Origin: Liolophura sinensis
Lineage: Eukaryota; Mollusca; Polyplacophora; Chitonida; Chitonidae
Assembly: GCF_032854445.1 (NCBI RefSeq)
Contig: NC_088296.1
Coordinates: 17,103,485-17,167,484, forward strand
Length of the DNA stretch: 64,000 nucleotides
Direction of reading: 5' to 3'
The notes below the pieces were generated by a model. The model worked only from the letters and a program-made list of their open reading frames with translations, was not told the DNA's origin and searched no databases. The position numbers were made by a program, and so were the translations under genes. This document shows, one piece after another, positions 1 through 64,000 of this stretch. How positions within the stretch are numbered: position 1 is the stretch's first letter; each line of letters starts with the position of its first letter.

Positions 1-1473
1 TTTCATTTATAGCATGAGAAAAGGTTGAAGAATTATGTTTCGTTGCACTTTGCCTACAAAAGTTTGTTTCTAAGGTAAAATGATGTATACATGCATTGGT
101 GTTTACTTATTTGATACAATTAACGTAACTTTTTGAGCAGTAAAAAGTATGTGATGATATTTCATGGGAGCCGGACATTTGCTGCCTTTTAATTGCCACT
201 TCGAGTTGACAGCCTTGAAAATGGAGGATAAGAAAGCTCTCTGGAGCTTCGAAGGATAGCTTTTGTTTGTAAATGCTGAAAGATGGATGCCTGATGGAGT
301 AATTAAGATCGAAACTTTGGAAAAAAAGTTTTAAGGGAAGAACGAAGTTGGAGCCCAATATTTGTGTGAACAATGGAGAAGGTTTGGATGACGTTTCTGG
401 TTTCTTTCTGTCAGCGTGTGTATTTCTCAGATTGGATTCTGTTCTTGGTCTAGTGGGTATATATTGTGCTGTGACTTTGTTCTCCAATATTGGCGCTCTA
501 CCAATAGGAAGTCCTTACAGCCCAGTATGAACCCATATGGGACCTTGGCAAAATCCAATTACCCCTGTAAATGCCGTGCTTCCTTGTTTCCTCAACCTTT
601 TCTCATGCGCTCAGCTAAGATTTTTGTTTAAAGAAAGTGGCATGACATACATAATATGTGCGAGATATTACCATTCAGTAAGCAGTAGAAAAGAACAATC
701 CCATGGATAGATTAGAGGCAATTTTTTTTGCAGAATTGTTTGCACATCTAAGTTATTGCATGTGAAAAGGTTGGGGAAATGAGGATAAGATCATTTTGCC
801 TTCCTAACTATGTCTTCTACATTCCCACTGCACATCCATTTATCATTATTGGTTCCTCTTGATGAATGCATACTCCATTAAACCCAAGCTGCATACCTTC
901 TGCGTGTAAATGTTGAAATTATTGGACACCATTTTAACATTAACAACCCTCTCCTTTCACTCTTATGATACACATGGTGTTGGCTCTTGTTCTCTTTTCC
1001 ATCCTGTGAGTGGGGATGTCTTCAATATTATCATTTAGAAGTTTTGTATTGTTTTATGTTTGGAAAAATGAAATATTTGTCATGTATGTGTGAGTCACAA
1101 GAGTTAAATTTCATGAAATGACACCATACTTGACAGTTTCGAAACAGGTGTGAAGGCAGGCTGCTCAGTGTTATTTAAAAGGTGTGTGTGGCACTTGTTG
1201 GACTCGCTTAATGCTTCACCCATTGCTAAGTTACTGATTTGGCAAAATTCTAGTGGTCTAAATAGGTATTTTAATGCTGGTTTTCTATGGTGGTGTTCTA
1301 CTTGCAGGATGTAGGTTTCAAGACCAAAACCAATATTTTGACATTCTTGCTGTTTGAAAACATGCTCTTGTTGGGGTGGAATTTGAGGAAATGTACCATA
1401 TTTCAAACTGTTTGTTACCTGTGAGACCCATTGTTGACCTTTGTTTTTTTTTTTCTCTGATTTGCTTCCACAG
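1..1473 (+). other. Probable intron upstream of the antizyme terminal exon
   Basis: No exon is recognisable here. Short open frames on both strands lack family motifs. The stretch ends in a long T-rich tract and a clear CAG splice acceptor at 1471-1473, so I read it as intron. The exon with the middle of the antizyme domain was searched for by eye and not found; it probably lies before the window. Confidence 0.5.
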
Positions 1474-1604
1474 CGTCACTGGTCCGGACTTTCATGTTCC
1501 TTGGTTTAGTTGTGGTACCTCCTGGAGATGCGCTGGTCCCTCAGATTGGAGACGTCATGTTCATGTCTTATGCCATAGACCTGGACTCCGACACAGAAGG
1601 TTAG
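1474..1604 (+). CDS. OAZ: Ornithine decarboxylase antizyme, last coding exon
   Basis: After a pyrimidine-rich acceptor ending in CAG, the exon reads as two bases of a split codon followed by 42 codons and TAG at 1602-1604. The peptide begins SLVRTFMFLGL, continues through PPGDALVPQ and FMSYAIDLDSD and ends in EG. This matches the antizyme C-terminus, whose pattern is LxRTFxFLGFE, then PGHPLVP, then FMAYT. In known family members antizyme binds ornithine decarboxylase monomers, sends them to the 26S proteasome without ubiquitin and inhibits polyamine uptake. Its synthesis needs a polyamine-stimulated +1 ribosomal frameshift near the start of the message; that site would be in an earlier exon outside the window. 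The domain here sits at the very end of the protein, as usual. The alternative frame through this exon gives a Trp/Arg/Cys-rich peptide without meaning. I am fairly sure of the family and unsure which antizyme paralogue it is. Confidence 0.85.
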
Positions 1605-2330
1605 GACTGCGGAACAGGAGATGAACGCCTAGGAAAGACCACCATCAAACCAATGCAACAGGATTTTGGCCCTTGATTAAACAAAAACAATGTGAGAAAA
1701 AATAATGGAAAAAAAAAAACTTTTTTTTTTTTTTTTTGGGGTGATTGAGGTTTTTCACATCAGCTGGTGCACTTTATCCTGAACAAAGGTTTTACTTATG
1801 TATTGTACACTGATCAACAGACTTCTATGTAACATGTATAGCTTATTTTATGGAGTTCTTCTACATTACTAGAGTTTTGTTCTGCAGCCATGTTGCAGAA
1901 ATGTTTATTTGAGATTTTATCTTTGTTGCCAGGATTAGGCTATCAGCATTGTTTAAGCATTTACACAAATTGTGATCAACATCAGAATATTTTTGTAATT
2001 ATTATTATTATTTTTTTTTTGTATCCTTCTAAATGTAGCACTACTCCTTAAAATTTTTTTTTTTTTCATCAAGTATGTTTCTGGTATCCTGTTTGTTAGT
2101 ACAGACCTTGCAGGTAGTGTAGTGTCTCTTGGGGAACTTGCAAAGACCGGAGCCCATTGATTTTTATATTTTGTCTGCAGGACAGGGTGAAGTTGTCAGG
2201 AGGTATGGGATTTAGAGAGGTCTGGTAGAAGACCCGGGGAAGATGCATACTGCTAACAGTAGTTCAGCAAAGTAATGGGGCAGTGAGTTGCCCAAGTGGG
2301 ATGCTGTTCATTTTCAATGTTGTCAGCACA
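1605..2330 (+). other. Antizyme 3' UTR and downstream DNA
   Basis: AT-rich, with several T homopolymers and no reading frame of note. The 3' UTR must start here. I did not find a clear AATAAA close to the stop codon, so the cleavage site is not placed. Confidence 0.4.
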
Positions 2331-2384
2331 AAAAGGTGTGAAAATGAGAAGGGTTCACAGTTTACAGAAATCATGATACCCTAA

Positions 2385-4150
2385 ATGGGGTAACAGAAAG
2401 GTTCAGAGATCATTTGGGGACCTTGAGAATCCTAGAGAAGCCCAAAGTGAGGGGTCTGGAGCGGATGCCTCTGCCCTACATGGGTGCCATCCAGGGATGA
2501 GTTTGGAGCTCAAGGCGGTTGGAGTCTTGGTGTGGATCCATGAAACTCGGGGTGGTTTTGTGAGGAGAATCCATTGACCCCATTGGATGGGCTAATTGGA
2601 GAATTCAGTAGGTCACAGCGTATCTGTTACAGTGAGAACTTTAAATTTGGACAGTTGCCTAGCATGAAGCTAGTTGTGTGTGTCCTTGCACAGAGAGACA
2701 AAAGATGAACGCAGATGTTTTAGATCAAAATATCCAGGTTGAAAAACATTTCTTGACTACGATTTTATTGGAACAGCCCAAATGAATTGAATGGATGGCA
2801 TGCTTAAATTTTGTGGGTGGAGTCGAGCTTATCCTATATACAAAAAACTGTTCACCTTTGGAAAGGTTTCAATGATTGTTGAGGACTTTGTGAATGTGAG
2901 CAGTTTGTCTGTAGTAGCTTGGGTTGCTGAGGTAGTAACCTAACGGAAAAGCTTTTGGCCCACAAAAAAGTATCTCAGTCTAGTGTTCACCCCTTGATAG
3001 CAGTGGGGTGAGGTGGCAATGTGTGGGGTTGGGGGAACTCCACACAAAAACACAAGCCTTGTTTTGGGGAGTCCAGTAGAGAAAGTCTGTTAGGTGGAAA
3101 AAGATGCTCAGTATTAAGATCCTAAAACCTTAAAGGGTTGAGAAAGGTTCAGAGATCATTTGGGGACCTTAAGGAGAATTCTAGGGAAGCTCTAAGTGAG
3201 GGGTATGGGGCGGATGCCTCTGCCCTACATGGGTGCCATCCAGGGAAGAGTTTGGGAACATGGAGCACAAGGCGGTTGGAGCCTTGGTGTGGATCCATGA
3301 AACTCGGATGGTTTGCGGAGAGGATCCATTGACCCCATTGGAAGGGCTAAGTGAAGAATTCAGTAGGCCATGGAAGATCTGTTATAGTGAGAACCTTAAA
3401 GTTGGACAGGATCATTCGTGTAGCGTTAAGCTGGCTGTTGCTATCCTTTGGCTTCTGGCAAAGATCTAAATGGCCATATTGCGTAATGTTTGTGAAACGC
3501 ATAACGTATCAAGAACAGACATTGGCTTATGTGTATAGAAAATTCCTTTGATAGTAATACAGTGGGGGTGCTGAAAAGTTGTGGGTGTTGCACGACCGAT
3601 CCTCTATACAGAAGATTATACATATTTGCAGGGTGTGTGAACTGCTATTTTACAAGGTCTTGCCGACTGATATAACGGATCAGTAGAGCTGGTCTGTTAT
3701 CGGTTTTGATATATGCCTCTGCAAATGTGTCTTGTTTGTCTGTAGCATGGATTCCTTCCTTGGCAATCTGTGATGGACAAAGTTGTTTAACCCACATGAG
3801 GTAGCGCCCAGTACACGGTTACCCCGATAGGTGGGGGTATTTTTGAGGGTGGGGGGTCCCCAGAAACCTACATGCTGATCAAAGTTGCCTTTTTACAGCT
3901 CAAGGCAGAAATGCTGCACTCATAAGTAACAGTGGAATGCAGTATAAAGAAATCGTGAAACCCATGATGGGTTTGGAGATCAATTATTAAAGAGAATCCT
4001 AGGGATGTGAGGGATGTGAAGAGAATGCCGCTGCCCAACATGGGTGCCATCCAGAGAGGAGTTTGGAACATGGAGTACAAGGCGGTTTGAGTCTTTGTGT
4101 GAATCCATGAAACTCAAGGGTGGTTTTCCGAAGAGGATCCATTGGAACTG
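2385..4150. repeat. Triplicated segment, period about 800 bp
   Basis: Three direct copies of a segment of about 210-280 bp lie at roughly 2385-2665, 3135-3415 and 3935-4145. Shared blocks include GGTTCAGAGATCATTTGGGG (copies 1 and 2), ATGGGTGCCATCCAG (all three) and GTGGATCCATGAAACTCGG (copies 1 and 2; changed in copy 3). Copies 1 and 2 are closest; copy 3 is more diverged. Sequence between copies, such as the GTTTGTCTGTAG block near 2905 and 3727, is also partly shared, so the true unit is probably the whole 750-800 bp. No coding frame survives in all copies. Confidence 0.75.
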
Positions 4151-4170
4151 ACTGGCATCGTAATTGCGGT

Positions 4171-5415
4171 TTCACAAAAAGGCTGAACCTCGCCCTATTT
4201 GGTATAAGGCACTTAACCAGTTATTTGGGAATAATCTTGCAATGTCAAAGCCAAGTTGTGTATTTTAGGCTGAAAAGGGTTGATTCGTTAATAAGTAATC
4301 ATGATCGGACTTGATTAAATCCTGATGTGATATATTTTCTATATGCTCGAAAACTAAGGGATTTCTGGTAACTGAAATAGCCATCATTTGTACATGAAGG
4401 TTGTTCACATTTGTTGTTTGAGATTTCAATGGTCCTGGGATTAATATATTTTCGATCTTCTCCATGTTCGAAGTAGACTGCATATCAATTCTGATATATC
4501 CAAACTCCACAACTAGGGTCACAACTACCTTCAAAGCAGTGAAGAATTTTTCCCTGAACCAGTTCATGGGTAGTTGCGGCCCTCTGCATCAGATTTGTGT
4601 TCAGGTGGCTTCAAGTAGCATGGGTTATCTCCCTATCATTTTATCCATTAAACAAATGTGAATTGCCTGTCTGTAGAAGGAATTGTAACCTTTATGATTG
4701 GCTCTGTACCAGTCTCGCTTGACTGGCAATATTTACTCTGAGCCTTCGCAGATGGTCATTGTTGTTGAAGATGTCATAGATCCATTACGGGCCCAACATT
4801 GTGGGATTCCCCTTTTACCTACTGCTCGGTCTGGCATGCACATCACAACTGTATACATGTGCATGCATATCATCAGGGTTTGTATGTTGTTGAACACTAC
4901 TTTGTCAATATTTTCGTTGCTGTGGTTCACTTTTCTGACGGGTGTTGCCGGTAAACAACGAGCAGCAAAAACGAATGTGTGCTGTTACACTTACGTCTAC
5001 TGCCTGTGAAATAGTCGCTTGTACATAGCCTTGTTAATCTGTTGCCGCTATTCTTTCGGTCCGCGTAGCTATGTTACTCGGTGAAATGAATCCAACGTGA
5101 AACGGAAATTACGCTGTTTAAATTGGGTATGCCACCGTGGCCTGCGACAGAGCAATGGCGAAGTGGCAAAGCCTGCGTGACATGCTTAAATTTACAGATT
5201 TCGTGATAGTGAATTACGCTCTGACAACAGAGCTTTACTGGTATAACAAATGTTTTATTTATGAAACTAATCTGGGCGGGAAAAAATTAGTTCAACTTCC
5301 ACCACATTGAATTGAATCAGATTATCGTTGAAGTCATGGAGGTAAAGTATCGATTCGCAGTCTGATAGGCTTTTTGTGAAAGGACAAAAGTATGAAAGAG
5401 TTGAATAAATGGAAA
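4171..5415. other. Intergenic, nothing recognised
   Basis: Short open frames on both strands show no family motifs and no convincing splice-site context. Confidence 0.4.
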
Positions 5416-5418
5416 CGC

Positions 5419-5700
5419 CAAAAGCCTTTTCACTGTTAGTGTCGCCTGATGCGGAAACATTTCCAGTGGACCTTTTTAACTTTGGTCCCAAGCAGTGGTG
5501 CTCAGTCGTCATTAGAGAAGTGGAAGATGTCCTCACCAAAATTCCGGGCGTGTGGAGGCTTTGATCAGTCGTTGTTTTGGAGAAAATTCTGGCGTGCAGC
5601 TAGGGTCGCCGTCACACCTGGTCCCTGAAGGTGTGGTCAAGGTGGCCAGTGTACATGAGGGCGGGCCGGCAGTGCCCTCCCGCCTCTGCCTGTAGGTGGC
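5419..5700 (+). pseudogene. Possible small or broken coding fragment, unknown
   Basis: A 51-codon plus-strand frame starts at an ATG at 5409-5411 (METPKAFSLLVSPDAE...) and ends at TGA near 5563. A second plus frame over about 5560-5695 reads ...HLVPEGVVKVASVHEGGPA... and ends at TAG. The composition is protein-like and GC is higher than around it. The second peptide faintly recalls the start of a PDZ domain (SVxEGGPA), but no complete domain can be built. It could be one gene broken by a frameshift, or chance. Confidence 0.15.
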
Positions 5701-7490
5701 TGTACGCCAGCTCTCTTGTAATGTCCTCGGATCGGGGGAGAGGCCCAACGACTGTGACGGCACTCGCACCCCGGGACAGTCTCCTGATTTCCTCAGAGAC
5801 TGTTTCTTTTCACCTCTTAAGTCGCGTCGTACACGGTATAGGTCGTTATTTGTATTCGCGAGAACCCATCACTGTTGGGTGTAGTCTTTCTATCAAGGGT
5901 TTTTCTTGGCATATCCTGCGTCCTGTGCGTGGGCAAAGGCACCAGAGGCTGCGGGATGAGTGTCGCACCAGAGATGTGACGCATCAGTGAGCTGCGTGGT
6001 GCCAACGGGCCAAGAGCCTTGGGGCGCCACCTAGCTGAAAATATATCGTCTGCTACCCTGGTGCAGTTGTGGCATGCAGATTTCGACGTGATAGTGCAAA
6101 CGTCAAGTAGAACCCGCGCGCAATTATTTCGCGTTTGAATTATCTCCCTTTGTGAAGAGCTCTCGTTTACTGTAGGCGGACTAGGCAACAGGCACCAGAT
6201 ATATAAGGAGAGAAAAGCGTCATCTGGATCGCTGAAAAAGTGGTTTTAGATTGAAGTATGTACAAAAAAAAAAAAAATACGACTGACAAAGCTATGTACG
6301 TAAATTACTATTAACGGCAGATGTAAAGACTAGGCTGATGCTTTTGTTAGTCAATGAGCCCCTTCTCAGATGCTCATTGTGTAAACCTGGTATTTCAAAG
6401 AATTGATGTCTCCGTAACGCGTGAAGTAACCTGAGCTTAAAGTCTCTCGTATTAGGGACGTTTGACGATCAAATTTCACGGTCGATGTTGTGCACCAGCT
6501 GATGGTAGAAATGTGTTAATTTGGTTATTTTTATTGTGAGTTTGCCCTCTACACATTGGACAGCCGCACTGGCAAACCAAATACATATTAAACCAATGAA
6601 AATGTAAAAAAAAAAAATAGCAAAAAAGAAAGGAAAAAAAAAAAGTCGCTGCTTTGTACTGAAGGCATGGTTTTCCAACCTCCTTGTCTGTGAAGCAGAC
6701 ATTTCTCTGTGTAGTTACTTGTGTACTTGTAATTTGTTAGAACAATTATGATTATTCACCTTTTTCTGTTTGAACTTTACTTTTGATCTAAACATTGGTA
6801 CTATTCATTCCGATTTACCGTTCCAACTTGAATATTCGTCTGTTACGTCTTAAATTTGGTTCAGGGGTTTCCTGATTGTTTTTGAATCAAAATAGTTTAG
6901 CATTATTATTTTTTTTTTCATATTTTGGAAGTTTTTAGACCTAATATTTCCAGTCCACTGTGTTTACTGTTCTACAGGTTAATAGAACAGTATCTTGAAC
7001 AATATCTTGCAGTTCATTAGTGGAAGCTTTACTGACCTGCTATTTTTGTTAGACCAGTGATCTCTCCCTCATTTGACTATTTGTAACTGAATAGCCTTTT
7101 TTGTCTACCAATAATGTTTTGTTCAGTCTTCACATTTAGTTGAACTTTCCTTCGATGTAACCTCAATTTAATGTAATTCCTTCGTAAGCACTTTAGCTCT
7201 GTCTGAAATAAAATCTGGAAAAAGCGTATCCATTGTTTCCAAAGAATTTGTTTTCCTCGTTCACAAGATGGGATTTGTCGCATCTGTCGGATTCTTTGTT
7301 TTTAATTGTGAAGTGGCTGCCGGGTACCAAAGCAGTGCAAGAAGATGCACTAGCTTTCTCAACGCACTTGACATTTCTCTTACACTTTTCCACGCTATAT
7401 TGGATAGTGCATTCGATGTAACTGTTAGATGTGCTCACAAAACAGTATAGAGCGTCCGCTGCGGGAGCAGTATGTATGTTTATTCATCTC
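5701..7490. other. Intergenic, nothing recognised
   Basis: The stretch goes from a moderately GC-rich segment (to about 6200) to AT-rich DNA with A and T homopolymers. No gene or repeat family was identified. Confidence 0.4.
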
Positions 7491-7493
7491 TGT

Positions 7494-7775
7494 GCCCGCT
7501 TCGAGAGCGGTAGATCCAGGGTCAATCCTGGGTCGAGTCACACCGAAGACCTTAAAAGAGAAAGTTGTAACTTTCTCGCTTGGATGACCCGTATCAGTAT
7601 AATGGCTCGGGCGGGGCGTCTTACTTGCCTTCGGCAAGTCGTCTCAGTGAAGCAGCATAGATAAAAGAGCGGTGGAAATCCGTCATTCAACAAGGAGGCA
7701 CATTACATGCACTGGAAGGATTCCTTCGTCGTCATATGACTGAAAGGTTGTTAAGCACGACGTTAAACCCCAAGC
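7494..7775 (+). mobile_element. SINE-B copy, 5'-shortened tRNA-derived SINE
   Basis: The copy matches the better preserved one at 16404-16728. It has the promoter B-box-like GTAGATCCAGGGTCAATCC, the body with GTATCAGTATAATGGCTCGG, and the tail CGACGTTAAACCCCAAGC. Its tRNA-like head is damaged. A DNA transposon begins within about ten bases of its tail. Confidence 0.8.
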
Positions 7776-7785
7776 ACGCATTCAC

Positions 7786-8806
7786 AGGCAGCGAAATTTG
7801 GCCTGCCGGCGAAACCCAGAAATCGGTTACATCTTTTCCGCCTCGCCTAACCGATCATTCGGTTACGCCACGTATGTTTATCAACCCGATCGGTTACGCT
7901 AATTGTTTACGTGGTTTATGTTTCAGGCATCATTATGGATCATTAATAAAAGTATTCAGCTCAATGTTATGTTTGTTTTTCTTTTCTATATCTAGCAGCT
8001 CATACCGTAAGGTTGGTGAACAAAAGAAAGAGAAATTTTACACTCACACGGTGTTTCAACGTTGTGTGTTGCCTGGTTGGTACTTGACTCCTGTGGCACA
8101 TTTTTACGTGAAATTCCGTTATGCAGGCTTATATGTTTGCAATATGCCCAGTCCAACATTAAGTACTTCCAGTAAGTGTCATTACGGTATTGGGGAGCGA
8201 GTTTGGTATCTCTGATTACTGATAATTAACGCAGTTTCCAACGCACGTGGTGTGAGTCTTACCACAGTGATATATATATATATACTCGCTACAGGGCCGG
8301 GAGAGACCTTGACGTCACAGGCCTATGCGTCACAGGCCTGTGCTCTAAATCAGAACGCAGCCGGTGAGGTCCCGTAAGGGTTCCATCAATCTGTACGGTA
8401 GACTCGACTAATTTGGGCTCGAGTAGCAGTTAAACTACATGTACATGAAAAGGTAACCTTGTTTTATTTACTTGCGTGATCGTGAAAAGATAAGTCAAAA
8501 TAAATAATTTGAGTATTATCTCAAAGCCTGTAAAGCATATATGAATGATTACATTTCCATGTGACCAGCACAGGCAGCTGGCTGTGGCTGAAATCGATGT
8601 TTCTATTTTTAGACGCGTTGCCATACTGGCCGCGTTGTGATTATGAAAGCTGTTCAGTCCAGTTTATCTGTAGTTACCTAATGCACACTGACTCTAAGGA
8701 CGTTCTCGTTGGACAGTTGGCCTAACCGATTTTCCGGTTAGCCAAATTGAACCGCACGTAACCGTTGCGCGACCGACGGTTTCGTTCGCGCCAAATTTCG
8801 CTGCCT
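7786..8806. mobile_element. Non-autonomous DNA transposon, 1,021 bp, 8-bp TSD
   Basis: The ends carry a perfect 17-bp inverted repeat, AGGCAGCGAAATTTGGC, with an imperfect GCGAAACC extension on both sides. The element is flanked by identical 8-bp direct copies of GCATTCAC at 7778-7785 and 8807-8814, a clean target-site duplication. The interior has repeated CGGTTA-type motifs and a short TA run and encodes no transposase. An 8-bp duplication is typical of hAT and some other cut-and-paste superfamilies. The terminal bases are not a textbook hAT end, so the superfamily is left open. Confidence 0.8.
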
Positions 8807-8814
8807 GCATTCAC

Positions 8815-10764
8815 TCAGTACGCTGAACATTTCAGCAAGGGGGATTACGAGGCCTTCAGCGAAGGATTAACCTTGCTGTCGGCAAAAAGTTTAACTCCTG
8901 CCATTCCATAATTCTCCCCACAAACCAGACAGCCGTCGGAGAGTTAAGAATTTCAGGTGTTCGATTTGCAATCAGTGAATTATCTAAAATACGGAAGTCA
9001 TGTGTCTATAACCCCTTCGTTATCCTCTGAAAGTTTCTTGGCAATTGGCTTACCCTGGATTGCTTCGGTTGGTTATGTTTAAACTTGCGCTCGCAGTCAT
9101 GGCTTGCTCACATTAACTCCCTACCTCAAAGTGTCGGAAAACAGTTGATTATACAGACCTCCCCATACTGCTCAGTTACTAACTCCTTTATTATTTTCAT
9201 GAGATTTCACTGAATAACATGTAGAACCAAATGACAGTACTGCACAAATGACTGGTGTGAGCGGAAGCAGCCATCTTGAGAATTTTATCAATTCAAACAC
9301 GTTGCAATCAGATTGCGCAGCCTAAGTTGTAACTAGTCATTACCCATTCCCTCCATGAAGTGACATATGGTAACACAGAACCACTACATAAGACATCATT
9401 TTGCGATCGTTTACAACGATTTACCTACCTCTACCCGAAGAGGCATTTCAGAAACTGTTGTGGGACAGGTCTGTATCATTTACGGACCACCATAGACGTA
9501 AAATCACTTGATTTTACAAGCCGTGTAATATTCAACGACGGATTCACAAGTTATGGAAGACAACAACATACCGTCTCGGCCCAAATCACATTCATCTCCC
9601 GAAATTTATTTTTGTCGTTCAGTTTAGCGTTTAGTCAGTAGTTTCTAAATAAAAAATATCAGAGTCAGTGCAAAAGTCATCAGGGATGTTTTTTGGGAGT
9701 GAGAAGACCGCACCTCACCGGACAACGCTTAACATTAATTAAATCCTGTGACATAATTTTTTCCTCTCAATTTTTTTACTGTGTACAACTGAAGAATTTA
9801 AATATTGCTCCGCCTTTCTCACATACAAGGGATGTTTTTTTCAGTTTTCGTCTGTAAAAGACAGTAAAAGTATTGAAACACCATGTTCATGCTGAGGTGC
9901 CTGCTCTGACATCCGCGATAACTAGGTCAGCTGGTGCTCAGATTTATGTCAGTTTGTTTCAGTGTTGAGCATGAATCTAGTTGTACAACAATCCTATTGT
10001 AATTTTGTAAACATTTAACAGGGGTCAAAAGCACCAGCACAACACCTCCAGCGGCTACGACCCGAATCAGGAATATTCCGGTCGTGCATCTGTAGCTGGG
10101 TTATTTAAACAGGGTCGTTGGAGTTCCATGTAAATTATATAGTAGGCTTACTGTACAAACTTCAAGCAGTGGAAGAAATGTTGTTCCATTATGTCCCATT
10201 TCCAAGAAAACTAAATTTATCTCTTGGGCCTTCATCGCCGAAGCACACAACTTTAGTCTGCCATAGGCTATTGCTTAGACCATTATATGGAAACTACCTT
10301 CGACGTTAGAGAGCTGGAGTAAACGTGACATCGCCTTGCCCTAATGCAGATGTACTGAACTGTGTCGAGACGAAGTTTCATCACACTATAACTGGATTGA
10401 AAAAAATCTTTAAAATATTTAATGCCCGTTTAAGATACCTTGAAAGGTAGTCTTTCAGTGGGCATAAACATTAGTCAGGTGCTGTATTTCACTTTAGGTT
10501 CATCTTCTCCGGTCACTTGAAATCTTACAAAAATGGCTGTATATCGGATATAGGTTTATGACCTGACTGGGTTCTTGGGCCACACATTTTAATCTTTTGT
10601 AGTTGGGAGGTCCAGGGACCTGAATAATCAGGTGTCCAGCATCCTAACAAGCAAAAGAGAGCTGCAATTTTGGAAACTTAATACAGGGGGAGAGGTTGAA
10701 CTTGATGGAGTTTGGATGAATAGTTACCTTTGGGATGATCGACATCTTAGGATTTTAACAATCT
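8815..10764. other. Intergenic, nothing recognised
   Basis: Only short, unconvincing open frames were seen. Confidence 0.4.
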
Positions 10765-10765
10765 G

Positions 10766-10902
10766 GGCCCAGTTTCACAAAGCGGCGTACGGCATTTTTT
10801 TATCGTACATTTGTCGTACGATATTTTATACGTCACTATTATCGTACCATTGTCCTATACGTGCGATTATCGTACATATACGACATCTTTGTGAAACTGG
10901 CC
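10766..10902. mobile_element. Short palindromic foldback element (MITE-like)
   Basis: The termini are inverted copies of GGCC(C)AGTTTCACAAAG, at 10766-10782 and 10887-10902. Between them TCGTAC/CGTACG motifs recur in both orientations, so most of the roughly 137 bp can fold on itself. There is no coding capacity. Confidence 0.7.
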
Positions 10903-10905
10903 TCA

Positions 10906-11845
10906 GGTGTTCAAGAGCCCAAAGCATAGTGAAAGAGTAACTAGAAATTGCCCAAGGAGGTTAACAATCAACTGTATTCCTAAACTTTATGCAGTATCTT
11001 GCAGGATGACTGGCAGCAAGCCATGGCTATGCGAGCGACTGTCCAAGCATAAAAAAGTGAAAATATTTTGTCATCCAAGAATAGCATTTGGGATTGTGGA
11101 CAAATAAATACATATACCTGTAAGTATTTCGAAAGCTTTGAGTACGTGTTTAGTGCACTGTGGATTTGTCTCCAGCAACACTATGGGTTATAGATTATAG
11201 GACATTTTTGCACTGCATTAGACGTTTCATAGACCGGGTAGATAACGAGATCTAGTCCATGTAATACAAAATCGCACTTCTCGACGTAAATATTCTTCAA
11301 AACGGAACACTCGTCAGCTCGATCTGATAAAATAATATGTGCAAAATGCGCAGGAAAGCGTGATTCCATCTGACATGAACTTGGCATTAAACATTCCATT
11401 AAAACCTGCACTTGGTTAAAACCGAAACAATCGAAGTTAATTTTGTGGAAATTCTTTCCTCGGAGCCTCTTCGGTTCAGGTTGTTAGCATACTAGCTCGC
11501 TGCAACCATCCAACCCGTAACCGATGAGGCCGCATACTCGAATCCTGCTAAAAGAGGTTAATGATACATAAGTCAAAATTTGAAAATTTTAAATGAAGAA
11601 AACAAATGTATGAAAATAGTTTTGACTTATTTATTTGCTTGTTGGTTAACGGTAAAGCACTTATACTGTGGCGGTTATTGTGTGTATATATGTGCTGGGT
11701 TTGAACCCACACCCCATAATTTAATATTCTTAGGCTTGCAACTACATGCATTTATGACAATAAAGTTTCAGATTTGTACTTAATTTTATGTTTTGTGGAA
11801 TATGCCGGGGACGCGTTGAAAATAAAAGAAAACACAAGACCAAAT
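10906..11845. other. Intergenic, nothing recognised
   Basis: AT-rich with short open frames only. Confidence 0.35.
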
Positions 11846-11849
11846 GCAT

Positions 11850-12020
11850 AAATTCGTGGATGAAGTTTAAAAAGGATAGCATTTTTTAATTTTTTTCTGG
11901 TGTAGCATAACTGAAACGAGTGTTGCAATTCAAAGTAAGCAAAATTGCGCATATTGGATAAACTCAAAGTGCCAACATGCCATTTATTTTAAACAATCAG
12001 GCGCGAGTTGTTTATAAATC
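11850..12020 (+). repeat. Dispersed repeat, copy 1
   Basis: The order of blocks is shared with 43785-43945: CATAAA, GTTTAAAAAG, a T-rich tract, GCATAAC/GCATAAAC, AAAGTGCC, and AATCAGGCGCGAGT. Divergence is high, so this is an old interspersed repeat of unknown class. Confidence 0.55.
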
Positions 12021-12640
12021 CCTCAGAACAACAGTTAACAAAATAAAAAGTTTATAAAGGTGACGGATATATCTAAGCAAACCAAAGCGTTGGCGTGTTG
12101 TTGAGAACGATATCAGCGTTCGCAAAATAGCAGACATCAAAAACAGTGGACATGCTGATCTCCTACGGCAAATGTACGATGAAAAACTGTCGTAAAAATT
12201 AATGTTTAACAGTTGAAGTCTTACGGGTGGTATCTCAAAAAGTACTGCATGCACTGGGCACAGGGTTTGCACACATGTAGGGCGCAATAATACGAGGGGG
12301 ATATTCCATCGTTGATTTTGTGTGTATATATTAAGTATCGTAAATTACTCTAGTCCTGACTTAATGTATTGTGTATAAAAATCAATGTTAAACAAAATGT
12401 TGGTATCTTAAGAAGTATTCCAACATACCTCCAAAAACCTTAGCACAAAAAGCAAAAGTGAACGAAGTGTGCTAAAAATCGTAAGCTATACGCAGTTGCC
12501 ATCCTTGTCATGGACAATGAGACGCCTCCATTAGGCTAATAAAATAGGGTGTCTGGGTTATTCTGTCAGAACGTCAATTTTCTTCGAAATTTGACAGCTC
12601 ACATGTTTGGAGGACAAATGCAAAGTGAATTTACATATGA
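12021..12640. other. Intergenic, nothing firm
   Basis: A weak resemblance links about 12290-12390 with 13940-14040 (shared TTCCATCG and TATTAA...CGTAAAT order), possibly another old repeat. No gene was seen. Confidence 0.3.
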
Positions 12641-12649
12641 TTTATGTAT

Positions 12650-13230
12650 TTATTTGATTGCTGTTTTTTACGCCGTACTCTAGCATGTATCACATATACG
12701 ACGGCGGCCAGAATAATGGTGGGAGTTTTTTTTTTTTTTTTTTTGATTGGTGTTTTACGCCGTACTCAAGAATATTTCACTTATACGACGGCGGCCAGCA
12801 TTATGGTGGGATTTTTTTTTTTTTTTTTGATTGGTGTTTTACGCCGTACTCAAGAATATTTCACTTATACAACCGCGGCCAGCATTATGGTGGGATTTTT
12901 TTTTTTTTTTTTTTTGATTGGTGTTTTACGCCGTACTCAAGAATATTTCACTTATACGACGGCGGCCAGCATTATGGTGGGTGGAAACCGGGCAGAGCCC
13001 GGGGGAAACCCACGACCATCCGCAGGTTGCTGGAAGACCTTCCACTTACGAATTATGGTTGGAGGAAACCAAACCGAGTCAGGATGAAACCCACCCGCAG
13101 GTTTGTTGGGAGACCTTCGAATGTTCGGCCGGAGAGGAAGTAGCATGAGTTGGACATGAACTCACAGCGACCGCTGTTCCTGGGTCATTACGCTGAGTTA
13201 GCGCGCTAACTAACTGAGCCACGGAGGCCC
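12650..13230 (-). mobile_element. SINE-A copy with a four-fold tandem tail
   Basis: On the minus strand this is a tRNA-headed SINE. The head (GCCTCCGTGGCTCAGT) is near 13230, followed by the core and then the tail. The tail segment of about 80 bp (GCCGCCGTCGTATAAGTG, CTTGAGTACGGCGTAAAAC, then an A run) is present four times in tandem between about 12655 and 12985. The outermost copy is the most diverged. Open frames of 147-161 codons across it are by-products of the repeated tail. Confidence 0.85.
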
Positions 13231-13785
13231 CTACGTATAATTGGTTTGGCAGTAAAGTTTAAAGGAGAAATGGTTACCTTTACCTACACATTGTAGCCAA
13301 CAGCTATATATCCCTTGAATAGGATTTAAAAAGGTGACATCAAAGAACAAACATCTAGGTACTATATCTGCATAAGCGCAACATGGGCAACGATGTGGGG
13401 TTTTTTTCAACGTCCTCTTACTAAGAAACCCTCCAAAAGCCGCATATTGCAGGCTATGGGAGTAAACAACTTGCGCTCGATGATGGCAGACATCTCCGAT
13501 GATGCCGGACTCAGCGTTACACAAACCACTGTCTTCTCACCTCTGTAGCTACAGTTCTGAGCCACGCTGGTGTTGTCAATAACTGCCACGTGTCTCGCCC
13601 TGACTGGGTGATTTATTTCCCACCAATTCCATTGCATGGACTTGCCCAGAATCATAACAACACAACCCAGACTCAAAAAAGAGAGGGCGGTTATTTTCGG
13701 TGTTATGTTTCCCTCTTATGCCTCCATTAGTTTATTATGGTATGTCAGACTAGAAATAATACATAGATTGCCATACTCAATTCAC
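13231..13785. other. Intergenic, nothing recognised
   Basis: No repeat or gene motif was identified. Confidence 0.35.
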
Positions 13786-13876
13786 CTAGATAATGCACGA
13801 CAGACGGGAGTTATTCACTATTTGAGAACGAGGGGCCCGGTCAGTGGACAACTCCCGTCTGCTGTCCATTATCTAG
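13786..13876. repeat. Inverted repeat, 27-bp arms, 37-bp loop
   Basis: Arms at 13786-13812 and 13850-13876 share CTAGATAATG and the block AGACGGGAGTT in inverted order, with a few mismatches in the middle. It is probably a small foldback element or its remnant. Confidence 0.7.
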
Positions 13877-15055
13877 CTAATTTGATCGTGGCAAACTACG
13901 TTTTATTTCTCATTGTTTATTGACCTGAAGTTTGATATGCATATAAAGCACAATGGTGTAGGAATGTTCCATCGCTGACGTTCTGTGAGCATATTAATTA
14001 CCGTAAATAATAATGTTCACAATTTCAATTCTTTATGCATTGAGCCGAATTTGTGTATTCATGTGTCCCATACAGACCAGCTCTTTGGTAGTCTTGCTAC
14101 CAATTCTAAGTTTATTTCACAGTTTGATTCTCCAGTTTCTTTAATTTGTTTAACAAATTTGAACGTTTCAACTGGGTTAATAGAGGCCTTTAGTTAGAAG
14201 TTCCAAGTTGTAATTTCTAACTTCAAACTACAATTAGTTTACTAACTAATGGTCTCTATTATGGTCACCTTGTTGAGATCTCACTTTATTGCCATGCAGC
14301 GCACGTGTAAGTTCTACAAAGGATAGCTAGATCGTTCTTTCAAGAAAGAAGGAAAAGAATATAGCCTATAATCTGAAACATGGAATCTCTTGATATTACA
14401 TTTGCTCAGGTAGTATATGACTTGTTTTATTCAACAATTAAACCGCGTACACAGCTCTTAGGAATAGAAGTGTATTGAGTTCGAACTCTTTTAGCGCTAA
14501 CGGTTAAACGTGTCATAATGTATCATGCCAAAAAAAGTTTAGGCAACTACTGTGGATAACATTTGCTATAACACGAGCGTTTGAACAATAATCACTAAAA
14601 CATAATTAGAACAATCATGAACTTTGAGGAACTGAAAATATGTGAACTTTAGAAGTTTCTGTATAAAGTCACATGATACAATAGGACTGTGTTCACCTCT
14701 GGTGAAAAAAGAGTTCGAACTCGAAACTCCCCTATTGAGCTTGACAATCTTCTTGGGTAGGAAATCAGGTTAAGTGGTTAGATCCAGTGAAGCAACACTA
14801 GAAGTAGGTCGGCCTACTATAAACTAATATTAATCAGACGAAAGAGTGCGAAAATTTATTTGTAAATGTGGTCTTCAATATTTTCTTCGATTTTTCTTGA
14901 AAGAGAAAAAGACGCATGAAAATGATTTTTGTATGGGGGGGGGGGGGTATTTGGGACCACATCTTGGTATATATTGTATTTGCGCAATTGTGCTATCAAT
15001 GGGGATGTAACAAATGTTTAATATATGTACTGGAATTTGGCCAATAAATGTGTTA
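13877..15055. other. Intergenic with one short inverted repeat
   Basis: The 16-mer GAGTTCGAACTCTTTT at 14477-14492 is present as its reverse complement at 14707-14722. Half of that 16-mer is itself a palindrome. Otherwise only short open frames and a G run near 14935. Confidence 0.4.
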
Positions 15056-15059
15056 AACC

Positions 15060-15240
15060 TGGATTTGATCATATTTCTTTTTTTGTTATATTCACAAATA
15101 TTATCATAATTAAAAATAAATGCATGTGTTTTCTTTATGAACAACAAATTGACATTCAAAGAAATACATTGTAAACACATTACATCCTTATTTAAAAACA
15201 TTATTATACAAAGACGATAAATACCAAGAAATAGCCCCAT
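15060..15240 (+). repeat. Dispersed AT-rich repeat, copy 1
   Basis: It resembles 21340-21520. Both hold an ATTATCATAATT-like block, then an ACA(CA)TTACATC block, then ATTATTA-ACAAAGAC followed by ATATACCAAAAGA-like sequence. The class is unknown. Confidence 0.45.
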
Positions 15241-15529
15241 ATAGCCACTATACCAACAATTTCAATACTCCTTTCTCCTGGGAGAAAAAAAAAACGAAAA
15301 AAAATGTTAAAGACCATATTTGCATATTCGTTTTTACGCTTTTTCATCTATTTTTTATGGTTTCGTCTAATTTACCAAGTTTTTAAGTTTTTAAGTTTTT
15401 AACATAATTGACATAAAGCCAGGAAATATCCAGGGACTTTTTTTTTCATTAAAGTTGTTTGATTTGACAAAAGCTCCCCACAAAACCAAAGAAAATGGGG
15501 AAAAAGACTAAACGGGCTACATTTAAAGC

Positions 15530-15685
15530 ACGTGGGAAGGTCGTGCAGCAGCCTGCGGATGGTCGTGGGTTTCTCCCGGGCTCTGCCCGGTTTCCACCCA
15601 CCATAATGCTGGCCGCCATCTTTTAAGTGAAATATTCTTGAGTACGGCGTAAAACACCAATCAAATATAAATAAATAAATAAACA
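15530..15685 (+). mobile_element. SINE-A copy, 5'-truncated
   Basis: It holds the core (GGATGGTCGTGGGTTTCTCC) through the tail GAGTACGGCGTAAAACACC and an AAAT-rich end. The tRNA-like head is missing. Confidence 0.85.
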
Positions 15686-15769
15686 TTTATAGCACTATGA
15701 TTCTCAAACAGGTATTAATGAAATGTTCCTCTTCTAATGAGGAAAAAAACCTTTTTTGACTTGTTTTTG

Positions 15770-16227
15770 TATTTGATTGTTGTTTAACGCCTAGCATAAA
15801 AGTGTTATACGGTCAGTTCTATTGTTGGCGGAAATGGGGGTGCCTGCATGGTACCGACTTTTGGCAACTTACTAACGAACTGTATGCACACTGTATTGTT
15901 GGATGCCACCAATTGTTAAGTTGTCCACAAGAGCTGTTGTCACGAAGGCTTGACAAAAAATGTAAGTGGTGAGTAAGGGTTGGGATGGGAAAGGAGGTGA
16001 TCAGATTAATTCTGAAACGTCCCGTTAGTAGTGATGATATTTACGTTTACTGCATTCAGTCGTTGTGTAACGCGGTGTTGTTGTTTTTTTTTTTTACACT
16101 TATAGAACACCGGTTATTTTTACTGGTGGAGAAAACCAGAATGCATGGAGTACAGCGGTGACCAGGTACCTGACAAATCCCTAGCTTAAAGCAGTAACAG
16201 ACAGAGCTGGGTTCGAACCTCAGCTTT
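15770..16227 (+). other. Possible old SINE-like sequence
   Basis: A GTTTAACGCC tail-like motif near 15783 and a B-box-like GGGTTCGAACCTC at 16209-16221 suggest tRNA-derived repeats different from SINE-A and SINE-B. No boundaries could be set. Confidence 0.3.
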
Positions 16228-16231
16228 CAAA

Positions 16232-16396
16232 TGCCTGCTGCGTGAACATGGGCGAGATTCCCCGAGACACTAAGCCTCACTGGTCAATGGCCGATTGGCT
16301 GCTGCGTGAACACGGGCGAGGTTCCCCGAGACACTAAAACCTCACTATTTAAATGGCGGATTACCTGCTGCGTGAACACGGGCGAGTTTCAACGAC
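16232..16396 (+). repeat. Short tandem array, unit about 66 bp, 2.5 copies
   Basis: Each unit starts CTGCTGCGTGAACA(C/T)GGGC and contains CCCCGAGACACTAA. The third unit is cut off where SINE-B begins. Confidence 0.75.
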
Positions 16397-16403
16397 ACGC
16401 ACC

Positions 16404-16728
16404 GGCCTGGATAGCACAGTTGGCAGAGCGCCCGCTTCGGGACCGGTAGATCCAGGATCAATCCTTGATCGAGGAAGTTGTAACTTCTTCGCTTGGCGTT
16501 CAGCATGAAGAGGATAGTGCAACGACTGGTTGACCCGTATCAGTATAATGGCTCGGGCGGGGCGGCTTACTTGCCTTCGGTAAGTCGTCTCAATGAAGCA
16601 GCACTAAATAAAAGAGCGGTGGAAATCCGTCCTGCAACAAGGAGGCACATTACACGTACGTGCACCCTAATGATTCCTTCGTCGTCATATGACTGAAAAA
16701 TTGTTGAGTACGACGTTAAACCCCAAGC
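16404..16728 (+). mobile_element. SINE-B copy, near full length
   Basis: The tRNA-like head carries an A-box-like TAGCACAGTTGGCAGAGCG and a B-box-like GTAGATCCAGGATCAATCC. The body includes GTATCAGTATAATGGCTCGG, and the tail is CGACGTTAAACCCCAAGC. This is the best reference copy in the window. Confidence 0.85.
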
Positions 16729-17704
16729 GATGAAACAGGAAGTGTTCAGAAAACTGAAAAACTCTGTCTCAGATTTTGGTTACAATAATACAATACACAT
16801 TCATTCTCTTGATACAAAGTTTGCCCAGTATGATTCAACTCTTGAAAAAATTTTCTTAACGAATGCTGATTAAATAATCCCGCACGAGGACACCAGTGAT
16901 GAGGCTAAACAAGCCTGCGTGGGACGCACCGACTCCAAGATTGTCTAGTGGTGGCAGTCATGTAAAGCGAATGGAAATTTCGTCGTCCACACCAACCCAG
17001 TACTCCCAGTACGTAATACACACCCTAGGTGTGTGCCTGCGGTCCCTCGTTCTCAAACATTCGCCTGTAGTGCATCATCTAGGAAAAGACGGTAAATTAC
17101 GCTTTATTTCTTAAATAAAACAGCGTTACATATCTGATACAATGAGCCGATGTCAGTGAAGGCGTGACAGCACCAGATGTGCCTGTCTCTTCTGCTGAAG
17201 AGATTAGCGCCATCTGACATCAGGGAAAGGGAACCAACCAGATGTGAAGCAGGGTCTCAAGCCTTTGCATCGTCGAACATTGGATGTAGCACACGGTCCA
17301 CAATGGTACAGTGTATCAGTTTCTACTGTAACGTCATTCTGTTTTTATTGTGGCGTCATCATCATGATCTAGGAAAAGAACAGTTGACGTCAATAACCTG
17401 AGGGCGGATTCCTGCTGTCTGGCATTCGCCGGGTCCCCGGGTGTTTGCAGTGTCAACGATGGAAGCAAGAGCCTCTGCGAGACTGTGATAATTTGCTAAT
17501 GGTCGCACGTAATCAGTTATGTCCTGCCGCCTGTTAATTTACTTCAGTTTAGGTTTTATTCTGATTACTTAACGTAAAGAGTAACAACTGACAAGTCCGC
17601 TAACACAAAAGGCTGTTACTCTATATGAAAACATATTTAGAGTATCCCAAATGCATTATGGACTTCACATAAGATAACTTTCTGGTTCTTTTGATGTTTT
17701 GGAA
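16729..17704. other. Intergenic, nothing recognised
   Basis: Short open frames only; no exon of the neighbouring FReD gene seen. Confidence 0.35.
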
Positions 17705-17969
17705 GGCCTCCGTGGCTCAGTCGGTTAGCGCGCTAGCGCAGCGTAGTGACCCAGAAGCCTCTCACCAATGCGGTCGCTGTGAGTTCAAGACCAGCTCATG
17801 CTGGCTTCCTCTCCGGCCGTACGTGGGAAGGTCTGCCAGCAACCTGCGGATGGTCGTGGGTTTCTCCCGGGCTGTGCCCGGTTTCCACCCACCATAATGC
17901 TGGCCGCCGTTGTATAAGTGAAATATTCTTGAGTACGGCGTAAAACGCCAATCAAATAAATAAATAAAT
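17705..17969 (+). mobile_element. SINE-A copy, full length
   Basis: It is complete. The head GGCCTCCGTGGCTCAGTCGG has an A-box, the B-box-like GAGTTCAAGACCAGC follows, then the conserved core, the tail GAGTACGGCGTAAAACGCC and (AAAT)n. It lies about 105 bp past the stop codon of FReD gene A, in the region of that gene's 3' UTR, in the opposite orientation. Confidence 0.9.
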
Positions 17970-18074
17970 CTTTTGATGTTTTAAAAATCCACGAGGAACT
18001 TTTTTTATCTTCCGGCAGCAACTGATTTCTGAGCTCAGCAGAGACCTCCACTTTTTCATCTCTCTGTCTCTCTC

Positions 18075-18739
18075 TCATGGCATTTCGCTGTAGTATTTTT
18101 TGACCCTTATTTGCATGTATCCGCCTTGAAGTGGCTGGCTTCCATAATTGTATAAATAGTTGAGCCGGGGTACGTTTGTTTTCAACAAAGGTCCGTTGAG
18201 ATTGGCCGCAGTACAGTCCTCAGCAAACCACCAGCCGGCTTGAAATGTCGTTGTACAGTCGTTGCTGACGTCGTTGTCATAGGTGCTGAACGGTTTGCCG
18301 TTAATGTTACGTCGTGGGTCGATGCTCGGTGTCAGGGAGTCGCCGTCCATTGTACCTGGGCGATAAGGTCCCAGATGTATAGCGTAGCGCTCGGTTTCGT
18401 TCCCCACATATATCGAGTCGTAGTAAACAAATTTGAAAGATTCTCCGTATAGCGCTACTCCGACTTCCACTTCGTACTCTCCTTGTCGTGTGATTTGATG
18501 AATATACTCGTTCCCAATCCAGAAGTCCTTGTACCTGTTCCCGAATCCTTCTTTGTACGCCTGCCAGGTCTCCACAAAGCTCGGTTTAGGATTAGCCCAG
18601 TAGCTTCTAAATGTCAAATGGGTCATACCGCCAGTAGCGTGGTTGTTACATTTCACACGGAATGGGTGTGGTGAGTCCTTTGGTTGGATGTAAAATTCTT
18701 GGGTTACCCGAATCCGATCGATGTGCCCTTCAGAACAAT
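18075..18739 (-). CDS. PAN-EGF-FReD gene A, exon 3: fibrinogen-related domain
   Basis: The exon is open from a TTTTCTG/CAG-like acceptor at 18740-18741 to TGA at 18075-18077. It starts with two bases of a split Asp codon and encodes 220 further residues. Family marks are the start DCSEG, FWIGNEYIHQIT, the Asp-rich calcium-site region STYDNDVSNDC, and GWWFAEDC followed by NLNGPL. Four cysteines fit the two disulfides usual for FReDs. Secreted FReD proteins (ficolins, tachylectins, molluscan FREPs) often bind acetylated sugars on microbes; binding by this protein is inference. It joins to exons at 19634-19733 and 32451-32786, giving a 366-residue product. Length and splice phase equal those of gene D (48973-49637). 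The intron just upstream carries a tandem array derived from this exon's acceptor. Confidence 0.9.
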
Positions 18740-18779
18740 CTGAAAAGAGAACAAGAAGTCCATTATCTGTCTGGCCTTC

Positions 18780-19195
18780 CCTTCAGAACAGTCCTTTAAC
18801 TGACTTAAAACAGTGAGTTCATTAATTATGTTTGCCCCCTGAACAGTCTAAAACAGTAAATCCATTAACTGACTGGTTTTCCCCTCAAAATATCTTAAAA
18901 CAGAAAGTCCATTAACTGACATGTTTGACCCTCAGAACAGTCAAAAACCAGAAAGTCCATTAACTATGTTTGGCCCTCAAAACAGTCTAAAAACAGAACA
19001 GTCTGAACACAGAAATTCCGTTGACTATACTTGGCCCTCAAAACAGTCTAAATACAGTAAGTTCATTTTCTGACTTGTTTGATCCCCAGAACAGTCTAAA
19101 ACCAGATAGTCAGTTAAGTGCATTGGTTTTTCTCTGAGAACACCTGGAACAGAAAACATATTAACTGACTAATGTGCCCTTCAGAAACGTACAGG
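18780..19195. repeat. Degenerate tandem array of splice-acceptor-like units
   Basis: About eight to ten units of roughly 50 bp. On the minus strand most units read T-rich tract, AG, then ACTGTTCTGAGGGC or a close variant. That is the same order as the real acceptor and first codons of the FReD exon at 18739 (AG, then A(C/T)TGTTCTGAAGGGC). Units at about 18840, 18975, 19000, 19040 and 19090 keep an AG directly before ACTGTT. Confidence 0.7.
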
Positions 19196-19396
19196 GAGTC
19201 CACCAATTGATATCTTATTGTAGCATTTTTCACCAGCTATACATAGTCAGGGTCATTGTTGTTTTCGATGAGGTTTGTTACATATTTATTTGTCCCTAGT
19301 TTATCGTCATACTCACAAACATTTTAATTATAATATAGTGGACATTTTTATGCCCAACGTGCCATGGTTGAACGACTGACTGCTAGTTACTCACTA

Positions 19397-19535
19397 ATCA
19401 TCATCACCAATGTCATTACCATCGTCGTCGTCTTCGTTGTCGTCGTCATCATCATAGTCGGAACCATCACCGTCACAATGACCACCATCATCATCATCAT
19501 CGTCCTCGTCGTCATAATCATTGTCATCATCATAT
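19397..19535. repeat. ATC/GTC trinucleotide repeat
   Basis: An imperfect run of ATC and GTC triplets in intron 2 of gene A. The open frame across it is low complexity and not a gene. Confidence 0.8.
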
Positions 19536-19633
19536 TGAAAAATTCACATCTCATCAAAATTACTTCCCGCAGATGAGCACGACTATAAGCAGTGTTATCT
19601 GTCTACTCACCTGTATAGTTAATAATGACTTAC

Positions 19634-19733
19634 CTCTCATTATCCGTTGACAGGTGAGCCCGGCATAACTCTCCACACATCTACACCTGTCTTCAGCATC
19701 CAGGTATTCCCCACCATTCTGACAAGGGGATTC
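19634..19733 (-). CDS. PAN-EGF-FReD gene A, exon 2: EGF-like
   Basis: The exon lies between acceptor TTTGTAG and donor GTAAGT, 100 bp long. It encodes 33 residues, ESPCQNGGEYLDAEDRCRC and onward to QRIMR, plus one base of the Asp codon shared with exon 3. The spacing fits cysteines 2, 4, 5 and 6 of an EGF module (PCQNGG, RCRC, LTC). Cysteines 1 and 3 are absent, which are the two that pair with each other in a normal EGF domain. The EGF exons of genes D and B lack the same two. The frame is phase 0 at its start, fitting the end of exon 1 at 32451. In the intact protein it links the PAN and FReD modules. Confidence 0.85.
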
Positions 19734-20043
19734 CTACAAAACAAGCAGTGCGTTTGACGAAAAAAAAATTCTAGCATGTCAAAGCATGAAATACCCCGGT
19801 ACGCAATGTACATACGGAGTAATACAAGTGACATTGAGCAGAATATGTTTTATGGAAAAACGGCAATCGGGAATTGGGAAAGACATAACGTGACATAAGT
19901 GATTTGGTAGCAAACAAGTTATCTTTTTCACAAATCTACACTGCTCTTGTCTATAAACAAAAAACTACGTGGTATAATAGCTCAGCTTTGGTTCCCTTGC
20001 AGGAAAGAAAAAAATACACTTTTTTATAAACTGGATTTTCCAA

Positions 20044-20044
<1 letters not shown>

Positions 20045-20119
<75 letters not shown>
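20045..20119. repeat. (AT)n microsatellite
   Basis: A 75-bp uninterrupted AT dinucleotide run in intron 1 of gene A. Confidence 0.95.
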
Positions 20120-20121
<2 letters not shown>

Positions 20122-20309
20122 TGGCCTACGGACTTTCATAGACAGAATTTTTAATAAGCTTATGTAATCGTCAGTGCCCAGTGAACACCAACAGGTGTTT
20201 TATAGAACTCCGAATTATATACTTATATATACATTGCACGCAAATGAGTTATTTGTGTATGCTTGGGGTTTAACCCTGTACTTAATGATTTATGTATTTT
20301 ATGTGGTTA

Positions 20310-21330
20310 ACTACATACTTATATGTCAGGTACGTAAGGATTTGGTGTGTTTAACTACACACTCATAAGTTTTCACATACATGTCACGTGTGTAAGTATT
20401 CGGTGTGTTTAACAACACATCCAGAAGTTTCAGATGCATGTCACGCGTGTAAGTATTTGGTGTCGTTAACTAACCACTCACATGCTTTCACATGCATGTC
20501 ACGTGTGTAAGTATTTGGTGTGTGTAGCTACACACCCACAAGTTTTCACATACATGTCACGTGTGTAAGTATTCGGTGTGTTTAACAACACATCCAGAAG
20601 TTTCAGATGCATGTCACGCGTGTAAGTATTTGGTGTCGTTAACTAACCACTCACATGCTTTCACATGCATGTCACGTGTGTAAGTATTTGGTGTGTGTAG
20701 CTACACACCCACAAGTTTTCACATGCATGTCACGTGTGTAAGGATTTGGTGTCGTTAACTAACCACTCACATGCTTTCACATGCATGTCACGTGTGTAAG
20801 TATTTGGTGTGTGTAACTACACACCCACAAGTTTTCAAATGCATGTTCCGTGTGTAAGGATTTGGTGTGTGTAACTACACACCCACAAGTTTTCACATGC
20901 ATGTCACGTGTGTAAGTACTTGGTGTGTGTAACTACACACTCCTAAGTTTTCAAATAGATGTCACGTGTGTAAGGATTTGGTGTGTGTAACAACACACCC
21001 ACAAGTTTTCACATGGATGTCACGTGTGTAAGTATTTGGTGTGTTTAACAACACATCCAGAAGTTTCAGATGCATGTGACGTGTGTTAGTAATTAGTGTG
21101 TGTAACTACACACCCACAAGTTTTCACATCCATGTCACGTGTAAAAGGATTTGGTGTGTGTAACTACACACTCACAATTTTTCACATGCATGTCACGTGT
21201 GTAAGTATTTGGTGTATTTAACTACACACTCACAATATTTTACATACATGTCACGTGTGAAAGTATTTAGTGTCGTTAACTAACCACTCACATGCTTTCA
21301 CATGCATGTCACGTGTGTAAGTATTTGGTG
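20310..21330. repeat. Minisatellite, unit about 58 bp, about 18 copies
   Basis: Typical units contain GTGTGTAACTACACACCC (nearly self-complementary), AAGTTTTCACATGCATG and TCACGTGTGTAAG. Most units thus carry a CACGTG hexamer. A variant unit with TCGTTAACTAACCACTCACATGC recurs at intervals, suggesting higher-order copying. It lies in intron 1 of gene A. Confidence 0.9.
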
Positions 21331-21339
21331 AATTGGTGA

Positions 21340-21520
21340 ATTACGATAATATTTATAATTATTTTGAAAATATAAACATGACCAAAATCCAGGCTTCAGC
21401 TGACACAATTGTTAGTTGAAAATTCCAGATTCTGGTGTAAATACATTTATTAAACATGTGTTACATCGTCATTAATAAAATTATTACACAAAGACTATAT
21501 ATACCAAAAGATGATCCAAA
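21340..21520 (+). repeat. Dispersed AT-rich repeat, copy 2
   Basis: Same block order as 15060-15240, diverged. Confidence 0.45.
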
Positions 21521-23110
21521 ATACTCACAGTTCAAAATCATTTTTAAGTGTATTTTTCTCTGTGCAGAAAACTCGAAAATATATTGAATACCACATTTAC
21601 GATTAACTTTTCTCACCCCGTCATTTTAACTTTATGTAGTGAGGGTGGGGGATGTATTCAAGAGTGTAGTTTCAGCTATTTTACCACTGATTTGATTTTT
21701 GACCTGTTTTAACGTAAAACACCAAATCAAACGAACAAACAGATAAAGAATTGATAGAAAACGGCAAATTGTTTGCAGTCTAAGGAAGTGACCCAATCAC
21801 ACCTCGACTGTTCCCAACTGCTTGAATTTTACTGTCATTATCTCGCATTAATAAGTATTAATATATTCCTCACGAGAATTAGTTACGGTGTCTTGTGAAA
21901 TTTGGTGCATACGTAATATGGAACTTTCGGATGTTATTATACCTAATGCGTAAACTGATATCACGATCACAACTGTATCGAATGATCGTCGTCTATTTTG
22001 ACGAAATCAGCGGTACATTTTCTGCTATTTATCCTCCAGACATAGACTTACAACATCACAAAGTTCGAAAATAATAACATTTACTACTACGATACGATCT
22101 ATTCAATTTATACATTTCTTGATATCCCATCTCTTGTGTGCATATTTTCCGCCAATTGTCACGAATCTCGGAAGTAATGTCATTGGTGAGCATACTGTTG
22201 GCACGGGACCAGCTTAGCGATCCACATTCAGTCACACTGACCAACAAAGTTATTTTGACAGTTATTGCCGTTGACGTCAGCACAGCAGGCTACCAAATTT
22301 CCGGATTGACTGCTTGGGTGTTAAAAGCACATTCTCTTGAAGTTATTTTCACACGCCAAGTGGAAAGCTTTTGTGTACTTTTATATGTTAGGCCACATCC
22401 TAAACACCACATTAAGAAATAAAAACTAAGCGTCTTACTTGTCTGCGCTTTATTACTTCATGAATGGGAAGACGAGTACATATTTCAGTGATTGGATTTA
22501 CAGTATAGTGAATGCAAGACGTCTTCCTTACCCCAACCCACTGTTGTTGATATGCTAAGCAACGGCACCAACTTTGACAGTGCGTTGAATTATTTGCGAC
22601 GTGTTCCTTAACACATAGGCAAATATCTACGTGGTAATCAATAAAGTCATAAGTTATTTTGATAGATGCTTCTATAGCTGAGCACGGACGAGTAAGATTG
22701 CTTCGTATGTTTACAAAAGCCACCACAGCACTGACTAATCGAAAGAGCTAGACAAAGCGCTATGCTCTCGTAAAGTTTACCTCGTGGTTTGATTCAGCGC
22801 CTGTCGTCTGTATCGAGGTACATGTAAAATATGGTTCTCAATGACTAAGTGGCTTAGGTAAAATCAATCATACACCTATTTTTCGTTGCAAAGACTTTAG
22901 TAATTTAAATAGCCTACGTCTGTTTGATAGTAGGTCCTTTTGGTAATCAAACCGTTTTCCCGAGTTTAGCATGTCGTCGATTTTTTTCTGATCGACCCTG
23001 TATTCCCTCACAAAATACGCACACATTCAAAGGCTGCATTTTCTTACGTTGACCTTTTCAGGAGTAGGCTTGAGTCTCTCACCGATGTGATCTAACTGAG
23101 GATTAAACAT
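21521..23110. other. Intron 1 of gene A, nothing recognised
   Basis: A SINE-tail-like fragment (GTAAAACACCAAATCAAA) near 21713 is the only recognisable piece. Confidence 0.35.
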
Positions 23111-23116
23111 CGGAGA

Positions 23117-24590
23117 CACAGGTCTCAACCAGAACACATAGCAATCCAGGTTAGTCCAGGCACAGGTCTCAACCAGAACACATAGCAATCCAGGTTAGTT
23201 CAGGCACAGGTCTCAACTAGAACAGATAGCGATCCGGGTTAATTCAGGTACAGGTCTCAACTAGAACAGATAGCGATCCGGGTTAATTCAGGCACAGGTC
23301 TCAACTAGAACAGATAACGGTTCCAGTTTGGTTGGCCGAAGGTCTCAACCAGAACAGATAGCCATCCAAGTTAGATCAGGTACAGGTCTCAACCAAAACA
23401 GATAGCGATCCAAGTTAGATCAGGCACAGGTCTTAGATACAGTAGTCTCAACTACAGGTCTCAAGCAGAACAGACAGCAATCCTTGTTAGGTCAAGTACA
23501 GGTCTTAACCAGAACAGATAGCGATCCGTGTCAGGTCAACCACAGGCCTCAACCGTAGCAGATAGCTATCAGAGTTAGGTCAGGCACAGATCTCAACCAG
23601 AACAGGTAGCGGTCTGAGTTAGCTCAAGCACAGGTTTCGACCAGAACAGATAGCGATCCAAGGTAGGGCAACCACAGGTTTCAACCAGAACAAAGAGCGA
23701 TCCTTGTTAGGTCAACCACAGAATTTAACCAGAACAGATAGCGATCAGAGTTAGTTCAGGCACAGGTGTGAAACAGAACAGATAGAGGTCCAGTTTTGGC
23801 AGCCAGAGGTCTCAACTAGAACCGAAAGGGATCCAGTTTGTTCAGCCACAGGTCTCAACCAGAGCAGATAGAGGTCCAGTGTGGTCAGTCATAGGTCCAA
23901 ACCAGAACAGATAGAGGTCCAGTTTGGTCAACCATAGGTATCAACCAGAACAGACAGAGGTCCAGTTTGGTCAGCCACAGGTCTCAACCAGAACAGACAG
24001 AGATCCAGTTTGGTCAGCCACAGGTCTCAACCAGAACAGACAGCGGTCCAGTTTGGTCAGCCACAGGTCTCAACCAGAACAGACAGAGGTCCAGTTTGGT
24101 CAGCCACAGGTCTCAACCAGAACAGACAGCGGTCCAGTTTGGTCAGCCACAGGTCTCAACCAGAACAGACAGAGATCCAGTTTGGTCAGCCACAGGTCTC
24201 AACCAGAACAGACAAAGGTCCAGTGTGGTCAGCCACAAGTCTCAACCAGAACAGACAGAGATCCAGTTTGGTCAGCCACAGGTCTCAACCAGAACAGACA
24301 GAGATCCAGTTTGGTCAGCCACAGGTCTCAACCAGAACAGACAGAGATCCAGTTTGGTCAGCCACAGGTCTCAACCAGAACAGACAGAGGTCCAGTGTGG
24401 TCAGCCATAGGTCCAAACCAGAACAGATAGAGGTCCAGTTTGGTCAACGATAGGTCTCAACCAGAACAGACAGAGGTCCAGTTTGGTCAGCCACAGGTCT
24501 CAACCAGAACAGACAGAGATCCAGTTTTGTCAGCCAGAGGTCTCAACCTGAACAGATAGAGGTCCAGTTTGATCAGCCACACGTCTCAAT
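23117..24590. repeat. Minisatellite, unit 43 bp, about 34 copies
   Basis: The unit includes ACAGGTCTCAACCAGAACAG and GGTCCAGTTTGGTCAGCC. Copies between about 23930 and 24540 are nearly identical and the flanks are increasingly diverged. Since 43 is not a multiple of three, all three plus frames stay open for 147-168 codons. These frames are not genes. Confidence 0.95.
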
Positions 24591-25116
24591 CAATGAATAA
24601 CGATCCGATTTCGAAAGTGTGTAGATCTCAGTGAGAACAAATAGCGGTTCTCTTTTGGAAGGGACATTGATTACCGCTTACATTTTTGGTCTGATACATA
24701 GACGTCAGTCAGAATTGACAGCGATCCATTTGGTATAGATGCTGATCTCAGTTAGAAAGGTTATCTCTTCCGGTTGTAGTCCAGCACAGGCCTGACACAG
24801 AAAAAGGCAATGTTAAGCCACGTACAATCATTAGCCAGAACAGAAAACGTTCGTTTAGGTCTGGCATGGGTTTCAGTCATAACAGTCTTAGGCCATTTAT
24901 CACGGGTCTGAATTGGAAAAGATGACAGTACCGCTTAGAGCAGACACAGGACTCAACCAGAACGGGCTAAGGTTTGCCCTTGCACAGACAAATGTCTCGG
25001 CAAAAGAGGTAACCGAAACTGTTTGACCCGGAAAACAGAAGTGTGTACAGCATAAATATGGGTGCACCAGTCTGACCGGCTAACTGCTGAAGTCTTGGGA
25101 TTACATTTATTGGTTA
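24591..25116. repeat. Degenerate edge of the 43-bp minisatellite
   Basis: Scattered remnants such as CAGGACTCAACCAGAAC and GTCTCAGTGAGAAC fade into unique sequence. Confidence 0.5.
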
Positions 25117-25335
25117 ATTTGATTGGTGTTTTACGCCGTACTCGAGAATATTTTACTAATACGATTGCGGCCAGCATTATGGTGGGTGGAAACCGGGCAG
25201 AGCCTGGGGGAAACCCTCGACCATCCGCAGGTTGCTGACAGACCTTCCCACGTACGGCCTGAGAGGAAGCCATCATGAGCTGGACTTGAACTCACAACGA
25301 CTGCATTGGTGAGGGTCATCACGCTCCGCTAGCGG
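25117..25335 (-). mobile_element. SINE-A copy, head damaged
   Basis: The tail (GATTGGTGTTTTACGCCGTA on the plus strand) and core are clear. The tRNA-like head breaks off after a short CGCTAGCGGA-like stretch. Confidence 0.85.
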
Positions 25336-25883
25336 ATGACGCTCACTTACTGATGACGCTTCACTTGACCTGTATATGTGATATCACTACGCGGTTAGAC
25401 GTCGGCGCAGTTTCCGAAAAGTTTAAATCGTAATAATTTTTTTCCGCCACAAATTTACGGTAAGGCATTTATGGCACAAATAAGATATGAAATTCGTGAC
25501 CCTCCACATCAAATTTATTAAACTCAAGTAGCAGCTTGCATTTGTTCCTTGCAGGAGTCTCGAAATGAATACTACTCTCGTTTAATAAATTTGATATCTT
25601 CGGGTAACTCATTACATTATCAGGAACGTATCAAGGGGGATGACCACCCCCTCCACCCCACCCCACCCTTTCAAAAGTTGGGCACCAAGCCCCCCCCCCC
25701 CCCCCCCCCCACTTTTGAGGTTCCGGAAATTGTATGTACTTGTAACACAAACAGGACCCTTCGCCGAATAAAACATCACACTAATGCGAATATATTTTCT
25801 CGGTAAACTAAATATGGTAAACTACAATTTTCCCAGGATACATTACTACTAATATAGGGCCTACATGCTTTTTCCTCCTTGAG
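25336..25883. other. Intron 1 of gene A, poly-C run
   Basis: It holds a C homopolymer at 25690-25710 and otherwise no recognised feature. Confidence 0.4.
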
Positions 25884-25966
25884 CCACCCACCATAATGCT
25901 GGCCGCCGTCGTATAAGTGAAATATTCTTGAGTACGGCGTAAAACACCAATAAAATCAAATCAAAT
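25884..25966 (+). mobile_element. SINE-A 3' fragment
   Basis: Only CCACCCACCATAATGCTGGC through the tail is left. Confidence 0.8.
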
Positions 25967-26398
25967 CCTCCTTGAGCCTACATATTTATATATGTTTATG
26001 AGTTAGCTCCCTTGGATGGGACTCGTCAGTCGATTAAATGGAGCCGACTGACAAACTTCGTAGAGTTCAACGGTCGATCGATTCCTTTTTCACGACATCT
26101 GCAAATCGAACTTCGTCGTCAAGCAATACAAGGCCCTCCCCAAGCCACAAAGTCAGGCACTGAAGTTACACAGTCAACAGCAAATCAAGAGGTAAACAAT
26201 AACAAAATAAACAACAACAACAACAACAACTACTATAGCGTAATACATTTATGAATAAATATTATGAACTGCTGACAACTTTGTCATATGCCTGGGTATA
26301 ATTTAAGAAAAAATATTTTATGGGATGAAAATGTGTATTTTTGAAAAATTGGCGTACTCACAGTGATAACCTAGGGATAAAACGTCAAAAGTGTGTGG
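25967..26398. other. Intron 1 of gene A, nothing recognised
   Basis: A short CAA-rich run near 26210 is the only feature. Confidence 0.35.
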
Positions 26399-26653
26399 GG
26401 GCCTCCGTGGCTCAGTCGGTTAAAGCGCTAGCGCAGCGTAATAACCCAGGAGTCTCTCACCAATGCGGTCGCTGTGAGTTCAAGTCCAGCTCATGCTGGC
26501 GGCCGTACGTGAGAAGGTCTGACAGCAACCTGCGGATGGTCGTGGGTTTCCCCCGGGCTCTGCCCGGTTTCCACCCACCATAATGCTTGCCGCCGTCGTA
26601 TAAGTGAAGTATTCTTGAGTACGGCGTAAAACACCAATCAAAAAAAAAAAAAA
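26399..26653 (+). mobile_element. SINE-A copy, near full length
   Basis: Head GGCCTCCGTGGCTCAGTCGG, B-box-like GAGTTCAAGTCCAGC, core, tail and A run are present. A short gap follows CATGCTGG. Confidence 0.9.
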
Positions 26654-28535
26654 TCAAAAGTGTGTGTGTGAATTATTGAATATAGAAAATCCCAGCTTTT
26701 TTAATACGAACTTCCAAAGAGTTATCATCTGCGAAGTTTAGGCCTAAATATTTGACAAAATTAGCGTATAATAACAATTAATAGTGGGTAAAAGTGTAGG
26801 ACTACACATAGGGCGTACAATCTCTCCCATAGCCCGACTGGCGTTTTTTAAACGTTTTTTTACTATTATTATTGTTTCGAATCAAATACAAACGGCAGTT
26901 AAAGAATAAAAAAAAAATACATACAGATACAATCTCAAGACATAGGGCCTATATATATTGACGAGAAAGGGATGGCCGTGAATCGAAAGCAAGCCAGCGC
27001 GAATAGGCCAGCAAGTTTACCATGACAAAGCCCAGTAAAAACATGGATGTTTCTTCCCACCGATTTTCCTCCATACGAGTTAAATGCTTGCATTAGTCAA
27101 TCTACACCAACCTTTCCCCGACATGCATAAATTTAATGCTGGATTCTGGATAAATTATTACAATGTTCTTTATTGTCCCGTGGTTCTCCAGGCAAAAGCG
27201 TCAAGAATTGAGCTAAACGTCTATTTCAATTTTTTCAGGCAGGCTTAAATAGTCAATAAAACCTCAATTGGCATATCTAAGATACTACACAACCCACTTT
27301 ATTGGTGAAGCGGAGAGATACTCACAGAAATAACGACAAACTAGGATGCATCGAAAGTGGCTTATGGAACAGTTTGCATATTACGTAATTCGAAATAAAT
27401 AAGAACGGGTATAGAGAACTTTTTAAGTATTTATAAAAAAAAACTCTAGCGTTTCTAAAGCCAAGACAGTGAGGAGGGTGATTCGGCAGACTAATTGTTT
27501 GATATTTATTTTGAAAATCCGACTTGAAGAATGGCTTTTATCTAATGGTCTATCTACTTTAAGTGAAAAAGTCTCAGAAAGTTTCAGATATAGGTCTACC
27601 TTTTTTATGATAAAAAAGGAACTGGATTTAAGTGACATGCGCCAAGAGGCGCGTTATAGATGTCCACCTAAATAATAAACTATATATATTGGCGTTACCA
27701 AGGAGCGTGGAACAGAGCGCGTGATAGTCAGGGTGTTGTCTAGCAGCTGCCAGTAACAACGAGACTCAATTGTCAGACAAGTTGGAAGGTATCACTGAGC
27801 ATGTTCGGAAGTCGCAGGTTTATGGCTTTCATATCTGCTCTACAAACGTTCATACTTTTTGTTCTCGTAATTTCCTATCTCAAGTGTATTTCAAGAATGT
27901 CAATGCCCACTTAGGCGTACTTCTTCAAACTGACACATGCATATATGAAGTCGGTAACAATGCTATTTTGCGATCAATGCACGGTGTGGACAGCTTCTCA
28001 TCAGTACAACGCCTATCATAAATGACAAACACAAAACAACACAACAACAACACAATGGCAGTTCACCCAGGCACTACGATGCCTTCCATTTACATTCCGA
28101 TAAACAATACATATGATTGACGTTTTAACTAAATGCACTTGTTGTTAGACAGAAAACAGTTTTCGTAGAATATGACCGTCGAACAAAACATGTCGGAAAC
28201 ATGTCATGAAAATAAAAAAAAAACACAATAAACAAACACACGGTCGATACGCTATGGTGAAGATCAATTTTATTAATGACTTTTGAACAGATTATCGTTT
28301 TCTGCATTACCAATTTACTTAAAAAATATGATTAATTCTGTCGATGCTTTTTATGCAGACTTACAAAGTACACCAACCTGGGTTTAATGACTTCAGAGAA
28401 TAATAAATGAACTGAATACATTCACCCGTATAAGCAATAATCGAAAAAGAATGGTTTTAGAAAGACTGCGATGAACATAGATCATTTGGATGCAATGAAG
28501 ACTTTTAACATTACACCTTGTGAACTGTCAAATTC
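26654..28535. other. Intron 1 of gene A, nothing recognised
   Basis: AT-rich with short open frames only. Confidence 0.35.
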
Positions 28536-28539
28536 GATT

Positions 28540-29660
28540 CATTTAGGTAACCAAGAGATTTTGCCGTACACGTGGTGAATGAAGGAATCAGGTTCATGTT
28601 AGTGACCCACAGGTTTCGATTAAATTTAAATGACCAAGAGGTTTCAAGGAAACGGTAGACTTCGGCTAAATTTGAAGGACCAAGAGGTTTCAAGGAAACG
28701 GTAGACTTCGGTTAAATTTAAAGGACAAAGATGTTTCAAGGAAACGGTAGACATCGGTTCATTTAAGTGATCAAGAGATTTCATCCTTAACCTTCTAAAC
28801 GATAGACACCGGTTCAGTTAAGTCATCAAGAGGTTTCATCGTACGCCGTGTAGACGGTAGACTTTGGTTTTAAATCACCAGGAGGTTTCGCTGCACGCAT
28901 TGTAAACGGTAGACTCCTGTTCATTGAGGTGATCAAGGGTTTTCCTTTTTCACATTGTAACAGGTAGAATCTGGTTTATGAGGTGATCAAGATGTTTCCC
29001 CGTACGCCTTGCAAACGGTAGACGCCGGTTAATTTAAATGACCAAGAGGTTCCACCTCACACCTTGTAAACGGTAGACGCCGGTTAAATTAAATGACGAA
29101 GATTCACCGTGCACGTTGTAAACGGTAGACGCCGGTTAATTTAAATGACTAAGAAGCTTCACGGTGCGCCTTGTAAACGGTAGACACCGGTTCATTTAAA
29201 TGACGTGGACATGTAAACGGTAGACGCCGGTTAATTTAAATGACGAAGATTCACCGTGCACCTTGTAAACGGTAGACGCCGGTTAATTTAAATGACTAAG
29301 AAGCTTCACGGTGCGCCTTGTAAACGGTAGACGCCGGTTAATTTAAATGACGTAGAAGTTTCACTGTGCGCCTTGTAAACGGTAGACGCCGGTTCATTTA
29401 AGTGATGAATAGGTTTCATTCTGAGCCTTGTCTATCTAGACACCGGTTTCTGTACATGTACATATATTTTTATGTTTCATCGCACGCCTTGGAAGAGGTA
29501 GAATCATTTAAGTGATAAAAAAGGTTACACCGAATGTCTTGAAAATTTCATTGAAATGACCAAAACGTTTCAGTGTAGAATCTGTATAATCCGAACATTT
29601 CATATGCAAAAAGGTTTCACTGTAGACGCCGTACGTAACGGCGGAATCTTGTTCACCATA
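28540..29660. repeat. Minisatellite, unit about 52-58 bp
   Basis: Units contain TGTAAACGGTAGACGCCGGT and TTAATTTAAATGAC followed by AAG(AA)-TTCACCGTGC. The centre (about 28980-29400) is most regular and both edges are diverged. A further unit lies at about 30085-30170, beyond a SINE-A insertion. Confidence 0.9.
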
Positions 29661-29734
29661 GCAGCGTTCACAGGTCTTGTTCTTGGGACTAAATGTCGAA
29701 TTCAAGGAGTCGAATGAAAATAAGACACATTGGG

Positions 29735-29966
29735 GCATAAGCGGCAGAGTTAACGCCTCTCACCTATGCGGTCACGATAAGTTCAAGTCGAGATCATGCT
29801 GGCTTCTCCGGCCGTACGTGGGAAGGTCTGCCAACAACCTGTGGATGGTCGTGGGTTTCCTCCAGGTTCTACCCGGTTTCATCGCAACATAATACTGGCT
29901 GCGGTCGTTTAAGTGAAATGCTCTCGAGTACGGCTTAACACACCAATGAAGTAAATAAATAAATGA
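29735..29966 (+). mobile_element. SINE-A copy, old and diverged
   Basis: It is recognisable from CACCTATGCGGTCACGA through GGATGGTCGTGGGTTTCC to the tail and (AAAT)n. It interrupts the minisatellite with GTAGAC-type units on both sides. Confidence 0.85.
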
Positions 29967-30084
29967 AGTTCATGCCATAGTGTAGCATTTAATTTTATAA
30001 ACGCGGTTAATAAAATGAACGTGTCTGTGTTTTTTTTCATATGTCGAATCGAAAGAGTCGATAAAACTAAACACATCGTGTGAA

Positions 30085-30170
30085 CTCGTCTTAAGATCAC
30101 CAAGAAGTTTCGCCGTAAACCTTGTAGACGGTAGACATCGGTTGATTTAAGTGATTAAGTTTCAACGTAT
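30085..30170. repeat. Outlying unit of the GTAGAC minisatellite
   Basis: Contains CACCAAGAAGTTTCGCCGT and CGGTAGACATCGGTTGATTT, matching units at 28540-29660 on the other side of the SINE. Confidence 0.75.
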
Positions 30171-30274
30171 GCCTGGTGAATGTCAGGATGAGACTAATTT
30201 AGACGATATTAACAAAGAGTTTGAAATGTTTTCGTCTTATGTTCCGTTTAAGGAGACACACTGTATATGGTATT

Positions 30275-30960
30275 CCAGGAAATACTCAATATATCGCATT
30301 CAACACGCCATTTATCGTATCGCATTCAACACAACACTCGGTATATCGCATTCAACACGTCATTCATCGTATCACATTCAACACAACACTCGGTATATCG
30401 CATTCAACACGTCATTTATCGTATCGCAATCAACACAACACCCGGTATATCGCATTCAACACGTCATTTATCGTATCGCAATCAACACAACACTCGGTAT
30501 ATCGCATTCAACACGTCATTTATCGTATCGCATTCAACACAACACTCGGTATATCGCATTCAACACGTCATTTATCGTATCGCATTCAACACAACACTCG
30601 GTATATCGCATTCAACACGTCATTTATCGTATCGCATTCAACACAACACTCGGTATATCGCATTCAACACGTCATTTATCGTATCGCATTCAACACAACA
30701 CTCGGTATATCGCATTCAACACGTCATTCATCGTATCGCATTCAACACAACAGTCGGTATATCGCATTCAAAACGTCATTTATCGTATCGCAATCAACAC
30801 AACACTCGGTATATCGCATTCAACACGTCATTTATCGTATCGCAATCAACGCAGCACTCAGTATAGTGCATTCAACACGCCATTCATCATATAGTATTTA
30901 ACACAACACTCAGCATGTCGTATTCGAGTATCCCATCCACATAACATCCATTGCTATACT
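30275..30960. repeat. Minisatellite, 52-bp dimer of a 26-bp monomer
   Basis: The unit is two related 26-mers, both starting CATTCAACAC. The first continues GTCATTTATCGTATCG and the second AACACTCGGTATATCG. About twelve nearly identical dimers occur. Since 52 is not a multiple of three, frames of 199-247 codons open in all three plus frames by default. Confidence 0.95.
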
Positions 30961-31195
30961 TCATAGACTTATTCTTGGCCTCCATTTGTCAATACACTGT
31001 CACATTACAATCAACATAACACGCAATACAAAGATAGCGCGTTATATGCGTGACGTGCTCTCTGAAGTTTGCTTGTTTGTAAAGTACAAAATCAAAAATT
31101 TAAACCATCAAGTGCACTTTTTTAGTTACGGCATAATACTAGTAAAAGATGCAGTGCATGCTGGAAAGTGAAATATCAGGAATTGTATATCACCT

Positions 31196-31600
31196 CTCGA
31201 AGAACGACACATCACAATCAACACAACACGCAGCACATCACATTCAACACAACACGCAGCACATTACATTCAACACAACACACAACACACTGCATTCAAC
31301 ACAACACGCAACGCATTATACTGAACATAAGACGCAGCACATCACAAACAACACAACACGCAGCAAATTACATTCAACATGCATTATATTGAACATAAGA
31401 CGCAGCACATTACAATCAACATAACACGCAGCACATAACATTCAACACAACACGTAGCAAATTACATTCAACACAACACGCAGCACATTTAACACAACTG
31501 CCATCAACACAACACTCTGAATATCGCATTCAAAACACTCAAAACATCTCATTTAATACAACACTCTGGCCATTTCACATTCAACACAAAGCGCAACCTG
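31196..31600. repeat. Minisatellite, 26-bp monomer array
   Basis: Units follow CATTCAACACAACACGCAGC and ACATTA. They share the CATTCAACAC core with the dimer array 240 bp away but lack its dimeric pattern. Confidence 0.85.
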
Positions 31601-31897
31601 GTTTAAGGCATATCTAATACTCGGAATTTACTTGTTTCTCCTGTTTTTGCGCGTTGAATTCATGTGACCAACTAACTAACCCTCATCTGGGAACAAGAAA
31701 AAAAATAGATCCGTTGCCCAACATGACACTTCGCTCTGCATAATTATGACATCACCCGATGCAGGAAGGCCTTGGTGTTGAAAACAAGTTGCATGTACTT
31801 TATAATAATATCGGTGTCCAATATATCGAGTCTGAGAGACTGTGATGTTAAATATCACAGAGAAATGGCGATTTTAGTGGAGAGTGAGTGAGTGAGT

Positions 31898-32053
31898 GCT
31901 TGGGGTTTACGTCGTACGTAACAATTTTTCAGTTATATGACGACAAAGGAATCCTTAGGGTTCATGTTATGTGCCTCCTTGTAGCAAGACGGATTTCCAC
32001 CGCTCTAATATTTAGTGCTGCTTTACTGAGACGGCATACCGAAGGCAAGTATG
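31898..32053 (-). mobile_element. SINE-B copy, 5'-truncated
   Basis: On the plus strand it begins with the tail (GCTTGGGGTTTACGTCGTAC). It then shows TGTGCCTCCTTGTAGCAAGA and TTTAGTGCTGCTTTACTGAG, the reverse of the 16404-16728 copy. Confidence 0.8.
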
Positions 32054-32450
32054 TTTGCTTACATTTACAATAGCATGGGCGTCGGAAAAAGTTTCACAAC
32101 AAAATATTTAGAATAGACGAAAGATGGAGAAAACTGAGGAGATGAACGTATGTGAAATTCAAAAGGAAGAAGTGTCATTTAGGACTCGGGAAGACGGCGA
32201 GATAAGTGACCAGGCGCATTTTTTTTTTATTTCTGGCTGGTGCTAATTTCCAACAGCCATCGAATGTATGATCTGCTTAAATATTCAAATATTTCACGAA
32301 AAATACATAGAAATGGACGTTATTAGTTGCTGATATATTAACATTGTAGTTGTATAACTTGAAATGAAATGCGTTTTGGTAAACAGAGAAAAAGATCTTG
32401 TAAAGGAAGTTGTGTCGGACGAGTCTCTTTTGAACGTGATTTAGTCTTAC
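32054..32450. other. Start of intron 1 of gene A
   Basis: AT-rich and without repeats beyond a T run near 32220. Confidence 0.4.
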
Positions 32451-32786
32451 CCTTTCATAATATCGGCACTCCGACGGGCGTAGCTCTGACCTCACCGCCC
32501 TACGCTTGAACATCTCACACCTGGCGGGATATCCTTGATATGTTCTCTGACAGACATTAAAAGACATGCAGACAGTCTGGTGAAGGCAGTGTATGGAACA
32601 TTCCAGGAAAGAACGTGTTCCCAGTAACGTCACTTCATCGTTCAGATCTACCAGTTCTTTCCGTGTGTTGGCAAAAGACTTAAAGTTGGTAATGTCTAGA
32701 GCTCCCCTCGATGCTTTGAAAGCCCTTACTGGTATAGTCATCCACAGACAGAAGTAAGCAACGACTCCGAACCAAAGTGCCGCCAT
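32451..32786 (-). CDS. PAN-EGF-FReD gene A, exon 1: signal peptide and PAN/Apple domain
   Basis: The start codon is CAT at 32784-32786 on the plus strand; the exon ends at 32451 before donor GTAAGA. The 112 codons encode a hydrophobic N-terminus (MAALWFGVVAYFCLWMTIPV) that looks like a signal peptide of about 22 residues. A PAN/Apple-type domain follows at about 33-112. Its six cysteines are at 63, 67, 73, 79, 90 and 107, and it closes with CRYYER. Gene D has the same cysteine spacing. PAN domains bind proteins or carbohydrates. The exon ends in phase 0, fitting the EGF exon at 19733, so intron 1 would be about 12.7 kb. I chose it over the closer but broken copies because it is the only intact PAN exon between pseudogene B and FReD exon A. 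The long intron is inference, since no transcript is available. Confidence 0.85.
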
Positions 32787-33025
32787 GGCTGAACTGCCGT
32801 CCCCCTGGGAGATATTGCAGACCCCCAGGTTATCGAAACGATAAACGTTTGCCGACAGAGCTTCTGTATGAATCGCTACAATATCAATGTCAAGAATACG
32901 CGAGATCAGTTGATTGGCAGCTCACGTAAGATAAATGGCAAACAAAAAACCATTCTCGGAGTCGTCTTCAGTTAAGATTAAATCGATCGCGCCTGAGCTA
33001 AAAAATGGGATTTATTTTACTGGGG

Positions 33026-33289
33026 GGCCTCCGTGGCTCAGTTGGTTAGGGCGCTAGCGCAGAGTAATGACCCAGATGCCTCTTACCAATGCGGTCGCTG
33101 TGAGTTGAAGTACAGCTCATGCTGACTTCCTCTCGGGCCGTACGTAGGAAAGTCCGTCAGCAACGTGCGGATAGTCGTCGGTTTTCCCCAGGCTCTGCTC
33201 GGTTTCTTCCCACCATAATGCTGGCCGCCATCGTATACGTAAATATTCTTGAGCACGACGTAAAACACCAATCAAATAAATAAGTAAAC
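33026..33289 (+). mobile_element. SINE-A copy, full length
   Basis: Complete from GGCCTCCGTGGCTCAGTTGG to the tail GAGCACGACGTAAAACACC and (AAAT)n, with scattered mutations. It lies about 240 bp upstream of the gene A start codon, possibly within its promoter region. Confidence 0.9.
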
Positions 33290-33961
33290 ATTTTACTGAT
33301 TTACGCTGTTGACCTTTGTCGTATACGGTGGAAGCCACGTACGTTAAGAGCTACAAATGGGATATAGATTTGAACCCCTATACAGGCGTCAGCGGCCTTA
33401 ATAATTGTAAGAATTCTTCACCTTGATGTTACAAAATATGCCGTCATAATAACTTGATGATAGAATGACTATTAAAACGCTGCCGATTCAAAACCGACTA
33501 AGGGCAGATAAATACATATTTGCCGCTCTCACTCTTGTGGTAGATAATGCAAGCTTGCGCTCGCTGGCGATCCAATATTTCCGACCAATATGCTGTGCAT
33601 ATAATGTATTTTACATGTGGGAAAGGTCGTCAACGAATTGCCAGAGGTTGGTGGTTTACGGGTAATCCACCTTTAATACTAACGGCAATCATTTAAGTAA
33701 TCATGTAAGCTGATAACGACAATTTAATCATAGGTCGTTTTGTGAAGAACGTTCCATTCTCTGTTACTCTGCTAGACTAATTCTTTGCTATGTACATAAT
33801 TCACTTTGAAGGGAACTCCAAACACAACATATCTCAACACAACCCAAAACCCAGTGACAAATGTACCAAGATACCATTTACACATGACTTTCGGTGTTTC
33901 AGCAGAACGCGATATTTACTTAAAAAAACGTAGTTAACTGAAAACGTTAAAAATTTTAAAA
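33290..33961. other. Upstream of gene A, nothing recognised
   Basis: No clear TATA box or other promoter element could be assigned. Confidence 0.3.
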
Positions 33962-34102
33962 TTTATTTATTGATTTGATTGGTGTTTTACGCCGTACTCA
34001 AGAATATTTCACTTACTTGGACTCGCAGCCATCACATTGGTGAGACGCTCCTGGGTCATTACGCTGCGCTTAGCGAGCTAATCAGCTGACCCACGGAGGC
34101 AC
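33962..34102 (-). mobile_element. SINE-A copy with internal deletion
   Basis: The tail up to AATATTTCACTTA is joined directly to CTTGGACTCGCAGCCATC and the tRNA-like head. The central core is gone. Confidence 0.8.
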
Positions 34103-34439
34103 CCCAATTTAAAATTTAAATATGGAAATTATCATTTTATACTTCGATACCAAACTCTAGCATTTACCAAAAAAGCAGCTTAATTTCCACATGATGATTT
34201 CAGATTTTTGAAAAAATATATTCAAAGGTTAATTTTAATTTTTTTCTTTTACAATGGCTAAAATTAGTGGTCTGCCCAAATATAAGTTTAAATCCCATCG
34301 TAGCATGATAAAGAGATTTTCGGTCATTTTATTAACGCTTATTCTATCTGCCTGTAATAGCTGTTCTTCAATATTTGCATGTAGGCCAGACTCAGACTGT
34401 CGTTCCCAGAATGATATAGCCATGTGACTTTTGCCAAAC

Positions 34440-34950
34440 CAGGATAAAACCAGTTATTATTCGCCCGAAACACCAGCCGGGTTGGCATGTCGCCGAGCAG
34501 TTGTGGGTGACGTCTTTGTCAAATGTGCTGACTGATTTGCAGTTGATGTTACGCTGTGGGTCATGGATCAGTGACCTCTCTGAAAGAACCCAGGTACAGG
34601 ATATAACGCTCAGTTTCGTTTCCAACAGATAGCTGTTTGTAGAATGCATACTTACGCCATGCTTCGCCACTCCAACATCCAGTCTGTACACGCCTTGCTT
34701 CGTGATCTGGTGTAAGGACACGTTGCCAATCCAGAAAGTGTTGTAGTGAGCTCCGAACTGTTCTTTATACGCCTGCAAATTTTGACATAAGTTTGGTAAA
34801 GGTATCTGCCACATGGCGCTGGGCATTATGTACGTCATCCCGAAAAAGGCTCTGGTTGTTGCAGAAGGCCTGGAATGGTCCCCGGAAATCCTCAGGTTGG
34901 ATGAGGAAGTATTCGAATGCCCCAACACGATAGACGTAACTACCAGAGCA
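34440..34950 (-). pseudogene. PAN-EGF-FReD pseudogene B, exon 3 (FReD)
   Basis: FReD homology starts after AAAG at 34951-34954 with CSGSYVYRV and runs to GWCF. The reading frame changes at least three times: before GMTYIM, near the LSVGNETERY block, and after GWCF. FWIGNVSLHQITKQGVY and the calcium-site region STFDKDVTHNC are still visible. The C-terminal part after GWCF is lost. Upstream pieces of the same copy are at 37461-37558 and 38100-38434. Confidence 0.85.
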
Positions 34951-35002
34951 CTTTCAAGAGAACACGTGTACATGTAGGATAGGAAAGAGAATTCTTCACT
35001 GA

Positions 35003-35172
35003 TGTCTTGTAGAAACGTCACTAATGTCTTGTGGAAACGTCACTGATGTCTTGTAGAAATGTCACTGATGTCTTGTAGAAACGTCACTGATATCTTGTAG
35101 AAACGTCACTGATGTCTTGAGGAAATGCCACTGATGTCTCGTAGAAATGTCACTGATGTCTTGTAGAAACGC
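35003..35172. repeat. Minisatellite, unit 22 bp, about eight copies
   Basis: Unit GTCACTGATGTCTTGTAGAA plus AC, just upstream of the FReD exon of pseudogene B. The matching place in pseudogene C (about 42795-42825) has a single diverged copy, TTCATTGATGTAAAGTAGAA. Confidence 0.85.
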
Positions 35173-36254
35173 ATTAGGCCTACATACTTTTTACGCAAAA
35201 TAGAGAGATATTCGCGCACATTATGGAACGTACATCTATGTATGCGTTACTACGAGGTAAAATGAGATCGTTTTGAAATTGATGTTGATGCAAAAGTGTA
35301 TATGATATATGACACAAATGTTGTATTTTTCGAAACACAAAGGTGGCACAAGAAGGCAACAGCATAAGTATGATTTTAAACGAAAATGCATTAACCAGCC
35401 TGTTTTTTTTTTGTTTACATATACTGTGTTAGGCCAGCGTGTTAAAAGCTAGCCTTAGGTTCAGGTAAACTGCTAGTTAGTCGTTTTTCATCCAGTCTAT
35501 AAGGTGTGCAATTTAACTCTCTCAAAATGATGTTACACGAAGCTTTTCCTAATGTTGTTGTTGTTAGGTGCTGACACATTAGAGCTCTTTTGGAAATGAA
35601 AGAAAGGGAAGTTATTGGCCGATATTGGTATCGGTTGGCGAATGCGTCGGTGACTCCGTAGGTATACAGGACAATGTTATCTATGGCTAACATGTAGCTG
35701 TTACTAATTAAACAGGCTGTTCTTATAATTCAAAGAAAGATGTGAACTACTCAAATTATATGAGCTAAGTAAATGAAAAACAGTTTAAAAAAAATAGAGG
35801 AAGGACTCTTGTGCATTGCTTGCTTGCACTGAACAATTTCTTTCACAGTATTGTTTCCTTCCAAAAGCCTATTAATAAATAAACCAATGCATCATTCGAT
35901 CTGTCTTTATTAATTTGCAGAATAAGCTCTGATATGTATATTTGAATGAATAGGCTTCGTATAAAAGTGAGTACGTATTAGCTAAAGGTGAGAGTGTTAA
36001 ATTGTAGGAACACACAATCATATTAAAATATTGTGGATGTCCTATTGGACGCTTAAGAAGTAAGGCTTTATAAAGTATAGCAAACTTTAGGCTCTGATTT
36101 TATCAGGAGAGGCGACGTATCGCCAAACATCTAAATAGCTTAGAACTGAAATATTTTTAAAATGAAATGTGGTGTTTTCTTCTCCTTGTGCTAGAGTCAG
36201 TATTCGTGACCAGGGCGACATGGAAACCAGATATGCAAAGTTCATGATGTAGGA
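35173..36254. other. Intron of pseudogene B, nothing recognised
   Basis: AT-rich with short open frames only. Confidence 0.35.
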
Positions 36255-36261
36255 AACAAGA

Positions 36262-36735
36262 GTTGTTCTCTCTAGCTCATTTAGAGTGGGTCTAGCACAT
36301 TTAGAGTGGGTCTCTCTAGTTCATTTAGAGTGGGTCTCTAGCTCATTTAGAGTGGGTCTCTCTAGTTCATTTATAGTGGGTCTCTAGCTCATTTAGAGTG
36401 GGTCTCTCTAGTTCATTTAGAGTGGGTCTCTAGCTCATTTAGAGCGGGTCTCTCTAGTTCATTTAGAGTGGGTCTCTAGCTCATTTAGAGTGGGTCTCTC
36501 TAGTTCATTTAGAGTGGGTCTCTAGCTCATTTAGAGTGGGTCTCTCTAGTTCATTTAGAGTGGGTCTCTAGCTCATTTAGAGTGGGTCTCTCTAGTTCAT
36601 TTAGAGTGGGTCTCTCTGGCTCATTTAGAGTGGGTCTCTCTAGTTCATTTAGAGTGGGTCTCTGGCTCATTTAGAGTGGGTCTCTCTAGTTCTTTTATAG
36701 TGGGTCTCTCTAGTTCATTTAGAGTGGCTCTCGCT
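36262..36735. repeat. Minisatellite, 46-bp dimer (22 + 24 bp)
   Basis: Two monomers alternate: GTCTCTAGCTCATTTAGAGT plus GG, and GTCTCTCTAGTTCATTTAGA plus GTGG. The alternation is regular through most of the array. Confidence 0.9.
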
Positions 36736-37460
36736 AGCTCAATAAGCTCAAGCATTTTTTCTGGCCATGTAAGATCGTGTCCAGGCCACCTACCCTAAAG
36801 ATGGTTGGACCGTGGCAAAAAGTAAAGAGGTTGTAAAATACCTGTAAGCACCGATGGGATAAATCAGTAGGATCAATATAAGTATTGAAACCATGACAAA
36901 AATCAAATCATAATATATGTCACTTAAATATACATCACCTGTCTGCTTGGTTAGCCTGTGGTGTTTGAAGACAGATGGCTTACATTCTTCATTTTGTCAG
37001 TTGCGTATGACGACTTTCTAATATACTGTAGATACATGTAGTTTTAAACGAAGGATTGTAGAATACTCATTATATATCACCTAATACGAAATTTCATTAA
37101 CCTGTTAATTCTATAAGAAAATTATACATGTAGCTTTACTTTTAGCTACCTATAAAGGTAAATAATAGGTGAGAAGTTAATTTTCTAACTTGTAATGGAA
37201 ATTCATTACCCTGCCTATTAAACATGACGACTAAAATTATATATGTAGTTTTAGCATGCTCATTTTTCATTGCCAAACCTTAGGAGAAATATATGAACCT
37301 GATGACGACAACGGTAAACCTGGGGAAAGTTGATAATTTCACACTCTTGGGACTTCCTTGTCTACTTTTGAAGATCATTGTGACATTACAATCATCATGC
37401 AAATTTTCATTCGTTGCCGTCATCCTGTAAAATCATTACCAAAAGGTGATCGTGACTTAC
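36736..37460. other. Intron of pseudogene B, nothing recognised
   Basis: AT-rich; no repeat family assigned. Confidence 0.35.
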
Positions 37461-37558
37461 CTCTCATTATGTGTTGACAGGTGAGGCTGGTATAACTCTC
37501 TACACATTTACACCTGTCCGCATCATTTAGGTATTCCCCGCCATTCTGGCACGGCGAA
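37461..37558 (-). pseudogene. PAN-EGF-FReD pseudogene B, exon 2 (EGF-like)
   Basis: It encodes SPCQNGG, then EYLNDADRCKC and SLTCQHIMR, and keeps its donor (GTAAGT at 37455-37460). At the 5' edge, where gene A has TTTGTAG and GAA, this copy reads TTTTG directly into TTCGCC. A few bases including the acceptor AG are deleted, so the exon could not be spliced in normally. Confidence 0.8.
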
Positions 37559-37675
37559 CAAAAGATATGTCGGAATAAATGCTGAAATCAAGTTGTGTTG
37601 TTCATGTACATACGCGTTTGTTCCTATCTCTCAATAAAAACAATAGAGATCGATTCAAACTTTTATCTGATTTTT

Positions 37676-37925
37676 ATATTGGATTGATGTTTTACGTCGT
37701 GCTCAAGAATATTTTACTTATACGACGGCGGCCAGCATAATAGTCGGAGAAAACCAGGGAGGACCATGCGGAAACTTACGACTATCCACAGGTTGCTGGT
37801 AGGCCCTCCAGCGTACAAACGGAGAGGAAGCCAGCATGACCTGGACTTGACTTCACAGAAACTTGCATTGGTGAGAGGCTTCTAGATCTGCTGACACGCT
37901 AAGCACCTGAACCAAGAAGACCCCT
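37676..37925 (-). mobile_element. SINE-A copy, diverged, near full length
   Basis: The tail (GTTTTACGTCGTGCTCAAG on the plus strand), core and a degraded head are recognisable. It sits between PAN and EGF remnants of pseudogene B. Confidence 0.8.
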
Positions 37926-38099
37926 TAGTATATCAATATCATACGTTTTTATGCATTCATTTGTCGTCTTTTCATTAACATGGTGTATTTCTGCATAAAC
38001 ATTTTATAGACCGTGATGTAAAAATAAATTAAACCACTTCTGTACATTTGAGACAATACCGAGAAGCAAAGAAAGACTATACATGTAATCTCCTCTTAC

Positions 38100-38434
38100 C
38101 CTTTCGCAGTAATTGCACTGCGATGACAGACGTAAGTTTTAGTGATTGGCTCTCCTCTTGAGAAGCTCCCTCTTGATGGAATATTCCTGGAATTTTTCCT
38201 GACAGGTATTAAGAGACATGTAAATACCCTGATTTAGACACCTCACGGAACACTCCATGGCGGACCTAGTGGTAAATAACGCTACACGTCTACACGCTTT
38301 GAGAACTCTTGCTTCAGGTTTACATATGATTTGCACTTTGTAATGACTTGACGACCCAGAATGGCCCTAAGATTTGCTTCCGATAGAGTTGTGTAAAAGC
38401 AGAAATGAACAGCGACTACGACACAGAGCTTCAC
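38100..38434 (-). pseudogene. PAN-EGF-FReD pseudogene B, exon 1 (signal peptide and PAN)
   Basis: The signal-peptide region (KLCVVVAVHFCFYTTLS) is preceded by GAG GTG where gene D has ATG ATG, so the start codon is lost. A frameshift follows between KQEFSKRVD and LFTTRSAMECSVRC. A stop codon (TAA) interrupts the frame after KRRANH. The rest (CNYCER) and the donor GTAAGA at 38094-38099 are still there. Confidence 0.85.
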
Positions 38435-40095
38435 CTCTACTGCTTCTCTGTGAATCTTCTGCGGAGCAAGACGAGCTGGGAACAAATGATAAGCACAAAA
38501 ATAACGGACCATTTGACACACAAACAATGCGTTACTTTTTAGGTTTGTGGTTGATTTAATGAGCATATGACATAAAGTGTTTATCTCTCCATTATCTATG
38601 AATTCAATGTGGCAATATTAATCCCAACGATACAAAACGTTTCTCATTTGCCTTCAGCAAAGCCGCGAGTCACACACAAGGTCAATTCTTCACGAGAGGT
38701 TACCGAGCACTGATGATAAGAATGTTATTAACATCCATATTTGTACGCTATTCAGTAAGGGAGTTCATGTAGTTTAAGGGTTTATTATAGTATGAAAAGA
38801 CTGTCAAGCCGAAATATGCAAGTGTTCCCTCCACAGATGCTTAATAATGTCACATAACGACAGACACAGGCATACCGGGTAAAAGTAATTAGCTATTGCA
38901 CCAGTGACACCGTCGAAACCGTCGTTTGGGTCTGCGGCAGAAATTCTTCAATTCTGAATACGATGTGTCACATCTGACAGTTTTTTTTTATCACGTTTCA
39001 AAATGTAAGGCTCAGAGAAACAAACTGCTTAAAACTTAAATTTATTTCTTTAATTTCATCTTTACAACCTGACTGAAAAATTTTTTTTCGGTTATATGTT
39101 GGCATCACATTTTTCACCTAGTAAAAAGCCGTTATTTTAAAAAGCCTGTATTTTATCATGTGACAAATGTAGAAAATATTTGGTTAGCGTGCTATATGGA
39201 CCATGGAACTCATGGAACTCTTGGAACTCATGGAACTCATGGAAACTATCGGTTCAACAAGTAACCGATAAACAGGTCGAGCTTCGTTTTCTTTTTTCTT
39301 TTTTGGTTAATCTTTGGATTTAGAAATAACTTTCTAGCTGAAAGTGCTAACATGTAACCCCACTGGTTTGTCCGTTTGTTGGCTTACGATTTAATGTTGT
39401 TTTCCAGAATATTTCTTCCTTATCACGACGGTGTCTGCTGGTAGCAGATTGGATCTAAATTCTGACATCCCAACGAGAAACTTCATACTGGCACCGCGCA
39501 TGGGTGCTAACCACATCCGCCCCTTATCATGGACTAGATTCATTAATAGCTAAGGTATGGTGCCGGTAATACGTAACAAACGTACTGAAATCACTCGTGA
39601 ACCCCACTCGTGAACCCCACTTGTGATCATCAATCATTAACTTGTCATTAAGTGTCCTTTATTTAATTTGTTAGTGATCAACGGCGTGCTCTATAAGTTT
39701 TCAAAAATTTACACTCTGAAAAAAGAAGTGGCCTTACAAGTGTGTCAACCGGTGTCAGTCACAGCTATAACCAGTTTCTTCTGTTGCCCAGCTTCTTTGC
39801 AATGGGGCCAGTTTCCCGCCTTACCATACCAGAGCCTAACTCGCATGATGGTGATCGTAGCTACCCCATAATTCCCTTGTGTAAGCAGCATAACTTGGCT
39901 GGTGTAGGTATTGTGGTGGTGAAAATCTGTGTACTGACGAGGTGGCTAATAAGCTTATTGTGTGACTTCAAAAATTAAAACTCTGTGTTGAAAACTGTTT
40001 AAAACCCACCCCACCCCAACGCCCCGTTTTGGCGGCGGCGTATTTAAACAGCTTTTGGAACTCCACACATAGAGGTGAAATTTTCATAGAATAAA
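38435..40095. other. Between pseudogenes C and B, nothing recognised
   Basis: A short run of ATGGAACTC repeats lies at 39200-39243. No gene was seen. Confidence 0.35.
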
Positions 40096-40205
40096 TTTAT
40101 TTATTTATATGATTGGTGTTTTACACCGGACTCAAAAATATTTCACTTATACGACGGCGGCCAGCATTATGGTGGGAGGAAACCGAGGAAACCTAAACTG
40201 AGGTA
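40096..40205 (-). mobile_element. SINE-A 3' fragment
   Basis: (AAAT)n, the tail (GATTGGTGTTTTACACCGGA on the plus strand) and the start of the core are present. The remainder is missing. Confidence 0.8.
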
Positions 40206-40289
40206 AATTGACACGAAGCCGTATTTCACCAGACTGTCACACTGTCGCCGCGCATGGAGTTTTACTCTCTATGCCGCAGTCTTTTATAT

Positions 40290-40665
40290 CGGTGCTATAC
40301 ATTCACAGTGAGCGTTGTGTCTCTGACATGCATGGCAGTTGACGGCACTATACCTCCACAGAGAGCGTTGTGCCTCTGACATGCATGACAGTTTACAGCA
40401 CTATACACTCACGGTGAGGGTTGTGCCTCCGATATTCATGACAGTTTACGATACTATACCCTTACGGTGAGCGTTGTGCCTCTGACATGCATGACAGCTT
40501 ACGGCACTATACCTTCACAGTGAGCGTTGTGTCCCTGACATGCATGACAATTTACGGCACTATACCTTCACAGTGAAGGTTGTGTCTCTGACATGCATGA
40601 CAATTTACGGCACTATACCTTCACGGTGAGCGTTGTGCCTCTGACATGCATGACAGTTTAAGAAA
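40290..40665. repeat. Minisatellite, unit about 53 bp, about seven copies
   Basis: Units hold ACAGTTTACGGCACTATACC, TTCACGGTGAGCGTTGTG and CCTCTGACATGCATG, with small variations. Confidence 0.9.
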
Positions 40666-41570
40666 TGTTGCCTTCCGGATGCAGTAATAACAGTTTTTAC
40701 ATACACATTTACAGGTTCCTGAGTTCCATAGGGTCATAAATCGTTTGTGTAACAGCAGTAATATTAAAAAATACGGAAGTTCCGTAAGGCTGCTGCGTAC
40801 GTAATATTTGCAGGACAGGAAGTGAAAGTGAAAAAAGACCCTTTATCCTACAATACACAGAATTAGATTCGAACAACGTAATGTATAACAGACGCCTGGC
40901 GCGATTTTCCGAAAGCCCCTGCCATCAACATATATAAAAGAGGCTCGTTTACAGAGTTACATCCCTTGGACTTGCACAGGGCAACCTACATGTAGCAAAT
41001 GCAGATAAGACGGATAAAACCCGCATAGAAAATTATTGTTCAGTAACAGTGGACAAAAAGAAACAATTAACTCGACTGCTCGACTGCTCGACTTTTTCAA
41101 AAAAGAGTCATATCTCTGGTGTGAGTTTCTGATTTTATATTAATGCCATAGTAAAGTGCCCAAATTTTCTACCCCTTTCTTTTTGAGAGATTTCTGAAAA
41201 AGAGAAATAATTTAATCAGGAACCAGTCCCCATGTACCTAAACTACTAGATGCCTTATTCGCTATGAACATGAAGTATGCCAGCTTTGGGCAGAGAAACT
41301 TGAACGCAATTACCTACCATGTAAACTTGCCAACTACCATACATCCACTGTCTCAACAGTTAACGAGTAAAAACATCACCTCACAGATTTGGTTTGAAGG
41401 ATGGGGGGGGGGGGGGGGGGAGGGGAGGAGCTGATCTGTGCAACATTTACTCATTTATTTATTTATTTGTTTATTAATAAATTAATTTATTTATTAAATA
41501 ATTAATAATTTAACCACCTGTGCAATAGCCCAGTTACTTAAGGACGATGATCATTATAAATCCACACTCT
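40666..41570. other. Spacer with G run, nothing recognised
   Basis: It holds a G homopolymer at about 41403-41422 and AT-rich TTTATT-like runs after it. Confidence 0.35.
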
Positions 41571-41760
41571 CACCAATGCGGTCGCTGTGAGTTCAAGTCC
41601 AGCTCGTGCTGACTTCCTCTCCGGCCGTACGTGGAAAGGTCTGTCAGTAACCTGCGGATGGTCGTGGGTTTCCCCCGTACTCTGCCAGGTTTCCTTCCAC
41701 CATAATTCTGGCCGCCGTCGTATAAGTGAAATATTCTTGAGTACGGCATAAAACATCAAA

Positions 41761-41815
<55 letters not shown>

Positions 41816-41818
41816 ATA
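41571..41818 (+). mobile_element. SINE-A copy, head missing, long (AAAT)n end
   Basis: It runs from CACCAATGCGGTCGCTGTGA to GAGTACGGCATAAAACATC and ends in about fifteen AAAT repeats (41757-41817). Confidence 0.9.
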
Positions 41819-42261
41819 TAAATCCACATCGGCGGATACCTGAGGTAAGGTAAACGCCATTGAATTAAAACGAATGGAAATAATACGAGGGAAAATTTTA
41901 GAATCTTGGAAGAGGCATCTTTAAACAAAAGTTAAAAATGTGTAATATAATATATTGTTGGCGTTGTTATACCAAGAAAGAAATGCAGGCCGTGCGGAGG
42001 CAACCTGTTCAACAAGCAAAAATCAAAGTGGTACTATTAAAAGTAATACATCAGTTAGAAAATTTGGTGTCATCATACGCCAAATACATATGCACCTAGC
42101 GTAATATGAATCTTTATCAACTTTAAAACAAGATCACACAGGATTTTGCTCATTAATTTAGAGTTACAAGAGCAGAACTTTCGACTTCCGGGAACTTTTC
42201 CGTAGTTCCGGGAAAATGTCTGAAAACATACCCACGCTTTCACACATATTCCACATTTGTC

Positions 42262-42756
42262 AAGAGGCCCGTTTAGATTGGCCGCTTTACAGTTCTTGGC
42301 GAACCACCAGCCGGCTTGGAATGTCGCCGAGCAGTTATCTCTGACGTCGTTTTCAACAGTGCTGAACGGTTTGCCCTTAATGTTGCTCGGTGTCAGGGAA
42401 TCCTTGTCACACATGTCCGTGATATAATTTCAGAGGTACAGGGCGTAGCGATCATTCTTGTTACCAACAGATATATGTTTATAAAACCAACTCTTGAATA
42501 TATCAAAGGGCGCAACTCTAACATATAGCAGGTATACCCGTATCTCCTAATGTGGTGCATACCCCTTCTATACACGCCTGCCAGTTTTGATAGACGTCTG
42601 ATAAAGGTTTCTGCCATCTGATCGTGTACATTATGTAAGTCATCCCACCAACGGCTCTGTTGTTACAGAATACCTGAAAAGGTCCCGACGAATGTTTAAG
42701 TTGGGTAAGGTAGTATTCTTTGGTGTCAACACAAAAGACGTTGCCTTCAGAGCAGT
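42262..42756 (-). pseudogene. PAN-EGF-FReD pseudogene C, exon 3 (FReD)
   Basis: The acceptor CCAAG at 42757-42761 and the start DCSEGNVFCVDTKEYYL are fine. The frame shifts first after NWQACIEGV and again before SLTPSN, where a block is also missing. KGKPFSTVENDVRDNC and GWWFAKNCKAANLNGPL are readable in the last frame. After NLNGPL the sequence no longer matches genes A or D, so the C-terminal 35 or so residues are lost or replaced. Confidence 0.85.
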
Positions 42757-43645
42757 CTTGGAGAGAAGAGAACACGCGTAGAATGGGACATAGAATAATT
42801 CATTGATGTAAAGTAGAAAAGTATGTACCGGAATGTTTCTTACTTGTATGTAACTTACTTGTAAGTCTAGCTGCAGTAACTGACGAGTGTGTTTTTTACA
42901 CACCAGAGGTGTACACCTTAGTGTGAGTCAAGGGTGAGCTTCTACCCGTCATCTACACCTCGGTGTGAGGTACAAGGTAAGGTGTGTATGGATTGTGCGA
43001 AAGATGCGAAAAAAGATGACTACACATGGACATGCATGAGTGACAGTGAAAAATCAAAAATGTTTCTTTTTTATGAAAAAAAGTTCACTAAATAAATGTA
43101 GGCCTTTTTCTAACCATGTACTAACTTGCCATCTAGTAGGCAAATATTGACCAATCACTGGGTATGGATGCAGTTGCTCCTGATTATTCCGGTATGGTTA
43201 CCCCCTAGCACCAAGGTGTATGTTCCTGGGGCAAAGCAGCCCAGTTATTCTTTCGATGATGCTTCCTTGGGCAGAATATATGATACGCCCGGGCACACGA
43301 ACATATCCCGATGGCACAGAAAAGGAGTAACATTAACAAATTTTCATCATACAGTCAGAAAATCTCATGTAACTATATACCGGTATTACTGTTGTTCTAC
43401 AGCACACAATGAAATTTAAAGACATATTCTGACAGTTGAGAATAACACAGGTTAACATTGCAGGAGGTTGGTTTTTTAATGCGATGTTTACAAGGACAAT
43501 TATTTTCATCATAGCAAATAAGATAAGGAAAGAAATAATAAATAAATAAAACCAAACCAAGTAGCTTTATTTTGTAGGCCTACATGAGTGTGATATTGAA
43601 AGTAATAAATGACTTATTAGTTGAAGACAACAACTTTGTGATCAG
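42757..43645. other. Intron of pseudogene C, nothing recognised
   Basis: Short open frames only. The 42890-42980 stretch has two GTGTGA/CACC-rich imperfect repeats. Confidence 0.3.
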
Positions 43646-43651
43646 CAAAAA

Positions 43652-43667
43652 TCTGACAAGGGGACTC
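43652..43667 (-). pseudogene. Pseudogene C, remnant of the EGF exon 5' edge
   Basis: After an intact acceptor CTCAG the sequence reads GAGTCCCCTTGTCAGA, the same as the EGF exon start of gene A (ESPCQ) with one change. It then diverges at once; the rest of the exon is gone. Confidence 0.55.
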
Positions 43668-43784
43668 CTGAGGAACAAAACTCTCTAACATTTGTCCGAT
43701 CAATTGGCCATATATCATGTTGCAACTGAGCAATAATAAAACAAAAGACAACACTAGACCTAATGTATATATGCATGTATAAAG

Positions 43785-43945
43785 TAACGCATAAAGTTTA
43801 AAAAGCTACTTTTCTTTAATTTTGTGACTTTGCATAAACTTAACATTGCAGTTCAGAATAAACCAAATCGACCACATTCAGAAAACAGAAAGTGCCTCTA
43901 TGTTATCAATATGAACCAATCAGGCGCGAGTCATTTCTATAGCCC
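43785..43945 (+). repeat. Dispersed repeat, copy 2
   Basis: It matches 11850-12020 in block order, ending in CCAATCAGGCGCGAGT. Confidence 0.55.
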
Positions 43946-44463
43946 GAGCACTTGTTCCCGCTGACGTCACCCGAACCCAGCTTTGCGTTTCAACCAGACA
44001 TGTCTGTGCATGGGATACGAGTGACGCCACATCGTGTTTACGGTGTCTGAAATATAGCGCCTCTCTTGGCTTTTTAAGAATTCCAGACTAACACCTCATT
44101 TAAAGATTTACCAAACTCGTCAGAACTGTTTTGTTCTCTCTTCCCAAGTCACTGAGGCTAACATATTTGGTGTCATTTCTGTTAAATTTGTACGCGTTTA
44201 ATCCCTTCCTCTATAAAGGTTTCGTGTTTTATCCAGCCTCAGTTTTCCTGCCGTTTTATAAGACGTTATTTTCTCCTTTTTCAATCTTTTCCAATTATGC
44301 TTACGGTAATTTACCCATAAATTCACCTGGCACATTTTTATTAACACGATGTTTCTGAATAAACATTTTGCATCCTTAGCGGTACACATGATATAAAAGA
44401 TTGATGTAAAGGGGAAACAAATTACAGAAATATGAAAAAAGTGTTTATGTAATGTTCACATAC
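43946..44463. other. Intron of pseudogene C, nothing recognised
   Basis: Short open frames only. Confidence 0.35.
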
Positions 44464-44802
44464 TCATTCGTAAGTATTGCACTTCGATGAAGGATGTAAG
44501 TTTGTTTGGATGGATCTCTTCTTGAAAAGTTCACACTTGACGGGACATTCTTGGAAAGTTTCTTGACAGACATTTAAAGCCATGCAGATTTCTCGGTTAA
44601 GACATTTCACGGAACACTCAGTGGCAGACCTAGAGAAAAATGACACCATCTCAATTCCAGAATCTGAAAAGTCTTGCTTTTGGTTTGCAAAGGATCTGAA
44701 ATTTACGTTGACTTTACCACCCATAGAATCCTTCACGGTTGATGCGTACAGAGTTGTTCAAAACAACCAGAGAGGAAAAGCGACGACGACACAGAGCATC
44801 AT
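44464..44802 (-). pseudogene. PAN-EGF-FReD pseudogene C, exon 1 (signal peptide and PAN)
   Basis: ATG at 44800-44802 starts MMLCVVVAFPLWLF. A TGA then stands where gene D has a Cys codon in its signal peptide. The same frame continues through TTLYASTVKDS and the PAN domain (TECSVKCLNREICMALNVC, CELFKKR). A second TGA replaces the last codon before the donor (CGG, Arg, in gene D), and the donor is GTATGT. No frameshift was seen in this exon; it is silenced by two stop codons, both TGA. Confidence 0.85.
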
Positions 44803-46410
44803 CTTAACTACCTCTCTGTGAATCGTCCCCAGGACAATACTTGATCGAAGCAAGTCTTCGATTACTGGACTAAATGACAAAACACACATCCCTCTAGTTG
44901 CATACCTAAATAAGTGCTTTTTCATCAATACATGGCACAACGCCATTCATAAGTCAATTTTGATAATATCCCATTTATCAATGGCTGTCGTAGGGACCTT
45001 AGTAGCAAAGTCCATTAATGAATTCCCTGACAGTTCTACTTTAACGGCTCATAAGTCAAAAGTTCATACTTCTCTACGGATTATCGAATGCAATAGACAG
45101 TGCCATTTCATCTTATGGAAACTTAACAAACTGGCATTTTCTATGCGTTAGATAGTACGACATTTTGTGTTGGATAAGGGTTGATTATAACAACGATGAA
45201 CCGTAGCGTACTTTGACATACTCTTGTTCAATTCAAGCAAGCATTTCCTAACCACTCTCTAGTCAAGATTTCATCGAAAGCTTTGCGTTATTTCCATTTA
45301 AACATCGGTATCATTGTTATATTCTTGCTGGCAAACACGGCTTTTAGCTAAGAAACTTTACCCGCTGCCTGGTGAAAAGGAATGGTACATTGTAGGAAAC
45401 AAGACATTCTTCTTTCAGAACATCAATTTGATAAATCAATTTTTTTGCTGAATTACCTCATCGAAATGTGTAGATTTTGCCTTAAAGTTCTGAAAACTCC
45501 AGGAAGGTAATTTGACGGAAAGAAGGCGAGACATATATCGAGCTTACATTTAAATCTATCTTCTAACACCAGTGAACAGCGGTTGTTTACAGTCTGGTGG
45601 ATCTGCGTCCTTTGGATGTAATTAGCGCCATTAGGCGTCAGGGGTAGAAAAATCAGCCAGCGGTTGATCCGTACAAATTGCCCCAGCTTTATCTAAAAGA
45701 TGCAATGTTATGAAATGACACTGGACCGGTTGATTGGTTGTATAGATGTTTTGGGTAGTACCACCAAATTTCCGTCCTGTCTTTTCGTATCTTCTTACTG
45801 TGACAGCGGCGTCCAAACAAGGACGATTTCTGAGTACACTATTAATGTTACACAGTAAACCCTTGTGTTTTTCACAAGGGGGTTTATGTGCCTTATAAGA
45901 GGGGGTTTATGTGCCTTAGCAACACATATTCTTCCGTATCGTAAATAATCAGCGCCGTAATTGATGCATTAAAGAAATTGGAATGCATGTACAAGGAGAG
46001 AAATTACTGTATCGTCATGTCCACTCTTAGGCTTTTAAAACTATTTGACTGTTCCCTGAGCATTAATACGTCGTTTCTTTCCTTACCGAGGACTATTCTC
46101 TTAATATCCAAAATCAATGATTGCAATATGTCAATGCTAAACGCTCTTGTCGTTTACTGACGTTGTCAAAATGCGAGAGCTGTCAAAGTTGACTGGCAAA
46201 AGCACCATAAAAATGATTGTTTGCCAGGATGCTACAATTCTCCTTTATTCACCGTATGTCGTACAATAAAATCTGCTCTCTGCAGAAGATGCAACACTAA
46301 TTAGCCTCGCCTAATCCAGAATTCAGAATATGCGGATACTTATTGGCCAGTTTTTTTAACGTCATACTCATACTTTAACGTCATAAACGATGTATTTGAT
46401 TTGCATCAGA
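44803..46410. other. Spacer between copies D and C, nothing recognised
   Basis: A doubled GGGGGTTTATGTGCCTTA motif near 45880-45920 is the only oddity. Confidence 0.35.
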
Positions 46411-46413
46411 ATT

Positions 46414-46945
46414 CCATTACCTTGAAGTATGCAACACTTATATAGCTAGTCTCCACGGCACTTTACACTTTTCTTCCATCTCTAACACATTATGTGACGT
46501 ATCTGCGCAGCCATGTATTTTTTTTTCTCTCTCTACTTCGCAGTTAACGTTTGAGAAACGGCTGATGCATGGTGGGATCCAAAGGAGGTTGTATTGAAAA
46601 AGACTTTAAAAAATTTTTTCAACGGAGAGTTTTGTAAAAGGACAACAATGCCTTTAATAGTAATTATTTTAGAGTTGCCTGGAAATAGTCAGTGGGTTAA
46701 TAACTGCACAGGAACAATGATTATCAAAGTCTTAGTTTTTAAATACGGATTTTCGGTTTCAAGGTTAGGCCACTTCTTGTAGCAGCCGTTTACAAATAGA
46801 TTTCCCATGATTCATTTCACAATTTCCACCCATGGGGTGGGCATATTTCTGCATCAGGTGGCGCGAGATTTTTTACAGATGACGTAACATATGAACTGTG
46901 CCGTGGAGACTAGCTATAGGGAAGTTGCATACTTCTAGGTAATGG
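46414..46945. mobile_element. Foldback element, 48-bp imperfect terminal inverted repeats
   Basis: Arms at 46414-46461 and 46898-46945 share CCATTACCT-GAAGTATGCAA and TAGCTAGTCTCCACGGCAC in inverted order. Similarity continues inward in weaker form (CATTATGTGACGTATCTG against CATATGTTACGTCATCTG). There is no transposase, so it is likely a non-autonomous DNA element of about 530 bp. Confidence 0.7.
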
Positions 46946-47221
46946 TCTTCTAGTTGCATGTATTGAATGGAGGAAAACGGAGTGCCCAGTGTGTACCAGT
47001 GATGACCCGTCCACTGTCACGAAGTCCCCACACGCAGTAAGAGCAGGGATAATTCAGAAAACTATTAATGCAAGTTTCAACAAAAAACAGGATCCAGAAA
47101 AGTTTAATATAATCGGAAACTATAATCTAAATTTGACCTATTTACTGTATCTTTAGTAGAAACATTAAGAAAAAGAAACAGTCATTGACAGAATGTAAAA
47201 CTCGAAGCTGGTTTGATGGCT

Positions 47222-47291
47222 AAACATTGTCAAACATGGCCAAACATTGCCAAACATTGCCAAACATGGGCAAACATGGGCAAACATTGCC
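47222..47291. repeat. 10-bp tandem repeat, seven copies
   Basis: Units CAAACATTGC, CAAACATGGC and CAAACATGGG. Confidence 0.9.
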
Positions 47292-48498
47292 AAATACAGA
47301 GGGATGCTTCAGTGTTCGTATAGGTCCACTACCTGAAGAATACTACCATTATATTTATTATAAAATCATGACTTATACTGTATATTACACAAATGGCACA
47401 AGTCTGCAATCTTTATTATACACCAGGGCCCCTATTTACCAAGCGTTTTAAGACTTAAGCCAAAACTTCAAACGCACCTACAATTAAAACGTTTTGCTCT
47501 ATGAAATTTAAAATTTATACATTGATTCTTTATCGCGGAACAATGTACGAAGAACTATTTGAGTACATTCCTGTTATTAGTTTGTCTTTTTGAGCACTCC
47601 CAATTTATGAGTCTGAAGTTCCTTATCAAGCAAATTTTAGATTTAAGTCAGAAGTCAACACGAAAGAGTTCAAAATTATGATTAGTATAATGTTCTACCG
47701 TAAGAAATCAGTTTGGAAATTTTCAACTCCCTAGAGCAAAACCGTTAATTGAAAATCTAAAGGTGTGTGATGAATTGCAAGTGCTTAAAATATCCAGTCT
47801 CAGCACATGAAAGTGGTCAAAGTGTGATTGGTTCATTGTACTACCGTAAGGCATCGGCGTGCAAATTTTAACCTTCGTGGGGCAAAACAAGTTATTTGCA
47901 GCTCTATTTGAATTTTTAACTTAAGCCTTTAATCCCTGGGTCGAAAGAGACATTCGTATGCCAGCCGTCAATCAATAAGGATGTTCCGGGTCAATAATCG
48001 CTAGGCCAATGCCCAAAAGGACTTTTGACTCCAACTAAGAAAGAATGTGAAACACGAAAACAGGGCGGAATCATACAAATCATGTAAGTTTTAGGCGACT
48101 GAGTGAAATCCGCATTCATACTGTGCACCATGCTAGAATATAAGCTGTCAATACTAAAATAGGTATCTCAGTTGCGCCTAAATTGCAATTGTTCATATAT
48201 CCAGAGAGGCTGCCCAATTTAACACGATGAATATACAGCACCTACCTACCCCCCCCCCCCCCCCCAAATCAGGCGGAATCAAACACAATCATGAAGCAGA
48301 GCGCCAGAAATTCTGGACGCTCTGTCCATACTTACTTATAAGAGAATTATACTCATTGTACAGCCTAATTGTACTTGGAGCAAAGGCGTTTGATGGAATA
48401 ACCTTGACACACTAGTCTTTTAAAGAACTTTGAAAAATATGGGCCCAGGTCATATGATCTCGCAGCTATCTTAGACTTTAGTCAGACACAATCTTCAG

Positions 48499-48499
<1 letters not shown>
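47292..48499. other. Spacer, nothing firm
   Basis: A CAGGGCCCCTATTTACCAAG motif at 47432 resembles the end of a foldback element like that at 10766, but no matching far end was found. A C run lies near 48250. Confidence 0.3.
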
Positions 48500-48568
<69 letters not shown>

Positions 48569-48622
48569 TAATAACAATAATAATAATAACAACAACAACA
48601 ACAATAATAATACTAATAACAA
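48500..48622. repeat. (AAT)n microsatellite
   Basis: About forty AAT triplets with AAC interruptions at the 3' side. Confidence 0.95.
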
Positions 48623-48965
48623 ATCCTGACAAAGTTAAAGAGATAAAGAAACAAACAAACCTTATCTCATTTTTTTTATAAATGAATTTATAATTTTAAT
48701 TGATAAATTTGTTGTTGGTGCAATATTTGTCTGATAGCGAAGGAAGCAGGCATTCCTATATATCACAAACCAGCAACCCTACTTTATTTATTAGCGAAAT
48801 AGCACCCCCCGGACTAAACAATTTGAGCACACTTCGCCTATAATTGCTCATGCGTATTAAAACAGAAGTATGTTACAATAATATCATTTGCCCAAGCTAA
48901 ACGTCTTACTAATCCAAAAAAAAACATGCTTTCTTTGGTGTATTTTATATTCTGCACCAGGATGT

Positions 48966-48971
48966 TTTATT
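48966..48971 (-). promoter_or_regulatory. Candidate polyadenylation signal AATAAA of gene D
   Basis: On the minus strand AATAAA begins one base after the TGA stop codon of the FReD exon. If used, the 3' UTR would be only about 20-40 bases. Confidence 0.4.
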
Positions 48972-48972
48972 A

Positions 48973-49637
48973 TCATGGCATGTCGCTGTAATAACTTTTA
49001 GCTTTTATTTGCATGTAAACTCCAGTTATCCTATCGGTTCCAAAAGGATATTGCCAATAGACTCGCGGTGAATTCGGATAACTTAACGGTCCATGTAGAT
49101 TAGCCGCCGTACAACCTTCAGCGAACCACCAGCCGGCCCGCAGTGTTGCAGCGCAGTTATCACTTACGTCGTCGTCATAGGTGCTGAATGGTTTGCCGTT
49201 CATGTTACGCTGTGGGTCATTGCTCGGTGTCAGGGAATCCCCGTCAAATGAGCCCATAAAATAAGGCCCGAGGTGCAGGGCGTAGCGCTCACTTTCGTTT
49301 CCAACAGATATCTGTTCGTAGTAAAGATACTTGAATTCTTCCGGGTAGCGAGCCACTCCGACTTCCAGTTCGTACACCCCTTGTCTCGTGATCTGATGCA
49401 GGTGCTCGTTGCCAATCCAGGCGTTCACGTAGTGAGTTCCGAACCCTTCTTTATACGCTTGCCAGTTCTGGTAAAAATCTGGTCTGGGAAATTCCCATTC
49501 AGTCCTGTGCATAATGTAAGTCATTCCACCGTCTACCTGATTGTTACAGTGGACCTCGAACGCTTCCGGCGAATCCTTAGGCTGAATGAAGTATTGTTCC
49601 CTTTTCCCTACACGATCAATGTAGCCTTCCGAACAGT
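48973..49637 (-). CDS. PAN-EGF-FReD gene D, exon 3: fibrinogen-related domain
   Basis: The exon begins after TTTTCAG with two bases of the split Asp codon and runs 665 bp to TGA, the same length as in gene A. It encodes DCSEGYIDRV and onward to YYSDMP. Domain marks are FGTHYVNAWIGNEHLHQIT, VGNESERYALHLGPY, STYDDDVSDNC at the usual calcium site, and GWWFAEGC followed by NLHGPL. It is clearly paralogous to gene A but well diverged from it, so the duplication is not recent. Together with 51951-52071 and 53337-53669 it gives a 372-residue secreted protein. A sugar-binding, lectin-like role follows from the family and is not shown by the sequence. Confidence 0.92.
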
Positions 49638-50149
49638 CTGAAAACGTGGAAAATAGAGGATTTATAGACCTACTATATTGATCTAGAAAAGTGATTTACT
49701 GATAGACGGAAACACCTGATTTATCCAATCTGTCGACAATAATATACCTTGAAAAAAGGAATGAAGTGTTCGAATGTCTGCACTGGTTTGGCTGCGACTG
49801 TACTTCTTTTTTTTTTTTGTTTGTTTTTTGTTTTGTTTTGGATTGAAAAAAGGCTCATAATTACATCAATGGTTTTACTATGGATACTCCTGAGTGTATT
49901 TATATGTACAGTGAAAAACTTCTGGTGTATCAGGTATATGTCTCAAGGGTGATCAGGGGGTTCGGAGAGTACACTACGTCTTCCACATCCTGTATGGACA
50001 AATTGAATGCATGATGAATTTAAGTGTTGCTTTGGGTATTGTTAGCAAACGACAAATGGTTCTTTGTGAATAATATTACATGTATTAGGTTTACTGTTTT
50101 CATGTGTGTGTTAAAGGAATCAGCTTGTATGCGTAAGAGCAGTTTATAC
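49638..50149. other. Intron 2 of gene D, nothing recognised
   Basis: A T/G-rich stretch lies near 49805-49840. Confidence 0.4.
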
Positions 50150-50865
50150 CTTGTACATAATTGATATACCTGAGCGTTCGCGTGGGAATGGTTAGTAAAC
50201 TCCGGTTTGTACGTTGCGTTTGACAGTTATATCTGTATGTTTGCGTGGGTGTGATTAGGAAACTGCGGTTTGTACCTTATGTTTGAGATATATCTGAGTG
50301 TTCGCGTGAGAATAGTTAGTAAACTCCAGTTTGTACCTTGTGCGTGACTGATCAACTTGAGAGATCGCGTGCGAATAGTTAGTAAACTCGGGTTTGTACC
50401 TTGTGCGTGACTGATCAACTTGAGAGATCGCGTGAGAATAGTTAGTAAACTCCAGTTTGTACCTTGTGCGTGACTGATCAACTTGAGAGATCGCGTGAGA
50501 ATAGCTAGTAAACTCCAGTTTGTACCTTGTGCGTGACTGATCAACTTGAGAGATCGCGTGCGAATAGTTGGAAAACTCGGGTTTGTACCTTGTGCGTGAT
50601 TGATCAACTTGAGAGATCGCGTGAGAATAGTTGGTAAACTCCAGTTTGTACCTTGTGCGTGACTGATCAACTTGAGAGATCGAGTGAGAATAGCTAGTAA
50701 ACTCCAGTTTGTACCTTGTGCGTGACTGATCAACTTGAGAGATCGCGTGCGAATAGTTGGAAAACTCGGGTTTGCACCTTGTGCATGACTGCTCAACGAG
50801 AGTGCCAGTGTGGATAAGGTTGGGAAAATCCGGTTGGTACCGTGTAAATAAACACCACGAATCGT
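50150..50865. repeat. Minisatellite, unit 63 bp, about ten copies
   Basis: Units hold TTGTGCGTGACTGATCAACT, TGAGAGATCGCGTG and AATAGTTAGTAAACTC. Because 63 is a multiple of three, one minus frame stays open for 232 codons with a repeated SLKLISHAQGTN peptide. It lies inside intron 2 of gene D, so I read it as repeat and not gene. Confidence 0.9.
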
Positions 50866-51159
50866 TTTTAAGTGTAAATTAAGAAAAATGTTTGTACACG
50901 GGACACTTGTTTCTGTGTGTAACAATTACTTTGAGTTGGTGCGTGAGGTCTTTGCTACACACGATGTGTACACTGGGAATCCATATTTCATATTTTTTTT
51001 GTTGCTTCTAGAGTGTCTAACCTCAGTTAACCACTTTTTCTAGCTTCATCACTGACTTAGTTGTGCAAACAACTAATTGCAAGGATATTTAGCTCCAAAT
51101 TTAAATTTTTAAATAATCATAATCAGGATGATGGCAACCTTTAGCATTTTCAGCAAAAC

Positions 51160-51815
51160 GATCCACATTTACATTCACTTACCATCCACATCTACATTCA
51201 CTTATCATCCACATCTACATTCACGTCTACATTCACTTACCATCCACATCTACATTCACTTACCATCCACATCTACATTCACGTCTACATTCACTTATCA
51301 TCCACATCTACATTCACGCCTACATTCACTTACCATCCACATCTACATTCACGTCTACATTCACTTATCATCCACATCTACATTCACGTCTACATTCACT
51401 TATCATCCACATCTACATTCACGTCTACATTCACGTCTACATTCACTTACCATCCACATCTACATTCACGTCTACATTCACTTACCATCCACATCTACAT
51501 TCACGCCTACATTCACTTATCATCCACATCTACATTCACGTCTACATTCACGTCTACATTCACTTACCATCCACATCTACATTCACGTCTACATTCACAT
51601 CTACATTCACGTCTACATTCACTTACCATCCACATCTACATTCACTTATCATCCACATCTACATTCACGCCTACATTCACTTACCATCCAGATCTACATT
51701 CACGTCTACATTCACTTACCATCCAGATCTACATTCACTTACCATCCACATCTACATTCACTTATCATCCACATCTACATTCATGCCTACATTCACTTAT
51801 CATCCACATATGAAT
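51160..51815. repeat. Minisatellite of 12-bp motifs (TCTACATTCACG and TTACCATCCACA)
   Basis: Two or three related 12-mers are shuffled along 650 bp. Since 12 is a multiple of three, one frame stays open for 237 codons of His/Thr/Ser repeats. Confidence 0.92.
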
Positions 51816-51950
51816 TACTTACATCACAATTACGACACTAAATCATACTGTCAGATTTAGTCATTACTTAAAAATCATTACCAACAGCTTAGGCTGATTG
51901 TTACTGTACTGTTACTTTCCCGTTTCTCATATGTAAAGGTACTGACTTAC

Positions 51951-52071
51951 CTCTCATTATCCGCTGACAGGTGAGACCGGCATAACTCCCCACACATTTG
52001 CACCTGTCTTCATCATCCAAGTACACCCCACCATTCTCACACACCAGAGGTGTTTCTTGCGAAAAATGTTC
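51951..52071 (-). CDS. PAN-EGF-FReD gene D, exon 2: EGF-like
   Basis: Between acceptor TTTCCAG (52072-52078) and donor GTAAGT (51945-51950), 121 bp. It encodes EHFSQETPLVCENGG, then VYLDDEDRCKC and GLTCQRIMR, plus one base of the Asp codon. It is seven residues longer at the N-terminus than in gene A because it uses an acceptor further upstream; an AAG nearer the EGF core would put it out of frame. Cysteines 1 and 3 of a standard EGF domain are missing, as in gene A. The donor is followed by the phase-1 junction to exon 3 at 49637. Confidence 0.85.
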
Positions 52072-52340
52072 CTGGAAATTGGAATCGGTTATGAACATCG
52101 ATTTTTGATAGTTCCCTGTTTGAAATGATAAGAAAACGTTCACGCAATATAGCAGTACAAAAGCATGCACCACCATGCAACAAGCTCGCAAGAGTCTTAA
52201 CGAAGGTATTAGCAGAAATACAGCCAGTTTGGAAAAAGTACCTTAGTGTCTTTGCTAAAAAGAGTGAAAAAGGTTCAGATATCATCTGTACATGACCCCC
52301 TAAAAACTCTATTTGCCTTACTGAATAGCTAGACGCTCAA

Positions 52341-52492
52341 ATATTTATTTATTTATTTATTTGGTGTTTTATGCCGTGCTAAAGAATATTTCGCTTATAC
52401 GACGGCGGCCAGCATTATGGTGGGTGGAAACCGGGCACAGCCCGAGGGAAACCCACGACCATCCGTAGGTTGCTGACAGACCTTCCGACGTC
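52341..52492 (-). mobile_element. SINE-A copy, 5' half missing
   Basis: (AAAT)n, tail and core up to about the CCTTCC(C)ACGT region, then unrelated sequence. Confidence 0.85.
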
Positions 52493-53084
52493 GAGTAACT
52501 GTACATTCCTGGATGAAGATAGTAAGAGGCACGAAGCGTTGAGGATTTTGCATGTTGTCCATGAATATACAGCTAGAAGGGTTTTCTCCCTCGCACTGGT
52601 TTAGCTAATTCTATTTAAACCATCTTGCTAAGCGGATTATGATTGATTCTATTTATGTATTTACAGTTATAATGAAATCTTATCTGAGATAAATCAGTAA
52701 GGCGCCATGCTGCACCGTTTATACCTGGGACCTTTTACCAACTATCAGACTATCTTCGCTGCTCTCGTTTTACTCGCTATGCTGTAAGTCCTTTTAATTT
52801 ACGCGTTCTTATTTCTTTAGTGGTTTGTGTTAAACATTGGTATAAGAATTGGCCTTGTCATTATTGACCCTGAACGACTATTTTGGTTGTTCCCGGGGAC
52901 TCGATGACAATAAACGACCGTTGGCGATGAACTGACCGATTGATTAGTTATACCGTCATTGAAGACAATCAATATGTGTGAGAATGCTTTCCGTAACTAT
53001 ACAAAAATCGCTGATTTACCGCGGGCAATCTCACTCATGAAACTGACCAAGTGTTATTTAAGTGGGAAAAAATACGATAAACAA
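52493..53084. other. Intron 1 of gene D, nothing recognised
   Basis: No further repeat seen. Confidence 0.4.
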
Positions 53085-53262
53085 ATTTATTTATTTATTT
53101 ATTTATTGGATATTTAAGGCATATTTAAGAATAACTCTCTAAGCTTTATAGAGGGAGGAAACCTGGCAGAGCCCGAAACAAAACCACAACCTTTCGCAGG
53201 TTGTTGATCCTTCCTACGTACGACCAGAGAGGAAGCCAACATGAGCTGGACTTTAAATAAAT
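53085..53262 (-). mobile_element. SINE-A copy, old and diverged
   Basis: (AAAT)n is followed by a strongly changed tail. The core with AACCTGGCAGAGCCCG and AGAGAGGAAGCCAACATGAG is still recognisable. Confidence 0.75.
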
Positions 53263-53336
53263 AAATAAATATGAAAATAAATGAAAGTATGAGAAAAATG
53301 GAAACAGCCTTTACAATGTATTTAATGGTGCCTTAC

Positions 53337-53669
53337 CCGTTCATAATATCTGCACAATGACGGGATTAACTTGGGATGCGCAACCCTCTTCTTGAACAGC
53401 TCACACGTGACGGGGTATCCTTGAAGATCTCCAGGACACGCATTAAAAGACTCGCAACCAGGCTGCCGGAGACAATATACTGAACACTCCGTCGCAGACC
53501 TGGTACGAAATGACGCTACTTCCTCAGAGCTCGAAGCATCGCCCTCCATGTTCACAAACAATCTAAAATTTGCAATGTTTGCAAGTAAATGAGAATTACC
53601 AAGCGCTGCCAGGGATAACGTTGTGCAAATGCAGAGATGAACAGTGAATACGAGACACAGCTTCATCAT
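53337..53669 (-). CDS. PAN-EGF-FReD gene D, exon 1: signal peptide and PAN/Apple domain
   Basis: Two adjacent ATG codons at 53664-53669 start the frame; I take the first. The 111 codons end at donor GTAAGG (53331-53336). Residues 1 to about 21 (MMKLCLVFTVHLCICTTLSL) form a signal peptide. The PAN domain covers about 30-111, with cysteines at 62, 66, 72, 78, 89 and 106 in the same spacing as gene A, and closes with CRYYER. The phase-0 end fits the EGF exon at 52071, about 1.3 kb away, so this copy is compact at the 5' side. It is the first of the four tandem copies in transcriptional order and the best-supported complete gene in the window. Confidence 0.9.
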
Positions 53670-54414
53670 GACGGAATATGGCAGAACTTCATCCTGGACT
53701 CACATACTTAGAAGAAGTCTGGTATTTGCATTATTGGATGGACGAAGTTTGCAACCTTTTCTTCATGGCTTCTGCAGTCGATAAAGCGGTCGTTTTCTTT
53801 CTTCCTTCTGACGTTCGTTATCTTTAACAACAACCCCACTCGTGTTCATCTGAAAGCGTTGTATAGCTTGATTATTAAACACAGCAATCCCATGGGCGAT
53901 TCACTTAATGTCTACTTAGCGGGTAATGTTAACTTTGTGACGTATGTGTACTGGATACCAGCGAGGTGATACAGTCGTTGGTCGTTCCAGATCAATAAGC
54001 GCGAGGCCAATTTTCAGTACTGTAGTATATGTGACTATTTGCGAACTGTCACTGTCGTCGCTGCTCGTTTTACAGTTTGTGTTGTACCCCTTTTACATTG
54101 TCCATCAAACGTTACCTAAAGCATCTCTCTAAAATAGAGGATTTCATGAAAGAGAAATGTTCGTGATGGGGAAAAAGTTGTTAGTGTCCAGGACGTGAAG
54201 CAGATTATGTACGATTTACCCCACACCCCAAAATCCGGTGGCAACAAATTCGTCGAAGAAGACTTCGTTTGAGAAAGCGAACACAATATAATGCCATCAT
54301 CATATATAAACATAACATATCGACAGCCTCTGAGTGTCTTGTGTGCTGTTCTACTTACATTTTCTTCCCAGAATTACACCGTGACAGAAATATTGTTATA
54401 TCCATAGGCATTTC
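53670..54414. other. Upstream of gene D, nothing recognised
   Basis: The promoter of gene D should lie here. No TATA box or initiator could be assigned with confidence. Confidence 0.35.
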
Positions 54415-55200
54415 TAACTGTAGTTACATCCATTTTCACACACTTCCTCTTTACTCTACATCTATTTCCATACACTTCTTCTTTAGGTTTGATGTATTTT
54501 AACGCATTTCTTCTTTACATCTATTTCCATACGCTTCTCCTTTCGTCTCCATATATTTTAACACATCTTCTTTACACTACATCTATTTCCATACACTTTT
54601 TCTTTATTCGACATTTGTGTTTATACAGCTGTTCTTTATTTCACATTTATGTTCATACACTTCTTCTTTGTTTCACATCTTTGTCTATACACTTCTTCTT
54701 TATTCCACATCTATGTCCATACACTTCTTCTTTATTCCACATTTATTTACATACACACCTTCTTTATTTCACATTTATGTCCACACACTTCTTCTTTATT
54801 CCACATCTATGTCCATATACTTCTACTTTATTCCACATCTATGTCCATACACTTTTCTTTATCCCACATCTTTGTCCATACACGTCTTCTTTATCCCACA
54901 TCTATGTCCATACACGTCTTCTTTATTCCACATCTATGTCCATACACGTCTTCTTTATTCCACATCTATGTCCATACACGTCTTCTTTATTCCACATCTA
55001 TGTCCATACACGTCTTCTTTATTCCACCTCTATGTCCATAAACTTCTTCTTTATTCCACATCTATGTCTATACACGTCTTCTTTATCCCACATCTATGTC
55101 CATACACTTCTTCTTTATTTGACATCCATGTCCACCCACTTCTTCTTTCTTTCACATCTATGTCCACACACTTCTTCTTTATTTTACATCTATCCCCCCA
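54415..55200. repeat. Minisatellite, unit about 32 bp, about 24 copies
   Basis: Units hold TCCACATCTATGTCCATACA and CGTCTTCTTTAT or CTTCTTCTTTAT. All three plus frames stay open for 130-260 codons because 32 is not a multiple of three. Confidence 0.93.
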
Positions 55201-56233
55201 CCCCCCGACTAGATGTAACCTGTTTTGGTCTTATTGGCTGCATTATCCACGTTGGCAAAACTATATTTTGAATCAATTAAGGATATTTTTTTCTACATTT
55301 AAATCAGTTTTAAAATTTTGACTGTTTTTGTTCTAATTTCTTTTAATAATCATTGCCGAAAACAAAAGATTCAGTTAAGAATATTCTAATCAATAGGCCC
55401 TCCTAACATTAAAAACGACAATAGATTTATCCATTCCAACCTTTTATCTACTATTAATGAGGCTAGATATGCATTTCAATGCTGGATAAATAGTACCGTA
55501 TGAAAAAAAGCCTCTCAGCGTATGAGAATGAAAGGTCAAAAGTTAGCAAGACCAAGCAGACAATGACCATTTCAGATAGCCTTCTTATGTCGTTTCAGAG
55601 CACAACAGCCTCTTTTTATCATATACCTTACGTTAAAAATTCAATAGACTCTCTTCAGAACTGACAACCATTTTCAAAACTCCGTAGATACGCCAGGAAA
55701 ATCTCTGTTCAACCGTGAGCTTAAGTGTTTAGCCTATATGTTTTTACAACAAAACAGACCAGGCTTAGCAACGACGTGTTGTCTCCGTGAGAACAAAACC
55801 AACCATTGTGCTGGTCGATGATTTAATCATTGCAAGAGGAAAGATAAGCCCATATGCCATCGTTCGCAAAATATTAACAAAGGCAGCCTCATCTATGACT
55901 ATTCCCTTTCTTTTTTCCGTGAAAATCCGTTGTCAGTGATTGAAACACGGCAACGCGAGGGCACCTTTATTAGACTGATTCTTTTATTCGTGCCATAGTG
56001 ATTAACCCGATTCTACTGGTTAATTATTTATCCCTAAGAACAGGGTGCTTTACACTGTTTGTTTATTGAATGTGATAACAACGCAGCGATAAGGCAAGCG
56101 TGACCGAGTGCGAGTGACCATTTGCTAACTATCGGTGGAACAGAGGAGAAGGGGATCCCAGAGCCCAGATATGCTTCCCACTAAAACCCCCCACCCCCAC
56201 CCCACCCCACCCTCTTCCCCTTCCCCTGCTCCC
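55201..56233. other. Intergenic, nothing recognised
   Basis: A C-rich stretch of CCCCACCCC type lies near 56180-56230. No gene. Confidence 0.35.
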
Positions 56234-56428
56234 TTAAAAATCAGTACAACTACCACCACACAAGCACACACACATTTTACAAGCCTGGGAGAATTTCATC
56301 CGGCAGGAGTTGTATAGTACATACACTTGGGTGTCAGGATCTAAAACTTCAGTTCTTCCACATATACTGCACCAAAATGAACGACAGACTGGACAAAAAT
56401 CATCATTTCTTAAAGCCATCTTGGCCAA
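56234..56428 (-). CDS. Small Cys-rich open frame, unknown
   Basis: 64 codons from ATG at 56426-56428 (or the ATG three codons on). The first 45 residues hold CPVC, four residues, then CSIC, and later NSC and QAC. The paired cysteines could bind zinc. The C-terminal part runs through a GT-rich repeat and is probably not coding. It could be the first exon of a gene, a remnant, or chance; no family was recognised. Confidence 0.2.
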   Translation of the reverse strand: MAKMALRNDDFCPVCRSFWCSICGRTEVLDPDTQVYVLYNSCRMKFSQACKMCVCLCGGSCTDF

Positions 56429-57090
56429 ATAATGTCAAATAGTCTGGAGTACAGGATAAAACTGCCGTCAGATTCAACAAATGAATAAACTTGTCTATGT
56501 AAAATGCGGGAACATTCGTCTGCTGTAGCTCATCAGCAATCAGGACAAATCTGGCATATCGATTACTACCTTGTCAATATTACAGAGACGAAAGTCTATG
56601 TTTATGATGTTAAATATTATTGAACGCCCATTGACTTTATATTTGACAATTACACCTACTGTAAACATCAGTAGTAGATTCTTATATGCATGAGCACAAT
56701 TTTCCCTTGGCCTATTGTGTAGAGGCTGGTCATGCTTTGCCAAAGTATTCATGGACACCTGAATAAAAATATACACTTCGATTTTTGGAATACGAACATT
56801 TAAATTCTTTTCGGTGGTAATTATAACAAAAGTCCCGTTTAGCAACCGAATTTAAAGGAAAAAATGAATTGTGCATCTTGAGGAGGGTTTTTGCTAACGA
56901 TTTTCTTTTCACCTGTTTACATGCAATCATGAAAGTCTGGAAAACAAAATGGGTTTTATTACTGATGAGTGTCGCTACTGACGCCATTGAGCTATTTATT
57001 ATTACATAAAGGTGAAATGTCAGGATTCCCATCACTGATAAATACAGATTATCATCACACTGTGATGATCTGCATCGTCGTATCTATTCG
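56429..57090. other. DNA downstream of the Crypton, one partial motif
   Basis: AT-rich without genes. At 57071-57086 is TGCATCGTCGTATCTA, a degenerate direct copy of the core of the left palindrome arm. Confidence 0.4.
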
Positions 57091-57167
57091 GGTTCTCTGC
57101 GGTTGCATCGCCGTATCGACCGACCCCGCAGGGCTCGGTCGATACGGCGATGCAACCGCAGAGAACG
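57091..57167. repeat. Perfect palindrome: 32-bp arms, 11-bp spacer
   Basis: Arms are 57092-57123 and 57135-57166 with no mismatch. The left arm begins GTTCTCTGCGGTTGC and ends CCGTATCGACCGA; the spacer is CCCCGCAGGGC, in which CCC and GGG can also pair. It lies about 20 bp beyond the stop codon of the Crypton recombinase. It could be a recombinase recognition site, an RNA hairpin at the 3' end of the transcript, or an unrelated small inverted repeat. Confidence 0.9.
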
Positions 57168-57186
57168 AGACGCTCATAGCGGAAGG

Positions 57187-58459
57187 CTATGTGACTGGTG
57201 CATTTGAAATGATGTGGCTCATCTTTTCCTGCATACCATGAGAAGCAACAGCGTAATTATTTACACTTGCAACATTTTTGTGGCCAGTGAGTTGCATAAT
57301 AGTCGTGGGAGCTATGCCAGCATGAAGGAGACGGGTACATATTGTTTTGCGGGCACCGTGGTTTGTCAAACGGCCAGGTAAGTTCGATCGTTATGCCATG
57401 GTTTTCATAATTGATTTTAGGGTGTGCTCTCCCATTGGTTTGCATTTGTTCCATACATTACTGCAAGCTTTTCTTCTGTAATTGTAATTGATGCCGAGGT
57501 AAAATGGATTGTCGGCTGTGCACATTTTTGGTAGCCTGTGGTCCTTGTAGACTTTGTACGCCTCTACCGGGCAGTCATCCTTGTTATCGAGCGCAAATTG
57601 TTGCGGCTGGAAGGGGCGGACATGCCTGTTTGGGTTTTCACCACTCCTCGTTTTAGTTTCGCGCTCATTGTACTCCAAGTATTCTGTCCCCTGTTCATCA
57701 CATTTTAAGGTCACATCTCCCCATCTGAGTATACGATTTTCTTCCCCTCCAAGAAGGGCAAAATGAAGGGAATTCATTAACCATATTTTGTTGACAAGTG
57801 CGCGCGGACTATGGTTCCCCATTACTTTATTTTCCTTCAGGATACATTGACCATTTTCTGTCAGCGGCTCAGCTCTGTTTGGTCTGTTCCCTTTGCCTTT
57901 CTGTTTGAACTCCTTGCGTTTTGAAGCAAGGATGTGACGCGAGGTTTGAAACTCTTTGTCAAAAATAAAGCTATATGCATAGTTACGCTCACGTAGATAG
58001 CTTTCTATGGCCCTGTGATAATTGGCCAGGGTGTCTGGTTCATACTCGCTACCGTCGTGTTTTCTCAGAGAGAGAAGGTACGATCCAACGTAATTGTTCA
58101 ACTGGACGGCTGGTATGTCCTCAATTTCTCGATCTTCTTCGCGAGGATGCTTGGCAGGAATCCAGAAAATATTCTGACTACGTTTTAAGTTTTCCGGACA
58201 GTGTTTTTGTTCCTCATTGACACGACAAACTCGATTTCTCCCTCTCACCGCATTCAACGAAAGTTGGCCTCCTGTTCGGAAATGACGCCCGTTTTCGGTG
58301 GTTGTCATGGGCGTCGGTGACCAAAATTTCCTGTTCGAAAGCATCTCCTCTAGCAAGAAAATCACCGTCATAGTCGGATAGCTGCTCACTGTCCCTGTCC
58401 GACCAAAATCCGAGTTCAAAATTTGCCATGTCTGAGTCACTGCTATTCTCAGCTTCCAT
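57187..58459 (-). pseudogene. Crypton-type tyrosine recombinase, slightly broken
   Basis: The frame starts at ATG 58457-58459 with an acidic N-terminus (MEAENSSDSDMANFE) and stays open to 58214. The main part is in a neighbouring frame and joins near 58215-58240, implying a one-base shift or a tiny intron. The main part resembles the Crypton-derived DUF3504/KIAA1958-like family: SEYEPDTLANYHRAIESYL in the N-terminal DNA-binding region, GKGNRPNRAE, and EYLEYNERETKTR. Catalytic residues of tyrosine recombinases are all visible: Arg in GGEENRILRWGD, His-x-x-Arg in NHGARKT, His in TGHKN and the nucleophile Tyr in NNYAV. A single in-frame TAA (57391-57393) separates MKTMA from RSNLPGRLTNHG; the frame is otherwise continuous to TAG at 57187-57189. 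Cryptons move as circular DNA by recombination. This copy cannot make a full protein unless the two lesions are bypassed. Confidence 0.85.
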
Positions 58460-59734
58460 AATGGCGAGGTTTGCACTGGTAATACTAACAGTATAGCACA
58501 GTTCCAAAGATAAACAGTTGCACTTTTCGGAAATCCAGAAATAATATAGCAGCAACAGCAAACATTTGAAAGGAGAACGAACAGGAAAAGACGAATTTAA
58601 ATATTTACAGGAGAAAACTTAATGTGCAGATGACTTGCAAACGTCTCGAGCTAGAAATCTGGCCTGAATCGACATCAACAGCTATCAGCGTTGCGGAATG
58701 TAATTTGGCGCCAAAAATCACGAAGCAGACGACACAAAAAATTGACGAAAATATTTGATTATAACCTGTTTGTACATAATGTTGGCATGTAGACAGTGTA
58801 GAAAAAATTTTATTATTTTTTCTGGGTCTTAAATTTAGGGAGAATAAATCGCATGTTCGTGTAAGTAGGTCAGCACTGCATGGAAATCCCCGTCGAGGAC
58901 CGCATGGCTTTCCCAAGGAAAGGTCACTCGGTGAGAAAGTAGTTCCGCGCGTGCAAAATGTGATGGTGATACAAAAAAATATCACGGGGCTCTGTATCAG
59001 GCGGATAACACGCATAGGTATATGATAAACGTCATGTGCCACTGGCTCAGTCAGATATCACTTTTATTGTTACACACCCAGACGCCATGACGTCAAAAAA
59101 GAAGCATTTTTTTAGACGTTCCAGTCCAAGCTCAGCGGAATTACGTAGCGTCACGCAAGGCACGGCGTCATACAAGACGTCATGTGCGACGTCACGCTAT
59201 ATCCACAGGTCTGTGAAGATAAAAACTTGTCCAAATACACAAAATCATGATATTATTAAAATATAAATAATAAATAGAATACAGCACAGTGAAGGTTGAA
59301 TATCACAAATCTCGAGAAAGGTGGAAATCAGTCGACGTTTCACGTGTCGTGGGTTATCATTTTCACTCGAAAAATATTCGTGATATTCAACCATCACCGA
59401 CACCGTGCAATGACCTCTATATGTTCACTTCTCAGTAGAAATGTTCTGAGCTTTACCCCTGTAATGATTGCCTGTAAATTAAAGAATCAACTCTGTCACG
59501 AACAGCAAGTGCTTGCTTAGGTAAAGACACGATGGGGTATCGGCAGATTTTCTTCTCACTAGTGGCGCTGGTGTGCACGCCACAAGTCTTTTGTTGTATG
59601 ACGCAAAACATGTTGCCTGCTGCGGTTTCATCTCTGACGTATTTGGTCTACCCACTGTGACGTCGCGCTCTTAACACTGCAGTGCATGGAATGTCCAGCG
59701 TCACTGAAATGACGTCATACGTTAAATGACGTTT
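58460..59734. other. Upstream of the Crypton frame, nothing recognised
   Basis: A 145-codon minus frame (58605-59042) has no family resemblance. The 5' end of the Crypton element must lie here but cannot be placed, as Cryptons have no long terminal repeats. Confidence 0.3.
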
Positions 59735-59801
59735 TCCCCGGGCTCTGTCGGGTTTCCTCCTACCATATATACAGCCTAAAACGCCAATAAAATAAATAAA
59801 G
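59735..59801 (+). mobile_element. SINE-A 3' fragment with internal gap
   Basis: CCCCGGGCTCTGTCGGGTTT is followed after a gap by CCTAAAACGCCAATAAAATA. Confidence 0.75.
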
Positions 59802-62336
59802 AAATAGAAAACAGTGTCCACGAATCTTTGCTTCCATTCGCTCTCTTTGGAACTGAATGAACCGATCGTGATAAACATCGAGAAGAAAACAGGACAAAGT
59901 ACCGTTTTTTTTCCATCAGGTAAATTGGAGTTTTATTGTATATGTAGAGTTTCACTGGCCAAGTCATTTAACAATGCTAGATTTCACAACATCACAACAG
60001 CATCATTACCAGTATTACATTCAATAACACATAGCCTAAAATATTTAATATCAAGTACAACCTTCCTATTATATCATATAAATATTACCAGGCCCGGGAA
60101 GACTCGTAACAACTGTACTCATATATTACTACCAAGATGACTTTGTTTAAACATTCATATATATTCTTATACTAAGACCCACCTTCGGCATACACATATT
60201 TGAGAACACCTGTCGGAGATTGAGGCGTTTCATTTAACACTTACTATTTAAACGTTTTGGCAGGATGTTTCCATCCAGCCCTTATTTTTGCCACGAAGAG
60301 AGATTTGAGATGATTTATTCTACAAACTTAAAAGGCGTTTAGGAGAAGGAACATGGTAAGTTTAATTGTAGAGAATATGGTTTACTCTTTCGCTCCAGGG
60401 CTTTTATTCTCTGCCAACATTACTGCAATGCAAGTGTAAAACGTCACCAATGGTCGAGCACTACGTCATGGAAAGGGAGAAATATCTATAAAAATGTAGA
60501 CAAATATATGATTATTTCAATTTGGGTTGCACATTTTCTGCTAGAATTACACAACAAGACAAGTGTAAAACGTCACAACTTGTTGAGTAACACGTCATAG
60601 GAAGGAAGAAACATCGCAAAACACAATTCAATCTTCGTAACAGGGAAATCTTAAATAGCCCTATATCTATGTAACATCTGTGACAATTGTAAACATCAAA
60701 AAGTTACATTCACCGTTGAAATCTACCACATTGTAAAGTACTGTCTTTCATTCAGTAGGCGTCTTTTTATGTATCTTATTTCACAAAGCTTGCATGTGTT
60801 TTTTGTAGTATGGTTGCGTACATACAAAGGGGAGATAATCCTCATTCCCTGGAGGGTTGTAAACAGATTTGGCTTTTAAACAACATAAATACAAAATGCA
60901 TCAATAATACCGACTGGTGAAAAAAACTTGAAAACAAAAATCAACAAAACAAAACAAAACATAATGAAACTGCGAGCCAGCACAGGTTTCGAAAGATAAT
61001 ACGGTATACACTGAAAACCAGTATTAAATACGAACTGTTTTTCCTTATCATATATCAAACAAACGGCAGTCAAATAATCATTATGCGCCTGAAACTAATA
61101 CAAAGACCCCAATCGGAGTTAATAAACTAACGTCAGTGTAAGCTCATCAGAGCTTGATCTATCATTTACCTCACTCATACGACATCATACAATAATCAAG
61201 AGTTTTGTTCAAACGGTTACTAAAGGCTTACATGTATTTTACGTTAGCCTGATTGCTTTCATCCCCTTTCCGAATCAGCTCTAATGAAACTGTGCCCTGT
61301 ATTTGCAAGCCGTTACACTTTTGGCGCATTCTGGCGTATAATGTTGCCCCCCCCAAAAAAAGAAAAAAAAATCTCGCTAACATAATTAACTCAAGCATCC
61401 ATTCTTTTCCGCTACCACAAATCTAACCTGTACAATAACATCCTACAATTTGTGCTTTTGGTGTACAAGTTTGCCAAATAACAAGAAACTAAATTCGTTA
61501 AAATAAGCTAGAAGTCATTCCCTTCTACGTCTACGTAAATACCGCATATTTTATCACCCAATACGCCACCCATTCCACGGAATTCGTGCAGTGATACATT
61601 TACGTAGGCTGTATTACATAACTTAATTACTCTCGCTTGCAGAAGAAAGCCCCGAATAATTCTTGTGTTAGCACAGCTCAGTCTCAGCTACACTGTTAAG
61701 GTGATGGAAACATAATTTAAACGCACACATTTCGCATACTGCACAAATCGTACATGCATGACGGTTTATTGTCATGCATTTTATTTCGATGGATAGATAG
61801 AAAAAAATATAAATTAACGATCTCCGATGGACATATTGTAAATCATGTAATATAATTATCCCATGCACAGATGTTATCATTAATCAAGTGACATGGATCA
61901 AATAAATAGTAGTCTGTCATGAGTTGTTTCCCCTTCACTCACCCTAGTTACAGGGTTACGTCATGGATAGCGCGTGACGTATATCACAGAAGGACGATTG
62001 TTCGCGCAACCAGTGAAACACAACCTAACATAAATGCATACAGCTATGTCACTATCACGAGCTATATCTATTAGAGTTTCTGACAGGTGGTATATGTCAC
62101 AGCATTTTCACCGGGATTGTAGGACTATACTGAAAATGTTGATTCAACAATTTTGTATCATTTTTTAGACTTTCCCAGCTCTCATTTTCGGATTGTCCCA
62201 CCGTTGAATGCTGCAGGTTCCACGTTATTTTCATCTCTCTGTTTTTTTTTGTTTTTTTTTTGTTTTTTTTTTTTGTTAAAGCCTACCTCCTCACAAATAC
62301 CGGTATTGCCATAGACTTGTTATTCCGCCATTTTGG
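59802..62336. other. P450 3' UTR and intergenic
   Basis: Nothing coding was recognised. On the minus strand AATAAA-type signals occur near 61765 and 61779, possible ends of the P450 transcript. Confidence 0.4.
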
Positions 62337-62465
62337 TTATCTTTGTTTTTCAGATTTAGAACGAGGGATGAAACGGACTGTTAGAGGTGTATCTGTGGTC
62401 TGGAAAATCTGAGCAACAACGTTGATCTTTTCTATATCGCATTCCACACGAAAGTTCTGTAAAAT
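62337..62465 (-). CDS. Mitochondrial-clan cytochrome P450, last exon
   Basis: After acceptor TTTCAG (AG at 62466-62467) the phase-0 exon encodes 42 residues and TAA at 62337-62339. The peptide starts ILQNFRVECDIEK, includes DTPLTVRFIPRSK and ends KQR. This has the form of a P450 C-terminus, where a short beta-sheet region ends in a xPLxxxFxxR motif. Its frame continues directly from AAIK at the end of the previous exon, so the join is well supported although no single long open frame shows it. The intron between (62466-62768) holds a SINE-A fragment. Confidence 0.8.
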   Translation of the reverse strand: MLQNFRVECDIEKINVVAQIFQTTDTPLTVRFIPRSKSEKQR

Positions 62466-62618
62466 CTGAAATTGAGCAAAGAAGAACGACTTGCACGTAT
62501 GACAATCTCAACTCTCAGCTACATTACTGATAAGGCTTAATTACAGCAACTGTTTAGTTTTGTTACGTACATCTACAATATAGAAGGAAGAAAGTTGGTT
62601 CACAACAGTATCTAGCAT

Positions 62619-62743
62619 TTATTTACTTAATTGGTGTCCCTATGCTACACTCAAGAATATTTTACTTATACGACGGTGGTTAGCATTCTGGTTGAAGGTA
62701 ACCAATCAGAGCACGGGGAAAACCCAGGACAATCAATCGCTGG
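62619..62743 (-). mobile_element. SINE-A fragment in the last P450 intron
   Basis: The tail (ACACTCAAGAATATTTTACT on the plus strand) and the start of the core are present but diverged. It ends 26 bp from the exon donor at 62769. Confidence 0.75.
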
Positions 62744-62768
62744 AGATAAATCTTGATTGCCAGCTCAC

Positions 62769-62984
62769 CTTGATAGCAGCAACTTGTACATTCTGTTCAG
62801 CGAATCGCCTTCCCAGGCAATTTCGTACACCATGGCCAAATGGCAGAAGGATGTATTGGGAGAGTGGTGAGCGATACAGATGAGAGTTCTCTCCCCTTAG
62901 CCAGCGTTCTGGAATGTATTCGTCCGCGCGTTCGAAGTACTCTTCCATCCGGCACATTACAGCATTCTCCGGGAAAACAGGTGT
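62769..62984 (-). CDS. Mitochondrial-clan cytochrome P450, haem-binding exon
   Basis: The exon lies between acceptor CTCCAG and donor GTGAGC, exactly 72 codons in phase 0. It starts TPVFPENAVMCRMEEYF and holds YIPERWLRGE. The haem signature is LPFGHGVRNCLGRRFAE, with F-x-x-G-x-R-x-C-x-G and the thiolate cysteine in place. The double Arg after the Cys-x-Gly is typical of the mitochondrial P450 clan (CYP11, 24 and 27 in vertebrates; CYP10, 12 and related in invertebrates). Such enzymes sit on the inner mitochondrial membrane and take electrons from adrenodoxin. The substrate cannot be told from this part. Neighbouring exons are at 63344-63425 and 62337-62465. Confidence 0.92.
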
Positions 62985-63343
62985 CTGGAGTGAAACAGAT
63001 CGTGCAGTCATTAATACTATAACACAATGGCAATATTTTCCACATATATTAACGCAAACTTTCACAACGTTTGTTTGATTGTAATAGAGCGAAGAAAACG
63101 TTGAGCTATTCGAGAATTGGGAAATTCAAAGCAGTGTATACATACTGCAAAACTCGACTATCTGCTACCTAAACTTACCACATGTATAACAATGAGATTG
63201 TCTAATACCTCAAACAACTAACTGTACACAAACGACAAATACGAAATCATCTGCTACCTGGCATATCAGGATTATCTTATCCACAATACACCGTTTAATC
63301 ACTGTATTCGTAGGCCTATAGCACGAGCTTACTCTCCACTTAC
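62985..63343 (-). other. P450 intron
   Basis: AT-rich, bounded by donor GTAAGT (63338-63343) and acceptor CTCCAG (62985-62990). No repeat was recognised. Confidence 0.7.
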
Positions 63344-63425
63344 TCCTTTGGGCACATGGTAACCTCCCATGACAGCATCTTTAGTGAGCAAGCGCGGCGC
63401 GCCGGCCGGAAGTGGAAATATATAC
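63344..63425 (-). CDS. Mitochondrial-clan cytochrome P450, exon before the haem exon
   Basis: 82 bp between acceptor TTCTCCAG (AG at 63426-63427) and donor GTAAGT. One base of a split codon is followed by 27 codons: YIFPLPAGAPRLLTKD then AVMGGYHVPKG. This is the segment after the K-helix (ExxR) in P450s, and GYHVPKG joins in frame to TPVF of the next exon to give the usual PKGT. The exon is too short to stand out as an open frame. The ExxR motif itself should be at the end of the preceding exon, not found in the remaining 575 bases. Confidence 0.85.
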
Positions 63426-64000
63426 CTGGAGAAATAGATATATAGATATGAAAGCTTAATAGAAAAAGTTCACGTGAAATACATGAATGATCACATAACC
63501 TAATAACTAAATTCTTAAATAGGTAAATATGTAAATATCTTGCTTGAATTGCTGCTAAATATGGAGTTATTTAATCAACCTTTGGCTCACAGAAGAAACA
63601 TCTAAATTTTAACACCTTCCAAAATGTCCTTACAATTTGCGTATGTCCCAAGTATAGCTACACGATACACAAATGTTTAATGCTGTTTTTGGACATGTAT
63701 CGGATTTCTTATAAGTTCACTGACATGTTTTATTACTATTTTGTTTTTGGTTTTTGTTTTTGTTTTTATTTTTTTATTTTTTTTATGTGCCAATACTTTA
63801 TCCGCGCTAATGTAAGTTCATATTTCATCGCTAATGCTTGTACACAACTGTATGAGATTTCAAAAACTACCTGGCAGACAGGCCATACAGAACATGGCCA
63901 GTATACAAATCATTACAATAGAAGGTACTGTTTGAAAAGATGTACATGAAAAGTGTTCAATATATCTATTGCGCATGTGGGTTAACCTCACCCAAGGAAT
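63426..64000 (-). other. P450 upstream intron, window end
   Basis: No upstream P450 exon (ExxR or I-helix) was recognised. T-rich runs lie near 63740-63785. Confidence 0.4.

Follow-up and report, generated by a model that had tools for sequence, protein, structure and literature searches.

A perfect 32-bp palindrome next to a broken Crypton-like tyrosine recombinase gene in Liolophura sinensis

The window analysed here, a stretch of 64,000 nucleotides from contig NC_088296.1 of Liolophura sinensis, carries a tyrosine recombinase gene on the minus strand and, just past its stop codon, a long palindrome with several small repeats beside it. The recombinase is represented by the following parts:

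57391..58476, minus strand: main open part of the recombinase (PF12012, DUF3504, 1.3e-17), ending in an in-frame TAA at 57391-57393
57187..57390, minus strand: C-terminal part of the recombinase (Phage_integrase, 4.3e-9), with H-x-x-R, H and Y; stop codon TAG at 57187-57189
58214..58561, minus strand: likely N-terminal part of the recombinase, in a different frame from the main part; a presumptive assignment

The initial annotation had placed a tyrosine recombinase beside the palindrome and had described its frame as broken, and both statements were upheld: Pfam identifies the minus-strand frame as DUF3504/Crypton-type, and a single in-frame TAA splits two parts that are otherwise contiguous. 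The N-terminal part likely sits in other frames; Pfam gave no match for the frame 58214-58561, and the N-terminal region, when read by the family pattern, presumably contains an additional stop besides two frameshifts. AlphaFold modelling of the recombinase from its sequence alone gave a mean pLDDT of 35.6, which is too low for use.

The DUF3504 match, by which the gene is filed as Crypton-like, suggests such an element, and its placement in subgroup A is provisional. In the excerpted text of a survey that includes two molluscs, Crypton is reported only from the cnidarian Nematostella, and Ngaro elements are given as numerous in the genome of a limpet (PMC4157794); with Ngaro so abundant in a mollusc, the gene could be part of some other type of recombinase element, and a Ngaro or DIRS origin is possible. 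No reverse transcriptase was named by Pfam in a set that consists of 11 selected frames of the window plus the joined recombinase and covers the flanks in part.

The recombinase had also been credited with a complete catalytic set, which the alignment does not bear out. The window protein, with X at the stop, was aligned with four plasmid integrases (two of them nearly identical) taken from the 12 listed among 127 plasmid records; it has H-x-x-R, the later H and the Y, and Arg I falls on Leu, the column reading GLR in three integrases, AMR in one and ALL in the window protein. The alignment has a one-residue gap near Arg I, and the G-D-V stretch that follows serves as anchor. Of the catalytic R-H-R-Y of Cryptons, H, the second R and Y are there, and the first R aligns with Leu.

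The 127 plasmid records were found with the C-terminal part (tblastn, E at most 1) at identities under 60%; the main part gave no match in phages by tblastn at E 0.01 and none in the PDB. The joined protein had six PDB matches at E at most 10, the best of them an 'Int protein' (6.6e-5) that covers the C-terminal part only. Protein scans of viral contigs with each recombinase part returned 3 and 11 pattern stretches, none confirmed by tblastn. A degenerate pattern for the H-x-x-R motif had no match in viral contigs and 14 stretches in prokaryote genomes, where tblastn of the window protein reached a best E of 0.39; a degenerate pattern for the Arg I region found 24 stretches in viral contigs, with tblastn E at most 1 in two cases (0.009 in L032, 0.05 in L026), both of which match mostly the C-terminal part, distant from the pattern match. 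Neither a 21-nt arm stretch nor the gapped core pair of the palindrome occurs in viral contigs, and the scans of viral contigs and prokaryote genomes, both non-animal collections, yielded no close relative. A literature text search for arm strings of 14-15 letters found no occurrence.

The surroundings comprise fibrinogen-C-like frames on one strand (minus; 18075-18656, 34392-35021, 42073-42414 and 48973-49524) and PAN-like frames (minus; 32277-32786 and 53322-53669), which are perhaps a tandem gene family. Pfam assigns 18075-18656 and 48973-49524 to the fibrinogen C-terminal domain above cut-off and 53322-53669 to PAN below cut-off; the likeness of the frames at 34392, 42073 and 32277 was judged by eye. 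A cytochrome P450 fragment lies at 62733-63065 (minus strand; PF00067, 9.4e-14, above cut-off). With these frames the window resembles animal DNA, and such a set of genes would suit a mollusc. One repeat family at 12649-12981 and 25122-25951 occurs as a tandem array and, as judged by common letters, in inverted fragments spaced by about 0.7-0.8 kb. Upstream of the recombinase, 59088-59194 holds one TGACGTCA and two copies with one mismatch; allowing up to one mismatch, TGACGTCA has 39 matches in the whole window (25.7 expected; shuffle maximum 38). A tRNA gene search of the window found none.

The palindrome and the small repeats around it are:

57092..57166, no strand: palindrome with exact 32-bp arms and an 11-bp spacer
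57071..57084, plus strand: third copy of a 14-bp arm core, with one mismatch, in direct orientation, the left-arm copy following 33 bp further on
57051..57069, no strand: small palindrome with 9-bp arms and a 1-nt spacer
57175..57191, no strand: inverted repeat with 6-bp arms and a 5-nt spacer, overlapping the recombinase stop codon

An inverted-repeat search over the window (exact arms, spacer at most 1000 bp) confirmed the arms as free of mismatch (57092-57123 and 57135-57166), and the distance of 20 bp (57167-57186) between stop codon and palindrome was likewise found as first described. The palindrome may also be written with 36-bp arms, one mismatch (97% complementary) and a 3-nt spacer, i.e. 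as a near-perfect hairpin of 75 bases. All other inverted repeats of at least 32 bp lie inside one AT microsatellite (20045-20120); that microsatellite aside, no exact inverted repeat of the window is larger than the palindrome. Its predicted fold is accordingly strong, with z -13.0 for 57060-57200 as RNA and z -12.6 for 57071-57191 as DNA, each with 0 of 200 shuffles as stable. In a fold scan of 3195 windows of 110 nt (20-nt step), the four lowest energies all belong to windows that overlap the palindrome, two of which contain it whole; the next strongest fold behind the overlapping windows is at 13781-13890 (-53.1 kcal/mol).

The degenerate third copy of the arm core at 57071 also stood up, with 13 of 14 letters identical. 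With up to two mismatches, the 14-bp core has three matches in the whole 64 kb, i.e. the two arms and 57071-57084, against 0.14 expected; two of the copies are direct and one is inverted, and the inverted cores are separated by 23 bp (57118-57140). The small palindrome at 57051-57069 may be due to chance, arms of at least 9 with a spacer of at most 8 being found at eight further places in the window (AT microsatellite omitted), and the 6-bp-arm repeat at 57175-57191 could be a chance product as well.

With 64% G+C, the palindrome exceeds both the recombinase frame (45%) and the 500 bp of the other flank (56571-57070; 34%). Its G+C is matched by 0.6% of 75-bp windows, and that of one arm by 1.8% of 36-bp windows. 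The palindrome contains 11 CpG, and the 75-bp windows overlapping it contain up to 13, the top count, tied with 8726 among the matches listed. This shift in G+C and CpG would suit the end of an element, a functional site and an insertion equally well. Random placement would bring the centre of a palindrome to no more than 60 bp from one end or the other of the frame with a probability of about 0.004, a post hoc figure in that the pair was chosen for its adjacency and the 60 bp were set after the distance was known; the adjacency favours a link between palindrome and recombinase. On the minus strand, AATAAA is found at 57000 and 56960, about 186 and 226 nt beyond the recombinase stop, which would place the hairpin within a transcript.

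The initial annotation had argued from a decayed frame and undecayed arms to recent origin or selection, and this step is not supported. Under a decay model with neutral divergence taken from two or four disabling changes (few events, whose counts depend in part on how the frame is read) and indel-to-substitution ratios assumed to be 0.1 to 0.2, 0.63 to 1.97 hits are expected in the 64 bp of arms, and the chance of zero is 0.14 to 0.53; for 72 bp, one hit or none has a chance of 0.35 to 0.84. The estimated decay thus leaves zero hits plausible, and the intact arms require neither recent origin nor selection.

The reading we tentatively prefer, at somewhat below an even chance, is that the hairpin is part of the 3' end of a CryptonA-like element, now dead, and that template switching created its arms or kept them matched. 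It is favoured because the palindrome, as the largest exact inverted repeat outside the AT microsatellite, is found 20 bp from the stop of the sole recombinase found. Hairpin and recombinase gene would have descended together, and template switching during replication would have copied one arm off the other, or re-matched both, which could yield like arms without selection; any action would be as a hairpin in the 3' region of the transcript or in single-stranded DNA, a candidate role. Template switching is described as creating and repairing perfect hairpin stems (PMC8794818), and for great apes the consulted excerpt gives a median of 12 and a maximum of 128 nt for the copied fragment (PMC7954356), so that arms of 32-36 are long yet within range. 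Against the preferred reading counts that the arms are richer in G+C than both flanks, which fits an insertion too. The assumed ratios and partly reading-dependent counts behind the decay estimate weaken it as well, as does the survey by which the gene could come from a different recombinase element (PMC4157794).

An independent insertion, i.e. of a small palindromic repeat or of a foldback element next to the gene, or else an unrelated local palindrome, is somewhat unlikely. The change in G+C and CpG at the arms, with so few windows as rich, would agree with it; a position 20 bp from the stop would be improbable at random (by the post hoc estimate above), and a by-eye look noticed no target-site duplication at the arm ends. 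It is very unlikely that the palindrome is a transcribed hairpin with an RNA role, as small-RNA precursor or in 3' processing. The very stable RNA fold would suit such a role, as would nine Rfam matches at E at most 5, seven of them microRNA rows (E 4.5e-7 to 5.3e-5); however, all nine, the microRNA rows included, are under the gathering scores, the default Rfam search of the window gave no match, and a long perfect stem would on its own inflate the scores of microRNA models.

The initial annotation had proposed a recombination site. On this account the palindrome is the recombination site or terminus of the element, and the recombinase, when active, would have attached to the repeated 14-bp core and made its cut within the palindrome or close to it; we consider this unlikely. 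In its favour, the palindrome adjoins a recombinase and one core occurs three times, two direct and one inverted, and known tyrosine recombinase sites, e.g. of the loxP/FRT type, are likewise inverted arms flanking a spacer (PMC3212892). The lengths do not fit: arms of 11-13 bp and spacers of 6-8 bp are given for such sites in the excerpted text of that source, against 32 and 11, or 36 and 3, in the palindrome, and with the inverted cores 23 bp apart the geometry speaks against a standard core site. The 5' side (58400-61000) is without a convincing copy. The best match there, of the left arm in direct orientation, is at 59620-59642 and was equalled by 2 of 60 shuffles, which preserved base composition only; it is not special, because 29866-29885 (direct) and 28241-28256 (inverted), two other places in the window, score the same. 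In the remaining five of the six arm comparisons on this side, the score was equalled by 15 to 45 of the 60 shuffles. The Leu at Arg I in this copy also stands against a recombination site, as does the statement, in the part of the 2011 survey consulted, that animal Cryptons are without terminal repeats (PMC3212892). That an animal Crypton lineage has its 3' terminus and recombination site in the palindrome and the repeated core is quite unlikely, and a palindromic terminus would, as the consulted text of this survey suggests, be a kind of end unreported for animal Cryptons (PMC3212892).

Among known systems, animal CryptonA elements resemble the locus in the PF12012 and Phage_integrase matches of the recombinase. 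They differ, going by the same excerpt, in being reported without terminal repeats (PMC3212892), where here a long palindrome lies past the stop and Arg I falls on Leu. Helitrons are of another enzyme family than the tyrosine recombinase here. The hairpin stem at the Helitron 3' end is far shorter than that of the palindrome. The likeness to Helitrons lies in the presence of a hairpin near the 3' end of the transposon (PMC4778049), and protelomerase target sites, as palindromic sites of a cutting-rejoining enzyme (PMC3558466), are a lead only.

If template switching alone produced the palindrome, the palindrome would illustrate how a long perfect stem can arise without selection. Animal Cryptons are described without terminal repeats in the survey text consulted (PMC3212892); if the palindrome held a fixed distance to the stop codon in many copies, it would be a candidate site for the ends of animal Cryptons.
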